This document shows, piece after piece, positions 1-64,000 of a stretch of 64,000 nucleotides of DNA. Position 1 is the first letter of the stretch, and each line of letters opens with the position of its first letter. Position numbers and translations under genes: made by a program. The DNA comes from Fimbriimonadaceae bacterium (lineage in GTDB: Bacteria > Armatimonadota > UBA10988). A model generated the notes under the pieces. The model was not told the DNA's origin, did no database searches, and saw only the letters and a program-made list of their open reading frames with translations. Location: the NCBI GenBank assembly GCA_020850355.1, contig JADZEX010000067.1, positions 62,001 through 126,000 of the forward strand, read 5' to 3'.

Positions 1-256
1 CGATCCCGCGGCGCAGACACTCCGCCGGCCGCCGCCCGGTGATGGCTTCACCACCGAACTGGACCGCTCCCGCGGTGATCGGTGCCAGTCCGCAGACGGC
101 CTTCAGGACGGTCGACTTGCCAGCGCCATTGGGGCCGAGCAGTGCGACGATCTCCGCGGGGCCGACGCGCAGGTCAACCTCGCGGAGAATCGTGCGCCTG
201 ACATAGGCGGCGCTGACACCGACCAGCTCCAGCAGCGCCGGCGCCGCCACGGTCAC
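1..256 (-). CDS. ABC transporter ATP-binding protein, LivF-like (partial, 3' end beyond window)
   Basis: Reading leftward from GTG at 256 gives an open frame to the window edge with a Walker A motif GPNGAGKST at residues 41-49, followed by AVCGL and a TAGAV stretch typical of branched-chain amino-acid (LivF) type ATPases. About 85 residues are visible; the Q-loop, signature and Walker B lie outside. The start overlaps the stop of the upstream lipoprotein gene as GTGA (253-256), implying translational coupling. A second in-frame GTG at 250 is an alternative start. The LivF label is based on the N-terminal portion only; another ABC family is possible. Confidence 0.8.
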   Translation of the reverse strand, partial: MTVAAPALLELVGVSAAYVRRTILREVDLRVGPAEIVALLGPNGAGKSTVLKAVCGLAPITAGAVQFGGEAITGRRPAECLRRGI

Positions 257-1878
257 GGCGTCGGCCGGGTCCACTGGGCACAGACCTGTTGCGGCGTGTC
301 CGGGTTCAGAATGGTCTGCAGCAGGCTGGTCTCGAGCAGGTGCAGGTTGGCCGGAATCCGCGTCCCGGCCGGCGGCAGCAGGCCGTTGCTGGTGATCACC
401 ACCAGGAAGCCGTCGGTCTCGTAGATCCGGCCGCGCGCGCTGGGCGAGCTGACCTCCACCCGGCCGGACGCGGCGCCCCCGTCGGTGGTCAACTGGAAGG
501 TCGCGTCCGGGTTGATCTGCAGCACATCCGGCGTGCCGATGTTGGGCGTCAGGTGGTCGGGATCGGGTCCGGTCTGGTTTTCGGTCCAGGTCCCTACCAG
601 CAGCCGGGCGCCGTCGTCCTCGGGCGGGTTCGGCGGGCCGTCGATGTTGCTGACGCTGAACTGTAGCAGTCGCCGGGTCGGCTCGGTGACGCCAGCGCTG
701 ACGAACTCCAGCCGGACCAGGTAGACCTGGGCGTAGGAGTGCGGGTTGCCGGGCACCGTGACGTTGGCGCTGAACCAGTCGCCCGCAGCGGTCATGTCAA
801 AGTCGTCGAACTCCTCGTCGCCGTTGGGCGTCGACAGCGCCACCCGGGCCAGTCCTTCGACCGCCTCGCCCTCGGGGTCGCGCACCTGGGCCTGCACCGC
901 CACCGTGCCGCCCTGGAAGGGCAGCGTCTGCGGCAGCACGCGGGCCTGCAGGATCACCGGCGGCCGGTCGGCGCCGGCCACCGGGCTGGGCAGCAGGGTC
1001 AGGTCGAGCTCGCTGGTCGCGCCGCCCTGCACATCAATCTCCTCGAAGTCGGGCTCGAACCCGCCAGCCACGACGCGCAGTTCGGCGGTGCCGATCGGCA
1101 CATCGGTCAGCGTCACGGTGTTGCCGCTGACCGTCACGGCGCGATCGGCATCGCCGGTGAAGTCCTCCGGCGGCAGCGCCGTGTTGACGCGGGCCTGCTC
1201 GACGCCGTTGAACAGCAGCGCCGCGCGGGTCACCGGGTCCGAGAAGACGCTGACCACGACGGTGCCGAAGCTCTCGTCCGCGGCATCTTCGACGATCGCC
1301 GCGAGGGCCTCTTCGTCGGTGGTGATGTCGACCTCGTCATCCAGCTCATCGAGTTTCGCGTCGGCAATCTGCTCCAGCGCGGCGACCTGCGAGTCGGTGA
1401 CCGGCTGGTCGGTGCCGCGGTTCTCCAGGATACTCGCGGCGACGGTGCTGGTCGGCGTGATGTTGCGCTGCTTCTCTTCGCCGGCCGCGCCGAAGCTGAT
1501 GGCGCCGCGCAGGACCCGATTCGAATCGAACGGATCGGTGGCGACGACCAGCAGCGGCACGTTGATGGGCAGGCCATCCAGGCGGTAGAACCCGCGGGCG
1601 TCGGCTTGGGTGGTGGCGACGGGCGTGTCGCCCGGGGTGCGGGGCAGCACGAAGACCCGGATCAGAGCATGGGGGATGCTGGTGTCACCGGTCGCCGTCT
1701 GCCGCCCGCGCGAGGGCACGAAGACGAAGCCGTCCATCGCTGAAGCGCTGCGGGACGGCTCGCCGATCAGGCCGTCGCTGCCGCCGCCGTTGGCGCTGCA
1801 ACCGACCGACAGCGCCCCGGCCGCCAGCAGCAGCGCCAGACCGTAGCGCCGGACCCGTCCGAGCTGAGCTCCACCCAT
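253..1878 (-). CDS. Secreted lipoprotein with carboxypeptidase-regulatory-like domains
   Basis: 541 residues. The ATG at 1878 is preceded by GGAG 7 bases upstream and begins a lipoprotein signal: basic RVRRYG, hydrophobic core, then LSVGC with the lipidated Cys at residue 27. The mature protein has Ig-like/prealbumin-like beta regions (for example DARGFYRLDGLP near residue 95) as in carboxypeptidase-regulatory-like domains, an acidic helical stretch near 160-200 and a C-terminal region resembling a lipocalin-like/hypothetical beta domain. An upstream in-frame extension rich in arginine has no signal logic and is not used. Probably a cell-surface structural or binding protein; no catalytic motif is visible. 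It ends in a GTGA overlap with the ABC ATPase. Confidence 0.8.
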   Translation of the reverse strand: MGGAQLGRVRRYGLALLLAAGALSVGCSANGGGSDGLIGEPSRSASAMDGFVFVPSRGRQTATGDTSIPHALIRVFVLPRTPGDTPVATTQADARGFYRLDGLPINVPLLVVATDPFDSNRVLRGAISFGAAGEEKQRNITPTSTVAASILENRGTDQPVTDSQVAALEQIADAKLDELDDEVDITTDEEALAAIVEDAADESFGTVVVSVFSDPVTRAALLFNGVEQARVNTALPPEDFTGDADRAVTVSGNTVTLTDVPIGTAELRVVAGGFEPDFEEIDVQGGATSELDLTLLPSPVAGADRPPVILQARVLPQTLPFQGGTVAVQAQVRDPEGEAVEGLARVALSTPNGDEEFDDFDMTAAGDWFSANVTVPGNPHSYAQVYLVRLEFVSAGVTEPTRRLLQFSVSNIDGPPNPPEDDGARLLVGTWTENQTGPDPDHLTPNIGTPDVLQINPDATFQLTTDGGAASGRVEVSSPSARGRIYETDGFLVVITSNGLLPPAGTRIPANLHLLETSLLQTILNPDTPQQVCAQWTRPTP

Positions 1879-1923
1879 GATCGTCTCCAAACTGCCGCCC
1901 GCCGCCGGCGGCGAGGTGCCGGT

Positions 1924-1929
1924 ATTATG
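1924..1929 (-). promoter_or_regulatory. Possible -10 box upstream of the lipoprotein gene
   Basis: CATAAT on the minus strand, about 45 bases before the ATG at 1878, in an otherwise GC-rich gap. No good -35 at the right distance was found, so this is only a candidate internal promoter. Confidence 0.25.
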
Positions 1930-1984
1930 CCGCGTCGCCGGCCGCCCGCCGCCTGAACGTTTGCTTACCGCGTCGCCTGCAGGC

Positions 1985-3262
1985 CTACGGCGGCGCCGTC
2001 GCCGGCGCGGCGACGGGCTGTTCACGTACCAGCACCGGGAAGACCGCCCCGGACACCTTGGCGTCCACCTCGGCTGGCGTCAAGTCCGCCGCGCCGCCCC
2101 CGAACTTCGGCTCAAAGTCCGGAATCCTCCGCAGCAGCGCCGCGGCGTAGTCAATCGGGACACTGAACGCGACCCCCTCCGTGGCGCCGTCGACCTCCAG
2201 GCGGGCACTGACCACGCCGACCGCTTCGCCGCGCAGGTTGACCATCGGGCCGCCACTGTTGCCGGGCTTGATCGGCGCATTGGTCTGCAGGGTGCGCCGG
2301 CCGTCGAGGTTGCGCAGCGCGGTGATGCGGCCGTTTTCGCTGCTCAGGTCGAGCCCCAGCAGGTCGGCGAGCGGGTAACCGAAGCAGAGCACCTCGTCCT
2401 GCCGCTTCACGCTGCTGACATCGGCCAGCGGGATGGCGGCCAACCCGGCCGCGCCGATCTTGAGCAGCGCCAAGTCGTACTGCGCCGACTGCGCCACCAC
2501 CGTCGCCGGCCACTCGACCTCGCCGATCCGCACCGAGGGGTGCCCCGCGCCGTCTACCACGTGGTGGCAAGTCAGCAGCCAGCCATCGGGATGCACCACA
2601 AAGGCGGTGCCCGAGCCGAGCAGCTTCGGCCCCTGGGTGAAAGCGGTCGGTGGGCGGAAGGAGGGTTCAAGGGCCGGGTCATGCACCACGAACTCTGGTG
2701 GGATGGGGCTGAAGCGCTCCTCGCCCGGCCGCCGCCAGCGCAGGAAGACGCCCGAGACGCGGCCCAGGTTGGCGTACAGCAGGCTAAAGGGATGCATCCC
2801 AGCGGTCAGCTCCAGCCGTACCGTGCTCGGCGGCACGGCCACCAGACCGCGCTGCCCGCGCGCCACGAAGCCACGAGTGTGCTGTAAGATGTCGCGCTCA
2901 TCGAGCGACAGCGCGGCGAAGTCGTCGGCCAGCAGCTGGAACTCGTAGCCCCCGGCGCGGGGCACGAACAGCAGGCCGACCCAGCAGACCAGCATCGAGT
3001 CGTGGTTGACCTGCTGCAGCACCTCGGCCGGCCAGGGCGCCTCGGAGCGGGCGCGCAGTTGCAGGTCGCCGAGCCGCCAGTCGGCCGGCACCTGGTAGTA
3101 CCACGGGTAGCGCTCGTCGCGCCGCACCTGAGGCCTGGCCGCCGCGGGGTCCTGCGGGTCGAAGGTGCCGTAGAGCGCCATCAGCCCGGCGGTGTAGACT
3201 TCAGCCGGCGCGGCGACCACGGTGACCAACCCGGCCAGGAGGGCTCTCCATACTGGCCGCAT
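1985..3262 (-). CDS. Trypsin-like serine protease with N-terminal PA14-like domain
   Basis: 425 residues with an N-terminal hydrophobic signal (RALLAGLVTVVAAPAEV). Residues about 80-190 contain YEFQLLADDFAAL and a HPFSLLY segment, as in PA14-type carbohydrate-binding modules. Residues about 205-390 are an HtrA-type chymotrypsin fold: catalytic His234 (TCHHVV), Asp263 (QYDLALLKI) and Ser336 (GNSGGP). No PDZ domain follows, unlike DegP/HtrA. Likely an exported protease with a ligand-binding module. Its AGGAG ribosome-binding site sits in the stem of a hairpin at 3273-3291. It lies between the M28 peptidase and lipoprotein genes on the same strand. Confidence 0.85.
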   Translation of the reverse strand: MRPVWRALLAGLVTVVAAPAEVYTAGLMALYGTFDPQDPAAARPQVRRDERYPWYYQVPADWRLGDLQLRARSEAPWPAEVLQQVNHDSMLVCWVGLLFVPRAGGYEFQLLADDFAALSLDERDILQHTRGFVARGQRGLVAVPPSTVRLELTAGMHPFSLLYANLGRVSGVFLRWRRPGEERFSPIPPEFVVHDPALEPSFRPPTAFTQGPKLLGSGTAFVVHPDGWLLTCHHVVDGAGHPSVRIGEVEWPATVVAQSAQYDLALLKIGAAGLAAIPLADVSSVKRQDEVLCFGYPLADLLGLDLSSENGRITALRNLDGRRTLQTNAPIKPGNSGGPMVNLRGEAVGVVSARLEVDGATEGVAFSVPIDYAAALLRRIPDFEPKFGGGAADLTPAEVDAKVSGAVFPVLVREQPVAAPATAPP

Positions 3263-3272
3263 GACTCGTCTC

Positions 3273-3291
3273 GCTCCTGCCCGTCAGGAGC
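3273..3291 (-). promoter_or_regulatory. Hairpin enclosing the protease ribosome-binding site
   Basis: Perfect 7-bp inverted repeat GCTCCTG/CAGGAGC with a CCCGT loop. On the transcript the 3' arm contains the AGGAG that precedes the protease ATG (3262) by about 11 bases. It lies in the 57-base gap after the M28 gene, so it could limit translation or end transcription weakly; there is no U tract. Confidence 0.35.
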
Positions 3292-3319
3292 AGTATGCCC
3301 CCATCGGCGGCGGTGCGAC

Positions 3320-4315
3320 TTAATCGTAGATGACGTTCAGGAGAGTCTGCCCAACCGCCCGCAGGCTCTCCGGCCGACAGTTGTCCGGGGTGTCGTGCGT
3401 GGTGTGCCAGAACGAGTGGTTGTTCGGCCCCGGGTAATCGAAGTCGATAATGTCGATGGCCGGGACCCCGATGTTGATCAGCGGGATGTGATCGTCGGTG
3501 ATCGCCAGGCCCAGACGGTTCTGGAAGGCCGTGAAGCCCAGGCTCTGCGCGGTCTGCCAGACGTGATCCACCAGCGTCGGATGGCTGGTCACGGAGTTCT
3601 GCTCGCGCGGCAGGCTGAGCGACGGATCGCCGACCATGTCGACCACAATCACCTCGCGGGGCCGGAACCGGCCGATGTTGGCCGCGAAGTGGCGCGCGCC
3701 GATGGAGAAGCCTGAGAGCGGCTGGCCGGTGGTCAATGGCGTGTTGCCACCGTCCTCAAAGTCGAACAGCACCAGGATCACCGGCCGCGGCGGGGCGGCC
3801 GCCTGCAGGTGGCGCGCCAGCTCCAGCAACACCGCCACGCCTGAGGCGCCGTCGTTGGCGCCCAGGATCGGCTGGTTGCGCTTGGCCGGGTCGGGATCCT
3901 GGTCGGCGACCGGGCGGGTGTCCCAGTGCGCGCCCAGCAGCAGCGCGTCGCTCAGCGGGGCGCCGGCGGGGTTGAAGACCGCCACCAGGTTGGCGAACTG
4001 GAAGGTCGTGTCGCCGGGCGTCGTGAAGCTGAAGTCCTGCTGGGTGACATCGCCAGTGCGCGCCTGGAGCTGCGCCAGCAACCAGTTGCGGCAGGCCGTG
4101 TGGCCGGCCGAGCCCGGCGCCCGCGGGCCGAAGTCGACCTGCGTCTGCAAATCGGCGAAGGCGCGCGTGGCGTTGAAGGCGGGCACCACGGGATCAGGGG
4201 TCCCGCCAGTGGCGTTGCCGCCACCGCCGCAGCCAAAGGCCGACAACAGCAGGGCCAGCGCGGCGACCAGTGCGCCGTGCAGCCAGCGCCAACGACGCGT
4301 GGATGGACAGGTCAT
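3320..4315 (-). CDS. Glutaminyl-cyclase-like M28 family peptidase lipoprotein
   Basis: 331 residues. Lipoprotein-type signal ending AFGC (Cys29). The catalytic domain has the layout of zinc glutaminyl-peptide cyclotransferases: GAHWDTR (about 128-134), GANDGASG with metal ligand Asp155, FDFEDGG with Glu187, VVDMVGD near 225 and FWHTTHD with His304. The family converts N-terminal Gln to pyroglutamate or acts as an aminopeptidase; the DFED rather than a bimetal aminopeptidase pattern favours the cyclase. The ATG at 4315 overlaps the stop of the upstream secreted protein (ATGA). Surface-anchored by inference. Confidence 0.85.
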   Translation of the reverse strand: MTCPSTRRWRWLHGALVAALALLLSAFGCGGGGNATGGTPDPVVPAFNATRAFADLQTQVDFGPRAPGSAGHTACRNWLLAQLQARTGDVTQQDFSFTTPGDTTFQFANLVAVFNPAGAPLSDALLLGAHWDTRPVADQDPDPAKRNQPILGANDGASGVAVLLELARHLQAAAPPRPVILVLFDFEDGGNTPLTTGQPLSGFSIGARHFAANIGRFRPREVIVVDMVGDPSLSLPREQNSVTSHPTLVDHVWQTAQSLGFTAFQNRLGLAITDDHIPLINIGVPAIDIIDFDYPGPNNHSFWHTTHDTPDNCRPESLRAVGQTLLNVIYD

Positions 4316-6039
4316 CGCCCTACCTCCGGCAGGGCGTGCAGCCGGAGGTCCCGGAAGCGCACCCGTGCCCCGTTCTCGACGTGCAGCCCGATGGCTCCGC
4401 CGGTCGCCTCGCAGGGCAACTGGCCGAGCGGCTGGTCGTTCAGACCGTAGCGCAGTTGACCCGCGGCCAGGGTCACCTGCAAGGTGTTGCCGGCCTCGCC
4501 CCGCAGCGGCGGCAGCGCGGCGCTGTCGAGGGTCTCGAAGACCCGGTTGACGCAGCGCCCGGCGAAGTACTTGCCGGTCCCGGTGAGCAGCAGGTACCAG
4601 AAGTTCTCGGCCGCGGCGTCAGCCGCCACGACGAGGCCGTAGGTGCCGTCCGGCCCGACTTCGAGCGGCTGCACCACCACGCTCACGACCCCGGCCGCCC
4701 GGTGAGCCATCGACGCGGCCCACAGCGTGGTGCGGCTGCCCTGCGCCGGCCCGCGGACCTCGTAGGCGCTGTCGCTGAAGCGGTGGTCGGCGTCCTGTGG
4801 CCACACGCCGCCTTGGCCGTCAAGCGGGTCGTGCAGGCGCAACTCGCCCTGCGGCCAGCTCGTCCGGCCGCTGCCCGGCCCGGCCGGCGGCGCGACCACC
4901 CGCAGGTTGTCGAAGGCGACCTGCCCGGCCTGCTCGAGGTAGACCCCGACCGCGCCGCTGCGGTGCGTCGAGTCGACGAAGCTGCCGCAGACGGCGTCGT
5001 TGAGGCGGACCTCGAAGTGGCTGCCGCGCGCGATCACCTCCAGCCGGTTGGCCTGCTGCAACGGCCGGATGGCGGTCGAGACACCCCGCCGCAGCACCGT
5101 CGGCTGGTCGCCGTTCCAGACGCCGACCAGCCAGTTCCCCGCCTCGCCGAGCACCGCGAAGTAGAAGTGTGTGCCATCGGTGATCCGCCAGAGCAGCCCC
5201 GCCAGCGTGTTCGCCGCGGCGCGCTCGAAGCGCACCTCGAGCTGGTAGTCGCCGTCCTCCAGCGCCGCCGTCTGTCGGTTCCAACTCAGGAAGCTGCGAC
5301 TCGGGCCCTGGCCGTCGCACTGCAGGTAGTAAGCCCCATCACGCAGCTCGCGGCGGGCGTCGACGTCCCAGCCGCGGTTGGTGCCGAAGTCATCCTCGAA
5401 GAGCACGCCCCGGCTGCCGGCCGGCGGTCCGCCAGCGGTGCCGCCGGAGCCGTCCAGGCTGGTCACCAGGAGGTCTTCGAACCGGACCATCGCCGGCGCC
5501 TCGACGCAAACGCCGATCCGGCCGGCGGTGCTGAAGGTGCCGTCAGTGACCGTCGCCAGCGCCACGCCGTTGGCCCCCAGGCTAAAGGTCTCGCCGCTCG
5601 CCCGGACGGTCAGCGTCTGGCTGCCGCCCTTCGCCAGCGACGGCTCCTGGCCCTGCTTCAGCAGTGCCGCCTGCCCGGCCCGAAACCGCCCGAAAAGGTA
5701 GCCGCCGGCGCCATTGACGACGAAGAAGTAGCTGTTGCGCCAGGAGTCTTGCACTCGCAGCAGCAGCCCATAGAGCGGCCCGACGTTGTTACCGCGGACC
5801 TTGCTGAGGGTCAACTGCGCACTGAAGTCGCCGAGGTCGGCGGGCTGTTCGATCCAGCGGTAGTAGCCACCGGTGTTCCTGGCGTCGACGAGGTAAGCGT
5901 CCTGGTCCAGCTTGCTGAACTCATCGACCCGCCAGGCCCGTTGGTTGCTGGCCCAGGTTTCGTGCAGCAAGACGCCGCTGGGCTGGGCCGCGGCCGAGGT
6001 CAGCAGCAGCAGCAGGCAGCCGATCCCGCGGCCCGTCAT
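4312..6039 (-). CDS. Secreted protein with three concanavalin-like (LamG/DUF1080-type) domains
   Basis: 575 residues. ATG at 6039 overlaps the preceding stop (ATGA) and opens a signal peptide (GCLLLLLTSAAAQ). Three similar beta-sandwich units follow, at about 20-190, 200-365 and 380-575. Each begins with a 'LL-E-FD-W' type motif, has a YFF/FYF...G.YL centre and ends with an FxxLRV/L strand such as VAFDNLRVVA. These resemble family-16-like or 3-keto-disaccharide hydrolase lectin folds, but I see no catalytic residues. Longer forms of this frame upstream of 6039 are antisense-style shadow within the neighbouring gene. Probably glycan-binding and exported. Confidence 0.8.
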   Translation of the reverse strand: MTGRGIGCLLLLLTSAAAQPSGVLLHETWASNQRAWRVDEFSKLDQDAYLVDARNTGGYYRWIEQPADLGDFSAQLTLSKVRGNNVGPLYGLLLRVQDSWRNSYFFVVNGAGGYLFGRFRAGQAALLKQGQEPSLAKGGSQTLTVRASGETFSLGANGVALATVTDGTFSTAGRIGVCVEAPAMVRFEDLLVTSLDGSGGTAGGPPAGSRGVLFEDDFGTNRGWDVDARRELRDGAYYLQCDGQGPSRSFLSWNRQTAALEDGDYQLEVRFERAAANTLAGLLWRITDGTHFYFAVLGEAGNWLVGVWNGDQPTVLRRGVSTAIRPLQQANRLEVIARGSHFEVRLNDAVCGSFVDSTHRSGAVGVYLEQAGQVAFDNLRVVAPPAGPGSGRTSWPQGELRLHDPLDGQGGVWPQDADHRFSDSAYEVRGPAQGSRTTLWAASMAHRAAGVVSVVVQPLEVGPDGTYGLVVAADAAAENFWYLLLTGTGKYFAGRCVNRVFETLDSAALPPLRGEAGNTLQVTLAAGQLRYGLNDQPLGQLPCEATGGAIGLHVENGARVRFRDLRLHALPEVGR

Positions 6040-8069
6040 GGCAAAGCCCGCCGCGCGATGGCCAGCAGGTTGTCGAAACTGGCGGTCACGCCGTTGTCGA
6101 CATACAGCCCAAAGCCGCCGCTGTCGTAAGTCGGGTCCTCGACCGTGGTCAATCGCGTCCCGTTCAGCTCGAACTCCAGCCGGCGGCCATCGCAGTGGGC
6201 CGTGACGGTGTTGACGCCTGGCCGCAGCAGCGCCTCGCCGCGGGCCAGTTCGACCGAGTTCTCGGCATCGAGGCGGATCACCAGGAAGCGGTTGCCGCCG
6301 TGGAAGGCGCAGAGGTAGCCGGTCTTGCCGTCCGGCTGCAGCCGGGCGACGAGGCCCCAGAGCCCCCGATCCGGACCGTCCCGGCGGGTCACGTCGACAC
6401 TCATCGACCAGTCGCCGGTCCGGCCCTCTGGTGCCCCAGAGATCGTGAAGCGGTCGCCGCTGCTGCTTAGCCACAGCGCACCGTCCTGCAGCCGCCGCTG
6501 ATCGTCGGTGGCCCAGGCGAGGGTGGGGGGATCGAAGCGCTCTTCGAGCAGGGTCCGCGACGGATCGGGCCGCACCTCCAACACGGTGCCAGCCCCCTGG
6601 CCCCCGGCGCCGGCCGCCTCGGCCTCGACCGCCAACAGATCGTCGAACGCGGCCTGGCGGTGGTTCTCGACCCACAGCCCGACGCCGCCGGTGGGGTAAC
6701 GGTCGTCACTGAAGGTGGCCACCACGGCGCCGTTGACCTTGAAGGTGAAGGTCGAGCCGAGGCACTCGACTTCGAGGTCCTTGAAGCCGGGCGGCAGGGC
6801 CACTTCGCCGCGGCGCAGCAGCAATGGCCGCTCGTCGTCCAGCCGCGCCACGGCAAACAGGTCCGGGTCGCGAATCACGAACAGGTAGCCGCTCCGGCCG
6901 CCCTTCTGCAGGCGCGTCACCAACCCGTAGGTGCCGCCGCCCGCCGACAAGGGCCGCGCTCGACCCCGGTAGCTGTAGTTGCTGAGCGGCAGCGGGAAGC
7001 CGCTCAGCAGGTAGCCGTCGACGGCCCGGATCCGCAACTCGCCGTCGCTCAGACTGCGCAGGGTGTCTTCGTTCCAGGGATAGCGCGCCGGGTTGAAGGA
7101 CTCCTCGAAGAGCACCTTCGGCCCGCTGGCGACCGGAGTTACCGGCGGCGTCGGATCCACGGTCGGCCCGACCGGCTCGACCCGCGGTGGATCGGTGCGC
7201 GGTGGATCGACCCGCGGCGGGTCGGGCGGCGCCGTCGGGGGAGCGTCGCCCCGTGGCCCCGGCAGCGGGGTTACCGGTTGGCTTGGCGGACCGCCCGAGG
7301 CCGGCTGCTCGAGCAACCCCGGCGCTGGGCCGGTGGTGGTAGGCACGGGCGCTGGCCCAGCGTCGGCGCGTGGTCCGCGCAAGGGCGGCGGCGGGTCACT
7401 GCGCGGCTCGCTGGTCGGACCTGGCAGGGTCACCGGCGGAGTGTCCGGCCCGGTTGGCGGCGTGGTCGTCCCCGGGGCCGTGGGCGGGCTGTCCGGCTGG
7501 CTCGGATCGTCCACCTCGACCGTGTCGAAGCCGGCGGTGCCGGTACCTTCGACCCACAGCCCGACGCTCCCGGCGGCTGGCGAGTAGCTGCCGTCCTGGC
7601 GGGTCAGCAGCCGGCTGCCGTTGAGCAGGATGGTCTGCTGCGGCCCGTCCCAGCGGATCCGGATCTCGTTCGGTCCGGCGGTCGAGACAGCGGCCACCAG
7701 GCCGGTCAGCGCCGGCACGGCTTTGCCGCCAACCAACTTGCCGAGCCAGTAGCCGCCGTCCCCGCGGATCAACAGGAAGTAGCCGTTGTCGGCGTCTGGG
7801 GCACCGAACAGCACGCCGCTGCGCAAGCCGCTGACGGCACCGTCGACCTGGCGGACGGTGACCCGCAGCTCGCCCCGCCGCAGGCCGCTGGTGCTCGGAA
7901 CCAGCAGCCGCGCGCTGGAGCCCGCGACGGTGGCACGCAGCTCGCCGTCAGCCAGTAGCCAGGGCGCCGCGAGCGACCAGGCCGGCGCGTCGAACCGCTC
8001 GGCCACGCGCGACGCGGCCTGCCGCGGAGCCAGCAGCACTGCCAACAGGAGCCAGGGCCAACCTCTCAT
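6036..8069 (-). CDS. Secreted three-domain concanavalin-like protein with proline-rich linker
   Basis: 677 residues with an N-terminal signal peptide ([15 protein letters not shown]). Domain 1 (about 20-186) is separated by a long Pro/Thr/Gly linker (about 187-321) from domains 2 (about 322-490) and 3 (about 505-677). All three end in a FDxxxAVE/LLAI-type strand and match the domains of the next gene downstream. The linker carries repeated DPPR units, encoded by a 15-base tandem repeat. The start overlaps the purH-like stop (ATGA). Likely a cell-surface lectin-like or scaffold protein; no enzyme motif seen. Confidence 0.8.
7180..7224. repeat. Three tandem 15-base units encoding DPPR repeats
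   Basis: Units at 7180-7194, 7195-7209 and 7210-7224 differ at few positions and encode [10 protein letters not shown] and DPPRV on the minus strand, inside the proline-rich linker of the three-domain secreted protein. Confidence 0.8.
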
Positions 8070-8665
8070 GCTTGCTTCGCCAACCAGTCGGCAATCGCGC
8101 GGTCGTACCGCGAGGTGGTTTCGTAGACCTTCCGGGCCAGCGCCTGCCGCGTCGCCAAGGTCGTCTCGTTGCCGTTGGCGCGCAGCTCGGCGAGCACCAC
8201 GTCGTAATCGCTGGGATCACAGACGACGGTCACCGCGGCGTGGTTCTTGGCGGCCGAGCGGAGCATCGCCGGCCCGCCGATATCGATCTGCTCGATCGCT
8301 TCGTCGGGTGTCACGCCCGGCTGGGCGATCGTCTGCTCGAAGGGGTAGAGGTTGACCACCACCAGGTCAATCAACTCGATCCCGTGCGCGGCGGCGGCGG
8401 CGAGGTGGTTGAACTCGTCGCGGCGCGCCAGCAGAGCGCCGTGCACCCGCGGGTGGAGCGTCTTAACGCGGCCGTCCATCATCTCCGGAAAGCCGGTCAC
8501 GGTGGCCACGTCGACCACCTCCAGGCCACCTTCACGCAGCGCTCGGGCGGTGCCGCCGGTGCTCACCAGCGTGATCCCGACGGCGGCCAGATCGCGGGCG
8601 AAGGGCAGCAGGCCCGTCTTGTCATAGACGCTCAGCAGCGCGCGCTCGACTCGTTTCACCAGCAC
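8066..8665 (-). CDS. purH: Standalone IMP cyclohydrolase (N-terminal domain of PurH only)
   Basis: 199 residues matching only the MGS-like IMP cyclohydrolase half of bifunctional Pur[10 protein letters not shown] near the N-terminus, STGGTARAL, the [12 protein letters not shown] substrate-loop region near 65-76, and [13 protein letters not shown]. The protein stops at the usual domain boundary; the AICAR transformylase half (normally over 300 further residues) is absent and the next gene starts in an ATGA overlap with its own signal peptide. It would catalyse FAICAR to IMP, with the formyl transfer done by another protein. It overlaps purN by 10 bases, consistent with a purine role. Confidence 0.88.
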
Positions 8666-9294
8666 ACCTCCCGGCCGGCGACGCGGACCCGTCGGCCCGT
8701 CACCGTCACCCGGCCCGTCGCCAGATAGCCCACCACCCGCACCAGGGCCTGGTGCTCGACCGGCAAGATGCGCGCCTGCAGCGTCTCGGGGGTGTCGTCG
8801 TCGTAGACCGGCACCGGCACCTGCTCGATCAGCGGGCCGCCGTCGACCTGGTCGTCGACCAGGTGGACGCTGCAGCCGCTGACCTTACAGCCGTATTCGA
8901 GCACCGCCCGGTGCACGTGCAGCCCGTGCTGGCCAATCCCGCCGAAGCTCGGCAGCAGCGCCGGGTGAGTGTTGACCACCCGGCCGGCAAACTCGTCCAG
9001 GAAGGGCCGCGTGAGAATCTTCAGGAAGCCGGCCAGCACGACCCAGTCCACCGCGGCGGCCCGCAGGTGGGCGGTCACGGCGGCGCTGAAGGCATCGCGG
9101 TCCGGATGGTCCGGGAGCCGTTCGACGACCACCTTCCGCACGCCGGCCTCGCGAGCGCGCTGCAGGCCGTAGGCCGACTCGCGATCCGCCAGCACGCAGG
9201 TCACCTGCGCCGGGATGCGGCCGTCGGCCGTGGCATCCAGGATCGCCTGAAGGTTGGTGCCACCACCGGAAACCAGCACGCCCAGACGCACCAT
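8656..9294 (-). CDS. purN: Phosphoribosylglycinamide formyltransferase
   Basis: 212 residues from ATG 9294 (GGAG about 11 bases upstream). N-terminal [11 protein letters not shown] is the phosphate-binding loop. [11 protein letters not shown] carries the catalytic Asn and His, and the later [10 protein letters not shown] supplies the catalytic Asp. It transfers formyl from 10-formyl-THF to GAR in de novo purine synthesis. First gene of a long minus-strand run; a perfect TATAAT lies upstream. Earlier in-frame starts would run into the divergent gene and lack support. Confidence 0.95.
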
Positions 9295-9318
9295 GCCGCG
9301 CACTTCTCCAACCTCGCC

Positions 9319-9324
9319 ATTATA
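9319..9324 (-). promoter_or_regulatory. Consensus -10 box for the purN operon
   Basis: TATAAT on the minus strand, 25 bases before the purN ATG (9294), giving a short leader that holds the GGAG site. No clear -35 was found 16-18 bases upstream. It lies in the gap between divergent genes. Confidence 0.45.
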
Positions 9325-9403
9325 CCCGAAAGCCGGCCCCAGGAGTCCGTGTGGCCCGGCAGGGACCGTGGTCGGCAGGGCGAAGCTCTGCCCGGAGACC
9401 GAC

Positions 9404-10591
9404 ATGCCGCCACGTGTCGCCGCGTTGATCACCGCCTTCTTCCCGTACTCCCACGCCGACGTGATCGTTAGCAAGTTCCTGCGCGGATTTCCGACCGACG
9501 ACCGCGGGCTGCTGCCCCCGAGGACCAAGGTGACGGCCGCCTGGCTGGACCAGATCGACGCCCGCGACATGGGCCAGGCGCTCTTCTGGCGGTTCGGCGT
9601 GCCGCTCCACCAGAGCATCCGCGCCGCGTTGACCGGCGGCACGGGCAAGGAGCTGCAGGTCGATGGGATCATCCTGATCGGCGAGCACGGCGACTACCCC
9701 TACGACGAACTGGGCCGCCACATGTACCCGCGCCGGGCGATCTTCGAGCAGGTCTGCGGCGTCTTCGCCGAGACCGGCGCGGTCTGCCCGGTCTTTTGCG
9801 ATAAGCACCTCGCCTACAACTGGGAAGACGCCACCTGGATGATCCAGCGGGCGCGCCAACTGGGCGTGCCGCTGATGGCCGGCAGTTCGGTGCCCATCGC
9901 GCACCGCCGGCCGTTCTACGACCCGCCGCTGGGGTGTCGACTCGACGAGGCCCTGACCATTGCCTACGGCCCGGTGGAAGCCTACGGCTACCATGCGGTT
10001 GAGCTGCTGCAGAGCTTCGTCGAGCGGCGTGGCGCCGGCGAGACCGGCGTCGCCGCTGTGACCTGGCTGGCGGGGGCGCAGGTCTGGGCGGCGCTCGACG
10101 ACGGGCGGATCTCCCGCGACCTGTTCGAGTCCGCGCTGGCCAGCATCGCGGACCGCCAGCCGGGCGACGTCCGGCAGCTCTGCAGCGATCCCTGGGCCTT
10201 TCTGATCGAGTACCGTGACGGCCTGCGCGGAAGCGTCGTGATGCTCAACCCGGCGGTGCAGGGCTGGGCCTACGCCGAGCACGGCGACCGCGGGCCGCAG
10301 GTCTGCGAGGTGCACCTGCAAGATGGCTTCCCGCACGCCCACTTCAACTACCTCAGCCTTAACATTGAGGAGATGTTTGTGACCGGCCAGCCCAGCTATC
10401 CGGTCGAGCGGACGCTGCTGGCGACCGGCATCACCGACGCCATGATGCACAGCCGGCACCGCGGCGAGCGGGTGGCAACGCCCTGGTTGGACGTTGCCTA
10501 CCGCGCACCCGAGACGATCCCGTGGCGCTCTCGCGAGCCGCGGGCGACCGGTGAGAACCTGCGGCCGTGGCCGCCGCGGATCCAGCCGTGA
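9404..10591 (+). CDS. Conserved protein of unknown function
   Basis: 395 residues from ATG 9404 (GGAG 7 bases upstream). I recognise no named family. It begins with RVAALITAFFPYSHADVIV, has IILIGEHGDYPYDE near 105-118 and VCPVFCDKHLAYNW near 150, and contains many conserved-looking His/Asp/Tyr residues. No signal peptide or membrane segment. Proteins of this general look occur beside Gfo/Idh oxidoreductases in planctomycetes (recollection, not checked). It is divergent from purN and overlaps shikimate kinase as GTGA, so the two are probably co-transcribed. Confidence 0.75.
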   Translation: MPPRVAALITAFFPYSHADVIVSKFLRGFPTDDRGLLPPRTKVTAAWLDQIDARDMGQALFWRFGVPLHQSIRAALTGGTGKELQVDGIILIGEHGDYPYDELGRHMYPRRAIFEQVCGVFAETGAVCPVFCDKHLAYNWEDATWMIQRARQLGVPLMAGSSVPIAHRRPFYDPPLGCRLDEALTIAYGPVEAYGYHAVELLQSFVERRGAGETGVAAVTWLAGAQVWAALDDGRISRDLFESALASIADRQPGDVRQLCSDPWAFLIEYRDGLRGSVVMLNPAVQGWAYAEHGDRGPQVCEVHLQDGFPHAHFNYLSLNIEEMFVTGQPSYPVERTLLATGITDAMMHSRHRGERVATPWLDVAYRAPETIPWRSREPRATGENLRPWPPRIQP

Positions 10592-11184
10592 GGGCCACTA
10601 ACGTTCGCCGCACCCAGGCCGTGGCGCTGATCGGCTTCATGGCCGCTGGTAAGTCCACGGTCGGCCGGAAGCTGGCCGCAGAACTGGGCTACCAGTTTGT
10701 CGACACCGATGATCTGACGGCGGAGGTTGCCGGAGCCAGCATCGCAGAGATCTTTGCCCGGCACGGTGAGGCAGGGTTCCGGCGATTCGAGACCGAGGCC
10801 CTGGCCCGGGCTGTCGCCTTGCCTGAGGTGGTCATCGCCTGCGGCGGCGGGGTCGTCCGCGCCGACTTCAATGTCCGCCTGCTGCGGTCGCGCTGCATGG
10901 TTGTCTGGCTCAAGATTGGCGTCCAGGCAGCGACGCATCGGCTCCTGCACGACGGCCCGGGGCGACCGCTCATCGATGACCACGTTGAAGAGTTTACAGA
11001 GCGACATGTGCGGCGCCGGGTCCGCGAACTGCTGGCCGAGCGCGACCCGCTCTACGAGGCCGCCGCGCACATCACCCAGCCATCGGGCCAGGCGTCGCCG
11101 GAGTTCCTGGCCAAAATGGTGGGGTTGCGCGTGATCGGCGAACGCTACCGCCGGTATCTGGGATTGCTCGATGAACGACCTTGA
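10588..11184 (+). CDS. aroK: Shikimate kinase
   Basis: 198 residues if started at GTG 10588, which overlaps the preceding stop (GTGA); an upstream in-frame GTG at 10567 is possible. Walker A GFMAAGKST (16-24), the DTDD shikimate/Mg site, an FRRFE motif and the ACGGG loop are all present, with the RPL lid region (GPGRPL) and later RDPLY. It phosphorylates shikimate in the aromatic amino-acid pathway. The length is slightly above the usual 170-180 because of a C-terminal tail. Confidence 0.92.
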   Translation: MRATNVRRTQAVALIGFMAAGKSTVGRKLAAELGYQFVDTDDLTAEVAGASIAEIFARHGEAGFRRFETEALARAVALPEVVIACGGGVVRADFNVRLLRSRCMVVWLKIGVQAATHRLLHDGPGRPLIDDHVEEFTERHVRRRVRELLAERDPLYEAAAHITQPSGQASPEFLAKMVGLRVIGERYRRYLGLLDERP

Positions 11185-11542
11185 CGCCCTCCGGCCCTTG
11201 CTGCTGCCCCTGCTACTGGTCGCCGGCGTGATCGTCTGGGTTGCCTTCGGCGGCCTGCGGCGGGGGTACGCCATCCGCGACCGCATGTTGCGGCAGCGTG
11301 GCGAGCACGAGCGCATTCTGTCGCACGCGCAATACCGCGTCGATGGCCAGAAGGCCCACGCCGCCGCGCTGCGCAGCACCGGCGACGAGAAGGTGGCCCA
11401 CCTGTGGGAAGCGATCCGGCTGTTTCGTCTGGCGATCCAGACCCGCCTGGTCGACGACCGCGATACCTACGAAATGCTCCGCCGCACCGTCGACAGCCTG
11501 GAGGACGAGCTGCGCGCGGAGGGCGTCGATCCCGATGTCTGA
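11171..11542 (+). CDS. Small single-span membrane protein, unknown
   Basis: 123 residues. A hydrophobic segment (LLLPLLLVAGVIVWVAF, about 10-26) is followed by a basic, helical cytoplasmic region with no motif I recognise. The ATG lies inside the end of aroK (14-base overlap), and the gene ends 10 bases before the sulfatase GTG, so it sits within a tight transcription unit. Confidence 0.65.
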   Translation: MNDLDALRPLLLPLLLVAGVIVWVAFGGLRRGYAIRDRMLRQRGEHERILSHAQYRVDGQKAHAAALRSTGDEKVAHLWEAIRLFRLAIQTRLVDDRDTYEMLRRTVDSLEDELRAEGVDPDV

Positions 11543-11547
11543 GGAGG
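11541..11547 (+). promoter_or_regulatory. Ribosome-binding site fixing the sulfatase start
   Basis: GAGGAGG five bases before GTG 11553 supports that codon rather than the in-frame ATG at 11535, which has no such site. Confidence 0.6.
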
Positions 11548-11552
11548 CCACC

Positions 11553-12866
11553 GTGCCAGCGACTCGCCGCCCGAACATCCTGGTCTTCTTCACCGACCAG
11601 CAACGTTGGGACACGGTCGGCGCCTACCACTCGCCGCTGGATCTGACGCCGCACCTGGACGCGGCGGCGCGGCGCGGGACCACCTTTCTGAACGCCTTCA
11701 CCTGCCAGCCGGTCTGCGGTCCGGCGCGCAGTTGCCTGCAGAGTGGGCGGTACGCCACCCAGACCGGCTGCTGGCGCAACAGTATCCCGCTGCGGCGCGA
11801 CGAGGTGACGATCGGCCACCATTTGGCGCAGGCCGGCTACCGCACCGGTTACCTCGGCAAATGGCACCTCGCCGAGACCGGCACCGCGCCGGTGCCGCTG
11901 GAGCAGCGGGGCGGCTGGACGGAGTTCTGGGAGGCGGCCGACATTCTGGAGTTTGTCTCGCATCCCGACGACTTCCGAGTCTACGACCGCGACAATGCGC
12001 TGGTCACCGAGCCGGGCTACCGGGTCGACGCCCAGACCAACCGTGCACTCCACTTCGTGCGGCAACCGCCGGCGGAGCCCTGGTGTCTGCTGATCAGCTA
12101 TCTCGAGCCTCACCACCAGAACGACCTGCGGCGGCACGTGGCACCTGACGGCTACGCCGCCCGCTACCGCGACGCCTGGGTACCGGGCGACCTACGGGCC
12201 TTGCCCGGCAACTGGCGGCAGGAGTGGGCCGACTACTGCGGCTGCATCGCCAGCCTCGACGAGAACTACGGCCGCCTGACCGCAGCGCTGGCCGAGACCG
12301 GGCAACTCGATGACACCGTGGTGATCTTCGTGACCGACCACGGCTCGCACTTCTGCACCCGCAACGCCGAGTACAAGCGGAGCTGCCACGAGGCATCGGT
12401 CCACATCCCGCTGGTGATCAGCGGCCCCGGCTTCGACCACGGGCGGCGCGCCGAGGAGCTGGTCAGTCTGCTCGACGTGCCGGCCACCATCTGCGGCGTG
12501 GCCGGGCTGGCGGTGCCGCCGGCGATGCAGGGCCGCGATTTGGCGCCCTTGGCGAGGGGGCCGGTGGACCCTTGGCGCGACGAAGTCCTCATCCAGATCA
12601 GCGAGTCCTGCACCGCCCGGGCCGTCCGCACGGCCCGCTGGAAGTACGCGATCACTGCACCGCCCGGCCCGCAGACCGGGGCCAGCCTGGTGTACCAGGA
12701 GTCCCACCTGTACGACCTGTGGGCCGACCCGCACGAGCTGGTCAACCTGGTCGGCCGCCCGGCCTGGCGAGCCCAGGCCGACGACCTGCAGCAACGGCTG
12801 CTGCGGCAGATGGCGGCCGCTGGTGAGGCGACCCCGGAGATCCTCGCGGCGCGCTTCCTGGGCTGA
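11553..12866 (+). CDS. Sulfatase, type I (formylglycine-dependent)
   Basis: 437 residues. PNILVFFTDQQRWD supplies N-terminal metal-site residues; Cys55 in CGPAR is the formylglycine precursor in the CxPxR signature. GKWHL, and FVTDHGSH near 265, are further active-site elements. It would hydrolyse a sulfate ester, probably on a polysaccharide. I see no signal peptide, so it may be cytoplasmic or the start may be misplaced. It converges with a heparinase-like gene 6 bases away. Confidence 0.9.
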   Translation: MPATRRPNILVFFTDQQRWDTVGAYHSPLDLTPHLDAAARRGTTFLNAFTCQPVCGPARSCLQSGRYATQTGCWRNSIPLRRDEVTIGHHLAQAGYRTGYLGKWHLAETGTAPVPLEQRGGWTEFWEAADILEFVSHPDDFRVYDRDNALVTEPGYRVDAQTNRALHFVRQPPAEPWCLLISYLEPHHQNDLRRHVAPDGYAARYRDAWVPGDLRALPGNWRQEWADYCGCIASLDENYGRLTAALAETGQLDDTVVIFVTDHGSHFCTRNAEYKRSCHEASVHIPLVISGPGFDHGRRAEELVSLLDVPATICGVAGLAVPPAMQGRDLAPLARGPVDPWRDEVLIQISESCTARAVRTARWKYAITAPPGPQTGASLVYQESHLYDLWADPHELVNLVGRPAWRAQADDLQQRLLRQMAAAGEATPEILAARFLG

Positions 12867-12872
12867 CCGCGG

Positions 12873-15524
12873 TCAGGGCGTCCAGTGCGCCAGGCCGGCC
12901 ACGCGGCAGGTCAGCGCCGAGCCCGGGATGGTGCGCTGCGGGTACGAGGTCAGCCGCGTCTGGTCGGCGGTCACTTCGAACCCCAGATCCTCGACCAGGC
13001 GGTAGCGGGTGCGACCGTCGCGCGGCTCGCGCGCGGCGATGTTGAACGGCCGAAGGCTGCCGTCGGCGAAGGTCAACATCAACGTCGTGCCCGGTGCGGC
13101 GGCGGGGCCGGCGACCTCCAACCAACTGCGGCTGCCGGGCAGTGGCTCCCGGCCGACCGCCAGCACCGCGCCCGTGCGGGCCTCGGCGCGCAGGTCGACC
13201 AGGCCGTGCCGCAGGCGTTCGCCGACCAGCGTCGCCGCCTGCCAGCCATCATCCTCCTGGCGCACCAGCGCGAAGTCGCCGGCGAACTCCAGCGGGCCGG
13301 CGGGGGTCGCGAAGGTCGCCTTGGCGCCGTCGGTCAGCGACTGCATGTACCAATCCACCTGCCGGCCGCGGGCAATCCGCAGCAGCAGCACGCCGTCCCG
13401 CTCGCTGACCTGCAGGTCGAGCGCCGGCCCCGGCCGCAGCGGTTCGTGGACCGCCACGAAACGGCTGGCCAGCCCGGCCCCGCTGCGACGAACGCAGAAG
13501 GCCGGGGCGAGGTCGCGGTCGAGCAGGCCATTGGTCTCCTGCGCCCGCCGCACCGAGGGCACCCGACCGAGGTAGACGGTGGCGCCGCTGCCCGGGGCGA
13601 GCACGCTGCGCAGCCCGACCGCCGGATTGGCGACCAGGGTCGTCGCGAGGGTCACCGTCGGTCCGCCGAGCTCGCCGCGCTGCAGGTGCTCCCAGAACCC
13701 GAAGGCGTGGCCGTCGGGGTTCGGTGACCCGAAGTCGCGCGGTCTCGTGAAGCTCAGCCCGGCGTTCAGCAGAGTGCCGCCATACGGCGTCAGCGTGGCG
13801 CCCGCGACGGTCGGCGTCGAGTCCTCGTCGACGCTGCCCAGCAGCAGCCAGTCGTGCTGCTGCCCGCCGGCGACCTCGAAGACATCGACGAAGTAGCAGT
13901 CGCTGCTATCGTGACCGACCATCGCCAGCGTGCGGCGGTAGCGGCTGACCCGCTGCGGGTAGGCGCTGAGCGCGTCGACACTGCTGACTTGAAAGCCGTC
14001 GGCCACCGCGAACTCCCGCAGGCGGTGCCCCGTATGCTCGCGGTCCAGGGCGCTGTTCAGGCCGTCGACCACCACGGTGTTGTGGGAGTGCGTCAACGTC
14101 GGCCAGTGCAGCCGGTAGTTGGTCCAGGTGTAGCCGATGTCCGGCGCCAACTCGCGACCGTTGGCGAACAGGCCGATGCTGAGGGCATCGTGGTGCTTGT
14201 GGTAGCGGCCCATCGTGTGGTTCAGGTAGGCGTGGACCTGCTGCTGGCCAGCTCCGCCGCCGAGCACGGCCAGGCCGGTCGCTGGCAACAGCACCGGCTG
14301 CATCGTCGTGCGCTGGCTGTCGCGCCACCAGGTGTTGGTCTTGCCGTGGACCGCCCAGGTGTCGTTGACCGGGACCAGGCGGTTGTCGGGCAGCCGGACG
14401 CTGCCGACGGTGGCCGCCTGCGCCTCGAACCCAGGGGCGACTTGCCGCAGATCGAGCTGGTCGAAGCGGCGGCCGTCGACGGCGTCACGGTAGTTGGGCG
14501 GGTCGCTGTACCCGTTGGCGGCGTCGAAGACCACGCGCAGGCCGCCATCGGTCTGCGCTGCGTAGCTGTCGGCAGTCTCCATCCAGTGGCCGTCGTAGAG
14601 AAACTGCGTCTGCAGCAGCCGCTCCAACCGACGGACGCAGTCGTGGACCCACTCCGGTCGCCGCAGCACCCGGCCGGCGGAGATCCCCGCTCGCCACATC
14701 CCCATCGACATGTTGGTGTAGTCCTCGTCGATGCCCAGGACGAACTGGATCAGCGCATCGAAGAGGTCCTGCTCGATCCGTTGCGCCATTGGCGCGTTGG
14801 CGCCGGCGCGCAGGGCGGGCCAGCTCTGGAGGCCATCCCAGCCCTTCACGAGGTCGAGCGGGATGTCCATGTAGGCCCACCAGGTCCAGCGCGAGTTGCG
14901 GAAGCCCTCGACCCCGGGGATCCGCGTGACGGTATAGGGCGCCAGGATCTTCGGCCTGAAGGGATAGTCGAAGATGGTCGCCCAGCCGGGGTAGACCTCG
15001 GCGAAGCGGTTCAGGATCAGCAGCGCCCGCTCCGCGTAGCGGTCTTCGCGCGTCAAGTGGTAGAGGTCCCCCAACGCCGCGACCTGGTCTTCGAGCCACT
15101 CGCGCGCCCAGTAGTCGGCATGGGCGCGGAAGTAGGTGCGGTAGCCGTCGGCGCGCTCCCAGTAGTGGAAGCGGTGCTCGCGGCCACCCGGCGCGGCGAC
15201 GGTCTGAAAGGTCTGATCGGGGAACTGCGGATGGCCCGGATAGGTCGCCCCGCAGCCTTTGCAGGTGAGCTGGTGCGGCTGCCGCGGGTTCCAGGTGGTG
15301 TTGAAGCAGCCCGCCTCCTCGGCGCCAAACTCGCAGTTGGGGCAGTCCGTGAAGTAGATCCCGCCGGACGAGGTCGGCACGATGTCGAGGACCTCGGCCG
15401 TGCTCAGGCTCATCAGGTAGGCGACCTGCGAGGCCAGCCGCTGCCGCGTCGCGGCGTCGTCGGTGACGGTGAACACGCGCGGTTCGGCGGCGATGGCCGT
15501 GGCCAGCCAGAGCAGCATCGTCAC
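12873..15524 (-). CDS. Heparinase II/III-like polysaccharide lyase
   Basis: 883 residues from GTG 15524, with GGGAGG five bases upstream and a short signal peptide (MLLWLATAIAAEP). The N-terminal half contains a four-Cys zinc-finger-like segment (DCPNC...CKGC near 58-90) and an alpha/alpha-toroid region (YHLTREDRYAERAL, TNMSMGMW). The C-terminal half has the family beta-sandwich with HHDALSIGLFANGRELAPD (near 440-455) and SHNTVVVDG. Family members depolymerise acidic glycans. Adjacent to a sulfatase, consistent with sulfated-glycan breakdown. Confidence 0.85.
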   Translation of the reverse strand: MTMLLWLATAIAAEPRVFTVTDDAATRQRLASQVAYLMSLSTAEVLDIVPTSSGGIYFTDCPNCEFGAEEAGCFNTTWNPRQPHQLTCKGCGATYPGHPQFPDQTFQTVAAPGGREHRFHYWERADGYRTYFRAHADYWAREWLEDQVAALGDLYHLTREDRYAERALLILNRFAEVYPGWATIFDYPFRPKILAPYTVTRIPGVEGFRNSRWTWWAYMDIPLDLVKGWDGLQSWPALRAGANAPMAQRIEQDLFDALIQFVLGIDEDYTNMSMGMWRAGISAGRVLRRPEWVHDCVRRLERLLQTQFLYDGHWMETADSYAAQTDGGLRVVFDAANGYSDPPNYRDAVDGRRFDQLDLRQVAPGFEAQAATVGSVRLPDNRLVPVNDTWAVHGKTNTWWRDSQRTTMQPVLLPATGLAVLGGGAGQQQVHAYLNHTMGRYHKHHDALSIGLFANGRELAPDIGYTWTNYRLHWPTLTHSHNTVVVDGLNSALDREHTGHRLREFAVADGFQVSSVDALSAYPQRVSRYRRTLAMVGHDSSDCYFVDVFEVAGGQQHDWLLLGSVDEDSTPTVAGATLTPYGGTLLNAGLSFTRPRDFGSPNPDGHAFGFWEHLQRGELGGPTVTLATTLVANPAVGLRSVLAPGSGATVYLGRVPSVRRAQETNGLLDRDLAPAFCVRRSGAGLASRFVAVHEPLRPGPALDLQVSERDGVLLLRIARGRQVDWYMQSLTDGAKATFATPAGPLEFAGDFALVRQEDDGWQAATLVGERLRHGLVDLRAEARTGAVLAVGREPLPGSRSWLEVAGPAAAPGTTLMLTFADGSLRPFNIAAREPRDGRTRYRLVEDLGFEVTADQTRLTSYPQRTIPGSALTCRVAGLAHWTP

Positions 15525-15609
15525 AGCAACCTCCCAGCCGGGCGCCAGCGCCGACTGCTGCCATCCTAACGCCCAACCGGGGCGATGTCATCGCGCGGCG
15601 GTCGGAAGC

Positions 15610-15618
15610 TGCTACAAT
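15610..15618 (+). promoter_or_regulatory. Extended -10 element upstream of fabI
   Basis: TGC followed by TACAAT, about 45 bases before the fabI ATG. No convincing -35 at 17 bases; an extended -10 can compensate. It lies in the gap between divergent genes. Confidence 0.35.
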
Positions 15619-15663
15619 GCAGGACAGCCGGCCACCTCAGGGTCCGCCGGGAAAGGGACCAGC

Positions 15664-16428
15664 ATGCTGCAGGACAAGTTCGGCCTGATCTGCAACGTCG
15701 CCAACCAGCGCAGCGCTGCCTGGGCGATCGCCAAGGCCTGCGACGCCGCCGGGGCGCGGTTGGCCATCGGCTACCTCGCCGACCGGGAGTTGGACCAACT
15801 CCACAAGCTCCTGCCCGAGCTGTCGCGCCCGCCGCTGCTGTTGCGCTGCGACGTTGGCCAGGACGACAGCCTGGCCGCAGCCCACGCCGCGCTGAGCAGC
15901 GAGTTTGGGCGGGTCGACTTCCTGACCCACTCCATCGCCTTCGCCAGCATGGACGACCTCAAGGGGCGTTTTGTCGACACCAGCCGCGACGGCTTCTTGT
16001 TGGCGCACAACATCTCCGCCTATTCCCTGGCAGCGCTCTGCCGCACCGTCGAACCGCTGATGACCAGTGGGGGCTCCGTCGTCGCGCTCAGCTACATCGG
16101 CGCCGTGCGGGCGATTCCGAACTACAACGTGATGGGTGTCGCCAAGGCCAGCCTGGAAGCCACCGTGCGCTACCTCGCGGCCGACCTCGGCCCGCAGGGC
16201 ATCCGGGTCAACGCCATCTCGGCCGGCCCGATGCGCACCCTCGCCTCGGCGGCCATCGGCGACTTCAAGCGGATGTACTCGCACCACGCCGAGGTCTCGC
16301 CGCTGCGCCACAACACCACCCAGGAAGAGGTGGCAGACACCAGCGTCTTCCTGTTCAGCGACCGTAGCCGCGGCATCACGGGCGACGTGATCTACGTCGA
16401 CAGCGGGTATCACATCCTGGGACTATGA
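15664..16428 (+). CDS. fabI: Enoyl-[acyl-carrier-protein] reductase (NADH)
   Basis: 254 residues. N-terminal GLICNVANQRSAAWAIA is the FabI-type dinucleotide loop; SYIGAVRAIPNYNVMGVAK carries the Tyr-x6-Lys catalytic pair; NAISAGPMRTLA and FSDRSRGITGDVIYVDSGYH are family hallmarks. It reduces trans-2-enoyl-ACP in fatty-acid elongation. ATG 15664 follows a GGGA-type site. The stop overlaps the nanE start (ATGA). Confidence 0.93.
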   Translation: MLQDKFGLICNVANQRSAAWAIAKACDAAGARLAIGYLADRELDQLHKLLPELSRPPLLLRCDVGQDDSLAAAHAALSSEFGRVDFLTHSIAFASMDDLKGRFVDTSRDGFLLAHNISAYSLAALCRTVEPLMTSGGSVVALSYIGAVRAIPNYNVMGVAKASLEATVRYLAADLGPQGIRVNAISAGPMRTLASAAIGDFKRMYSHHAEVSPLRHNTTQEEVADTSVFLFSDRSRGITGDVIYVDSGYHILGL

Positions 16429-17105
16429 GCTTCTTCACTGACCTCCGGGGGCTGATCGTCTCGTGCCAGGCGGAGCCCGACAGCCCGCTCTACGGTCCAG
16501 CCTTCATGGCCGGTTTCGCGGCCTGCGCGGAGCGGGCTGGCGCGGTGGCCGTGCGGATCCGCAGCGGCGCCGATGTGGCCGCGGTGCGGGCGGCGGTGCG
16601 GCTGCCGGTGATCGGTCTAACGAAGCGCTGGGTGCCCGGCTACGATGTCTACATCACGCCGGCCGAGGCCGATGCCGACGAACTGGCCGCCGCCGGGGCG
16701 CACGCCATCGCGCTCGACGCAACCGCGCGCCAGCGGCCCGACGGGGCCACCCTGGAGGGCCTGATCAGCTACGTGCGCGAGCAACTCGCGCTGCCGGTGA
16801 TGGCCGATGTGAGCACTTTCGCCGAGGGCGTGCGCGCGGCGCGGCTGGGCTGTGAAGCGGTCTCGACCACACTCAGCGGCTACACCGCCAAGAGCCCCCG
16901 CCAGGACGGGCCTGACCTGACTCTGGTGGCGCGGCTGGTCGAAGTGCTCGACATCCCGGTGATCGCCGAAGGTCGGGTCCACACGCCGGAGCTGGCCGGC
17001 GCGGCGCTGGCAGTTGGTGCCCGCGCGGTCGTCGTGGGCAGCGCCATCACCGAGCCGATTCGCCTGACGCAGCGCTTCGTCGCGGCGGTTAGCCACCGCT
17101 CCTGA
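16425..17105 (+). CDS. nanE: Putative N-acetylmannosamine-6-phosphate 2-epimerase
   Basis: 226 residues, TIM barrel. LIVSCQAEPDSPL at the N-terminus, PVIGLTKRW near 62-70, HAIALDAT near 92, MADVSTFAEG near 125, CEAVSTTLSGYT and VIAEGRVHTPE all match NanE. It interconverts ManNAc-6-P and GlcNAc-6-P in sialic-acid or amino-sugar catabolism. It overlaps fabI by four bases, an uncommon pairing. Its 3' end overlaps the convergent ceramidase-like gene by 17 bases. Confidence 0.9.
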   Translation: MSFFTDLRGLIVSCQAEPDSPLYGPAFMAGFAACAERAGAVAVRIRSGADVAAVRAAVRLPVIGLTKRWVPGYDVYITPAEADADELAAAGAHAIALDATARQRPDGATLEGLISYVREQLALPVMADVSTFAEGVRAARLGCEAVSTTLSGYTAKSPRQDGPDLTLVARLVEVLDIPVIAEGRVHTPELAGAALAVGARAVVVGSAITEPIRLTQRFVAAVSHRS

Positions 17106-18375
17106 ATTCGCCGTTGAGCCCCGCCGCCGCGTCCAGGATCAGCCGCTCGCAGTCCGGCGCCAGACCGCCTGGCCAGCCGTAGATCTGCAGATTGCGCTGG
17201 CCACCCTCGTAGCCGCCCTGGTGGCGAATCCGAGCGCTGGGGATGTAGGCCGGCGAACCGTTGCTGTAGGCGGCCACCAGCGTCGGCCGACCGGTCACCT
17301 GGCGCACGCCAGCGCCAATCTCGCTGACCACTTCGCCCGGCAACGCCACCACGCCGACCGCCTCGCCCAGCACAAACTGCTGCACTTCGTAGGGTACCGC
17401 CGTCGGCAGCACGCCGTCCGGCCAGCGCTCGGCGGCATAGTCGGCGAAGGCACGGGTGTACAGCTCGCTGGACTGCCGGTAGGTCTCCAGGTCGCCGATC
17501 TCTTCCAGCGGCAACTCCAGCGCCTTGGCCGCGAAGCGCAGGGTCCCGGCGGCGGGCTGCAGCGCGTCCATCAGCACCCGGATCACCTCATGCGCGCAGG
17601 CCTGCCCCATCCGCTCGAAGTCGGCCGGGGTGCCTTGCTTGAAACCGCTGCCGCCGGGCGCCACGGTGCGTGGTCGGATGTTGCCGCAGCAGCCTTGCAG
17701 GAAGACCGCCGTCCGTCCCTCACCCAGCCAGGCCTGCAACGCCCGGCGCGCCGCCCCCGGCCAGTCGGCCGACAGGATCGTCTGCGATCCGAGCGTGGTG
17801 GGGTGGCAGGTGGCGTTGAAGACCACCACCCGTGGCGTCAGCGTGCCGGGCTCGCAGAAGGCCAGCACGCCGACCGTGTCGTCGTAGAAGCCGGCGGGGT
17901 TGGGCACCATGCTGTAGGGCGGGCTCGGCTGCCGGCGGTTGATGCCGACCCGGCACCGCCCCAGGCCGTAATGCAGGTCGACCTCTTGGCGGTCCGCCAG
18001 CGCGGCGGTGGCAGCGGTCAGGACAGCGTCAAAGACCCGCTGCCGGTAGCCGGCGTCGAGATGCGGCACCTCGGTGGCGAAGTGGTTGATGAACGCCGGC
18101 CCGGCATGGGTGTGCGAGCCGCTCAGTAGAATCGCCTCCGCCGGCACGCCGCATTGCGCCGTGAGCGCGGCCCGCGCCGCCTGCACAAACTGCAGGTCGA
18201 ACCCCAGCAAGTCGGCAGCGAACCAGAGCGCCACCTCCCCGCCGTCGCCCTCGACGGCCACGGCCTGCAGCCACAGCGGATCATGGACGGTCTCGGCGCC
18301 GGCCCGGCCGCCGTAGCCCGACATCCAGATGCCGACGGGTGGGGTGATGTCGATCGTGGAAACGCCGACGCGCAT
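17089..18375 (-). CDS. Neutral/alkaline ceramidase N-terminal-domain-like hydrolase
   Basis: 428 residues from ATG 18375 (GGAGG upstream); an N-terminal in-frame extension is unsupported. VGVSTIDITPPVG opens the family, followed by SGSHTHAGPA (about 95-104) with metal-binding histidines, FNATCHPTTLG and a LQGCCGNIRP loop in place of the classical ceramidase serine loop. The protein is much shorter than true ceramidases and lacks the C-terminal domain. No signal peptide. The substrate is unknown; an amidase/esterase role is only inferred. Confidence 0.75.
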   Translation of the reverse strand: MRVGVSTIDITPPVGIWMSGYGGRAGAETVHDPLWLQAVAVEGDGGEVALWFAADLLGFDLQFVQAARAALTAQCGVPAEAILLSGSHTHAGPAFINHFATEVPHLDAGYRQRVFDAVLTAATAALADRQEVDLHYGLGRCRVGINRRQPSPPYSMVPNPAGFYDDTVGVLAFCEPGTLTPRVVVFNATCHPTTLGSQTILSADWPGAARRALQAWLGEGRTAVFLQGCCGNIRPRTVAPGGSGFKQGTPADFERMGQACAHEVIRVLMDALQPAAGTLRFAAKALELPLEEIGDLETYRQSSELYTRAFADYAAERWPDGVLPTAVPYEVQQFVLGEAVGVVALPGEVVSEIGAGVRQVTGRPTLVAAYSNGSPAYIPSARIRHQGGYEGGQRNLQIYGWPGGLAPDCERLILDAAAGLNGEFRSGG

Positions 18376-18442
18376 CTCGCAACCTCCCGCAGGTCCTCGC
18401 CTGCACCATAGGTTAGCCGTTGGCTGGCAGCGCCGCAAGTCC

Positions 18443-19450
18443 TCACCGCCAGGCATACTCCGCCAGCACCGGGCGGTGGTCGGAGCCGGGCGTTGGCAGG
18501 ACCCGGCAGCTCAGCGGTCGCAGTTCCGGGCTGGACCAGAGGTAGTCGATCCGCAGCAGGGGCAGGCGCCGGTGGTAGGTGTAGCCGGTGCCGCCCCCGA
18601 CGGCGGCGAAGGCGTCGGTGTAGCGGGCGGCAAACTGGCCGTAGAGGCGACCGCGGGGCGGGGTGTTGAAGTCGCCGGCGATCAGCAGGGGGCCCCTGAC
18701 CTGGGCGGCGGACTGCAGCACGCCGGCCGCCTGTTGCAGCCGGAACTCGTGCCAGCGGGCGACGTCCCGCCGGTAGCCGCGCAGGCCGTGCTCGAAGGTC
18801 TCGCGACCGATGGCGGTTTCGAGGTGGGTCGCGATCACAGCCAGCGGGTGGTCGCCGACCAGTAGGGTTGCCCGCAGGTAGCCGAACAGCCGGGGCATTG
18901 CCGGCAGCTCGACGTAGTGCGCCTCGCGCAACGGCCAGCGGCTGAAGATCCGCAGCTCACCGCCAGCGGCGCGGTGCCAGCCGGCGAAGGCCGCGTCGAT
19001 GGCCGGGCCCGGATCGGTGCCTCCGGCGGGTGGGATGACCTCCTGCAGGCAGACCAGATCGGCCCGGCAGCGCTCCGCCAGGGCGGCCACGGCGGCGGCT
19101 CCGGCGAGGCCGTAGTAGGTGTTGTACGTCAACACCCGCAGCGCCACGGGGCTGCCGGAGCGGCGCAGCGGCGCCAGCCGCAGGTCCAGGAAGAGCCCCG
19201 GTGTGGCCAGCAGCAGGAGCAGCGCCAGCCAGCGCTGCCGGCCCGGGTAGCGCAGCCGCCAGAGCAGCACCAACAGGCCGGGCAGCAGCAGCGGCAGTTG
19301 CGGCCCGTAGGTCAGCGTCAGAGCCAACCAGTGGCCCTCGCCGACGAGTCGCTGCACCGCCAGCAGCAGCAGCCAGGCTGCGATGGTGGCGGCTGTCAGC
19401 CGCTGCAGCCGGCGGCTGGGAAGCGGCGTGGCGGCGGCTGCTCCCGTCAC
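18443..19450 (-). CDS. Endonuclease/exonuclease/phosphatase-family membrane protein
   Basis: 335 residues from GTG 19450, which overlaps the upstream stop (GTGA). About three hydrophobic segments in the first 100 residues (AWLLLLAVQ, LPLLLPGLLVLLW, WLALLLLLATPGLFL) are followed by an EEP domain: RVLTYNTYYG, VCLQEV (catalytic Glu), ATHLE, AGDFNTPP, and the SDHRPVLAEY terminus with the catalytic His. Such proteins hydrolyse phosphodiesters or phospholipids outside the membrane. The substrate cannot be told. Confidence 0.85.
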   Translation of the reverse strand: MTGAAAATPLPSRRLQRLTAATIAAWLLLLAVQRLVGEGHWLALTLTYGPQLPLLLPGLLVLLWRLRYPGRQRWLALLLLLATPGLFLDLRLAPLRRSGSPVALRVLTYNTYYGLAGAAAVAALAERCRADLVCLQEVIPPAGGTDPGPAIDAAFAGWHRAAGGELRIFSRWPLREAHYVELPAMPRLFGYLRATLLVGDHPLAVIATHLETAIGRETFEHGLRGYRRDVARWHEFRLQQAAGVLQSAAQVRGPLLIAGDFNTPPRGRLYGQFAARYTDAFAAVGGGTGYTYHRRLPLLRIDYLWSSPELRPLSCRVLPTPGSDHRPVLAEYAWR

Positions 19451-21531
19451 AGGGGCTCGACTCGCACGGCGTCGGCCGCGGCCCGACCTTCCTCCAGGAT
19501 CACGGCCACCGCGCCGCCGGTCAGTGGCAGCAGCTCGCTGGCGCACAGCACGGTGTCGCCGTTGACCGTCCCGCGCAGCCGGTTGCCACTCACTTCGAGG
19601 GTCAGTTGGTAGGGCTGGTCGTACGGCAGCTCAAGCGGCTGCCGGGCCAGGACGTGGCGGTCGTGCAGGCACTTCTCCAGCCGCACCTCGCCGGCCGTCG
19701 GGTCCAACAGCAGGGCATACCAGCGGCGCATCCCCTGGGCCCGCACCGCCAGGCCGCAACAACCGCAGAGGTGCGGCGTGATGGTCGTGCTGGCGCGGTA
19801 GTCCGTCCACTCTCGAGTGCCCTGCAGCAGCAGCCCCAGACCTTCGTTCTGCACCAACCGGGGCAGCTCGCCGCTGTGGTCGAGGCCGTTGATCCAGGCC
19901 GCCGTGGCCGCTGGGCAGTCCGCCACCGGCCGCAGCGTGACCTCCGGGGTGCCGCTCCAGGTCAGCCAGTCGAGCAGGACGGTGCCGCTGGCGGGAACCG
20001 TGGAGGCCATCTCGAGGCCGATCTCCGCGATCGGCCGGCCGCCGAGATCCGGCACCCGCCAGGCCAACTCGACGCTGGCGCCGGGCAGCAACTCGACCGG
20101 GGTGGCGCGACAGATGGCCAGCCGGTCGCCGGTTTCGTAATGGCGCAGCTGCAGCCCCACGGTCAGCGGCTGCGGGTTGCTGGCGGGAGCGGCGATCGCC
20201 GCGGTGACGGTCTGGCCAGGGTAGAGCGTCGGGCTGGCCAGGACGCCATAGCCGGCCATCTTCATGGCGCTCGGCGGCACGAAGGTCGCCGTCGCCACCC
20301 GCGCCGGCCGCCCCGGCGCCAGGCCGCGGACCTTCAGCGCCAGCAGCGGCCGGCCCTCGACCAGCTTGTTGACCACCTTCACCGTGCCCCGGCCGGCGGG
20401 GGAGTCTTCGGGCTGGAAGCCCTGCACCGCCCCCGGCGCCGCGAAGTGGAACCGCGCCCCGCGCTTCGGCTCCAGCGGCGGTTCGCCCGCCAGGCTGCGG
20501 CCGAGGTTGGCAAGGTAGACCGCCTCCCGCAAGGCGTCGGTGATGCAGCGGCCACCGTCGGCCGTCGGCAGGAAGAGCCGGTCGGCCACTGGTCCCCGCC
20601 AATCAGGGCCGGCGTCGATGGCGGCCAGGCCGCCACGAACCCCCAGCAGGCAGCCGACGTTGGCGGAGTTGCAGTCGGTATCCCAGCCGCAGGTGTTGAC
20701 GATCATCAGCGACTTCTGAAAGTCGCCGTCGCCCCACAGGAGCGCCAGGATGATCAGCCCGTGGTTCGGCACCATGTGGCAGCCGCCGCCGTACTTGTGG
20801 TAGCCGTAGGCCTCGTCAAGCCGGCGGCGGGCCTCGCGCCAGTCGGCGGTCTCGCTGCGCCAGCGGCGCAGGTCGCCGATCATCTGGGCGATCACGCAGT
20901 CCGCGGGAATCTGCGCCAGGCCGCTGTCGAGCAAGCGATCGAGGTCGGCTTCCTCAAAGGCCGCCGCCTCCATCGCCGCGATCACCTGCGCCCCGTAGAT
21001 CGCTTCGCCATCGTGCGAGACGGATCCGGCGCGCCGCGCGAAGTCGGCCGCCAGCGCCGGGTTGCCGGGACAGATCAGCCCCCAGCCGTCGATGAAGATC
21101 TGCGCTCCGATTTGCTCGGCGACGACCCGCCCGTTGAGCGCGATGCTGCCCGAGCGGGGCGCCGGGATGCCGTGCTTCAGCCGCAAGAAGGCGGTGTGCT
21201 CGGTCGAGGTGCCCAGGCCGCCCCACCACAAGATGGTGCGCTTCTCGATCAGGTAGTTCAGCCAGGTCTGCCCGATCTGCTCGGCGGTCAGCCCCGCGTC
21301 GAGGCCGTGGTCTTCGAGCGACCGGACGAACGTGAAGGTGCCCGAGATGTCATCGTCGGTGACCACCAGCGGGACACCGCGCTGCTCGTGGACGTAGTAC
21401 CAGATCTCGCCGAGCTCGGCTTCGATCCGCTCGTGCGACCATCCCTCGAACGGCCGGCCGAGGTAGACGCCGATGATCTTGCCGAGCACACCGGCGTAGA
21501 CACGGTCGAGGTAGTCGCTGGGGAGGGCCAC
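19447..21531 (-). CDS. ADP-ribosylglycohydrolase-family protein with C-terminal beta domains
   Basis: 694 residues from GTG 21531 (AGGAG about 8 bases upstream); an upstream TTG-like extension is rejected. Residues about 1-340 form an ADP-ribosylglycohydrolase fold with VVTDDDISGT (metal Asp pair) and CGWDTDCNSANVG (second metal motif). The remaining half is beta-rich with a concanavalin-like end (about 530-694: LEVSGNRLRGTVNGDTV). The family removes ADP-ribose or hydrolyses related glycosides. Fusion to a lectin-like region suggests a carbohydrate or glycoside substrate rather than protein ADP-ribose (inference). Confidence 0.82.
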   Translation of the reverse strand: MALPSDYLDRVYAGVLGKIIGVYLGRPFEGWSHERIEAELGEIWYYVHEQRGVPLVVTDDDISGTFTFVRSLEDHGLDAGLTAEQIGQTWLNYLIEKRTILWWGGLGTSTEHTAFLRLKHGIPAPRSGSIALNGRVVAEQIGAQIFIDGWGLICPGNPALAADFARRAGSVSHDGEAIYGAQVIAAMEAAAFEEADLDRLLDSGLAQIPADCVIAQMIGDLRRWRSETADWREARRRLDEAYGYHKYGGGCHMVPNHGLIILALLWGDGDFQKSLMIVNTCGWDTDCNSANVGCLLGVRGGLAAIDAGPDWRGPVADRLFLPTADGGRCITDALREAVYLANLGRSLAGEPPLEPKRGARFHFAAPGAVQGFQPEDSPAGRGTVKVVNKLVEGRPLLALKVRGLAPGRPARVATATFVPPSAMKMAGYGVLASPTLYPGQTVTAAIAAPASNPQPLTVGLQLRHYETGDRLAICRATPVELLPGASVELAWRVPDLGGRPIAEIGLEMASTVPASGTVLLDWLTWSGTPEVTLRPVADCPAATAAWINGLDHSGELPRLVQNEGLGLLLQGTREWTDYRASTTITPHLCGCCGLAVRAQGMRRWYALLLDPTAGEVRLEKCLHDRHVLARQPLELPYDQPYQLTLEVSGNRLRGTVNGDTVLCASELLPLTGGAVAVILEEGRAAADAVRVEPL

Positions 21532-21688
21532 CGCTGCTGCTCCTGCCCGGTAGGTTGGCGTGCCGGCCGGCAGGTCCTGCCGGGTGGGCGCCGAATCAAG
21601 CGCTCGCGGTACCGGCGCTGTTACAGCCGGACTGGCACGGTGGGGCACAGTTCGGCGTTGGGGGAGGTAGAGACCCTTGGAGAGAGCC

Positions 21689-23137
21689 ATGCGGCGGTGG
21701 TTTGTCGTGACTGGGCTGGGCCTCCTCGCGCTGCGCGCGGCGGTGGCGTTTGTCTACGTACCAACCCGCGGCGACCTCCGGGCCACCTTCCACCTGACCT
21801 CGGCCGACGCCCTGCAGCTCGGTTCGTGCCCCGAGGCGCTGGTGTTTGTCGTCGAACCGAGCCGTCTGCGGGCGGTGGCGGCCGACGATGGCGACGTCGT
21901 CTGGGACCTGCCCGCGCCGGACGGCTTCAGCTTTGGCGACGCTCCGCTGCCGGCTGGCGACGCCGTGCTGGCAATCGCCCGCAACGGCGACACCCCGGCC
22001 CAGGCGGTGGTGCAGTGCGTCGAGTTGGACAGCCCGCGCCAGGCCAAGGTGCGCTGGCGACAGGAGGCCCTCAGCGTGCCGCGGGGTGGGGTGCATGTGC
22101 CGCTGACCGCCGGCGCCGAGGGCGTGCCGTTGGGTGTGGTGCTGCTGCTGGCCGGGGAGCAACTGCACGTCCTGGACCTCGACGATGGTCGCGCCCTGGC
22201 CCGGGTGACCGTCGGCTACACCACCACCGCGCCCATTTGGGACGGCCCCTATGGGTTGCTGGCGCTGGCTACCGGACCGGCTCTGCAAGCCGTCCAGGTC
22301 GACCCACGGAGCGGCAACGTCGGCGTCTGTAAGGTGGAGCTGCCCGGCGGCGACCGCGTCACTGGGATGCGCTTCGACGCCGTCATGGACCGCCTGGTGA
22401 TGCAGGGCGCGACCCGCCGCTACGCCGCTGACTTCGTGTTCATCCCGACCCGCGGCGAGCCGACCACCAAGGGCGTCGTGCGGCTGACCGGCGAGCCCGA
22501 CGACGAAGTCCGCAGCGTCGGCGAGTGGCTGCTGCTGGCCAACGCCAAGGGGCTCCGCGCGGTGACTGCCGAGGACGGCCGACAGCGCTGGCAGTACCGT
22601 CCGCCCATCGGCTGGGAACTGCAGACGCCGGTCCAGGCCTCGACCGACCGGGTGCTGGTCGAACTGCGCGGCGAGGGCGGGCAAGCCCGCCTGGTGGTTC
22701 TGGAGACCCGCAGCGGCACGGCGCGCTGGCAAGCCGAGCCGACCGGCCTGGCCACCGGCGGCGCGCGGCTGCCGCTCGCCGAGAACCCGGAGCGCGACCT
22801 TGGTGTGGTGGCCACCCTGGAGGCTGGCGAGCTGGTCGTCCGCGATGCGGCCAACGGTGAGCTGCGCGGCCGGCGGCGCGTCGGCACCGTCGGTGGCCCG
22901 GTGCTGTGGGTCGCCGACAGCGGCTTCGCCACCACCAGCGACGGATACGAATCCGCCGACGGCCGGCACGGACCGGCGGTCGTCGGCTTCGACCTTCTGG
23001 CCGCTTGCCTGCCCGACGACCCCTCCCGCGACTGGCGCTGGCGCCTGCCCCGCGACGAGGAGGTGCTGGAGCTGGGCTGGCTGCCCGACGCCGGCATCCT
23101 GACCGTGCGCACCGCGGCGGCGACGTACCTGTTCTAG
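21689..23137 (+). CDS. Beta-propeller (PQQ-like) repeat protein with internal duplication
   Basis: 482 residues. ATG 21689 has GGAG 8 bases upstream and starts with an N-terminal hydrophobic segment (WFVVTGLGLLALRAAVAF), a signal peptide or anchor. Repeats of the type LRAVAADDGDVVWDLP and LRAVTAEDGRQRWQYRP indicate PQQ-like blades. The two halves appear duplicated: FVYVPTRGD near residue 20 corresponds to FVFIPTRGE near 250. The role is unknown; propellers of this sort often assemble outer-membrane proteins or bind ligands. Confidence 0.75.
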   Translation: MRRWFVVTGLGLLALRAAVAFVYVPTRGDLRATFHLTSADALQLGSCPEALVFVVEPSRLRAVAADDGDVVWDLPAPDGFSFGDAPLPAGDAVLAIARNGDTPAQAVVQCVELDSPRQAKVRWRQEALSVPRGGVHVPLTAGAEGVPLGVVLLLAGEQLHVLDLDDGRALARVTVGYTTTAPIWDGPYGLLALATGPALQAVQVDPRSGNVGVCKVELPGGDRVTGMRFDAVMDRLVMQGATRRYAADFVFIPTRGEPTTKGVVRLTGEPDDEVRSVGEWLLLANAKGLRAVTAEDGRQRWQYRPPIGWELQTPVQASTDRVLVELRGEGGQARLVVLETRSGTARWQAEPTGLATGGARLPLAENPERDLGVVATLEAGELVVRDAANGELRGRRRVGTVGGPVLWVADSGFATTSDGYESADGRHGPAVVGFDLLAACLPDDPSRDWRWRLPRDEEVLELGWLPDAGILTVRTAAATYLF

Positions 23138-23664
23138 GGCTGGCTCCGCGACAGTCCGCGCTCGCCGTCAGCGGCCGTCGTGCCGCGCGCCAGGCTGACG
23201 GCGCCGGTGGGCACCTCGCGGACCCGCGGCACGGTCCGGCCGTGGCGTTGCCAGAGTTGCTGCTGGATGTCCTCCACCAGCTCGTTCCAGTATTGCACGT
23301 GCCGGTCCACCAGCACCTCGCCCTGCAGCTTCAGCAGGTGGGCGCCGTCCGGCCGGATCACGAGGTGTTCCAGGTCGTCCCAGCGGTGCAGCCGCGCGCG
23401 CCCGAAGTTGAGTAGTTCCAGCAGACCATCGGCGGTGAGCTGCCAGCCGCGCCGGTCGACCAGCGTCACCGCGGAGCCGATCGACAGGCCGACGGTCAGG
23501 ATCAGGACGACCACGCCGCCCGTCTGGTACCCGCCGCGGTGCAGCAGCAGGTCGAGCAGCAGGCCGCACAGCAGCACTCGGATCAGCCGCCGCCGCCAGG
23601 CTTGACGGGCCGCTGGCGACGCTGCGGTGCAACGGTAAGTCCGCTCGACGGGCGGCGCGGACAC
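23134..23664 (-). CDS. Membrane protein of unknown function
   Basis: 176 residues. Two close hydrophobic segments (LIRVLLCGLLLDLLL and VVVLILTVGLSIGSAVTLV, about 27-65) are followed by a soluble C-terminal part with alternating beta strands (WQLTADGLLELL...HRWDDLEHLVIRPDG) resembling a PH-like bacterial membrane-associated domain. The start is GTG 23664, 7 bases after the nucleotidyltransferase stop, with no strong ribosome-binding site. The 3' end overlaps the convergent propeller gene by 4 bases. Confidence 0.65.
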   Translation of the reverse strand: MSAPPVERTYRCTAASPAARQAWRRRLIRVLLCGLLLDLLLHRGGYQTGGVVVLILTVGLSIGSAVTLVDRRGWQLTADGLLELLNFGRARLHRWDDLEHLVIRPDGAHLLKLQGEVLVDRHVQYWNELVEDIQQQLWQRHGRTVPRVREVPTGAVSLARGTTAADGERGLSRSQP

Positions 23665-23670
23665 CGGGGG

Positions 23671-24735
23671 CTACACAATCTCGACCCGGCTCTGGTCACT
23701 GAGCATGAACCGGTTCACCCGCGGCTTGTCGGCCGCGCGGACCAGCTCCACCTCGTCTCCCAGCAAGCTGCCCTCGATCCGGGTATGGACGTCGAGGATT
23801 TGGCAGCCAGCCAGCACGATGCTGTACTCGATCTCGCTCCCGCGGACGGTGCAGTCGTGGTAGATGCTCGTGAACGGCCCGACGTAGCTGTCGGTGACCT
23901 TGGTGCGCTTGCCGATGATGGCCGGTCCGCGGATCACCGAGTTGATCACCTCAGCGCCTTCTTCGACCACCACATTGCCGAACAGCGCGCTCTTCGGGTC
24001 GACGTACCCATCCTGCTGCGCCGGCAGGTGTTCGAGGACCAGGCGATTGGCCTCCAACAGGTCGATCGGCTTGCCGGTGTCTTTCCACCAGCCGGTGATC
24101 TCGGAGTAGGTGACCTGCCGGCCGTTGGTCAGCAGCCACTGGTGCGCATCACTGATCTCGAGCTCGCCGCGGGCCGAGGGTTCGATGGCGTGGCAGGCCT
24201 CGAAGATGCTGGAGTCGTAGAGATAGATGCCCGCCACCGCGTACTTGCTCTTGGGGTGGGTCGGCTTCTCTTCGATCCCCACGATCCGATCCCCATCCAA
24301 CTCCGGCACGCCGAACCGCTCGGGGTCTTTGACCTTGGCGAGGGTCAGGTGGCAGTTGCTGCCGGCGGCCTGAAAGGCGTCGACGAAGCGTTGGATGCCA
24401 CCAACGACCATGTTGTCGCCGAGGTAGAACACAAACGGCTCAGCGCCGATGAAGGACTGGCTGATCTTGACGACATGCGCCAGCCCCAGCGGGGCCTCCT
24501 GCGGAATGTGGGTCAGGCTGACCCCGAACTGCGAGCCATCGCCGAGGCGGTCCGGCACTTCGCGGGAGTCGGCGCTGTAGACCACGCCGATGTCGGTGAT
24601 CCCGGCGTCGCGCAGGTAGTCGATGGCGTAGTGCAGGATCGGCTTGTTGGCGATCGGGATCAGGTGCTTGTTCTTGGTGTGGGTGATCGGCCGCAGCCGG
24701 GTCCCGCGGCCACCGCTGGTGATCAGTGCTTTCAT
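23671..24735 (-). CDS. Glucose-1-phosphate thymidylyltransferase, long form
   Basis: 354 residues. GGRGTRLRP (8-16) is the nucleotide loop and HLIPIANKPIL supplies the sugar-phosphate site; FYLGDNM carries the metal Asp; EKPTHPKSKYAVAGIYLYD and WWKDTGKPIDLLEAN follow. Residues about 245-354 form a left-handed beta-helix tail (SVIRGPAIIG, DSYVGPFTSI), as in long RmlA-type enzymes. It makes dTDP-glucose for deoxysugar synthesis. The rest of an rml set is not in the window, so the exact sugar product is uncertain. Confidence 0.88.
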   Translation of the reverse strand: MKALITSGGRGTRLRPITHTKNKHLIPIANKPILHYAIDYLRDAGITDIGVVYSADSREVPDRLGDGSQFGVSLTHIPQEAPLGLAHVVKISQSFIGAEPFVFYLGDNMVVGGIQRFVDAFQAAGSNCHLTLAKVKDPERFGVPELDGDRIVGIEEKPTHPKSKYAVAGIYLYDSSIFEACHAIEPSARGELEISDAHQWLLTNGRQVTYSEITGWWKDTGKPIDLLEANRLVLEHLPAQQDGYVDPKSALFGNVVVEEGAEVINSVIRGPAIIGKRTKVTDSYVGPFTSIYHDCTVRGSEIEYSIVLAGCQILDVHTRIEGSLLGDEVELVRAADKPRVNRFMLSDQSRVEIV

Positions 24736-24747
24736 CAGGCCACCTCG

Positions 24748-25707
24748 TCAGAGCCGCCGAAAATCAGGCGTTAGGAGTCCTGCGACGCGCTCGCCTGTGA
24801 AGTAATGCACGACACTGCGCGCGGCGTAGACTTTCAGCTCGTGCTGCGACTCCTCCGAGTAGTACCCCACATGCGGGGTGACCCAGACATCGGGCCGGTT
24901 CAACAACGGGTGATGCGGCTCGGGCGGCTCGTGCTCCAGGACGTCCAGCGCCGCCGCGCCGATCTGACCGCTGTCGAGGGCCGCGATCAGGGCCGCTTCG
25001 TCGATCAGACGGCCGCGGGCGGTGTTCACCAGCAGCGTACCGGGCTTGACCTGCGCCAAGGTGGCAGCGTTGATCAGATGGTGCGTCTCGCGAGTGGCCG
25101 GGCAAAGCAAGCAGATCAGGTCGCTCTCGGCGAGCAGCGTCGCCAGACTGACCAGCTCGACATTCTCCGGTGGCGAGGAGACGTAGGGGTCGTAGCCCAA
25201 CACGTCCATGCCCAGCGCGTTGGCGGTTAGGGCCACGCCGGAGCCCATCCGACCGAGGCCGATCAGGCCAATCGTCAGGCTGCTGGTCGGCAACACTTCG
25301 CGGCGGTCGCCGTAGTTGGTCCAGACCCCGGCCCGCGCCGCCTTGCGGGCGACATCGAGCCGGCGGTTGAGCGCCAGGACCAGCGCCATCGTGTGGGCGA
25401 CGGCCTCGTCGGTGCAGTAGCGCGGGCAGTGCGCCACGGCGACGTGGTGATCCTCGGCGGCTTCCAGATCGACCCGCCACTCGCCGATCCCCATCCGGGC
25501 CACCAGCCGCAACGAGTCGCAGGCCTCGAAGACCGCGCGGGTGACCGGCGCGAAGCGCGCCATCACCGCCTCCGCCCCGGCCGCGGCCGCGATCACCTCC
25601 CCGACCTCCTGGCAGTCGGCGAACACCACCTCGAAGCCGGCGGGTCGCAAGATGCCGAGGGCCGGCTCCATATCCCCCAGGTCCCAATCGGTGACCACCA
25701 GCTTCAA
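24748..25707 (-). CDS. D-isomer-specific 2-hydroxyacid dehydrogenase family protein
   Basis: 319 residues; the start is TTG 25707. GLIGLGRMGSG (near 148) is the NAD-binding loop. The catalytic triad is present: Arg in NTARG, Glu in LEHEPP, His in TPHVGYYSEES. This C-terminal pattern is like CtBP/phosphoglycerate-dehydrogenase-like members. No ACT domain, so it is unlikely to be the main SerA. The substrate cannot be told. Confidence 0.85.
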   Translation of the reverse strand: MKLVVTDWDLGDMEPALGILRPAGFEVVFADCQEVGEVIAAAAGAEAVMARFAPVTRAVFEACDSLRLVARMGIGEWRVDLEAAEDHHVAVAHCPRYCTDEAVAHTMALVLALNRRLDVARKAARAGVWTNYGDRREVLPTSSLTIGLIGLGRMGSGVALTANALGMDVLGYDPYVSSPPENVELVSLATLLAESDLICLLCPATRETHHLINAATLAQVKPGTLLVNTARGRLIDEAALIAALDSGQIGAAALDVLEHEPPEPHHPLLNRPDVWVTPHVGYYSEESQHELKVYAARSVVHYFTGERVAGLLTPDFRRL

Positions 25708-25776
25708 GGTCGTGCCACTCCCTCGTCGCGTCCCCTGCGCACGGCATGATCCGCCGGCCGCGGGTCGCCCGCGAGT

Positions 25777-25782
25777 ATTCTA
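25777..25782 (-). promoter_or_regulatory. Possible -10 box for the hydroxyacid dehydrogenase gene
   Basis: TAGAAT on the minus strand, about 70 bases before the TTG start at 25707. No good -35 was found, so it is a weak candidate. Confidence 0.25.
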
Positions 25783-25818
25783 CGACTCTGACGCGGATCT
25801 GGCTATCGGCAGGTGCCC

Positions 25819-25841
25819 GCCGGGCGGGCGCCCGGCCCGGC
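25819..25841 (-). terminator. GC-rich hairpin directly after the propeller gene stop
   Basis: GCCGGGC/GCCCGGC 7-bp arms around a 9-base loop, immediately after the stop codon at 25842. No U tract follows, so it is at most a weak or factor-assisted terminator. Confidence 0.3.
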
Positions 25842-27749
25842 CTACTGGGGCGGCTGCCAGCTATAGAGGTGAGAGCCGTTGGCGTAGTAGACCCGGCCGT
25901 TCAGCCAGTCCCCGCCGAAGGTCGGCGCGACCGCCGCCGGGGCCACCAGCCGGGGCTCGTGGGTCGCCGGATCGACCGCCGCGATGCCCTTGGCGAACAG
26001 CATGTAGAGCGCCTTGCCGGGCGCCTCGACGAAGATCCGGCAGCCCTGCTGGCTGGCGCTGGAGCCCAGCGTCGCGGTGGTGTCGAACTGCTGGATCATG
26101 GCGCGCGGGCTGGGATCGAAGACGAAGAACCGGGTGCGGTCGGCCATCCCATAGACCAGACCGTTGGGGCCGGCATGGAAGTCCAGGTAGCTGGTGACGC
26201 CCGGAATCGGCGCCTCGTGCCAGACGATCTGGCCGGTCGCCAGGTCGAACAGGTAGAGCTCCGCCAGCTTGGCCTTCTGCTCGCCGCCGGTGCCCGCCGC
26301 GATCGTCGAGCCGCCCAGGACCAGCGTCCCCGGCAGCGCGTGCAGCGCCGTCGTGGAGTGGTTCGGCAGCAACTCGGCGTGCTTGTAGCCCTTGGCCGAC
26401 CTGGTCTGCCGGTCCCAGACCAGCAGGCCGCCCCCGGTGTAGCCGTAGCCTGGGGTCCCGGCCAGCACCACGTGCCGCCCGTCGGGATGCACCAGCAGGG
26501 CGTGCGGGCGGTTGATGTCCGGCTCAAACTCCGCCAGGAACTGCGGGTTGCAGCCCTCTTGGCCCTTGACGGTTGGCACCCACGGCTGGCTGGGATCCCA
26601 TTCGAGCAGGAAGCCATGGCCGTAACCGCCGACGAAGAAGCGGGTCGCGTCGGCACCGACGGTGTTCCACTGCCCGTACGAAGCCCGGTTGGTCCAGGTG
26701 TCGGTCGGCGGGTGGTACCGGAAGGCGCGCATCGGGAAGGCGGTCCCGCCGCAGATGCTGCCGTCGGGCGCCGCCGCGACACCCATGATGTGGGCCCCCT
26801 CGCTGGTGTAGTCGAACCGGTGGACGAGCCGCTTCTTGTCCAGGTCCTCGACCACCAGTTGCTTCTCCACGGTGTCCAGGTTGATCAGCTTGCGGCCGCT
26901 CGGGAAGCTGGTGTGGACCAGCCCCTGACTGCCGGTGATGATCGGCTTGATCTTGCGGTCGGCCCACGTCCCGATCGGCCTGGCCTGGCCCTGGTAGAGC
27001 TCCAGCCAGCGGTCGTTGGCCGCCGTGTTGGGCTGTCCGTAGACCTTGCCGTTGAGGTCACGATAGACCGCCGCGCTGCCCTGGGTGCGCTCGGCCTCGG
27101 CCAGCAGCGGCGTCGCCTGGCCGGTTGTCGGGTTCAGCGCGATGATCTGGGCCGAGGTGCTGCCGACGGCGGTGTAGATCCAGCCCTGGTCGTCAGCGGC
27201 GATAGAGCGCGGGTACTGCCGCCAGTTCTGTTTGTAGACGTGGCCATAGTCCTTGAACTCGCCGGTGGCGGGGTTGTACATCGCCACGCCGCTGTCGGGG
27301 TAGGTCGTCGACCAGATCCGTCCCTGGTCGTCTTCCGTCATGCTCATCGCCATCTGCGGCACCGTCTGGCGGGTGAACGAGAAGGTCCGCGTCAGCGGGT
27401 CGAACTCGCTGAACCAACTGTTGAAATGGGTGTAGAACTTGCCGCGGCTCGAGAGCAGGCTGGCGTAGGGGCAATCGCCGCCGGGCGGGAAGGGCGTCTT
27501 GACCTGCTGCGCCGCGCCGCTAACGGCGTCGAGAACCAGGATGGCGTAGCCGCCGGTGTGGTCGAACAGCCAGGCCAGCGCCACATCGCGGCCGTCGCCG
27601 TCTCGGGTGCTGACAATGCCGCGGTGATTGCTGACCGGCGTCGCCACGCCGTGGTGCCGGAACCCGTTACCGAGATCCTCGGTCGCGGCGGGCAAGCCGG
27701 GCGACGCCAGCAGGGCGGGCAGGGCGGACAGCGAAAGCAGGCTCCTCAT
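25842..27749 (-). CDS. Secreted beta-propeller protein (SMP-30/virginiamycin-lyase-like)
   Basis: 635 residues from ATG 27749 with AGGAG 6 bases upstream. Signal peptide LLSLSALPALLASPGLPAA. Repeated blade-like units: DDQGRIWSTTYPDSGVAMYNP, DDQGWIYTAVGS, PDGSICGGTAFPMRAF, PDGRHVVLAGTPGYG. This pattern suits six- to seven-bladed propellers that bind or hydrolyse lactone-like or glycan ligands; no catalytic set is clear. A longer in-frame extension to 28676 is shadow over the alpha/beta hydrolase gene. Confidence 0.75.
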   Translation of the reverse strand: MRSLLSLSALPALLASPGLPAATEDLGNGFRHHGVATPVSNHRGIVSTRDGDGRDVALAWLFDHTGGYAILVLDAVSGAAQQVKTPFPPGGDCPYASLLSSRGKFYTHFNSWFSEFDPLTRTFSFTRQTVPQMAMSMTEDDQGRIWSTTYPDSGVAMYNPATGEFKDYGHVYKQNWRQYPRSIAADDQGWIYTAVGSTSAQIIALNPTTGQATPLLAEAERTQGSAAVYRDLNGKVYGQPNTAANDRWLELYQGQARPIGTWADRKIKPIITGSQGLVHTSFPSGRKLINLDTVEKQLVVEDLDKKRLVHRFDYTSEGAHIMGVAAAPDGSICGGTAFPMRAFRYHPPTDTWTNRASYGQWNTVGADATRFFVGGYGHGFLLEWDPSQPWVPTVKGQEGCNPQFLAEFEPDINRPHALLVHPDGRHVVLAGTPGYGYTGGGLLVWDRQTRSAKGYKHAELLPNHSTTALHALPGTLVLGGSTIAAGTGGEQKAKLAELYLFDLATGQIVWHEAPIPGVTSYLDFHAGPNGLVYGMADRTRFFVFDPSPRAMIQQFDTTATLGSSASQQGCRIFVEAPGKALYMLFAKGIAAVDPATHEPRLVAPAAVAPTFGGDWLNGRVYYANGSHLYSWQPPQ

Positions 27750-27838
27750 CGGCAGCTCCTGCCGGCAGTTTGGCTCACGCCAGCCGAATCCTGCGCCCCG
27801 CGGGGGCGAGTCCGGCCGGGGCGCGGGGGACACCAGCG

Positions 27839-28633
27839 ATGATCGCAGCGCGCAGACATGGAACGGCTGGCCCAGCCGTGGTGGTGTTGCACGGCGGACC
27901 GGCCGCCGCCGGCAGCGCGTTGGGCCTGGCCCTGACGCTGGCCCCGGTTGCCCGCGTGCTCGAGCCGTGGCAGCGCGGCAGCGGCGGCCAGCCCTTGAGC
28001 GTGGCGCGGCACGTCGCCGACCTGGGGGAACTGCTGGCTGCGGAGGGCCACCAGCCGGTCGCGCTGGTCGGCCATTCCTGGGGGGCGATGCTGGCGCTGG
28101 CCTTCGCAGCGGCGCAGCCGGCCGCCGTCGGCCGCCTGGCCCTGGTCGGTTGCGGCACCTTCGACCCGGCCGCCCGGGCCGAGTACCAGCAGCGCTGCGC
28201 CCAGCGGCAGACCGCGGAGCTGCAGGCCGAGCTGGCGTCCGCCGCCGCACTCGCCGACCCGGCCGCCCGGATGCTGCGCCAGTACGCGATCCTCGGCGGC
28301 ATCTACGACTACGACGCGGCGCCCGATCCAGCCGACCCTGCCGCCCCACCGTTCGATGCGGTTGCTCACGAGCAGACCTGGGCCGACGCGCTGGAGTGCC
28401 AGGCGGACGGGCGGCACCCCGCCAGCTTCGCCCGCCTCGAGTTCCCGGTGGCGCTGTTTCACGGCGCCTGGGATCCGCACCCGGGGCGCCTGATCGCCGA
28501 CGGCCTGCGCGCGGTGCTGCCGCAACTGGACTATCACGAGTACGCCTGCTGCGGGCACCGGCCCTGGGCCGAGCGGCGTGCCGCCGCCAGCTTCGGGCGC
28601 GACCTGCGGGCATTCTGCACAAGCCCGCCGTGA
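27839..28633 (+). CDS. Alpha/beta hydrolase, proline iminopeptidase-like
   Basis: 264 residues from ATG 27839 (GGGGA upstream). VVVLHGGPA gives the oxyanion loop, GHSWGAM the nucleophile Ser, FHGAWDPHPG the acid and CCGHRPWAER the His. HGGPA plus GHSWG is characteristic of the S33 family, though the protein is shorter than typical iminopeptidases. Substrate unknown; cytoplasmic. Confidence 0.82.
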   Translation: MIAARRHGTAGPAVVVLHGGPAAAGSALGLALTLAPVARVLEPWQRGSGGQPLSVARHVADLGELLAAEGHQPVALVGHSWGAMLALAFAAAQPAAVGRLALVGCGTFDPAARAEYQQRCAQRQTAELQAELASAAALADPAARMLRQYAILGGIYDYDAAPDPADPAAPPFDAVAHEQTWADALECQADGRHPASFARLEFPVALFHGAWDPHPGRLIADGLRAVLPQLDYHEYACCGHRPWAERRAAASFGRDLRAFCTSPP

Positions 28634-28699
28634 TCCGGTCCAGCGCTGCGGCAGGACCACCCACGTCCACCGCCAACCGCCCCGGCGAGGAGCACCGAT

Positions 28700-29731
28700 A
28701 TGACCTCGCGCGAGCGCCTTCTGGCGGCCATCGAGTTCACCGGACCGGACCGGGCGCCGATCCACCATTACTGCTTCCCGGGCGCACTTCGCGAGCACGG
28801 CCAGCAGCTGCTCGACCTGCTGGCGCAGTATCCCGACGACTTCGGCAACGAGGCGCCGCTGGCTAACTGGGCTCAAGTGCAGCGCGAGGGCGACACGCCC
28901 CAGGAGACCGTCACCTGGCGAGACGGCTGGGGCACCACCTGGATCCGCTCGACGCAGTACACCTCCGGTGAGGTGATCGAGCCGGCCATCAGGTCCTGGG
29001 AAGCCGACTGGGCATCCTACGAGTTCCCGCCGAGCCCCGCTCCCGAACACTTCGAGAGGTTCGCCGCCAGCGTGGCCGCGCAGCACCCCGAACGCTTCGT
29101 GATGACCGCTGGCGGCGGGTTGTTCCAGCACGTGCAAAACCTGCGCGGGCCGGAGAGCTTCTTCCTGGACATCGGTGAAGACCGCGCCGAGTTGCATGAA
29201 CTCCTCGACCGGCTGGTGGACTACTACCTGCCGACCCTCGACCGGCACCTCGCGGCCGGCGCCGATTGTGCGGTCTGGGGCGACGACTGGGGCGCCCAGG
29301 ACGCCATGATGTGCAGCCCGACGGCCTGGCGACGGATCTTCAAGCCGCGCTACCAACGCCTGTTCGACGTCGGCCACGAACACGGCGCGAAGATCTGGAC
29401 GCACAGCGACGGCTGGATCCTGGAAATCCTGCCCGACCTGCTCGAGATGGGCGTCGCGGTGATCAACCCGCAGCACCCCTGCATGGGCACCCCGCGGGTC
29501 GGTCAGATCGTCGGCGGCAAGGCCTGCATCCGGACCGACATCGACCGGCAGTGGGTGATCCCCTACGGCACCCCAGCCGAGGTCCGCGCCGCGGTGAACG
29601 AAGCGATGGACTGCTTCGGCCGCTTCAACGGCGGCATCCTGTTCCACGGCGAGGTCGGCCCGGGCGTGCCGTGGGAGAACATCGTGGCGCTCTACGAGAC
29701 GTTCTACGAGGTCGGGAAGTACGGGGGGTGA
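28700..29731 (+). CDS. Uroporphyrinogen decarboxylase-family protein (methyltransferase-like)
   Basis: 343 residues, GGAG upstream of ATG 28700. TSRERLLAAIEFTGPDRAP is the usual N-terminus of UroD-like catabolic proteins. ADCAVWGDDWGAQDAMM and KIWTHSDGWILEILPDLLEMGV resemble the barrel and His/Cys region of MtaA/CmuA relatives. True HemE arginine motifs are missing, so heme synthesis is unlikely. No corrinoid protein is nearby. Often found in glycoside or methyl-transfer gene clusters (family knowledge). Confidence 0.8.
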   Translation: MTSRERLLAAIEFTGPDRAPIHHYCFPGALREHGQQLLDLLAQYPDDFGNEAPLANWAQVQREGDTPQETVTWRDGWGTTWIRSTQYTSGEVIEPAIRSWEADWASYEFPPSPAPEHFERFAASVAAQHPERFVMTAGGGLFQHVQNLRGPESFFLDIGEDRAELHELLDRLVDYYLPTLDRHLAAGADCAVWGDDWGAQDAMMCSPTAWRRIFKPRYQRLFDVGHEHGAKIWTHSDGWILEILPDLLEMGVAVINPQHPCMGTPRVGQIVGGKACIRTDIDRQWVIPYGTPAEVRAAVNEAMDCFGRFNGGILFHGEVGPGVPWENIVALYETFYEVGKYGG

Positions 29732-29762
29732 CGGCGCGGGCAGGCCCGACCGCTGGCGACCG

Positions 29763-29791
29763 CTGACACCCGCCCGGCAAGCTGCTATAGT
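29763..29791 (+). promoter_or_regulatory. Strong sigma70-type promoter, probably leaderless, for the methyltransferase
   Basis: CTGACA (29763-29768), a 17-base spacer, and TATAGT (29786-29791) preceded by TGC (extended -10). Both boxes match consensus at five of six positions. The predicted start of transcription falls at about 29798, the A of the methyltransferase ATG. Confidence 0.6.
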
Positions 29792-29797
29792 GGCGGC

Positions 29798-30664
29798 ATG
29801 GCTGCCTCCAGACGCGCCCCGCAACCAACTCTGCCGACGCTGGCCGCGCCGCCGGCAGCGCGCCGGCTGCTGGTCGGCGACGCCCTGCAGTTGCTGCGGG
29901 AGCTGCCCGCTGGCTGCTGCCGTTGCTGCGTCACCAGCCCGCCGTACTGGGGCCTGCGCGACTACGGCGTAGAGCACCAGATCGGCGCCGAGGTCGAGCT
30001 TGACCACTACTTGCGCAACCTGACGCTGGTCTTCGGCGAGGTGCGGCGGGTGCTGGCCGATGACGGCACGCTCTGGCTGAACCTCGGGGATGCGTACACC
30101 AGCGGCGGACGCACCTGGCGTGCCAGCGATCGCAAGAACCCGGCGAGGGCGATGGAGTACCGTCCGGCGACGCCCCCAGGCCTGAAGCCGAAGGACCTGA
30201 TCGGCTTGCCCTGGCGGGTGGCTTTCGCGCTGCAGGCCGATGGCTGGTACCTGCGGTCCGACATCGTCTGGTTCAAGCCAAACTGCCAACCTGAATCCGT
30301 CAAGGACCGGCCGACTCGCTCCCATGAGTATGTCTTTCTGCTGAGCAAGTCCGAGCGCTACTATTACGACCAGGAGGCGGTTCGTGAGGTCGGCAGCACG
30401 GGGGGCTCCTGGCGCAATCGGCGGTCTGTCTGGGCGGTCCACACCGAGCCGTTCCCCGAGGCCCACTTCGCGACCTTCCCTCCCAAACTAGTGGAGCCCT
30501 GCCTGCTGGCCGGCAGCGCCACAGGCGACACGGTCCTGGATCCGTTCTTTGGGTCTGGGACGGTCGGGCTGGTCTGCCAGGCCCTGGACCGGGGCTGCCT
30601 TGGGATCGAACTGAACCCGGCCTACGCCGCGCTGGCTCGCGAACGACTCGGGTGGCCCGAATGA
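29798..30664 (+). CDS. DNA (cytosine-N4)-type modification methyltransferase, type II
   Basis: 288 residues. Motif order is beta class: catalytic TSPPYW (46-51) first, SAM-binding DPFFGSGT near 245-252 last, with a target-recognition stretch between. SPPY favours N4-methylcytosine. GTLWLNLGDAY and HEYVFLLSKSERYYYD match site-specific type II enzymes. It overlaps the endonuclease start as ATGA. The pairing with an XcyI-like nuclease suggests a CCCGGG-like site (inference). Confidence 0.9.
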   Translation: MAASRRAPQPTLPTLAAPPAARRLLVGDALQLLRELPAGCCRCCVTSPPYWGLRDYGVEHQIGAEVELDHYLRNLTLVFGEVRRVLADDGTLWLNLGDAYTSGGRTWRASDRKNPARAMEYRPATPPGLKPKDLIGLPWRVAFALQADGWYLRSDIVWFKPNCQPESVKDRPTRSHEYVFLLSKSERYYYDQEAVREVGSTGGSWRNRRSVWAVHTEPFPEAHFATFPPKLVEPCLLAGSATGDTVLDPFFGSGTVGLVCQALDRGCLGIELNPAYAALARERLGWPE

Positions 30665-31641
30665 GGCAGCCCCAGTCGGCGGTGCTGCTGCCGAGCAGCC
30701 AGGTCAGGTTCTGGTCGCGACTCAACGACCTCCGGGCCCGCTGCCTTAGCCCCGCGCTGCGCGATGCCTTAGGCACCGTCCCGATCGCCGACCTGGATGC
30801 GGAACTGCACTCCTACGTCGTTCCGGAGCATCTTGCCCGTGTGGCGAGTTGGGGGCTGCGCGGCGAGGTGGTCTTTGCGACGCCGCTGCTGCTGGGTCGC
30901 CGGCCCGCCTTGTTGGGTTACTACCGCCTGCTGTACGGCTTGTCTCAAAAGGCCTGCTACGGTAGCGGCGGTCCGTTGCAGGGCTGCCGCGCGATGGAAG
31001 AGCACAACCGCCTCTCCGCAGTCGTCGCCGCTCGGCTGCCCGCGGTCTGTCGGTCGCTGGCGGCGTCAGGCTCCTATCTGGTCGAGCGGATCACCCTGCG
31101 CAGCGCTGCCGAGGTGCACGAGCTGCAGTTGTTGACGCTCGGCGCGATGTTCGACGGCTCCGAGCGAAACCGTGTCGGCCGCGATGCGGTCGCCCTGTTC
31201 TGGCAGCTCCTGCGGGAGCTGGTCGGGCCGCACCTGACCGCGGCCTCGGACCGCGAACTGGTCCTCGCCAACGCAGCCGGTCGGACCGTGCGGGTGCTCT
31301 TGGCCGATGACCCCGACGTGACCGTCTGGGAGACCTTCAGCGCCGGCACCGAGGCGCGTCGGCTGTCGATCGAGGTCAAAGGCGGCAGCGATCGCTCGAA
31401 CGTCCACAACCGGCTTGGGGAGGCGGAGAAGTCGCACCAGAAGGCGCGCGCGGCGGGCTTTCGCGATTGCTGGACAATCCTGAATGCGACAGTGACGCCA
31501 GACCTGGCGCGGACCGAGTCCCCCAGCACCGGGATCTTTTTCCAGTTGCGCGACCTGCTGGACGACACCTCGGCCGGCTACGCCGACTTCCGTGACCACC
31601 TCGCCGCGGTGCTCGGCATCCCCGTGGCGTCGCCGGCCTGA
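30661..31641 (+). CDS. Type II restriction endonuclease, XcyI/Cfr9I-like
   Basis: 326 residues from ATG 30661, overlapping the methyltransferase stop. PALLGYYRLLYGLSQKACY (82-100) resembles what I recall of XcyI-type enzymes. A PD-(D/E)xK active site is visible: Pro218-Asp219, then Glu238-Val-Lys240. SNVHNRLGEAEKSHQKAR follows, as in nuclease C-terminal helices. Predicted to cut unmodified DNA at the site protected by the adjacent methyltransferase. The family call is from memory of motifs; the active-site call is from sequence. Confidence 0.78.
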   Translation: MRQPQSAVLLPSSQVRFWSRLNDLRARCLSPALRDALGTVPIADLDAELHSYVVPEHLARVASWGLRGEVVFATPLLLGRRPALLGYYRLLYGLSQKACYGSGGPLQGCRAMEEHNRLSAVVAARLPAVCRSLAASGSYLVERITLRSAAEVHELQLLTLGAMFDGSERNRVGRDAVALFWQLLRELVGPHLTAASDRELVLANAAGRTVRVLLADDPDVTVWETFSAGTEARRLSIEVKGGSDRSNVHNRLGEAEKSHQKARAAGFRDCWTILNATVTPDLARTESPSTGIFFQLRDLLDDTSAGYADFRDHLAAVLGIPVASPA

Positions 31642-31645
31642 CGGT

Positions 31646-32668
31646 CTACCCGCCCAACGCCTTGGTTTGGCCCGTCGCCGCGGCCTCGTAGGCTGCCGCG
31701 ATCGCGGCAACATAGCGCACGCAGGAGGCGCCCGGACAGCGTTGCGGGCTGCGGCCGGCAATCGCATCCTGGAGCGCGACCACTGGCTGCGGTGGCTCCG
31801 GCATGGCGCTCTCGGGGATCCGTTCCGGGTCGTGCCCTGGTCGCAGCAAGGTGAGCTCGAAGGGCATGCCGCGGAGCACGGCGGTGCCGGCGGTGCCCAG
31901 ATAGAGACTCACCGAGCGGCGGTCCGGGCAGGGCGAGTCGCCGATGCTGACGACGCTGCCGAAGCCGCCGCCGCTGAGGGCGAAGTTGACCTGGAAGCGG
32001 AGGTCGTCCGGGACGCTGTCCATCTGGGCGCTGACGGTGGTGAACTCCTGGCCGGTGACCCACATCGCTTCGCAGATCTGGTGCGAGCCGCCGTCGATCA
32101 GGTGGCCGCCGCCGTTGGCCTCGATGTCGCCGCGGAAGAGGCTGGGCGGCACCAGGCCGGGCAGCCTGGCGGGCAGCGGTGAGCGGCCGAAGACGCCGCG
32201 GATGTCGCCCGTCCAGCGCAGGTCGACGGTCTCGATGGTCCCCAGATCGCCGGCGGCGAGGCGCTCGCGGAGGTAGACCGTCTGGCGCCAATAGGGTGGG
32301 TTGTAGGCCACCTCCAAGAGCTTGCCGGATCGCTCGGCGAGGCCCACCAGCGCGACGGCGTCGGCGGTGTGGACGGTCATCGGCTTTTCGAGCAGCACGT
32401 GACAGCCGGCCTGCAGCGCGGCCGCGGTGTGCCGGAAGTGCAGGTTGTGCGGCGAGCAGACCAGCACGGCGTCCAACTCGGCCTGGGACAGCATCGCCTC
32501 GACATCGGTGTACGTCTGGGCGACGCCGAAGTGCGCGGCGAGCTGCGCCAGCGGCTCGGGCTGGCGGCGACAGAGGGCTACCAGGTCGACCTCCGGGTGC
32601 GCCACCAACTCCGGCAGGTGTCGTCTCGAAGCAAACCAGCCCGCGCCGATCACGCCCCAGCGAGTCAT
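31646..32668 (-). CDS. Gfo/Idh/MocA-family oxidoreductase
   Basis: 340 residues from ATG 32668 (GGAG upstream). TRWGVIGAGWFASRRHL is the NAD(P) loop; VLLEKPMTVH holds the conserved Lys-Pro; HLIDGGSHQI carries the catalytic-region His. No Tat signal, so cytoplasmic. Oxidises a sugar or cyclitol of unknown identity. Convergent with the restriction gene (4-base gap) and divergent from ridA. Confidence 0.87.
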   Translation of the reverse strand: MTRWGVIGAGWFASRRHLPELVAHPEVDLVALCRRQPEPLAQLAAHFGVAQTYTDVEAMLSQAELDAVLVCSPHNLHFRHTAAALQAGCHVLLEKPMTVHTADAVALVGLAERSGKLLEVAYNPPYWRQTVYLRERLAAGDLGTIETVDLRWTGDIRGVFGRSPLPARLPGLVPPSLFRGDIEANGGGHLIDGGSHQICEAMWVTGQEFTTVSAQMDSVPDDLRFQVNFALSGGGFGSVVSIGDSPCPDRRSVSLYLGTAGTAVLRGMPFELTLLRPGHDPERIPESAMPEPPQPVVALQDAIAGRSPQRCPGASCVRYVAAIAAAYEAAATGQTKALGG

Positions 32669-32687
32669 CGCCTTCTCCGCGGCCGGA

Positions 32688-32716
32688 GTTGTAGCACAGG
32701 CCGGCGCCGCCGCCAA
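32688..32716 (-). promoter_or_regulatory. Promoter for the Gfo/Idh gene
   Basis: TTGGCG (32716-32711), 17-base spacer, TACAAC (32693-32688) preceded by TGC on the minus strand. Moderate match. Confidence 0.4.
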
Positions 32717-32730
32717 GCGGTGCGGGTGCC

Positions 32731-32759
32731 TTGTCGCCGGCAGCGCTTTGCGGTATCGT
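32731..32759 (+). promoter_or_regulatory. Candidate promoter for ridA
   Basis: TTGTCG, a 17-base spacer and TATCGT, each four of six to consensus, 17 bases before the ridA ATG with its AGGTGG site. Faces the opposite way to the promoter at 32688-32716. Confidence 0.3.
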
Positions 32760-32776
32760 GCGGGGCAGGTGGCGCT

Positions 32777-33160
32777 ATGCCGAAGCAGATCATTGCAGCC
32801 TCTACCGCGCCGGCCGCGGTCGGCCCCTACTCGCAGGCGGTGCGGGTGGGCGACCTGCTGTTCTGTGCCGGTCAGATCCCGTTGACTCCCGCCGGGGAGC
32901 TGGTCGGCGGCGACATCGCCGCGCAGACCCGCCAGGTGCTGACCAACCTGGCGGCCGTGGTCGCGGCTGCCGGCGGGTCGCTGGCGCAGGTCGTCAAGAC
33001 CACGGTCTACTGCGTCGACCTGGCCGACTTCCCGACCATCAACGCGGTCTACGCCGAGTTCTTTGGCGACCAGCCGCCAGCCCGCGCGACGGTGCAGGTC
33101 GCCGCCCTGCCGCGCTCGGCGGGCGTCGAGATCGAGGCCGTCGTCTGGCTCGGCGCCTGA
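32777..33160 (+). CDS. RidA/YjgF/TdcF-family enamine deaminase
   Basis: 127 residues, full length. AAVGPYSQAVRVGDLLFCAGQIP is the signature start, and ARATVQVAALP carries the conserved catalytic Arg. The protein hydrolyses reactive enamines/imines such as 2-aminoacrylate. Followed 7 bases later by the AEC transporter start. Confidence 0.93.
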   Translation: MPKQIIAASTAPAAVGPYSQAVRVGDLLFCAGQIPLTPAGELVGGDIAAQTRQVLTNLAAVVAAAGGSLAQVVKTTVYCVDLADFPTINAVYAEFFGDQPPARATVQVAALPRSAGVEIEAVVWLGA

Positions 33161-33167
33161 CGGCAGC

Positions 33168-34106
33168 ATGGACGTCCTGGCTCACCTCAGCCACATCTTC
33201 GGGACCTGCATCTTCCCGCTGCTGGCGCTGATCGGCCTGGGCTGCGGGCTGCAGCGCCGGATGGGCCTCGAGATGCGGACGCTCTCGCGGCTCAACATCT
33301 ACGTCTTCGTCCCGGCCCTGGCGATTTCGGCCCTGGCGAAGGCCAACCTGCCGGTCGGCGACCTGCTGCGAGTGGTCGGCTTCGTGCTCGGGATTCAGGC
33401 CCTGCTGTATGCCCTGGGCCAGGGCTGGAGCCGGTTGCGGGGCTATCCGCGGAGTCTCGCCACCGCCTTCACGATTGCGCTGATCTTCTACAACAGCGGC
33501 AACTACGGCTACGCCTTGGCGGTGCTGCTGTACGGCCAGGACAGCCCGGCGGTGGGCTTGCAGGCGATTGTCTTGGCGGTCCAGAACGTGACCTGCTTCA
33601 GCCTCGGCCAGGTGCTGATCCGCGGTCCGCGGATCGGCGTCCGGAGCGCCCTGGGGGAGTACTTCCGGCTGCCCCTGCCGTATGCCATTGTGGCCGGGCT
33701 GGTGCTGCAACGGACCGGCTGGCGTCCGCCGGAGCCGGTCTGGAACACGATTCAGGTGGCCGCCGGCGGGCTGGTGCCCATCGCGCTGGTGACGCTTGGC
33801 GCGCAGCTCGGCCTGACGCGGCTGGATCGGCGGCTGAAAACGGTGCTGGTGGCCTGCGCGATGCGTCTGCTGGTAGCCCCGCTGCTGGCCCTGCTGTTGC
33901 TGCTGCTGCTCGGCTGGCAAGGCCTCCTGGCGCAGCACCTGTTCCTCTCGACCTGCGTGCCGACCGCGGTCAACACCACCATCCTGGCCGTCGAGTTCGA
34001 CAACGAGCCCGACTTCGCGGCGCAGGTGGTGACCGTCAGCACGCTGCTCAGCGCGGTTTCGGTGACCGCCTGCATCTATCTGTCGCAGTTGCTCTACGCC
34101 GGTTAG
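33168..34106 (+). CDS. AEC (auxin efflux carrier)-family transporter
   Basis: 312 residues, about ten hydrophobic segments in two halves, with a central polar region. RLNIYVFVPALAISALAK in the first half and FLSTCVPTAVNTTILAVEFDNEPDFAAQVV in the second are typical family motifs. Transports an unidentified organic acid or amino acid. The start lies 8 bases after ridA; the 3' end overlaps the convergent gene by 4 bases. Confidence 0.88.
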   Translation: MDVLAHLSHIFGTCIFPLLALIGLGCGLQRRMGLEMRTLSRLNIYVFVPALAISALAKANLPVGDLLRVVGFVLGIQALLYALGQGWSRLRGYPRSLATAFTIALIFYNSGNYGYALAVLLYGQDSPAVGLQAIVLAVQNVTCFSLGQVLIRGPRIGVRSALGEYFRLPLPYAIVAGLVLQRTGWRPPEPVWNTIQVAAGGLVPIALVTLGAQLGLTRLDRRLKTVLVACAMRLLVAPLLALLLLLLLGWQGLLAQHLFLSTCVPTAVNTTILAVEFDNEPDFAAQVVTVSTLLSAVSVTACIYLSQLLYAG

Positions 34107-35200
34107 CCGCTCGCCGGGGGCTCCCCGCGGTCGGGCCGCGAGCGGCGGGCCGCGACCCACACCAGCAGCAGCGCCACGCCGCCGCTGAAGGCGGCCGACG
34201 GCGCCGACAGGCCGAACACCGCCAGCGAGGCGCTGCCGCAGAGGCCGCAGATCGCGTAGACAAACAGCAGCACGCTGAGGTCGTTCCAGCCAGCATCCTG
34301 CAAACGGTGGTGCAGATGCTCGCGGTCGGCGCTGAGCGGGCTGCGGCCGGCCGACACTCGTACCACCACCACCCCGGCGAGGTTCAGAATCGGCAACGCC
34401 AGGATCAGCAACGGCGTCATCACGGCAATCAACGTGGCGGTCTTCATCACCGCGCTGATGGCCAGGACTGCCAGCAGGTAGCCGAGCAGGTAGGCCCCGC
34501 CGTCGCCCATGAAGATCCGCGCGGGCGGGAAGTTGAGGCGCAGAAAGCCGATGATCCCGCCCAGCAGTGCCAAGGCATGGACCGCCGCGCTGGGCGAGCG
34601 AGCGGGACCCCAGACCGCGATGGTGCCGATGGTCGCCGCCATGATCAGCGATACGCCGCCAGCCAGGCCATCGAGACCGTCGATGAAGTTGACGGCGTTG
34701 ATGATGGCGACGATCCAGACCATGCTGAGGACCCACGAGACCAGCGGCGGGAAGGTGATCCAGCCGTCGCCCGGGATCTGCAGGCCATCGATGCTGACGC
34801 CGCTGGCCACCGGCAGCGCCACGGCGGCCAGTTGCAGCAGCAGCTTGACCGGCGCCGAGAGTCCGTCGCGTTGCCGCCCGTCGGCGGTCCGCGGGCGGTA
34901 CAGGTCATCGGCCAGGCCGATGGCGAACATCGCCAGCGCGCCGACTAAGATACCGGTGTCGCGGGAGTTCCAGTCGAAAGCACCGGGTAACGCCGCACCA
35001 GCCAGGACGCCAGCAAGGTAACCGCAACCGATGCCGATGCCGCCGATCCGGGGCACCGCGGTGGTGTGGGCCTTGCGGCCGCCGGGCGTGTCGACCAGGT
35101 TGCGGCGCAGCGCCAGGCGCAGCGTCCAGGGCACGGCCGGCAGCGCCACCAGCAGAGCGGCGGCGAGGGCGGCCAGGAAGCCCGCAGCGCTGAGTGTCAT
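34103..35200 (-). CDS. WecA/TagO-like undecaprenyl-phosphate N-acetylhexosamine-1-phosphate transferase
   Basis: 365 residues, about ten membrane spans. Active-site motifs present: GLADDLYRPR (Asp pair), NFIDGLDGLAGG, ARIFMGDGGAYLLG and DREHLHHRL. This last His motif separates the WecA/TagO group from MraY. It starts lipid-linked glycan assembly for surface polysaccharide. Divergent from the ADP-ribosylglycohydrolase gene with only 35 bases between starts. Confidence 0.88.
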   Translation of the reverse strand: MTLSAAGFLAALAAALLVALPAVPWTLRLALRRNLVDTPGGRKAHTTAVPRIGGIGIGCGYLAGVLAGAALPGAFDWNSRDTGILVGALAMFAIGLADDLYRPRTADGRQRDGLSAPVKLLLQLAAVALPVASGVSIDGLQIPGDGWITFPPLVSWVLSMVWIVAIINAVNFIDGLDGLAGGVSLIMAATIGTIAVWGPARSPSAAVHALALLGGIIGFLRLNFPPARIFMGDGGAYLLGYLLAVLAISAVMKTATLIAVMTPLLILALPILNLAGVVVVRVSAGRSPLSADREHLHHRLQDAGWNDLSVLLFVYAICGLCGSASLAVFGLSAPSAAFSGGVALLLVWVAARRSRPDRGEPPASG

Positions 35201-35235
35201 CGGCGGCCTCGCGGTCGCTGCTGGGAGAAGTGGTG

Positions 35236-36177
35236 ATGCTGTTGGATCGCTATCAAGGCTGTCTGCTCGGTCTCGCCATCGGCGATGCGCTGGGCGCTCC
35301 GGTGGAGTTCTTGTCGCTTGCTCAGATTCGACAACACTACGGCCCCGAGGGTATCACCGATCTGGTGGCGATGCGTCACTTCGCCGCCGGAACCTACACC
35401 GACGACACGCAGATGAGCATCGCGCTGGCCGAGGGCCTGCTCGACTGCCCGGCTGGCGACCTGTCGACGCAGATGGCCGCCGTGGCCCGGCGCTTCGTGG
35501 CCTGGAGCAGCTCGCCCGAGAACAACCGCGCGCCGGGCAACACCTGCCTGCGGGCCTGCAGCAACCTGGCACGGGGAATCCCCTGGCAGCAGGCCGGGGT
35601 GGCCGGCTCGAAGGGCTGCGGCACGGCGATGCGGGCGGCGCCGGTTGGGCTACGGTACCACCGCGACGCGGCCAGGCTGCAGGAGGTCGCGGTCGAGTCG
35701 AGTCGCATCACCCACGGCCACCGCGCGGCGCTGGCCGCGGCGGCCGCGGTCGCCGCGGTGGTCTCGGCGGCGCTCGACGACGCCACGCCGGAACAGCTCG
35801 ACGAGGTCGCCCTGACGACCGGCGCGCCGGGCAGTCCGGAAGTCGAGCAGCGCCTGCGACAGATCCCGACGGTGCTGGACCTCGACCCGCCCGCCGCCTT
35901 CGAGGTGCTCGGCGAGGCCTGGGTGGCCGAGGAGGCCCTGGCCTGCGGGCTCTACTGCGTGCTGCGGACTCCGGACGACTACCGCGCCACGGTGCTGGCG
36001 GGCGCCAACTCCACCGGCGACAGCGACACCATCGCCTGCATCGCCGGCGCGATCAGCGGGGCACGGCTGGGCAGCGCGGCGATCCCGGCGGCCTGGCGCC
36101 AGCAGGTCGAGAACCGCGAGTTGCTGCTGGACCTCGCAACCCGCCTGCACCAGGCCTGGCAGGCCGACCAGGTTTAG
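35236..36177 (+). CDS. ADP-ribosylglycohydrolase-family protein
   Basis: 313 residues from ATG 35236 (GGAG upstream; GTG immediately before is an alternative). LGLAIGDALGAPVEF, YTDDTQM (metal Asp56/Asp57), GAPGS and STGDSDTIACIAGAI (second metal motif) are complete. Predicted to hydrolyse O-linked ADP-ribose or a related glycoside, in the cytoplasm. Shorter than and distinct from the second family member at 19447-21531. Confidence 0.9.
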   Translation: MLLDRYQGCLLGLAIGDALGAPVEFLSLAQIRQHYGPEGITDLVAMRHFAAGTYTDDTQMSIALAEGLLDCPAGDLSTQMAAVARRFVAWSSSPENNRAPGNTCLRACSNLARGIPWQQAGVAGSKGCGTAMRAAPVGLRYHRDAARLQEVAVESSRITHGHRAALAAAAAVAAVVSAALDDATPEQLDEVALTTGAPGSPEVEQRLRQIPTVLDLDPPAAFEVLGEAWVAEEALACGLYCVLRTPDDYRATVLAGANSTGDSDTIACIAGAISGARLGSAAIPAAWRQQVENRELLLDLATRLHQAWQADQV

Positions 36178-36500
36178 GGCTCGCGGCGACCACGGTTCAG
36201 CCAGAGGGCGACCCGGCGGCGGTGCTGGAAATCCTTCACTGGTCGCCGGGCCCTGGGGGGTGCATTTCGGCGACGTAGATGTCGAGGTGTCCATCGCCGT
36301 CGAAGTCGGCCAGCTGCAGAGTGTGGCCGTGGTCGACCCGCTCGATCACGGTCTGCGCCTGCCGCCCTGCGCCGTCGTGGTGGTAGGCCCGCAGCGGCCC
36401 GACGGCATCGCCCGAGGCGATCACCACCTGCTGCCAGGCGCCCGGCCAGAGCTGCCCGAGAAGCTTGCCCAGGCCGTCGGTCGCGCCCTCCACGCCGTCA
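36174..36500 (-). pseudogene. Decayed FG-GAP/VCBS repeat gene fragment
   Basis: Between the ADP-ribosylglycohydrolase and FAD-oxidoreductase genes. One frame, ending at a TGA at 36236, reads WQQVVIASGD...HTLQLADFDGDGHLDIYVAEM, a clear FG-GAP calcium-binding-like unit. Just past the stop another frame gives KDFQHRRRVALWLNRG and a TAA at 36176-36174, as at the end of similar proteins. Together they look like one C-terminal piece joined by a frameshift or internal deletion. No start codon or signal peptide remains. Confidence 0.6.
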
Positions 36501-38858
36501 CGGCACCGCCAGCACCTGCACGGCATCGATGTGCACGTTGCCCCCGGCGCCGGCGACCGTGAAGACCACCGCCGCCGGTTGCGCCGCCTGGAAGCGGCAG
36601 CGACCCAGCGTGCCGAAGCCCTGCGGCCCGCTGGGCGCCTGGGTCTGGTTGACCCGTACACGGCAGGGCTCGGCCGCACCTTCAACGCTGACCAGGGCGG
36701 TCTTGGCGCGGTTCTCGTGGGGCAGCCAGGCGATCCGGATCTCGTAGATGCCGTCGGCGGGCACCCGGAACGCGAAGCGAGCCGCGGCCGCCGGGTCACT
36801 GCTGTACCGGTAGCCGTCGCCGACGAAGCCGGTCAGGTTGCCCGTGTCTCCCCAGTTGCCCTGCAGGGCGGCGTCGAGGTCGTCGATCACGATGCCCGGC
36901 AGCTTGCGGGGGTCCAGGCCAGGCGGCACGATGGGTGGGACCAGCGCGCCGGGCGGCAGCTCCAGCTCGCCCGCCAGGGCGCTCCGCCGTAGCGCGCCAG
37001 GCTGGCCCAGCAGCTCCAGCAGCAGGGGCAGGTGCTGCTGGTAGACGCCCCGCGGGTTGCAGCCGTGGCGGCGGGCGATCCAAGCCGCCTTGCCGACTGC
37101 CTCGCCCATCATGCCGCCGGTGCGCATCACCCGGACCGGGCCGAGGGCTTCCTTGTCGACGCTGATGTCGCGACCGGCCATGAACAGGTTGGCGACGTTG
37201 CGGCTGTAGAGGGCGCGGTAGGGGGCCCAGTAGATGCCCTGGTAGGTGTAGCCGGCGCCGTGGGTGAAGGTCGAGATGAACTCGGTGCCCTCGAAGCCCT
37301 TGGCGTAGGCCGGATGTGGGGTGTGCAAGTCGATGTGCCAGGAGCACGGGAAACAGCCGTCGGGCCATTTGCGGCCGCTGCGGAAGTCGCTGCCGGTCAG
37401 CAGCACGTCGCCCAGCAGGCGGCGCGACTCGCGCTTGCCGGCGATGAAGGCGGCCCAGCCCAGGCGGTGGTTCGGGTACAGCCCATCGATATTCTTGAGC
37501 GTGTCCCAGGCGCCATACATGGCCCGGAAGTTGTTGTCCCGGATCAGCTCCAGGTCGGTGATCATGTCTTTGTCGAAGCCGCTCTCCCAGAACCAGCCAC
37601 CCAGCTCGGTCGGCTTCGCCGGGGGCTGGCCATTGGCGCCCCGGCGGCCGGGGAAGGGCTTGTCCGAGAGGTCGAGCGCCCACGGACAGCGCGGGAAGGG
37701 CGCCGCGGTCTGGCCCTCCTGCACCGCCAGCGAGAGGGCCTCGCGGTCTTTGCACTCGCACTTCAGCACTTGCGACAGGTCGCTGGTGTCGAGGGTGTTC
37801 CAGAGGTTGCTGGCCCCCATCAGGCCCTCGCGTGAAATGGTGTAGTCGGCGCCCGCCAGGAAGCCGACGGTGCCGTCGCCGGTGCAATCGGCGAACAGCG
37901 CGCCGGCGTAACGGGTCCGACGCCCGCTGCGGACGTCGACCGCCACGACTGCCCGGATCCGCCCGCCGCGAACCTCGACGGCGTTGACATGCTGCTCCAG
38001 CAACAACCGGATCCGCGGCTCGGCGCGAACCAGGTCCAGCTTGCGTCCGTCGCCGTAGATGCTGCCGCCACGGGCGTTGCCGTCGCCCGGCGCCTTCGGG
38101 GTCAGCAACTCCTCGACGATGTCGCCGACTCGCTGGTAGGGACGCTGGCGGGTCTTGCCCTCGGGCCACACCCGCACCTCGCTGCTGCCGTTGCCGCCGA
38201 GCACCGGGCGGTCCTGGATCAGCGCCACCTGCAGGCCCTGTCGGGCCGCGGCCAGGGCTGCGCAGGTGCCGGCGATGCCGCCGCCGACGACCACCAGATC
38301 GTAGCTCCCGCCGTCCGCCGGCCGGGCGGGCTCGCCGCGCCAGAGCCGCCGCAAGGTCGCCAGCTCCGGGCCGTCGTGAGGCGGCCGGAAGGCCGGGTCG
38401 CGGGCCAACAGCACGGCGTCGCAGCGGCCCTCGAAGCCGGTCAGGTCGTGCAACGCCAGGGTCTCGCGGCCGACCAGCGTGACCAGCCCGCCGTCCTGCC
38501 AGTGCCAGGCGGCGCCCTCCGTGCCGAAGGTTGTGGACAGCGGCTGTCCGCCGATCAGCACCTGGAAGCGGCCGGGCGCGCCTGGCGCCTGCCACGGCGC
38601 GACCCAGTCGCGGGTGCGAACCCACACGCGGTACTTGGCGACACCGCCGCAATCGACGCTGGTGACGGCGTCACGGACCGGCACGCCCAGCCCGTGGGCC
38701 AGCAGGTAGGGGCTGCCCATCTGGTCCATCGACTGTTGGTCGAGGTCCCAGCCGCCGAGGTCGCTGAAGCCCTCGGCCTCCAGCAGCAGCAGGGCTGCAG
38801 GAGCCGCCAGCAGCGGACCGGCCAGCAGCAACAACGCGGCGCAGGCGAGTCGGTTCAT
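36498..38858 (-). CDS. Secreted FAD-dependent oxidoreductase with C-terminal golvesin-like domain
   Basis: 786 residues from ATG 38858. Signal peptide LACAALLLLAGPLLAAP. Residues about 25-160 are a beta-rich N-terminal domain. VVVGGGIAGTCAALAAARQG (189-208) is the FAD Rossmann loop, with GGNGSSEVRVWPEG after it and FADCTGDG and NLFMAGRDIS further on. The last about 120 residues (NWGDTG...VHIDAVQVL) form a golvesin/CBM-like beta domain. The family is common in polysaccharide-utilising bacteria; the reaction is unproven. Divergent from the UroD-like gene. Confidence 0.85.
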   Translation of the reverse strand: MNRLACAALLLLAGPLLAAPAALLLLEAEGFSDLGGWDLDQQSMDQMGSPYLLAHGLGVPVRDAVTSVDCGGVAKYRVWVRTRDWVAPWQAPGAPGRFQVLIGGQPLSTTFGTEGAAWHWQDGGLVTLVGRETLALHDLTGFEGRCDAVLLARDPAFRPPHDGPELATLRRLWRGEPARPADGGSYDLVVVGGGIAGTCAALAAARQGLQVALIQDRPVLGGNGSSEVRVWPEGKTRQRPYQRVGDIVEELLTPKAPGDGNARGGSIYGDGRKLDLVRAEPRIRLLLEQHVNAVEVRGGRIRAVVAVDVRSGRRTRYAGALFADCTGDGTVGFLAGADYTISREGLMGASNLWNTLDTSDLSQVLKCECKDREALSLAVQEGQTAAPFPRCPWALDLSDKPFPGRRGANGQPPAKPTELGGWFWESGFDKDMITDLELIRDNNFRAMYGAWDTLKNIDGLYPNHRLGWAAFIAGKRESRRLLGDVLLTGSDFRSGRKWPDGCFPCSWHIDLHTPHPAYAKGFEGTEFISTFTHGAGYTYQGIYWAPYRALYSRNVANLFMAGRDISVDKEALGPVRVMRTGGMMGEAVGKAAWIARRHGCNPRGVYQQHLPLLLELLGQPGALRRSALAGELELPPGALVPPIVPPGLDPRKLPGIVIDDLDAALQGNWGDTGNLTGFVGDGYRYSSDPAAAARFAFRVPADGIYEIRIAWLPHENRAKTALVSVEGAAEPCRVRVNQTQAPSGPQGFGTLGRCRFQAAQPAAVVFTVAGAGGNVHIDAVQVLAVP

Positions 38859-38936
38859 GCCGCTGCATTCGCGCGGCGGCGACCGCCTCCTGCCGCTGGC
38901 CAGAGCCTTGCAGACGCCGCAGGCCAGGAGTCGCCG

Positions 38937-40016
38937 ATGGGTGGCCTGGACTACCGACCGGATTGGCTGGCGGCACGCGAGCGGCTGACGACCTGGTGGA
39001 ACGGCGGCAGCCTCGGGCGGGCGGTGCTGCTGATGACCGCCCGGCGCGCCGCGCCGCCCAGCGATCTGACGCCCCGCCCGGCGCCCGCCGGCTGGCTGGG
39101 GCGCTACTCGATGGCTGACCCGGACTACAGCATCCACCTGGCGCGGTGGGTGCCGGCGACCCAGGAGTATTTCGGCGAGGCCTGCCCGAACTGGGCCACC
39201 GGCGACCTGGCGCCGGGCTGCGTGGCCCTCTACCTGGGCTGCCGGGGTGTCGAGATGCAGGACACCACCTGGCTGGAGCCCTGCCTGGAGAGCCCCGCTG
39301 GGGCGCGGTTCGAGCTGGACCCGACCAACCGCTACTGGCGTTGGACCTGCGACCAGATCGCCGCGGTCGCGCCGCTGGCGCGGGGGCGCTTCCTGCAGGC
39401 CTTCCCCGATCTGATTGAGGGCCTCGACGTGCTGGCGGCGTTGCGCGGCACCGACCATCTGCTGCTCGACCTGCTCGACCGTCCCGAGTGGGTCGCCGCC
39501 AGCCTGGCCCGCCTGACCGACCTCTACTTCGCCTACTACGACCGCGTCTACGAGGCCATCCGCGACGAGGTTGGCGGCAGTCACTTCTGGGCCTGGGCGC
39601 CGGGCCGGCTGGCGAAGCTGCAGTGCGACTTCTCGGCAATGATTTCGCCGCAGCAGTTCCGCGACCTGATGCTGCCGGTGTTGACCGACATGACCGCGCG
39701 CCTGGGCTACAGCATGTACCACCTGGACGGCCTGGCCGCCGCGCGCGCCCACCTCGACGCGTTGTTGGAGTTGCCACGGCTGCAGATGGTGCAGTGGACC
39801 GCTGGCGCCGGCCATCCCGGCACCGGTGATCCCTGCTGGTTCCCGCTGTACCACCGCATCCTGGACGCCGGCAAGAAGATCAACCTCTGGGCGCAGTTCG
39901 ACCAGTTGCCCGCCCTGCGGCGCGAGTTCGGCGCCCAGAGCGAGCAACTGCTGATCAACCTGGGCGTCGCCGACGCGGCGCAGGCGGCGCAGGCGATCCG
40001 GCTGATGGAGGGCTAA
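38937..40016 (+). CDS. UroD-like/methyltransferase-fold protein
   Basis: 359 residues from ATG 38937 with AGGAG 6 bases upstream. A TIM-barrel protein related to the UroD/MtaA superfamily: AFPDLIEGLDVLAALRG, FWAWAPGRLAKLQCDFSAMISPQQF and SMYHLDGLAAARAHLDALLELP match the C-terminal barrel region of glycan-cluster UroD-like proteins. No heme-pathway arginine set. Shares the divergent gap with the FAD oxidoreductase. Function unknown; second member in the window. Confidence 0.7.
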   Translation: MGGLDYRPDWLAARERLTTWWNGGSLGRAVLLMTARRAAPPSDLTPRPAPAGWLGRYSMADPDYSIHLARWVPATQEYFGEACPNWATGDLAPGCVALYLGCRGVEMQDTTWLEPCLESPAGARFELDPTNRYWRWTCDQIAAVAPLARGRFLQAFPDLIEGLDVLAALRGTDHLLLDLLDRPEWVAASLARLTDLYFAYYDRVYEAIRDEVGGSHFWAWAPGRLAKLQCDFSAMISPQQFRDLMLPVLTDMTARLGYSMYHLDGLAAARAHLDALLELPRLQMVQWTAGAGHPGTGDPCWFPLYHRILDAGKKINLWAQFDQLPALRREFGAQSEQLLINLGVADAAQAAQAIRLMEG

Positions 40017-40023
40017 CGCGCGC

Positions 40024-40893
40024 TCAGGCGCCCTGCGTGCGAAGCACCTCAAACGCGCGGGGCAACTGGTCGAGGCTCCACTTGCCTTCGATGCTCATGC
40101 GGCCGCGGTAGCCGGCGGTGCGGAGCGCCTTCAGGAACGGTCCCAGGTCGTCACCCGCCACGCCCGGCGCGGTACGGTTGGCCTTCTCGGCGACGTGGGT
40201 GTGGGCCAACAGCGGCGCCACCGTCGCCAGGTCGTCGGCGGTCTCGCCGTTCTGCAGCATGTGATAGAGGTCGGCCAACAGGCGGATGTTGGGGTGCGCG
40301 ACGGCCGTTGCAATGGCTGCGCCCTCCCGCACGGTGTTGACGTAGTTGCACTCCTGCCGACGCAACGGCTCGATCACCACGGTCACCCCGTGCGGTGCTG
40401 CCAGCGGGCCCATCTGCTTCAGCAGCGCGACAAACTGCTGGTCGGCAGCCTCTTTGGCAAAGCCCTCGGGCAGCTTGCGGGCGCCGCCGCTGCCGAACAC
40501 GATCACCTGCACGCCAACCTGGGCGGCCCGCGCGAAGGCGACCGCGGCGTACTTCAGGATGTCGTCCGGCCGGGCCTCGGGCCCCGTCACGCGCAGGCTG
40601 CCCGGCAGGAAGCCGTTGCAGGCCGCGACTGGCAACGGGCAGGCCTGGGCCGCGGCCAACAGCGGTGCGAAGACCTCGTCTGGTTTGTCAGGGACCAGCA
40701 GCCGCTGCACGCCGTCCTCGACGTAGGCCGCCCCGGCCGCCTGTAGCGCCGCGCCCTGGCCGCAGCCGGCGCAGACGCCCAACCGGGCCGGAAACAGCGG
40801 CGGCTCGGCGGCAGCGCGGCCGCGCCCCGCCGCCAACGCCAGCCCACCCAGGCTGGCCATGAAAGTGCGTCGTTCCACGGGACTCTCTCCCAT
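40024..40893 (-). CDS. Tat-exported hydroxypyruvate-isomerase-like TIM-barrel protein
   Basis: 289 residues from ATG 40893 (GAGG upstream). N-terminal ERRTFMASLGGLALAAG is a twin-arginine-type signal. The barrel has VIEPLRRQECNYVNT, LLADLYHMLQNGE, AHTHVAEKANR and MSIEGKW, giving the Glu/Asp/His metal set of the Hyi/xylose-isomerase-like family. It isomerises or epimerises a sugar, probably the product of the adjacent Gfo/Idh enzyme (5-base gap). Confidence 0.85.
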   Translation of the reverse strand: MGESPVERRTFMASLGGLALAAGRGRAAAEPPLFPARLGVCAGCGQGAALQAAGAAYVEDGVQRLLVPDKPDEVFAPLLAAAQACPLPVAACNGFLPGSLRVTGPEARPDDILKYAAVAFARAAQVGVQVIVFGSGGARKLPEGFAKEAADQQFVALLKQMGPLAAPHGVTVVIEPLRRQECNYVNTVREGAAIATAVAHPNIRLLADLYHMLQNGETADDLATVAPLLAHTHVAEKANRTAPGVAGDDLGPFLKALRTAGYRGRMSIEGKWSLDQLPRAFEVLRTQGA

Positions 40894-40898
40894 CGGCC

Positions 40899-42350
40899 TC
40901 AAGCCAGTTGCGGCACCGTGAACGGTGCCCGGTCCTGGCGGTGCAAGAGGGCATTGGCCTCGGCCGCCAGCACGGGGCCGGTGAACCGCTCGCTGGTTGG
41001 ATCGAAGGTCAGCAGCGGCCCGCTGGTCCAAGGGGTCTGCGCCAGGTCGACCTTCCAGGCGGCGAGCTGGTCGCTGAAGCGGGCGACGGCGTCGACCGCC
41101 GCGGGGTTCGCGGACAGCCGTTCCTGGAGCGCGCCGGGGCTGAGCTGCTGCCCCAGCCGGTACGAGATGTTGGCCAAGTGCGCCACAGCGCTGGAGACAT
41201 GTGATCGCGGGTACGGCGCCCGCAGGTCGGCGATCTTTCGAGAGCGGCAGGCGTCGATCCAGTTGGCGACATGGCTGGCGCCACCGTCGCCGGGGAACTT
41301 GCGCAAGGTCTGGCCGGCCTGGTCGTAGACCGTCCCGCCGCCGCGCCCGCCGACGAAGTAGCCACCCTCGCAGTGCAGCACGACGCAGACGCGGCCGCCC
41401 TTGTAGTTGGGCATGCTCTTCTTGTCGGGCGCGTCCCACAGGTTGCGGACCTCGAACAGCGCCGGGGTGCCGCCGAAGTCGAACAGCGCGACCTGCATGT
41501 TCGGCGTCTCGCCGGCGTCGCCCCAGCCGAACCGGCCGCCGAAGCTGCTGACGCTGCGCGGCAGGCCCGGGTCGCCCAGGACCCAGCAGATCAGATCGGT
41601 CTCATGCGGTCCCTGGTTGCCGATATCGCCGTTGCCGGTGTTCCAGACCCAGTGCCAATCGTAGTGGAACCGCGAGCGGTGGATCGGCAGGTCGGCCGCC
41701 GGCCCCAGCCAGAGGTTGTAGTCGACCTCGGCCGGTGGCGCCAAGGGCGTGTCGCGCTTGCCGATGCCGGTGCGGTCGCGGTAGCAGAGCCCGCGGGCGA
41801 GGATCAGCTTGCCAAGTTGGCCGCTCTTGAACCACTCGACGAACTCGCGCATCCCCTTGTCGCTGCGGTTCTGGGTGCCGGCCTGTACCACCCGTTGGTG
41901 CCGCGCGGCCGCGGCCACCGCCTGCCGACCTTCCCAGACGGTGTGCGAGGCCGGTTTCTCGACATAGACGTCTTTGCCGGCCTGGCAGGCGTGAATCGTC
42001 TGCAGGGCGTGCCAGTGGTTCGGCGTGGCGATGTAGACGGCGTCGATGTCGTCACGGTCGAGCAGTTGCCGGTAATCGATCGCCGTCAGCGGCTTCTCGC
42101 CACCGGTCGCCTTGGCCAGTTCGTCGGCCCGCCGGGCGACGACTCCGCGGTCGGCATCGCAGAGCGCGACGACGCGCACTCCCGCGACTTTGGCGATGTC
42201 CTTCATCATCCCACCGCCGCGGCCTCCGCAGCCGAGCACGGCGATGCGCACGTCGTCGTTGGCGCCCAGGACACGCCCCGGCGGCAGCGTCGCGGCGACC
42301 ACGCCGGCGGCGGCGCCAGTCAGGAAGGTGCGGCGAGTCACGGCCGGCAT
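40899..42350 (-). CDS. Tat-exported Gfo/Idh/MocA-family oxidoreductase
   Basis: 483 residues from ATG 42350 (GGGAG upstream). Tat signal TRRTFLTGAAAGVVAAT; RIAVLGCGGRGGGMM is the NAD loop; ATPNHWHALQTI and VYVEKPASH follow; QGPHETDLICW holds the catalytic-region His. Long C-terminal extension as in planctomycete-type exported members. Likely oxidises a sugar outside the cytoplasmic membrane. A stem-loop at 42368-42401 precedes it. Confidence 0.88.
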   Translation of the reverse strand: MPAVTRRTFLTGAAAGVVAATLPPGRVLGANDDVRIAVLGCGGRGGGMMKDIAKVAGVRVVALCDADRGVVARRADELAKATGGEKPLTAIDYRQLLDRDDIDAVYIATPNHWHALQTIHACQAGKDVYVEKPASHTVWEGRQAVAAAARHQRVVQAGTQNRSDKGMREFVEWFKSGQLGKLILARGLCYRDRTGIGKRDTPLAPPAEVDYNLWLGPAADLPIHRSRFHYDWHWVWNTGNGDIGNQGPHETDLICWVLGDPGLPRSVSSFGGRFGWGDAGETPNMQVALFDFGGTPALFEVRNLWDAPDKKSMPNYKGGRVCVVLHCEGGYFVGGRGGGTVYDQAGQTLRKFPGDGGASHVANWIDACRSRKIADLRAPYPRSHVSSAVAHLANISYRLGQQLSPGALQERLSANPAAVDAVARFSDQLAAWKVDLAQTPWTSGPLLTFDPTSERFTGPVLAAEANALLHRQDRAPFTVPQLA

Positions 42351-42367
42351 CGCAGTCTCCCAAACGC

Positions 42368-42401
42368 GGCGAAGGCGCCCCGTTGCCGGGACGCCTTCGC
42401 C
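42368..42401 (-). terminator. Perfect 10-bp stem-loop between lipoprotein and Gfo/Idh genes
   Basis: GGCGAAGGCG/CGCCTTCGCC arms around a 14-base loop, in the 76-base gap after the lipoprotein stop (42427). The run after it has only three Ts, so it may be a weak terminator of the lipoprotein transcript or an attenuator for the downstream gene. Confidence 0.45.
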
Positions 42402-42426
42402 AGCACTGCGGTGGATCCTGCTGCGA

Positions 42427-44022
42427 TCAGCGTCGTCGCAAGACCCCAACCGGCTCCGGCCGCGGCTGATCGGACGGCGTCCAGGGCTGCAGGGTCAGTT
42501 CGACCCCCGTCAGGCCGCCCGCCGCGACGGTCACGTCGACCGAGCCGTACTCGTAGCCATCGGCCCAGGCGTTGATGTTGAGGTAGCCGGCTTCGACCTC
42601 CAGGCTGAAGTGCCCGTTGGCATCGGTCACGGCGACTCCCGGTGGGACCTCGCCGGTCGGCCGGTACGGCGAGGCATCGAGGCCCGCCACGTTGCCCCCA
42701 CCAACCGAGCCGCCACCGCCACCTGCACCGCCGGGTCCGCCGCCCTCGTAGACCGGGGGCTCGACGACGTAACCCCAGGCCGTGACCCAGGCGTTGGCCA
42801 ACGGCACCGCGGCGCCGCCACCTTCCGGCGTGCCGAAGACCGTGCCGCTGACGGTGGTCAGGATGTACTGCAGCGTGGCATTGGCCGTCAGCGTCTGCCG
42901 CGTGGTCAAGGTCACGTCGCGGCTGATGGTCGCATAGCCCCACCGCATGTAGGTCAGGGTGTACTCGCCGGGCGGCACATTCTGCAGGCTGAAGTTGCCC
43001 TGCTCGTCGGTGAAGCCCTCGCGGCAGTACCAGATCGGTGGCACGTACCAGCAGTCATCGTTCGGGCCAATCACGTCCGGCCCGCCCGGAGGCGCGTTGC
43101 CCACGGTGCCGTCGGGGTAGACGACCCCGTCATACTCGTTGGGCCCGCCGTTTCCCCCACCTTCACCACCAGCGCCGCCGCCTCCGTTCTGGCGGCTGCG
43201 CGCGCCGGCCAGGGGCAGCGGACCGCCGTCGCGCGGCCAGAGGGCGACCCGGACCATCGACAGCGGGACGGTCTGGCCGTCTTCGACGACCGTCACCTGG
43301 CCGCTGACCGTGGCGTTGTTGGGATCGATGTAGACCAACTCGAGGTCTACCGGCGACGTCCGGCCTGGTTCGACCCAGGTGCCGTTGTAGCCGGTCTCGT
43401 AGCTCTCGGCGGTCACTTCGATGGTGTACATGCCCGGCGTCACCGCGCCGAAGCGGAAGGAGCCATCGGCCTCGCTCTCGGCGACGCGCACCGGCGGCCG
43501 CTCGTCGGCGTTGTCGTCCTGGCGACTGCGCCCGCCACCGGAGTTGGCCACGCCGTCGGCGATCCCGGGGCGAGTTTCGTCTTCGTAGGTGTACAGCAGC
43601 GGGATCGGCCGCGCCAGGATGCGGGCGCCGGCGACCGGCCGCAGGCCACTCTCGGTGCGGCTGGTGATCAAGCCGGTGATCTGCCCGGTGGCCTCCAGGT
43701 CAAGCGGCGGCAGGGGCGTGTTCTCGCCCGGCAGCACGCGGATCATCGCCGCGCCGCCCTGACCGCCGCCACCCTCGACCGAAATCGTGTATTCACCCGG
43801 CTCGACGTTGGGCACCGTGAAGCTGCCGTCCGGGCCGCAGGTGACCACATGGTCCGAGCCTTCCAGCCGGACCGTCGCCCCCGCCGCCGCGGGCCCCAGG
43901 TTGCCGCTGACTGTCCCCCGCGTGTTGTCTGGGGTGCCCCCCCCACCACCACTGCCCGACCCGCACGCCGTCAGCGCTATCAGCGCCGTCGCCGCCAGCC
44001 AAGGCCGCCATCGTTTCGACAT
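42427..44022 (-). CDS. Lipoprotein with repeated carboxypeptidase-regulatory-like domains
   Basis: 531 residues from ATG 44022 with AGGAGG 7 bases upstream. Lipobox ALTAC with Cys20. At least four prealbumin-like units are seen: DGSFTVPNVEPGEYTISV, DGSFRFGAVTPGMYTIEV, QGNFSLQNVPPGEYTLTY and NGHFSLEVEAGYL. Glycine-rich loops (GGGGAGGEGGG and a second) interrupt them. Surface-exposed adhesive or structural role inferred; no enzyme motif. Overall design resembles the lipoprotein at 253-1878. Confidence 0.82.
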   Translation of the reverse strand: MSKRWRPWLAATALIALTACGSGSGGGGGTPDNTRGTVSGNLGPAAAGATVRLEGSDHVVTCGPDGSFTVPNVEPGEYTISVEGGGGQGGAAMIRVLPGENTPLPPLDLEATGQITGLITSRTESGLRPVAGARILARPIPLLYTYEDETRPGIADGVANSGGGRSRQDDNADERPPVRVAESEADGSFRFGAVTPGMYTIEVTAESYETGYNGTWVEPGRTSPVDLELVYIDPNNATVSGQVTVVEDGQTVPLSMVRVALWPRDGGPLPLAGARSRQNGGGGAGGEGGGNGGPNEYDGVVYPDGTVGNAPPGGPDVIGPNDDCWYVPPIWYCREGFTDEQGNFSLQNVPPGEYTLTYMRWGYATISRDVTLTTRQTLTANATLQYILTTVSGTVFGTPEGGGAAVPLANAWVTAWGYVVEPPVYEGGGPGGAGGGGGSVGGGNVAGLDASPYRPTGEVPPGVAVTDANGHFSLEVEAGYLNINAWADGYEYGSVDVTVAAGGLTGVELTLQPWTPSDQPRPEPVGVLRRR

Positions 44023-44106
44023 GCTGCGCCTCCTCACCACTGTGGGCTCCAACGGCGCCCGGCAGGTTGTTCTTCACCAGTCTGCCGAATCGGCCGGCCC
44101 AACGCA

Positions 44107-44134
44107 ACACACCCGACCGCGAGGCCGGGTGTGT
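44107..44134. promoter_or_regulatory. 9-bp stem-loop in a divergent gap
   Basis: ACACACCCG/CGGGTGTGT around a 10-base loop, in the 240-base gap between the divergent lipoprotein and sulfatase genes. Could be a 5' leader structure on either transcript or an operator-like inverted repeat. Nothing else is recognisable in this gap. Confidence 0.35.
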
Positions 44135-44262
44135 GGCAGTTCCCTCTCCAAAGTTGACTGCTGGCTCCACGATGCGACCGCGGGTGGAATCTGTCAGGGA
44201 CCACTTCGGCGGCTCGGCAGGAGCCGTGCCGACCGCCGGGAAAACAGCTCCCGGAGCCGGTG

Positions 44263-45627
44263 ATGGGTGCTGCGACGCGGCCGAACGTGATTCTGATCAT
44301 GACCGACGATCAGGGCTACGGCGACCTTTCGTGCCTGGGTGCCAGCGATCTGCAGACGCCGCATCTCGACGCCCTCGCCGCTGGTGGGGCGCGCTGCACG
44401 CAGTGGTACTCCAACTCCCCGGTCTGCTCGCCCTCGCGCGCCGCGTTGCTGACCGGGCGCTACCCGGTGCGGGCCGGAGTCCGGTCGATCCTGGCCGGCC
44501 ATCGCCAGGCCACCGGACTCGACGAGTCCACCCCGACGCTGGCCACCGCCCTGCGGGCAGAGGGTTACCGCACGGCGCAGGTCGGCAAGTGGCACCTCGG
44601 CGTGGCCCCCGAGTCGCGGCCCGACCGCTGCGGCTTCGACTCCTGGTTCGGCTTCCTGGCCGGCTGCATCGACTACTACTCGCACATCTTCTACTGGGGC
44701 GTCGGCGGCGGGCAGAACCCGGTCCACGATCTCTGGGACAACGGCCAGGAAGTCTGGCGCAACGGCGAGTACTTCACCGACCTGGTGACGCAGCGGGCGG
44801 TGGCGTCGATCGAGCAGTTCGCCCGCACGCCGGAGCAGCCGTTCTTCCTGTACCTCGGCTACAACGCCCCGCACTACCCGATGCACGCGCCACCGGAGTA
44901 CCTGGACCGCTTCCCCGGCTTGCCGTGGGACCGCCAGATCATGGCCGCGATGCTGAGCAGCGTCGACGACGGCGTCGGCGCGGTGGTCGCGGCGTTGCAG
45001 CGGGCCGGGCTGCGCGACGACACGTTGATCTTCTTTCAGTCCGACAACGGCCCCTCGCGGGAGAGCCGCAACTGGCTGGACGGCACGCCCGACCCCTACT
45101 ACGGCGGCACCGCGGGCGGGCTCAAAGGGCACAAGTTCAGCCTCTACGACGGCGGGATCAAGATGCCGGCGATCCTCAACTGGCCGGCGCAGGTCCCCGC
45201 CGGCCAGGTGATCGACGAGGTCGGCGTGGCGATGGACATCTTCCCAACCATCCTGCGGGCCTGCGGCGGCGATCCGTCGCGGTACGACCTCGATGGGCTC
45301 GATGTGCTGCCAGTCTTCACGTCGCAGGCGGCCTCGCCGCATGAGCTGATCGGCTGGGAGCAGGGCCACCAGACCGCGCTGCGGCACGGGCCCTGGAAGC
45401 TCGTGCTGGACGGCCAAATCGTTGAAGGCGTCTGCCCGGAGGACGCCGTCCATCTCAGTGACCTGCGCGTCGATCCAGGTGAGCAGGTCAACCTGGCAGC
45501 TCAGCAGCCGGCGCTCTGTGAGCAGTTGGTGGGCTGGGCGCGGAACTGGCGAGCCGACCTCGACCGTCAATGGGAAGAGCGCCAGACAGCGCCGGGTCGA
45601 CTGACCAGCCACGCTGGCGCCGGCTAG
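44263..45627 (+). CDS. Sulfatase, type I (formylglycine-dependent)
   Basis: 454 residues; ATG 44263 has GGAG 6 bases upstream, better spaced than the GTG just before it. PNVILIMTDDQGYGDL gives metal ligands Asp15/Asp16; Cys55 in CSPSR is the formylglycine site; GKWHLG and FFQSDNGPSRESRN complete the centre. Belongs to the arylsulfatase A-like S1 family. No signal peptide. Likely acts on a sulfated sugar, with the following Gfo/Idh genes. Confidence 0.92.
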   Translation: MGAATRPNVILIMTDDQGYGDLSCLGASDLQTPHLDALAAGGARCTQWYSNSPVCSPSRAALLTGRYPVRAGVRSILAGHRQATGLDESTPTLATALRAEGYRTAQVGKWHLGVAPESRPDRCGFDSWFGFLAGCIDYYSHIFYWGVGGGQNPVHDLWDNGQEVWRNGEYFTDLVTQRAVASIEQFARTPEQPFFLYLGYNAPHYPMHAPPEYLDRFPGLPWDRQIMAAMLSSVDDGVGAVVAALQRAGLRDDTLIFFQSDNGPSRESRNWLDGTPDPYYGGTAGGLKGHKFSLYDGGIKMPAILNWPAQVPAGQVIDEVGVAMDIFPTILRACGGDPSRYDLDGLDVLPVFTSQAASPHELIGWEQGHQTALRHGPWKLVLDGQIVEGVCPEDAVHLSDLRVDPGEQVNLAAQQPALCEQLVGWARNWRADLDRQWEERQTAPGRLTSHAGAG

Positions 45628-45664
45628 GGCAGACCGTCCGAACAGACGCATTCAGGAATCAGGC

Positions 45665-46915
45665 ATGACCGAAGAGACCTTCTCCCGACGTGATTTCGTG
45701 CAGACCACCGCCGCGGCCGGTGCGTTGATGTTCACGGTCGCCGCGCACGCCCAACAGGCCGCCGACGGGCCGCCTGCCAGCCTGGCGGTGATCGGCACCG
45801 GCACCTGGGGCAAGACCATCCTGCGCAACCTGGCCAGGCAGAAGGGCGCCAGCGTCAAGGGGGTCTGCGACACCAGCGAGCCCGCCCTGAAGGCGGCCGG
45901 CGAGCTGGCGGCCGGGGCGACCGCCGTCAGCGAGTACCGCAAGCTGCTCGACGATCCGGCGATCAGTGCGGTGGTGGTGGCGACGCCCAGCCACCTGCAC
46001 AAGCCGATCGTGCTCGACGCGCTGGCCGCCGGCAAGCATGTCTACTGCGAGTGCCCGCTGGCCAGCAGCCTGGAGGAGGCCAAAGCCATCGCCCAGGCCG
46101 GCGTGGCGGCCAAGACCATCTTCCACAGCGGGCTGCAACTGCGCACCAATCCGCTGCATGTGCACACCCGCAAGCTCCATATGGCCAGCAGCGCCGGTGA
46201 GCCGATTGCCGCGCGGGCTCAGTGGCACCGCCGTGAAAGCTGGTCGAAGGCCGGCGCCGGCGGCGATGCCGAACGCGCCAAGGCGCTCAACTGGCGGCTC
46301 TATAAGGAGACCAGCAGCGGGCTGCTGGGCGAGGTCGGGATCCACCAGATCGACTTCCTGACCTGGATGATGAAGAAACGGCCGGTCAGCGTGACCGGGT
46401 CGGGCGACATCCGGGCCTGGAAAGAGGACGACCGCGACGTCTTCGACACCGTGCGCGTGGTTTTCGACTACCCCAACGGCGTCAACCTGGTCTACGACGC
46501 GACCCTCGGCAACAGCTTCGACGGCGTCTATGAAATGGTCCAGGCGACGCAGGGCACGCTGCTCACCCGCGAGACTCGCGCCTGGCTGTTCAAGGAGTCC
46601 GACGCCCCGCTGCTGGGCTGGGAAGTCTACGCCCGCCAGGACAAGGTCGGCGACGAGCAGGGCCTGGTGCTGGTCGCCAACTCGACCAAACTGTTGGAGG
46701 CGGGCGAGGAGCCCAGCAAGCACGCCAACGAAGACAAGAACGGCGCCCTCTACTACGCGCTGGAGGCCTTCACCAACGCGATTCGCACGAGCGGCGAAAC
46801 GGCCTGCGGCCCGGAGCGCGGTTACGAGGCGACGGTGGTGGCGCTGACCGCGGCGCAGGCCGCCGTCAGTGGTGAGAGCGTCAAGTTCGCCAGCAGCATG
46901 TTCGACCTGGGCTAG
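45665..46915 (+). CDS. Tat-exported Gfo/Idh/MocA-family oxidoreductase
   Basis: 416 residues. Tat signal FSRRDFVQTTAAAGALMFT; SLAVIGTGTWGKTIL is the NAD loop; VATPSHLHKPIV and VYCECPLASS (Cys-Pro instead of the usual Lys-Pro) follow; GEVGIHQIDFLTW holds the His. The replaced Lys in the usual EKP motif (ECP here) may change chemistry. Starts 37 bases after the sulfatase and lies 23 bases before the next member. Confidence 0.88.
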   Translation: MTEETFSRRDFVQTTAAAGALMFTVAAHAQQAADGPPASLAVIGTGTWGKTILRNLARQKGASVKGVCDTSEPALKAAGELAAGATAVSEYRKLLDDPAISAVVVATPSHLHKPIVLDALAAGKHVYCECPLASSLEEAKAIAQAGVAAKTIFHSGLQLRTNPLHVHTRKLHMASSAGEPIAARAQWHRRESWSKAGAGGDAERAKALNWRLYKETSSGLLGEVGIHQIDFLTWMMKKRPVSVTGSGDIRAWKEDDRDVFDTVRVVFDYPNGVNLVYDATLGNSFDGVYEMVQATQGTLLTRETRAWLFKESDAPLLGWEVYARQDKVGDEQGLVLVANSTKLLEAGEEPSKHANEDKNGALYYALEAFTNAIRTSGETACGPERGYEATVVALTAAQAAVSGESVKFASSMFDLG

Positions 46916-46938
46916 CCGGCCGACGAAAGGACCGCAGC

Positions 46939-48207
46939 ATGAGCGACAGCACTCCCAGCACTTCCCACGGCGCCACCCGGCGGCGCTTCCTGAGCACCGT
47001 CGGCTGGGTCGCCGCCGGCGCCGCCGCCGCCGACTGGCGGAGCCAGCGCGCCTTTGCGCAGACCAACCGCCGCGTGCTCGGGGCCAACGACCGCATCCGC
47101 CTCGGCTTCATCGGCGTCGGCAGCATGGGCGGCGGGCACCTCAACGACTTCCTGAAGCTCGGCCGCGAGGGCACCGAGAACTGCGAAGTGGTCGCCGTCA
47201 ACGACATCTGGCAGCCCCGCAAGGAGAAGGCCAAGGCGGCGATTGGCGACGGCGGCAAGCTGTACGACAACTACCGCGCGCTGCTGGACGACAAGAACGT
47301 CGACGGCGTCGTGATCGCCACCCCGGAGCACTGGCACCACCGCCAGTGCCTCGACGCGATGGCGGCCGGCAAGGACGTCTACCTCGAGAAGCCGCTCAGC
47401 CGCTACCTCGCCGAAGCGCTCGAGGTGCGCGACGCGATCCGCAAGAGCGACTGCATCGTGCAGATCGGCGCGCAGTACGCCAGCGAGCCGAAGTGGCACA
47501 AGGCCCACGAGATGCTGCCGACCATCGGCAAGGTCGTCTGGTGCCAGACCAGCTACTGCCGCAACAACCCGCAGGGCGAGTGGAACAACCCCATCGACAA
47601 GTCGGCGACGCCCGACAACCTCGACTGGAAGCAGTTCCTCGGCCCGGCGCCCGAGCGCGACTTCAGCCTCGAACGCTACTTCCGCTGGCGCAAGTTCTGG
47701 GACTACAGTTCGGGTATCTGCGGCGACCTGTTCCCGCACAAGGTCTACCCGTTCATGATCGTGATCGGGGCCGAGATCCCGCAGACGGTCGTCGCGGTGG
47801 GCGGCAACTACGTCCACAAAGAGGACCGCGAGGTGCCCGACACCTTCCACATGATGGCCACCTTCGCCAGCGGCTACACGCTCTGCGTGGCCGGCTCGAC
47901 GGTCAACCAGATCGGCTGGGATGACATGATCCGCGGGCACAAGGCCCGCATGGAGCTGAACTCCGCGCGCGAGATCGTGATCCGGCCCGAGGCCGCCTAC
48001 GCCGAAGAGCTGGACGAGGTCCGCGAGCCGGTCGAGACGGTGGCGCAGTCGCAGACCGAACACCGCCGCAACTGGCTGCAGTGCATGCGCAGCCGCAAGA
48101 CGCCCAACTGCGGGGTGGACCTGGCCTTCGCCGGGATGGTCTGCGTGGCGCTGGCCGAGCAGTCCTACCGCGAGAAGAAGGTCGCCACCTTCACCGAACC
48201 CAAGTGA
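46939..48207 (+). CDS. Tat-exported Gfo/Idh/MocA-family oxidoreductase
   Basis: 422 residues. Tat signal TRRRFLSTVGWVAAG; RLGFIGVGSMGGGHL NAD loop; IATPEHWHHRQ, VYLEKPLSR and SGICGDLFPHKVYP follow. The ordinary EKP motif is present, unlike in the preceding member. An AAAGGA site precedes the ATG. Probably works on the same sugar route as the preceding gene. Confidence 0.9.
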   Translation: MSDSTPSTSHGATRRRFLSTVGWVAAGAAAADWRSQRAFAQTNRRVLGANDRIRLGFIGVGSMGGGHLNDFLKLGREGTENCEVVAVNDIWQPRKEKAKAAIGDGGKLYDNYRALLDDKNVDGVVIATPEHWHHRQCLDAMAAGKDVYLEKPLSRYLAEALEVRDAIRKSDCIVQIGAQYASEPKWHKAHEMLPTIGKVVWCQTSYCRNNPQGEWNNPIDKSATPDNLDWKQFLGPAPERDFSLERYFRWRKFWDYSSGICGDLFPHKVYPFMIVIGAEIPQTVVAVGGNYVHKEDREVPDTFHMMATFASGYTLCVAGSTVNQIGWDDMIRGHKARMELNSAREIVIRPEAAYAEELDEVREPVETVAQSQTEHRRNWLQCMRSRKTPNCGVDLAFAGMVCVALAEQSYREKKVATFTEPK

Positions 48208-48217
48208 CCCGCTGACC

Positions 48218-49138
48218 GTGCAGCTCGAACCGGTGCGGCTGAGCGTCGATGCGATGCGCTGCCGGTTCGAGCTGCTGGTCGGCCACCCCGACCGCCGCGA
48301 AGCCCGCGCCGCCGCCGAAGAGGCAGTCGCCGAGATCGCGCGGCTCGGGTCGTCGCTCAACCCCCACGACCCCAGCAGCGAAGTCGCGCGGCTGCACCAG
48401 GCGGGTGGGCAGCCGGTGCCGCTGAGCCCGGAGACCTGGCGACTGCTGCAGCGCGGCCAGCTTCTGGCCGCGGCCACCGGGCACGCCTTCGACATCACGG
48501 TCGGCGCGCTGCTGGCGGCCTACGCCGACCTCAAGGCCGGGCGGACGACCGACCCGCCCTCGGCCGCGACGGTGGCGGCCGCCCTGGCCGCGACCGGGCC
48601 GGCGCAGCTCCGCCTGGAGCCGGGCTCGCGGACAGCCTCCCTGGGGCACCTCGCCACCCGGCTCGATCTGGGAGCGATCGGCAAGGGCTACGCCGTCGAC
48701 CGCGCGGTGGAGCTGCTGCAGGGCTACGGCTGCACGGCGCTGGTACACGCCGGCACCTCCAGCGTCCGGGCGATCGGCCCAGCGGTCACCGTCGGCCTGG
48801 CCGACCCCCGTGCCGCGGGTCGGCTGCTGGCTCGCCGCACGCTCTGCCACAGCGCCCTCAGCGTCAGCACCCGCACGATTCAGGCGCCCGACGGCACGGC
48901 CAGCACCCGCGCCCATCTGATCGACCCGCGGACCGGTGCCCTGGCGGAGGCCGCCACGCTGGCCGCCGTGGTGGCCCCGGACGCCACCACCGCCGAGGCC
49001 TGGTCGACCGCCCTGCTGGTCGACGGCCCACGGCTGGCTGCGGCGCTGCGCGCGGCCGGGCTGGAAGCCCTGCTGCTGGACCCGGCGGGGGCAACGGTGG
49101 TGCTGGCGGGCGACTGGCTGCCGGCGACGCCGGCCTGA
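48218..49138 (+). CDS. ApbE-like FAD:protein FMN transferase
   Basis: 306 residues from GTG 48218. DLGAIGKGYAVDRAVELL (about 149-166) and AHLIDPRTGAL are the ApbE signature parts. The enzyme attaches FMN covalently to Thr in target flavoproteins. ApbE is normally a periplasmic lipoprotein, but no signal is visible here. Begins 11 bases after the Gfo/Idh stop, so co-transcribed; no obvious target protein lies nearby. Confidence 0.82.
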   Translation: MQLEPVRLSVDAMRCRFELLVGHPDRREARAAAEEAVAEIARLGSSLNPHDPSSEVARLHQAGGQPVPLSPETWRLLQRGQLLAAATGHAFDITVGALLAAYADLKAGRTTDPPSAATVAAALAATGPAQLRLEPGSRTASLGHLATRLDLGAIGKGYAVDRAVELLQGYGCTALVHAGTSSVRAIGPAVTVGLADPRAAGRLLARRTLCHSALSVSTRTIQAPDGTASTRAHLIDPRTGALAEAATLAAVVAPDATTAEAWSTALLVDGPRLAAALRAAGLEALLLDPAGATVVLAGDWLPATPA

Positions 49139-49182
49139 AGGGATCGCGGCGCCGACAGGCAACCAGCGCAGCGGAGCCGACC

Positions 49183-50064
49183 ATGCCACGCCTCGCCGTC
49201 TTCCCGAAGGGTTACCTCGACCAACTCTGCGTCACGGGTGAGATGACCCTCCGCGAGTGGCTCGACCTGGCCGCCACGCTGGACGTTGACGGCGTCGAGA
49301 TGTACGACCGCTTCCTGCCCGACGCCCCAGCCGACCTGCTGGCCCTGCGCGCGGAGCTCGAGGCCCGCGGTCTGGCGATGCCGATGCTCTGCCACTCGCC
49401 CGACTACACGCAGCCCGATCCGGCGGCTCGCGCCGCGGAGGTCGCCCGCACCGAGCGGATGATCGCCGCCGCCGCCACGCTGGGCGCTGTGCAGTGCCGG
49501 GTCCTGTCCGGCCAGGCCCGGCCCGGCCTGGACCGCGAGACCGCCATCGGCTGGGTCGCCGACTGCTGGCGCGCCCTGCTGCCATCCGCGGAACGCCACG
49601 GGGTGGTGCTGGCGGTCGAGAACCACTACAAGGACGGCTTCTGGGAGTACCGCGAGTTCGCCCAACGCGCCGAGCTGTTTCTGGACCTGCTGTCGCGCGT
49701 CGAGAGCCCCTGGCTGCGCGTCAACTTCGACCCCAGCAACGCCCTGGTCGCGGGCGACGACCCCCTCGTACTACTCCCCGCCGTACTGCCGCGCATGATC
49801 ACGATGCACGCCAGCGACCGCTATCTGAGCGATGGCGACCTGGCCGCCCTGCGCCAGGCGGACGGCACCCTGGGCTACCCGCGAACCCTCCGCCACGGCG
49901 TGATCGGCGAAGGCCTCAACGACTACGACCGGATCTTCAGCGTCCTCAGCGCAGCGGGCTGGGACGGCTGGATCTCGATCGAGGACGGCGAGGACGGCCT
50001 GGAGCCCCTGGCCGAGAGCGCGGCGTTCCTACGACGGAAGATTGCCGAGCACTGGCCTGGGTAG
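49183..50064 (+). CDS. Sugar phosphate isomerase/epimerase (AP-endonuclease-2-like TIM barrel)
   Basis: 293 residues. FPKGYLDQLCVTGEMTL N-terminus, VDGVEMYDRF, MPMLCHSPDYTQPD, VLAVENHYKDGFWEY (metal Glu), LRVNFDPSNALVAGDD and ISIEDGEDGL supply the barrel metal and base residues. Acts on an unidentified sugar, cytoplasmic. Last gene of the sulfatase-to-isomerase run. Confidence 0.86.
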   Translation: MPRLAVFPKGYLDQLCVTGEMTLREWLDLAATLDVDGVEMYDRFLPDAPADLLALRAELEARGLAMPMLCHSPDYTQPDPAARAAEVARTERMIAAAATLGAVQCRVLSGQARPGLDRETAIGWVADCWRALLPSAERHGVVLAVENHYKDGFWEYREFAQRAELFLDLLSRVESPWLRVNFDPSNALVAGDDPLVLLPAVLPRMITMHASDRYLSDGDLAALRQADGTLGYPRTLRHGVIGEGLNDYDRIFSVLSAAGWDGWISIEDGEDGLEPLAESAAFLRRKIAEHWPG

Positions 50065-50239
50065 CTGCCTCACGTGGCCAGACGGCGGGTGGCGTCCTGA
50101 CTGCGATGGTCGGCCATCGTCACATCTTGCAAGAGGAACTATGAGCGGCTGACGAAGCGTGGTGGGGTGGCAACTAGGGTAGCTTCCAGGTGGGCATCCG
50201 CGGCGGTTGTTCGGCGGACTTGAGAGGAAGCGCGGCACG

Positions 50240-52657
50240 ATGGTATGGAACGACGCACTGGTCACTGGGGTGGTCACCAGGATTGTGCCGTCGGGCGTGC
50301 TGGTTCGGTTGAGCGACGGGCGCCACGGCCGGATTCGTTGGCGCCAGTTCGCCACCCGCACGACGGACTTGCAGGCCAGCTTGGGTGAGGCTCGCCGCTA
50401 CCAGCAGGACGCCACGGAGTTGCGCCTGGCCTGGATCAGCATGGCGCGCGATGGCCTGGAGCTGTCGCTGCGCCAGGCCGCTGAGCCGCCTTGGCCAGGT
50501 CATGCTCTCGACCAGGCGCTCGGCCGACCGGCGTTGGCGAAGGTGGTGCGGCTGGTCCAGCGCTTCGCGATCGCCATGCTGGCCAACGGCGTCGAAGTGC
50601 GCGTCGAGATCGATTCGCTCGACGAGTTCCTGAGGTCTCACCGGCTACCGTCAGCGGAGCGCGCGCTGAACCTCGGTGACGAAGTCGAGGGGATCTTGCA
50701 GAGCTACAGCAACCCGGCTGGCTACCATGGACTCCCGCTGCTGTACCTCGATATGGTCGAGGCCCTGTCCGGTACTCCCGCACCCGGTGGCCGGGCGCCA
50801 CGCCGACCGCGCGAGCTGACTCTTGAACCGGCTGGGCCGGCGGGCGGGGGACGGTCCGCCCAGGGCCTGGCGGTGCTGGTGGTGGAGGATGAGCCGGAGC
50901 CCAACCGCGCCCTCTGCGACCGGCTGCGACGCCGCGGCTGCGAGGTCGCGAGCGCCACTGGCTTGGACGACCTGCGTCGACTGGCTGCGGCCTGGGCGAA
51001 CCAGGGGCGCCGGCCGCAGGTGGTACTTCTGGACCTCAACATCCCGAGCCCCGCGGACGGCCTGGCGGCGGTTGGGGTGATCAACCGGCAATGGCCGGCC
51101 TGCCGCCTGGTCGTCACCACCGCGCAGGTCGGCAGCCTGCCGGTTGCCCCCGACGACGGTTTGCTGGTGAGCGCGATCGTCATGGGGATCCTGGACGACG
51201 AACGTCTGGACCGGCAGTTGACGACCGACCTGGAGCGCCATGGCTGGGAGCATCTGCGCCGGGAGATCCTGGGTCTGGAGGAGCCGACGGCGTTTGCCAT
51301 CCGGCACGAGCTGGGGCATGGGCTGACCTTCACCGTGCGTTCCTCTGGCCCGGCCGAGAGCGCCTCCCAGGCCGAGATTCGGGGGCTCTTGGCCGACCTG
51401 ACGGTGCGGACTGGCGCTGCTGGAGCGGCGGTGATCTCGATGCATGCGATGCGCCGCGAACCTCGCATCGAGGCGGCCAGCGGCCTCTACCTGGGCGCCG
51501 CGGCGATCACCGATCCCAAGAACCAGACGCAGGTGCTGGCGAGCTGCATCAGTGACGTGTTGCTGGGCGAGATGGCCTACACCGAAGCCGAGATCAGCGA
51601 TCGCCGCCACAGCCGCCACCACTTCCATGCGGCTATGCTCGGGGACTACCGTTACCTGATCGCGCTGCCGCTCCGGTCATCGGGCGCCCTGCGCCACGGG
51701 CTGTTTGTGGTCGATCCGCAACCGCCCGAAGGCGCCTCCGGGAGTGGCTACGCCGCGGCTCTGGCGGAGGTGCAACGGACGGCCTGGGCGGTGGAAGCGG
51801 TGCTCAACGCCGCGGCACTGAGCGAGCGCAACCGGGTCGAGAGCGGTCTACTCCGGGCCGGGCTGATGCACGCCAGCATCTGGCATGACCTGGCTAAGCA
51901 GCTCTCGACCTTGCTGGGCCAGTCGGAGCGGCTCCTGGGGCTGGCGCCGGGCGACGTGACCTGGCCGGTCGAAGCTGGCGACCACCGCGAACTCCTGGCC
52001 CGCACCTGCAGCATGACCTCGCGGGCCCTGGATCTGAGCGTCTCCCATGACCGCCGGGCAGCCATCCCGCTGGAGACGGTGCTGGACGCGGCCCTGGAGG
52101 CCGCCGGCCGGTGGCAGGAAGAGCGCCCTGCCGCGCAAGCCGTGGTGCTGCGTCGCGTACCGACCACCGGCATCGCCGCGTACTATTTGTGCCGTGGTAA
52201 CGCCGACAGCTTGGAACGCGCCCTGCTGAACCTGCTGGTCAACGCCATCGAGCATCTGGATCGCGCGCTCCACAAGCCCGGCGAGGTGCGGCTAGGGCTG
52301 GAGATCGGCCCGACCACCGCCGAGACCCGCAGCGAACTGAGCGCCGTCCGGGGCATCGCGGATGAGGACTGCCCGGAATACGCCGCGGTGGTGTCGGTCG
52401 TGGACACTGGCCCGGGCATTCCGGCGTTCGTCCGAGAAGACATCTTCCGGCCGCTCTTCACCACCAAGTACGAAGTCGCAACCACAGACAAGGTCGAAAA
52501 GGAGGCGGGATCCGGCCTTGGGCTGGCCATCGTGCGGGCGTTGGTTGAGGGTGAAGCCGGGCTCGGCGGCTACGTCTATGTTGCGCGAGCGCCGCGCTTC
52601 GTTGGGACGACCTTCCGGGTTGTCCTGCCGGTGGAGCCCCAGGAGGAGCCGTCATGA
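50240..52657 (+). CDS. Soluble sensor histidine kinase with tandem S1-like, receiver and GAF-like domains
   Basis: 805 residues from ATG 50240 (GAGAGGAAG upstream). Residues about 4-79 are an S1/OB RNA-binding domain (VTGVVTRIVPSGVLVRL...GLELSLRQ). About 100-172 looks like a second S1 (NGVEVRVEIDSLDEFLRSHRL, LGDEVEGILQSY). About 210-345 is a receiver: VVEDEPE, LLDLNIP with Asp265, no clear Lys. About 372-525 is GAF-like. The kinase has His549 (SIWHD), LLNLLVNAIEH, VDTGPGIP (Asp722) and GSGLGLAI. No membrane segment. It overlaps the next gene as ATGA. The S1 fusion suggests RNA or ribosome sensing (inference). Confidence 0.8.
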   Translation: MVWNDALVTGVVTRIVPSGVLVRLSDGRHGRIRWRQFATRTTDLQASLGEARRYQQDATELRLAWISMARDGLELSLRQAAEPPWPGHALDQALGRPALAKVVRLVQRFAIAMLANGVEVRVEIDSLDEFLRSHRLPSAERALNLGDEVEGILQSYSNPAGYHGLPLLYLDMVEALSGTPAPGGRAPRRPRELTLEPAGPAGGGRSAQGLAVLVVEDEPEPNRALCDRLRRRGCEVASATGLDDLRRLAAAWANQGRRPQVVLLDLNIPSPADGLAAVGVINRQWPACRLVVTTAQVGSLPVAPDDGLLVSAIVMGILDDERLDRQLTTDLERHGWEHLRREILGLEEPTAFAIRHELGHGLTFTVRSSGPAESASQAEIRGLLADLTVRTGAAGAAVISMHAMRREPRIEAASGLYLGAAAITDPKNQTQVLASCISDVLLGEMAYTEAEISDRRHSRHHFHAAMLGDYRYLIALPLRSSGALRHGLFVVDPQPPEGASGSGYAAALAEVQRTAWAVEAVLNAAALSERNRVESGLLRAGLMHASIWHDLAKQLSTLLGQSERLLGLAPGDVTWPVEAGDHRELLARTCSMTSRALDLSVSHDRRAAIPLETVLDAALEAAGRWQEERPAAQAVVLRRVPTTGIAAYYLCRGNADSLERALLNLLVNAIEHLDRALHKPGEVRLGLEIGPTTAETRSELSAVRGIADEDCPEYAAVVSVVDTGPGIPAFVREDIFRPLFTTKYEVATTDKVEKEAGSGLGLAIVRALVEGEAGLGGYVYVARAPRFVGTTFRVVLPVEPQEEPS

Positions 52658-55629
52658 GACCGCGTCGCAACTCCGATGTGCTCTGGCTGATCGAGGACAA
52701 CACCGCGTTCGCCAAAGAACTGATCGCTGCACTGGGCCAGCAAGGGCTGACCGGCCGGCACATCGACTACCGGGAGCTGGACCAGTTGACCGCCGACGAG
52801 GCGCGCCAATGCTTCGTGGCCTTGGTGGACCTGACGCTTCAGCAGCCAGGCGTCTCCGCCCCCGGTGACGCGGTTGGGCGCGGCCTGAAGGCCATCTCTA
52901 GCCTGACGGGTCGATTCGAGTCCCTCCGTGTGATCGCCTACACCGCCAACCGCTTTCGCGTCACACAGGAGAGTGACGCCATCGAGGCCGGCGCCTACGA
53001 TGCTGTCGCCCTCGGTGCACCAACGCCGGCCGCGATCGCGAAGCGGCTCCAGGCCCTGATCGAGCGGATTGGGCAAGAACGCGAGGAGCAGGGACGACTC
53101 GAGGAGATGCTCCGGGGGCGGCGCTGGGCCAGCGCCCTGCTCGATGTCTGGGGCGTCGGAGTCGCGGTGGTCGGACGTCACGACCGGATCGCCTACACCG
53201 ACGAGCGCCACCACCAGTTGACGCCGCCAGCCGGCACTCGCGGCCGGCGCACCTGTTACCAGACCTGGCACGGCTACCAGCGGGCCTGTCTGCAGTGCGA
53301 TGCGCGGACGGTGATGCCGCCGCAGGACGCGCCAGCCGAGTCCGAGTCGCTGAAAGTCGACCTGGTGGGCGAGCGGGTCCTGCACGCCTGGGTCCGCGCG
53401 GTTCCGCTGCGGGTCGCACCGGAAGACCAGCCCTTCGCCGCGATGGAGGCAGTGGTGCCACTGCACCAGCACGACCCGCTCGTCCATGGCGCGCCACTCC
53501 GGCTGCAGGCTGGCGCCCTGGCGCAGGCCGTGCTGTGTCACGCCGGGGCGCGGCGAGTGGCGATACTCGCCGTGGTCAGGCACAATGGCGTCGACCACTG
53601 CGAACTGCTCGCCGAAGCGTCGACCGAACCGCCGGTGACTGCTCGGCCAGAGCCTTCGCCGCTGCAGCAGATCGCGTTTGACCACTGGATTGAGGCCGCC
53701 CGCCAGAGCGGCTTGCCCCAGCGTGTGAAGCTCGATGTGTCTGCTGACCGGGCCGCAGAGACCTGGCAGTGGCAGCCGTACCCGGCTGCCGTCTACTTGC
53801 CGCTCCGCCTGACTCCTGAGCAGACGCCGTTCGGTTTCGTCCGCGTCGACCTCGACGCCGAGCCGGCAGCCGACCGGCCGGTGGTCGCGCCGCGGTTGGC
53901 GCAGGAGCTGGCGCATCTGCTGGCGTCTCGGTTGACGCGCCCGTACGAGCGCTGGAAGGAGCGCGACGAGTGCCGCAAGGCACTGGAGTGGGTGAGGGAC
54001 GCCGTCGGCGTGGAGCGCCTGCGACTCTACCGAGCCCATGAGGACGGGACTTGGTTGTGGGGCTACCTGCACGCCGGCAGCGTGGTCAGCGACTTCGAGG
54101 CGACGCACATCCTGGTGCGGCAGGACCCGTCCAGCTACCGCACCTGCGTCCTGGACCGGCGGGCCAGCATCTTCGACGGCACTTGCCCACTGTCACGCCA
54201 GGTCGGCGCCAGCATCTCGCGCATCGAGGTGCCGGTCTACGATGACCAGTGCAACCTAGTTGCCAAACTGAGCGCGGACAACGGTCAGCGGCCCGTCAGC
54301 GAGGAGCACCTGCGCAGCTTGTCACTGGCAGCCGCCGAGATCCGCGAACTGCTGTGCCGCACCTTCCTTATGCCCCCAAGCCGGCAGTACTGTGGCCAAC
54401 TCAGCCACGCCCTCGACTGGAGCCGGCTGCAGGCCCGCGTCGCGTTGGCCAACTCCAGCGACCAGGCACTCGCATCGCTGACCCACGAGTTGATGACGCA
54501 GACCGGTGCCACCTCGGCTTACTTGCGGCTGTTGCGTGAGGACGGCTTCCTCTGGCTGGTCCGCGACACTGCCTTCGGCGACCTGAGCAAGGTCGTTCCC
54601 GAGAAGCACCCCTGGGGTCAGCGCAACTCGCTAGCGGCGATTGTCAGCCAAGATCGCGTACCGCGGACATTTGAAGGAGAAGACGATTGGGGCGAGCTTC
54701 TCGCCACCTGGGGTGGCCGAGCCGACCGCTCGCAACTGGAAAAGCAGGTAGCTGTCGGGGCCTTTCCGCTGATCGTCGGAAAAGAGGTCCTCGGCACGTT
54801 GCACCTGCACTCGGAGGTCGACGCCGGCTTCTTCCGCCCCGAAATCGTACGGGCCGCCGTCGAAGTCGCCTCGGACATTGCCCGCATTGTGCGTGATGTG
54901 CGGGACGCGGCGAACGCCGCCAGGGCCGCCCAGTTGCAACAGTGGCGGGACTTGGCCTTTCAGTTGGCGCACCAGATCAAGAACCCGCTCTTCGCGCTCG
55001 TTCCGGCGGTGGCTGAGATCCGAACCTTGGTGGCCGCTGCCCCAGGAGGCGACCTGGCGGCAGCTCTGACTGACACCGAGGCCGCCGTGGCACGGATCGA
55101 GCGCGTCGTCCAGGGCGTCATGGACTACGCCAAAGTCCAGGCCGTGCCCGAGGAACTATTGCCGCTGCCTACCGCGCAGGCCGTGTGGGTCCAGGCCGCG
55201 CGTGGCTGGCCGGCCGGCCATGGCATGTCTGCCGAGTTCGCCGGACCGGAAAACCTGCTCGCCACAGCCGACCGCAAGCTTCTCCAGACTGCCTTGGAGG
55301 CCCTCTTCACGAACTGCCAGCAACATGGGGGCAAGCAAGTGAAGGTCCGCGTCGATGGTCCATGTGTCGCGGGTGAGGACCCCTTTCCTGCGCTGGAGCG
55401 GTATGCTATGCTCAGCATTGAGGACTCGGGCACCGGGATCCCACCGGCATTGCGGCCGAAGCTGTTCCAGCCGTTTGGGTCGGCGCGCCCCGAGAGCACC
55501 GGCCTCGGGCTGGCTGCGGTGCGGCGGTTCATCGAGGCGATGGGCGGCCAGGTGACGGAGGACGGTCCTGGCGAGCTGTCTGGGGCACGCTTCCGGATCG
55601 GGTTGCCAATGGGCGACCCGTCGGGCTGA
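52654..55629 (+). CDS. Soluble hybrid histidine kinase: receiver-PAS-GAF-GAF-GAF-kinase
   Basis: 991 residues, ATG overlapping the previous stop. Receiver about 8-140: LWLIEDN and VALVDLT with Asp59; the usual Lys is missing. PAS-like about 160-225 with a Cys-rich end (CYQTWHGYQRACLQC). Three GAF-like domains at about 280-430, 440-570 and 590-745. Kinase: His773 in LAHQIKNP, Asn887 in FTNCQQHGG, Asp924 in EDSGTGIP, STGLGLAAV. No membrane span or output domain. Probably acts with both flanking genes in one phosphorelay. Confidence 0.82.
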   Translation: MRPRRNSDVLWLIEDNTAFAKELIAALGQQGLTGRHIDYRELDQLTADEARQCFVALVDLTLQQPGVSAPGDAVGRGLKAISSLTGRFESLRVIAYTANRFRVTQESDAIEAGAYDAVALGAPTPAAIAKRLQALIERIGQEREEQGRLEEMLRGRRWASALLDVWGVGVAVVGRHDRIAYTDERHHQLTPPAGTRGRRTCYQTWHGYQRACLQCDARTVMPPQDAPAESESLKVDLVGERVLHAWVRAVPLRVAPEDQPFAAMEAVVPLHQHDPLVHGAPLRLQAGALAQAVLCHAGARRVAILAVVRHNGVDHCELLAEASTEPPVTARPEPSPLQQIAFDHWIEAARQSGLPQRVKLDVSADRAAETWQWQPYPAAVYLPLRLTPEQTPFGFVRVDLDAEPAADRPVVAPRLAQELAHLLASRLTRPYERWKERDECRKALEWVRDAVGVERLRLYRAHEDGTWLWGYLHAGSVVSDFEATHILVRQDPSSYRTCVLDRRASIFDGTCPLSRQVGASISRIEVPVYDDQCNLVAKLSADNGQRPVSEEHLRSLSLAAAEIRELLCRTFLMPPSRQYCGQLSHALDWSRLQARVALANSSDQALASLTHELMTQTGATSAYLRLLREDGFLWLVRDTAFGDLSKVVPEKHPWGQRNSLAAIVSQDRVPRTFEGEDDWGELLATWGGRADRSQLEKQVAVGAFPLIVGKEVLGTLHLHSEVDAGFFRPEIVRAAVEVASDIARIVRDVRDAANAARAAQLQQWRDLAFQLAHQIKNPLFALVPAVAEIRTLVAAAPGGDLAAALTDTEAAVARIERVVQGVMDYAKVQAVPEELLPLPTAQAVWVQAARGWPAGHGMSAEFAGPENLLATADRKLLQTALEALFTNCQQHGGKQVKVRVDGPCVAGEDPFPALERYAMLSIEDSGTGIPPALRPKLFQPFGSARPESTGLGLAAVRRFIEAMGGQVTEDGPGELSGARFRIGLPMGDPSG

Positions 55630-55701
55630 GCACGTGCGGGCGGGGTGGCAGACTGCGAGCGCGTTTGAGGCGGTAGCTGCTTCTCAGAGGGGAGGAGAGC
55701 G

Positions 55702-56817
55702 ATGCAGAACAGCGCGAAGTCGGAGCGCATCCGGTTTGGGTTCGTGGACGACGACCAGCAAGCAGTCACGGCTGCCCGCCGGATCGTCCGGGGGCACAAC
55801 GACATCGACTGGATCGGCTTGTCTGTGTTCGCCGGCAGTTCCGCTGCCGACGTCCAAGCGGCACTGGACGCCGTCCGAGAGGCCCATTTGGATGTCCTGG
55901 CGGTGGATCTCTCGATGCCCTGGCCCGACACCCTATCCGAGCCGTGGAAGGCCGGCATTGAGTTCATGCGGATGGTCCAGGGCCTCGGCCTGCCGCTGAT
56001 CCTGATTGGTCTCACGGCGCATGGAGATCGTGACGACATCAAGCTCGCCGCGGCCGGCGTGGGCTGCCTCTACTTGGTTGACAAGGGAGCAACTGCCCAG
56101 CAGGAACTGCCGCTGTGGATCCGGCTGGCGAACGAGCATCGGCGGCGGCAATGCGCTGAGCGCCTGGCTAGTCAGATGCAATCTGACAGGGCTATCGCCG
56201 AGCGAGCGGCGCGTGTGCGCCAGTTCGTGCTTGATGCGGCGGCTGACTGCTGCCACGAAATGGGCACGTACGCCACCGCCGCCAAAGCAGTTCTGGACAC
56301 GCTGCCCGCCAGCGCGCTGAGTGCCACGGAACGAGAATGCCTGGCGCAAGCCCTGGAGCAACACGAGGAGGCGCGCGAGCGCCTCCGGTGGTTGCTACAC
56401 CCCGCAGGCCGTGCTGCCGTACGGAGCTGGCAGGATCTCTACTCGCGGACGATCGAGCCATGCGTTGCGCGTTGCATCAACTACCATGCAGGCGCCGGAA
56501 TCCAGTTAGCGGCTGTTGTACCAGCGGCCGCAGCCGTCGTCGTCGAGGATGAGCAACTGCGCTGGCAAGTCTGGTGCGCCGTATACGAGGTCGGCAACTA
56601 CTGCCAGACACACCGAATCCATACTGGAAGCATCGTCATCGAGAGCGACGTTGTCGGTTCGGAACTCGCACTAACGATCTTCCTGCACGACGGATCTGGT
56701 CAGTTGCCGGCTTTCGGCCCACCCACCGACCTCAAGCTTCTGGGAGTGTCGGTGCCCGGCTGGACCATTAGCCAAAACCAGACCACTGCCACCATGCGCC
56801 TACCGCTCGCTCCGTGA
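55702..56817 (+). CDS. Response regulator with degenerate kinase-like C-terminus
   Basis: 371 residues; strong GGAGGAG upstream of ATG 55702. The receiver is complete: VDDDQQ acidic residues 16-18, phospho-acceptor Asp69 in VDLSMP, Thr105, Lys128 in LVDKG. About 165-240 is helical with a His (CCHEMGT, His185), like a dimerisation/phosphotransfer helix pair. About 260-371 recalls a GHKL ATPase but its boxes are worn down (AVYEVGNYCQTH, LHDGSGQLP). No DNA-binding domain. May be the final acceptor or phosphotransfer partner for the two kinases upstream. Base composition is noticeably less GC-rich than neighbouring genes. Confidence 0.75.
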   Translation: MQNSAKSERIRFGFVDDDQQAVTAARRIVRGHNDIDWIGLSVFAGSSAADVQAALDAVREAHLDVLAVDLSMPWPDTLSEPWKAGIEFMRMVQGLGLPLILIGLTAHGDRDDIKLAAAGVGCLYLVDKGATAQQELPLWIRLANEHRRRQCAERLASQMQSDRAIAERAARVRQFVLDAAADCCHEMGTYATAAKAVLDTLPASALSATERECLAQALEQHEEARERLRWLLHPAGRAAVRSWQDLYSRTIEPCVARCINYHAGAGIQLAAVVPAAAAVVVEDEQLRWQVWCAVYEVGNYCQTHRIHTGSIVIESDVVGSELALTIFLHDGSGQLPAFGPPTDLKLLGVSVPGWTISQNQTTATMRLPLAP

Positions 56818-56835
56818 GCTGGCTGGCTGGCCGTC

Positions 56836-59800
56836 TCAGCCGTTCGGGGCGGCCAGCCAACCCACCGCGTCGACATTCCACGATCCGTTCAGCATCTCCA
56901 TCTTCAGGCGGTGCCGGCCGGCCGAGAGGGTGAGTGGGCGGGACAGGCGGAACCAGCGCCAGTCGTCGGTAGTCCGAGCGAAGCCGCCGGTGGCAGCGAG
57001 TTGGACGACGCCGCTGACGCCGCGGAGGGGCTTGCCGTCGAGGTAGAGCTCGCGCAGCACTGGGCCGGTCTCGCTGCAGCCGCGGAGCAGCAGGTGGTAG
57101 GCGCCGGCGGTCGGGATGGTCAGCTCCCACTCCGCCCACTGGCCGGGGGTGTCCCAGTTGCAGTGCGCCACGCCGCCGCGGGCGCCGATCTTCTCGACGA
57201 TGCGGCCCTTCACAGGGCCCTCGGCGACGGGTTGTTCGGCCTCGACCAGCAGCGCCGCGGCCGGCGGCTGCCAGGTCGCCGGGAGCTGCTCGGCGACTTC
57301 CGGTGCGATCGGCGTGCCGACCAGGCGGGCGGTGGTGCGAGGCCCTGGGGCGGTCACAGTGACATAGTGCGAGCCGGCCTCCAGCCACGGCCCGCGGGGG
57401 TCGGTCGAAACGAGGTTGTCGAGCGTACCCGGCACGTCGCCCACCATCACCTGGTAGCGCCCTGGCGCCGGCACGTCGCAGCGGCCCCACCAGGTGGCCC
57501 GCTCGCCGATCGCCAGCCGTTGCGCGTAGCCTTGGAGCTTGGCGCCCGCCAGGTCCAGCGCGGGCAGCGGGCGGTCCAAGAGCTCCGCCGGGCTGGTGCC
57601 GAAGGCGATGATGTGCTCGCCGGCCGGCAGGTTGAGGTGGAGCAGACCGCTGGCTGGGACGTGGCGTCCGGCGAGCGGTCGGCCATCCAGGAGCACCGCC
57701 GCGGGCGCCGCCGGGCAGGGCACGGAGGCCTGCAGTGGCTCCGTTGCGGCGAGGTCGAGCCGCGTGCCGGCGGCGGTCCGCAGCAGGCTGCCGGCGCACG
57801 GCCGGTCGCTCTGCCAGACGGGCCGCTGGCCGTCGGTCAGGTGGCGGCCGTCCTGCCAGGTGGCGGCGGCCAGCGCACCACGGGCGTCGCGCGCCACCGC
57901 GGCCGCTGCGGCGTCGGTCCGCAGGTCCAGTCCGTGAACTTCCGGATCTTCGCGCCGCAGGACGATGCGCCAAGACTGCTCACCGCCGGCGAGCTGCACC
58001 GCCAGGCCGCCGGTCGCCGGCGCGCGGGTCGCCTGCAAGGCTGGCGCGCCGCGGGTCACCTGCAACGCGGTCAGGAACTCCTCGCGTTCGGACGGGTTGG
58101 CCGGCGTCGCGGTGAGGTGCCATTCGGGGACGTACCGCTCGGACGGCACCGGGTTGGTGCTGTAGCCCTGCACCGGCTCCACCGGGAAGTGGTCGGAGAC
58201 GGCGATGCCAAGCTTGGCCGGGAGTAGAAAGCGACCGGCCAGGGAGGCCTGTCCGGCAGTCAGCCGGAAAGCCTGTGTGGCCGGGTCGACGGTCGGCGCG
58301 GCGACGGTGTGCAGAAGCCAGTCCCAGCGGGCGGCCCCGCCGCGGGCGGTGAGTTGGTCGTACACCAGCACGTACCCGGGCTTCAGGAACAGCAGCCGCC
58401 GACGAAACTGCTCGACGCGGCCGTCGTAGACCAACGGGCTGGCGATCTCACCGACGGTATGACCGGCAACCGGGGAATCGAACCAGGCGGCGATCCGGCC
58501 ATCGGCCCCGTCGCGGCGGGAGTTCTGGTCCCGACCGTCGACCAGGATGCTGTTGTGGGCGCGCGTCAGCACCGACCACTTGCTGAAGTGCGGGCTGCCG
58601 AACCAGTCGTAGTGCCCGCCGTCGATCGCCAGCTTCTCACCGTAACCGTGCAGCACGAAGCTGTTGAGGTCCTCGTGCTGGTGGCCGGCGTAGAACGGGC
58701 CGCTCCGCATCGCCAGCGTCACGCCGTCGCGGCCGTCGAGGAGGTTGGTGTGATGGACTGCCCAGCCGATGTGGCGGTAGTGGATCGACGGCGGCAGGTC
58801 GACCGGTGGTCGCGGCTCGACCCCGTTGACAGCCTCGCGGACGCCGGCGTACCAGAGGCCGTAGGGATCGCCGACCCGTTCGGCCAGGGCGCGGACGTGC
58901 GCCGTCTGGGCCGGGCCGCGGCTGCCGTGGTTGGGCTGCCCGGTGTCGGCAAAGCTGACCGCCCAGGAGTTCGGCGGAGCGGTGTAGAGCGGGAAGCGGT
59001 CGGTCTGCGCCAGCCAGGGGTGCCGGAACAGGTCGACGCCGGCGACTTGCCGCACCAAGTCGCCGTAGCTGATCACGAACGACAGCCCGTAGCCCCAGTA
59101 GGCGATGCCCTCGTTGTTGTCGCCCTGAAAGCCCAGCGTGCAGAGGAAGCGGCCGAGGTAGAGGTCGTAGACGTAGGCCGCCCAGCGCGCGGCGTCGGGC
59201 TCCTCGCCGTTCAGGACGAAGCCGCTCTCGGCCAGCCCGAACGCCTTCAGCCAGGCGTGGTTGTTGTTCTCGCCGCCGCGGAACGGTGAGAGGGCGGCCC
59301 AGAACTGCCGGGCGCGCGTCACCAGGGCCGCGCGGATGGTGGCTCGGTCAGCCTCATCAAGCTGCGGGTAGAGCGCATCGTAGCTGTTGTTGAGCCCGCG
59401 CAGGAAGTGGTGGGCGCCGATGTCGCCACGGCTGTAGGCGCTGCCGCCGAGGGGGTCCCAGCGCGCGGCTTTCAGCGCCAGCTCGCGGCACCAGGCGATC
59501 ACCTGCGGGTCGCCGGTGACGGCGGCGGCGCGGCCGAGGCGCTCCAGTCGGGTGCCCGCGGCGGACGTGATGCCGCCATGGGCACGGCCATACCATTCGA
59601 TCCAGGTCGGCCAGCGCGGGTCGCCCTCGACCCAGACGGGACAGTCGTCGGCGATGCCCTGCCGGTAGAGGCCCTCGGCCGTCCGGACCAGGGCCGCCAG
59701 CCCGGTCGAACCCAGCCTGGCACGCTCGGCGGCGACGTCGACCAGACGTGGATGGGGCTTCGCCGCGAGCTGCTCCAGCGGCAGCGGGCCGGGCTGGAAC

Positions 59801-60606
59801 TGGTGGGTCTCCGCCGGAACCACGACGCAACCGGTGTCGGACCAGCCGGCGTACAGCTCACTTTCGCGCCAGGTCCGCCAGTACCAGGTGCCGGGGGCCA
59901 GCGGCCGGGGCGGCGTGAACCAGTTCCAGCGCAGCGGCCAGGAGTGCGTCGAGGCTGCGCCAAACTGCGGGTCGGTGGACAGCTCCAGCCGCGTCGCGGT
60001 CTCGTCCGGCGACCAGTCCAGCAGCGGCGGATTGGCCAGCGAAGTGCGGCGGCCGCCGGCCCTGCCGGGCGCTGGATCGGTGGTCAGCCGCAGGTTGTCG
60101 ATCCACACTGACATGCGGCAGCCGGGGTCCTTGGCGCGGCCGTAGACGTTGATCCGGTCGAACACCAGGCCGGCCTGGAGCCTGCCGCCGTTGGTCGGCC
60201 GCAGCGACGCCAGGGGTAGCACGGCGGACTGCCAGGCCGGCGAGAAGGCCACCTGCCCGAAGAACTGCTGAGGCCCGACATAGGCCAGCACGCCGATGTA
60301 GTTGCCCATGTCGGGTGGCTCGGCGACGGCCTTGACATCGAAGGCCACCGCCAGATTGCGCTGCAGCGCAATCGGCCCACGGAGCGTCGCGGTGGCGTAC
60401 TTGCCGACCTCGCGGTTGCGCAGCAGCAGGCAGCGCCCCGTACCGTCGGCGCCCGGCGCGACGACGCTTGCCTCGGCGGTGCGGTCTACCTCCAGGTTGG
60501 CGTAGACCGCCAGATCGGCGCCTTGCTCGAAGTCGAGCCGTGGCAGGTCGGCGGCGGCCAACGGCAGCAGCCCGCAGAGCAGCAGCAGGGTGGGGTAGCG
60601 CAACAT
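56836..60606 (-). CDS. Large secreted heparinase II/III-like lyase with flanking beta domains
   Basis: 1256 residues from ATG 60606 (GGAG upstream). Signal peptide TLLLLCGLLPLAAA. About 20-180 is a jelly-roll carbohydrate-binding-like domain, then a fibronectin-like part (WSPDETATRLEL). The toroid holds GDIGAHHFLRGLNNSYDAL and FRGGENNNHAWLKA. The lyase sheet has GHQHEDLNSFVLHGYGEKLAIDGGHYD and RAHNSILVDG. The C-terminus (about 1120-1250) resembles CBM6/35 (AHCNWDTPGQWAEWEL). Predicted uronate-glycan lyase at the cell surface or outside. Confidence 0.85.
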   Translation of the reverse strand: MLRYPTLLLLCGLLPLAAADLPRLDFEQGADLAVYANLEVDRTAEASVVAPGADGTGRCLLLRNREVGKYATATLRGPIALQRNLAVAFDVKAVAEPPDMGNYIGVLAYVGPQQFFGQVAFSPAWQSAVLPLASLRPTNGGRLQAGLVFDRINVYGRAKDPGCRMSVWIDNLRLTTDPAPGRAGGRRTSLANPPLLDWSPDETATRLELSTDPQFGAASTHSWPLRWNWFTPPRPLAPGTWYWRTWRESELYAGWSDTGCVVVPAETHQFQPGPLPLEQLAAKPHPRLVDVAAERARLGSTGLAALVRTAEGLYRQGIADDCPVWVEGDPRWPTWIEWYGRAHGGITSAAGTRLERLGRAAAVTGDPQVIAWCRELALKAARWDPLGGSAYSRGDIGAHHFLRGLNNSYDALYPQLDEADRATIRAALVTRARQFWAALSPFRGGENNNHAWLKAFGLAESGFVLNGEEPDAARWAAYVYDLYLGRFLCTLGFQGDNNEGIAYWGYGLSFVISYGDLVRQVAGVDLFRHPWLAQTDRFPLYTAPPNSWAVSFADTGQPNHGSRGPAQTAHVRALAERVGDPYGLWYAGVREAVNGVEPRPPVDLPPSIHYRHIGWAVHHTNLLDGRDGVTLAMRSGPFYAGHQHEDLNSFVLHGYGEKLAIDGGHYDWFGSPHFSKWSVLTRAHNSILVDGRDQNSRRDGADGRIAAWFDSPVAGHTVGEIASPLVYDGRVEQFRRRLLFLKPGYVLVYDQLTARGGAARWDWLLHTVAAPTVDPATQAFRLTAGQASLAGRFLLPAKLGIAVSDHFPVEPVQGYSTNPVPSERYVPEWHLTATPANPSEREEFLTALQVTRGAPALQATRAPATGGLAVQLAGGEQSWRIVLRREDPEVHGLDLRTDAAAAAVARDARGALAAATWQDGRHLTDGQRPVWQSDRPCAGSLLRTAAGTRLDLAATEPLQASVPCPAAPAAVLLDGRPLAGRHVPASGLLHLNLPAGEHIIAFGTSPAELLDRPLPALDLAGAKLQGYAQRLAIGERATWWGRCDVPAPGRYQVMVGDVPGTLDNLVSTDPRGPWLEAGSHYVTVTAPGPRTTARLVGTPIAPEVAEQLPATWQPPAAALLVEAEQPVAEGPVKGRIVEKIGARGGVAHCNWDTPGQWAEWELTIPTAGAYHLLLRGCSETGPVLRELYLDGKPLRGVSGVVQLAATGGFARTTDDWRWFRLSRPLTLSAGRHRLKMEMLNGSWNVDAVGWLAAPNG

Positions 60607-60713
60607 GGGACGGGCTCCCGACGGAGACCACTTGGCGAGCGGGCGGTCAGCTCCTGCTGCCGCGGCAAGAGGAACCGCCGCGGCGCCCGCCAAACCGGTG
60701 GCGTGAGGACGCG

Positions 60714-61565
60714 ATGGCGCTGCTGTTGGTGACCTTGCTGCCCGCCAGCGCTCGCGGGCCTGCGGGCCACGGTCGGAGCGAGTCCATGATCGAAGTACTG
60801 ACCGACGAACCGGCCAGCGGCAGCGACTACCTGCCGGGCACGCGGCGGCTGACCTATCGCAGCGCTTCCGACGGTGCGGTCGACTGGGCGCTCTGGCGGC
60901 CCGGCGAGCCGGACCGCCACACCGTGGTCTACCTCCACGGCAGCTTCTCGCACGCCGACCAGATCTTCACGCGGCGCGACGTGCGGGAGTTCTGGCTGAC
61001 CCGGATCGTCGCCGGTGGTCATCCGCTGCTGTCGCTGGAGCTGCGTGGCAACGCCTACATGAGCCCCGCCGCGACGGCCGACTGCCGCGGCCTCCTGGAG
61101 CACGCCCGCGCCCACCTGGGCTGCCAGCAGTTCGTGTTGCTGGGCGGATCAGGTGGCGCCTCGAGTGCGCTGGCGTTTGCGGTGCAGCATCCCGAGCGGC
61201 TTGCCGGGGTGGTGGCGATGGGGATGTGCGACATCGTCGCGCGGCTGGAGTTCGCCCGGCGCAGCAGCAACCCGGTGCTGACGCAGTTGGCGGCGGACTG
61301 CTTTGCGGCCTACGGCGCGCTGCCCGAGGAGCAGCCCGCGCTGTACGCCGCGCGCAGCGTGTTGCTGCACCACGCCCGGCTGACGATGCCGGTGGTCCTG
61401 ACGATGGGCGAATGCGACGCGCTGATCCCGGTCGCCGAAACTCGCCGCATCGCGGCGGTGATGCGCAATCAACCGGGGTTCGTCTACCACGAGATCGCTG
61501 GCGGTGACCACGATTCGGCGCTCTGGATCGACGTCGACCTGCAGACCTGCCGCCTGCGGGGCTGA
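60714..61565 (+). CDS. Alpha/beta hydrolase
   Basis: 283 residues from ATG 60714 (GAGGA upstream), or 259 from ATG 60786, which has GGAG at good spacing; the choice is open. VVYLHGSFSHADQ oxyanion loop, LLGGSGGASSALAF with the nucleophile Ser, TMGECDALIP acid region and GGDHDSALW His. Substrate unknown; perhaps a serine esterase linked to the adjacent lyase. Divergent from that gene. Confidence 0.78.
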   Translation: MALLLVTLLPASARGPAGHGRSESMIEVLTDEPASGSDYLPGTRRLTYRSASDGAVDWALWRPGEPDRHTVVYLHGSFSHADQIFTRRDVREFWLTRIVAGGHPLLSLELRGNAYMSPAATADCRGLLEHARAHLGCQQFVLLGGSGGASSALAFAVQHPERLAGVVAMGMCDIVARLEFARRSSNPVLTQLAADCFAAYGALPEEQPALYAARSVLLHHARLTMPVVLTMGECDALIPVAETRRIAAVMRNQPGFVYHEIAGGDHDSALWIDVDLQTCRLRG

Positions 61566-61568
61566 GGT

Positions 61569-62036
61569 CTACCCGATGCTGAGCACGGTCATCGTGAGCA
61601 ACCCGCGGGGTGTTTCGGCGAGGCACTCGTCGCCGATGCGGGCATAGAGCAGCGCCTCGCCGATGGGCGACGACGCCGAGATGCCGTCATCGACCAGCTT
61701 CACCTCGTGGGCCTCGACCACGGTGTAGTGGATCACCTCACCGGTCGCCTCGACTCGCACGGTGCAGGGGACTCCCAGCGCGACTTCATGGAACGAGGTC
61801 GCAGCGGCGACGATGGTGGCGTGCGCCAGCTTGTCCTCGACCGCTTTGACCTGGCTCTCGGTGATGCTCAGCGCCTCGCGCGCGGCATGGTAGCCGACAT
61901 TCTCGCGCAGGTCGCCGTAGCTGCGGGTCAGGGCGACCTCGTCGCGCAGCTCGGCGCGCCGGGCATGCAGTTGCGCCAGTTCCTTCTGCAGCCGGTCGTA
62001 ACTCTCTTGGGTCAGTTGCACCTGCCCGCCAGCCAT
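61569..62036 (-). CDS. greA: Transcription elongation factor GreA family
   Basis: 155 residues from ATG 62036, GAGGAGG upstream. N-terminal coiled coil with GDLRENVGYHAAREAL, where the tip Asp and Glu that aid RNA polymerase transcript cleavage are conserved. The C-terminal FKBP-like part (SSPIGEALLYARIGDE) is intact. Resolves backtracked polymerase. Convergent with the alpha/beta hydrolase gene. Confidence 0.92.
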   Translation of the reverse strand: MAGGQVQLTQESYDRLQKELAQLHARRAELRDEVALTRSYGDLRENVGYHAAREALSITESQVKAVEDKLAHATIVAAATSFHEVALGVPCTVRVEATGEVIHYTVVEAHEVKLVDDGISASSPIGEALLYARIGDECLAETPRGLLTMTVLSIG

Positions 62037-62126
62037 GCGGTCCTCCTCAGGAGACGACCGGCGCTCTGGCCGCCGGCCGTCGAGACCCACCGCAACGCCA
62101 CGGTTGCAGGATCCGGGGATGCCACC

Positions 62127-62155
62127 ATTGTGCGGTGGGCCGGCCCCGCCGTCAA
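62127..62155 (-). promoter_or_regulatory. Promoter for greA
   Basis: TTGACG (62155-62150), 17-base spacer, CACAAT (62132-62127) on the minus strand. Predicted leader of about 85 bases before the ATG. The -35 is five of six to consensus. Confidence 0.45.
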
Positions 62156-62159
62156 GCCC

Positions 62160-64000
62160 TTAGCGGCGAGGCTTCGGCGCTGGGGGCTTGGCGGGTTTGG
62201 CGGGCGGGGCCTTGACCGGCGCGGCCGGCGGCGACCAGATCCAGTAGCGCCGCTCGCCGTCCCAGCGCGTCAGTTGCAGCCTGGCCCGGCCGTCGACCAG
62301 CGGCCGCTCGACCGCCAGTTGCAGCACGTCGGCGAGGGCCTCCAGCGGGACATACAGCGTGCCGTTGAGGACCGCGGGCGCCACCGGCCAGGTCTGCCAG
62401 GGCCCGCCATCAAGCTGCGCCTGCGCCTTGCCGGATGGCAGCAACAGGACATGCTCCTGCTGCTCGGCCGCGGTCCAGGTGACCCGCAACAGCCGCAGCA
62501 CCGGGTCCGGGGTGGTCTGCCCGCCGAGCCAGGCGACCACCGGCTTCAGCGGCACCAGGGTCTGGTTGCCGCGTTGTGCCGGCAGCAGTGGCTGCTCGAA
62601 TGGTCGTGGCGTCTGGCGGGCGGTGGTCTCCTCAGAGAGCCGCGCCGCGGCCAGGGCGACCTCGTCGGCAGCCGTTCCCACGGCCGCCACGGTCTGGCTC
62701 AGCGCGGCCTCCTGGGCCGGGTCGGGGGTGGCCGACGCGACACCCACGGCGCGGGCCTGCAGGACGCTGGGATTGCTGCGGTCGACCTGCAGTTCGTACC
62801 CGTCGAGCGTCCGCGACTGCGCCAGCCAGACGGCCAGCGACTCCTTGTCGGCCGCCTCCTGCAGCTCGACCTCCCACTTCGCCAGACCGTCGAGATACTC
62901 CAGCCGCCGCAGCGACTGCACCGTCGGCAGCTCGGCCAGCGCCGCCTGCAACTGCGCCGCGCCGCTGACCGACGGCAGGCCGGCGATGGCCAGCTCGAGG
63001 CGCAGCACCGGGACGCCCGTGGTGCGCAGCAGTTGGTCGACCACCGCCTCGCCGGCGAGCTGGCCGGCGGCGCTCAACGCCGCCTGACGGGCCAGGTCGA
63101 CCGTCGCTTCGGCGCCCGGCGCGGTGATCGCCTCGCTGGCGATCACCTCGGCAGTGTAGAGGTTGATGGCCTGCAGCGTGAGGCTGGCCTTGGCGGTCTG
63201 CAGCGTGCCCTCGGCCGGCGTTTCGTGGAGCGTCGCCAGGCCGGTCAGCAGCACCTGCGCGCCGTAGGCCGTCCGGATCGCGCGGGCCTGGCGCAGCGCC
63301 GCGGCGCGGTCGGCAGTGCTCGCCGTCAGGCCGGCCACGGCCGCCTCCAGGTCGGCGGCCTGTCGCGCGGCGAGGTCCTGGCTCTGGGCCGCGTCGATCA
63401 CCGGCAAGTGGGCCGCGATCACCTGGCGCTGGAGTGCGGTGGCCGCTGCCGGGCAGGCGCTGCGGCGCTCGCCGTCGGCCAGTTGCAGCCGGACCATCGT
63501 CCGCCACTGCCGGGCCAGGCCCTCCTCGACGACCACCTGGCGCAGCTCGGCGGGCAGCACCTCCACCTCGCACTGCAGCGCCACCTGTTGGTCGTCGGCA
63601 GTCTCCTGCAGCACGCGCCTGACGCGACCGAAGCCGCGCGCCCTGGTGCGGATCCGGTCGAGCTTCAGTTGGTAGTCGGCGACCTCGGTCTCAGCAGTGA
63701 GGTAGACGCCAACGGCCTGCTCCACCGCTTGCCGGATGGCGTCCTGGCGGGCCTCACGCCGACCGCTGGGCAAACCCTCCGCGACGCTGCCCAGGCCGGC
63801 GACCGTCAGCAGACGGCCACCCGACAGCGGCGGCTCGGCCGCGGCAGCGAGTTGCAGACTCGGGTCGTCGGGCAGCAGGCAGGTCCGCGGCAGCAGCTCC
63901 GGCAGCTCGCGGGGCAACTGCTCCACGGCGGCCTGCACCAGGGCCGGCGGTGACTCCGGACGGCTGGGTGGCAGCTTGAGCGAGGTCGGTCGGATGCCAA
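62160..64000 (-). CDS. Large protein with C-terminal copper-amine-oxidase-like stalk domain (partial, 5' end beyond window)
   Basis: The frame stays open from its stop at 62160 to the window edge (about 613 codons), so the true start lies outside; the GTG at 63938 is not needed. About 50-130 residues into the visible part, a GRREARQDAIRQAVEQAVGVYL segment and repeated Ala-rich helical/beta units resemble FlgT/LPP20-like lipoprotein domains. Near the end, GNQTLVPLKPVVAWLGG and LYVPLEALADVL form a copper-amine-oxidase N-terminal-like stalk unit, common in Armatimonadota and Firmicutes surface proteins. Pro/Lys-rich tail. Role unknown. Confidence 0.75.
   Translation of the reverse strand, partial: GIRPTSLKLPPSRPESPPALVQAAVEQLPRELPELLPRTCLLPDDPSLQLAAAAEPPLSGGRLLTVAGLGSVAEGLPSGRREARQDAIRQAVEQAVGVYLTAETEVADYQLKLDRIRTRARGFGRVRRVLQETADDQQVALQCEVEVLPAELRQVVVEEGLARQWRTMVRLQLADGERRSACPAAATALQRQVIAAHLPVIDAAQSQDLAARQAADLEAAVAGLTASTADRAAALRQARAIRTAYGAQVLLTGLATLHETPAEGTLQTAKASLTLQAINLYTAEVIASEAITAPGAEATVDLARQAALSAAGQLAGEAVVDQLLRTTGVPVLRLELAIAGLPSVSGAAQLQAALAELPTVQSLRRLEYLDGLAKWEVELQEAADKESLAVWLAQSRTLDGYELQVDRSNPSVLQARAVGVASATPDPAQEAALSQTVAAVGTAADEVALAAARLSEETTARQTPRPFEQPLLPAQRGNQTLVPLKPVVAWLGGQTTPDPVLRLLRVTWTAAEQQEHVLLLPSGKAQAQLDGGPWQTWPVAPAVLNGTLYVPLEALADVLQLAVERPLVDGRARLQLTRWDGERRYWIWSPPAAPVKAPPAKPAKPPAPKPRR

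Follow-up and report, generated by a model that had tools for sequence, protein, structure and literature searches.

Soluble relays in which a receiver and a kinase core share one chain have been described before. In Leptospira, LvrA and LvrB are two soluble, co-transcribed REC-kinase proteins with neither transmembrane nor DNA-binding domains (PMC5863495); LvrA phosphorylates the receiver of LvrB, and LvrB (encoded by lic11708) phosphorylates LvrC, a REC-Bergerat anti-sigma-like protein that is the product of lic11110 (PMC13269768). For Rhodospirillum centenum, the part of the published account drawn upon here (PMC3868531) describes two receiver-bearing kinases of the CheA3/CheS3/CheY3 system, one of which phosphorylates the receiver of the other, together with a third receiver protein. 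ChpT is a dimer with a kinase fold in which the lid has been replaced; it was found free of ATP and ADP, it shows no autophosphorylation, and its role is that of a phosphotransferase (PMC3433190).

The locus considered here occupies positions 50240-56817 of the window, that is, of the whole 64,000-nucleotide stretch of Fimbriimonadaceae DNA that was analysed, and consists of three open reading frames on the forward strand, A, B and C, of 805, 991 and 371 aa; all features given below for these genes lie on that strand. Gene A (50240..52657) begins with an ATG that has GAGAGGAAG upstream and encodes two S1 domains, a receiver, a region without family match and a histidine kinase; gene B (52654..55629), whose start overlaps the stop of A via ATGA, encodes a receiver, a PAS/GAF-like region, a GAF domain and a histidine kinase; and gene C (55702..56817), which follows B after a spacing of 72 nt, encodes a receiver and a degenerate DHp-CA. 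AGGAG-like ribosome sites are found upstream of A and of C, the packing of the genes is tight and operon-like, and we infer that the three are co-transcribed. The reading frames and their coordinates confirm the arrangement described in an earlier sequence-only reading, in which three adjacent genes on one strand, the first two overlapping by ATGA, had been recognized.

That reading had also stressed that no member of the trio has a transmembrane segment, a helix-turn-helix or another known output, and hydropathy and family searches bore this out. The highest mean hydropathy over 19 residues was 1.6 in A, 1.6 in B and 2.0 in C, and as the peak in C (residues 263-281) falls within the modelled CA domain and includes a Pro, no transmembrane segment is predicted; profile searches, including Pfam, found no helix-turn-helix or other output family in A, B or C. 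The absence of membrane and DNA-binding output, which had been presented as an oddity, is not new, LvrA/LvrB being the precedent, and the principle of a soluble REC-kinase relay with its output elsewhere is already established. The view of the trio as a soluble phosphorelay cassette with several receivers is well supported, though precedented (PMC5863495, PMC13269768). What is unusual is that a piece of ribosomal S1 is fused to a kinase and that the last member is dead-kinase-like.

With LvrA/LvrB, the "hybrid response regulators", the trio has in common a soluble REC-kinase operon free of transmembrane and DNA-binding domains and a receiver input to the kinase core; the output receiver protein of the Leptospira system is a separate protein outside the pair, to which we liken the unlinked output proposed below. 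However, there are two proteins in that system and three here, S1 and sensor regions are inserted here, the receivers of A and B are without the conserved Lys, and C is without kinase motifs that are present in LvrB; no close sequence relationship of the trio to LvrA/LvrB was seen. The CheA3/CheS3/CheY3 system is likewise comparable in its two receiver-bearing kinases and its third receiver protein; it differs in being a chemotaxis-like cascade, and neither an S1 module nor a pseudokinase is described in that part of the account.

The reading which we prefer, with a probability of roughly 0.55, is that the trio forms a rare multi-kinase phosphorelay in the cytoplasm, with both A and B signalling to C and with C handing the phosphate on to a regulator not linked to the locus; the phosphate flow, the unlinked output and the role of S1 are what we infer. 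A and B would be soluble sensor kinases under receiver control (the Rec-HK class), autophosphorylating on His549 and His773 respectively, whilst their atypical, Lys-less N-terminal receivers may tune the signal or relay it within the A/B pair. Both kinases would phosphorylate the receiver of C at Asp69, and the degenerate DHp-CA of C would serve as a ChpT/Spo0B-type dimeric phosphotransferase, or else as a signalling pseudokinase, the signal leaving via His185 for a response regulator whose gene lies outside the locus. For the S1 pair of A, the most likely role would be that of a docking module, binding protein or, weakly, nucleic acid, and not that of an RNA-binding output. If this is true, two soluble sensor kinases are routed into a hub that joins a receiver to a dead-kinase phosphotransferase, and a module derived from ribosomal S1 has been recruited to a histidine kinase.

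The kinase half of the proposal can be followed in the motifs of A and B. Protein A matched HATPase_c (8e-16) and REC (5e-8) in Pfam. Its receiver (aa 212-340, 50873..51259) keeps the acidic pair, Asp265 and Thr294 and has no conserved Lys, and its histidine-kinase core (51830..52654) is intact at His549, the N-box, the D-box (DTGPG) and the G-box (GSGLGL). Protein B matched HATPase_c (1.5e-15) and GAF (8e-5); its atypical receiver (aa 9-130, 52678..53043), for which the Pfam E-value was only 0.09, keeps Asp59 and Thr97 and again has no conserved Lys, a GAF domain was matched by profile at aa 602-746 (54457..54891), and the kinase core (54931..55626) is intact at His773, the N-box, the D-box (DSGTG) and the G-box (STGLGL). 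The layout of a Rec-controlled histidine kinase, with an N-terminal receiver ahead of DHp-CA in one chain, is found in A and B, with domains inserted, and in C.

The domains assigned in the sequence-only reading stand in part. The S1 pair of A, its receiver and kinase (both statistically solid), and the receiver (weak), one GAF and kinase (both solid) of B were recovered, whereas the supposed GAF of A (aa 345-530, 51272..51829) and the supposed PAS and first GAF of B (residues 150-440) had no convincing match in Pfam, NCBIfam or the PDB sequences, and the middle GAF of B was marginal (0.048); the assignments without a match may nevertheless be correct. Inside the unmatched 150-440 region of B, at about aa 195-217 (window 53236-53304), there is a CYQTWHGYQRACLQC motif, which we take to be reminiscent of Cys-bearing PAS domains.

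The tandem S1 of A (aa 4-157, 50249..50710) fell below the Pfam cut-off (0.0014) and was recovered through comparison with ribosomal protein S1. Residues 4-157 aligned with ribosomal protein S1 of the same phylum at 3e-8 and 30% identity, collinear over two domains, with Escherichia coli bS1 at 9e-6 and with NCBIfam S1 models at 1e-7, and the inter-domain linker ending in PPW is shared as well. By sequence, then, the S1 pair is genuinely rpsA-like, and its homologues are a pair of successive S1 domains in ribosomal protein S1. The differences from rpsA are that A carries its S1 domains fused to a receiver-kinase and that the residues for RNA contact are replaced. When A is aligned with 12 rpsA homologues, S-G-V-L stands in domain 1 where these have an invariant F/Y-G-A-F, and Arg takes the place of the His of "LLH"; in domain 2, where the homologues mostly have x-x-A-F, A has F-A-I with the aromatic displaced. 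In structures of canonical S1 domains, the F-G-x-F and His positions are known to face RNA, and because they are largely replaced here, binding of RNA by the S1 pair appears doubtful.

This bears directly on the role in sensing RNA or translation that had been suggested for the locus, whereby the S1 pair would bind RNA or the ribosome and gate the kinase, or phosphorylation of the receiver would gate an S1 output. The pair is truly related to successive domains of rpsA, down to the linker, and is the only candidate in the trio for a nucleic-acid-type input or output module. However, conserved aromatic and His residues have been exchanged in domain 1 (F to S, F to L and H to R), no fusion of S1 to a kinase was found described in the literature searched, and there is no conservation to support it; with the canonical RNA-facing residues largely altered in both domains, the suggestion is not supported, and we consider an RNA-sensing relay unlikely. 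An RNA- or ribosome-coupled phosphorelay, in which the S1-S1-REC-kinase would link phosphorylation of its receiver to the S1 module and the REC-pseudokinase phosphotransferase would be the shared hub, seems to us rather improbable.

For C, the sequence-only reading had proposed a receiver plus a worn kinase-like region. The receiver (aa 1-130, 55702..56091; REC 8e-6 in Pfam) is the only one of the three with a full active site, comprising the acidic cluster, Asp69, Thr105 and Lys128, and has a long beta3-alpha3 loop. It is followed by a DHp-like helical hairpin (56149..56397), in which His185, within CCHEMG, occupies the invariant phospho-accepting column, and by a Bergerat/CA-like domain (56398..56814) that keeps the N-box residue and has lost the ATP lid and the G-box. 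The D-box reads HDGSG: in one of two alignments, where the two glycines stay in register, His stands at the Asp column, whilst in the other the Asp is kept and the glycines are shifted. As the His, N, D and G boxes are all intact in A and B but not in C, C is not classed as an active kinase.

The kinase-like half of C had no Pfam match. Against a profile of 48 kinase sequences it scored 7.9 bits, the best of 200 shuffles reaching 4.0, a modest excess (E about 0.02). Modelled with an alignment of 47 kinase cores, it gave a DHp hairpin and a CA sandwich at pLDDT 81.7, with values below 50 confined to the short, disordered lid (fragment residues 190-205); that alignment contained true kinases only and so biases the result towards a kinase fold, and AF2 run on the single sequence gave a poor structure (pLDDT 44). 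In the PDB, the 50 top Foldseek matches of the alignment-based model were histidine-kinase or phytochrome-type cores, full-length LvrB amongst them. The shuffle comparison, the model and the PDB matches together uphold the worn kinase-like region, and on sequence and model C resembles a dead kinase that has become a relay protein. The intact motifs of A and B, taken with a C that has kept its His, lost its G-box and altered its D-box, support A and B feeding a phosphotransferase-like C; the loss of motifs from C could equally be decay.

Amongst described proteins, LvrB matches C in its REC-DHp-CA layout and in size (371 versus about 376-382 aa). With ChpT and Spo0B, C would share, as judged from alignment and model, a DHp bearing a phospho-His and a CA-like domain without a normal ATP lid. 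However, these are stand-alone DHp-CA proteins and C has its own N-terminal receiver, so membership of the ChpT/Spo0B family is not claimed. LvrC offers a different comparison, in which C would be a REC-Bergerat partner-switching output of the anti-sigma type and the output would lie within the locus. LvrC, the output of the Lvr relay, joins a receiver to a Bergerat domain (PMC13269768), and both fold types recur in C. Yet a hairpin like the long DHp-type one of C, with its kinase-like His, is not described for LvrC, the ATP-binding motifs of C are lost whereas LvrC was crystallised with ADP, and kinase cores, not RsbW or SpoIIAB, made up the best 50 fold matches of C; we therefore hold an output of this kind to be improbable.

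Counted against the preferred relay is the lack of homologues from which co-evolution of the three proteins could be read. Across 291 genomes of the phylum, the four others of the same order amongst them, none of the three had a full-length relative; a pattern scan of 85,000 species gave nothing with A and, with B, no more than an ordinary NtrB-like kinase. Viral contigs, scanned for close relatives of A and C, held none; translated searches of plasmids returned only kinase and receiver domains for A and no match for C, and those of phages with A returned only kinase-domain matches. The trio was absent from the neighbourhoods of the weak REC/kinase matches in other genomes (L034-L037, L060-L068) and of the matches in Manganitrophus plasmids (L058, L059), and the kinase clusters on C21, C104 and C71 of its own genome are unrelated to it. 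Joint conservation of the three genes, on which the sequence-only reading had made its proposal depend, could thus not be shown in the 291 phylum genomes or in the wider scans.

The neighbours of the trio are mostly metabolic (a sulfatase, Gfo/Idh oxidoreductases, ApbE, a TIM barrel and a heparinase-like protein). The Gfo/Idh-ApbE-TIM-barrel block to its left (window 46939-50064) is conserved in a sister genus at about 70-78% DNA identity in the aligned pieces, and the next gene there is, by inspection, ROK-type sugar kinase-like and not the trio. GC3 is 0.84 in A, 0.82 in B and 0.75 in C, against a mean of about 0.88 for the neighbours; taken singly the deviations are modest, but of the four lowest values in the set three belong to the trio. 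The low GC3, the lack of relatives and the sister genus without the trio suggest, from sequence comparison, that the trio was acquired. Another reading is that of a decaying remnant: the system would have been acquired, its last gene would be degenerating, and the gene for its true output would have been lost. In favour of this, GC3 drops along the trio, C has lost kinase motifs, and the sister genus has the left-flank genes without an adjoining trio. However, each of the three frames is open over its full length, the ribosome sites of A and C are in place, and C retains both its phospho-His and every active-site residue of its receiver, which would be unlikely in a random wreck; we regard decay as an outside chance.

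A complete type II restriction-modification pair, in which an N6/N4 DNA methylase gene overlaps that of an XcyI-family endonuclease, lies at window 29798-31641. A part for the trio itself in anti-phage or conflict signalling, as the sequence-only reading had entertained, could be argued from the soluble sensors, the possible horizontal acquisition and the patchy occurrence. However, PADLOC gave no match beyond one of 15.6 bits to SduA in the REC region of A, the adjoining genes, mostly metabolic, include no effector, nuclease or toxin, the restriction-modification pair is about 20 kb away, and the plasmid and phage collections yielded only kinase and receiver domains and the viral contigs nothing. 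A defence role is accordingly very improbable.

About 72 HATPase_c matches exceeded the cut-off in this genome, so that kinases are not exceptional there. At 10000-24000 of C104 (L105), genes for an HSP90-like HATPase_c_3 protein and for weakly sacsin-similar and esterase/STAND-like proteins adjoin, with transposase-like genes nearby, and the group has the look of a conflict-type cluster that is uncharacterised. A different genome of the phylum encodes a soluble kinase-receiver pair, made up of a protein of 1265 aa with an ATPase-like N-terminus (by inspection), a GAF and a kinase core (L061:1599-5393) and, close by, a REC protein with a receiver similar to the one in C (L061:6546-7292). The genome of the trio also encodes a CBS-CBS-HATPase_c protein amongst hydrogenase-like genes (L104:4672-5571).
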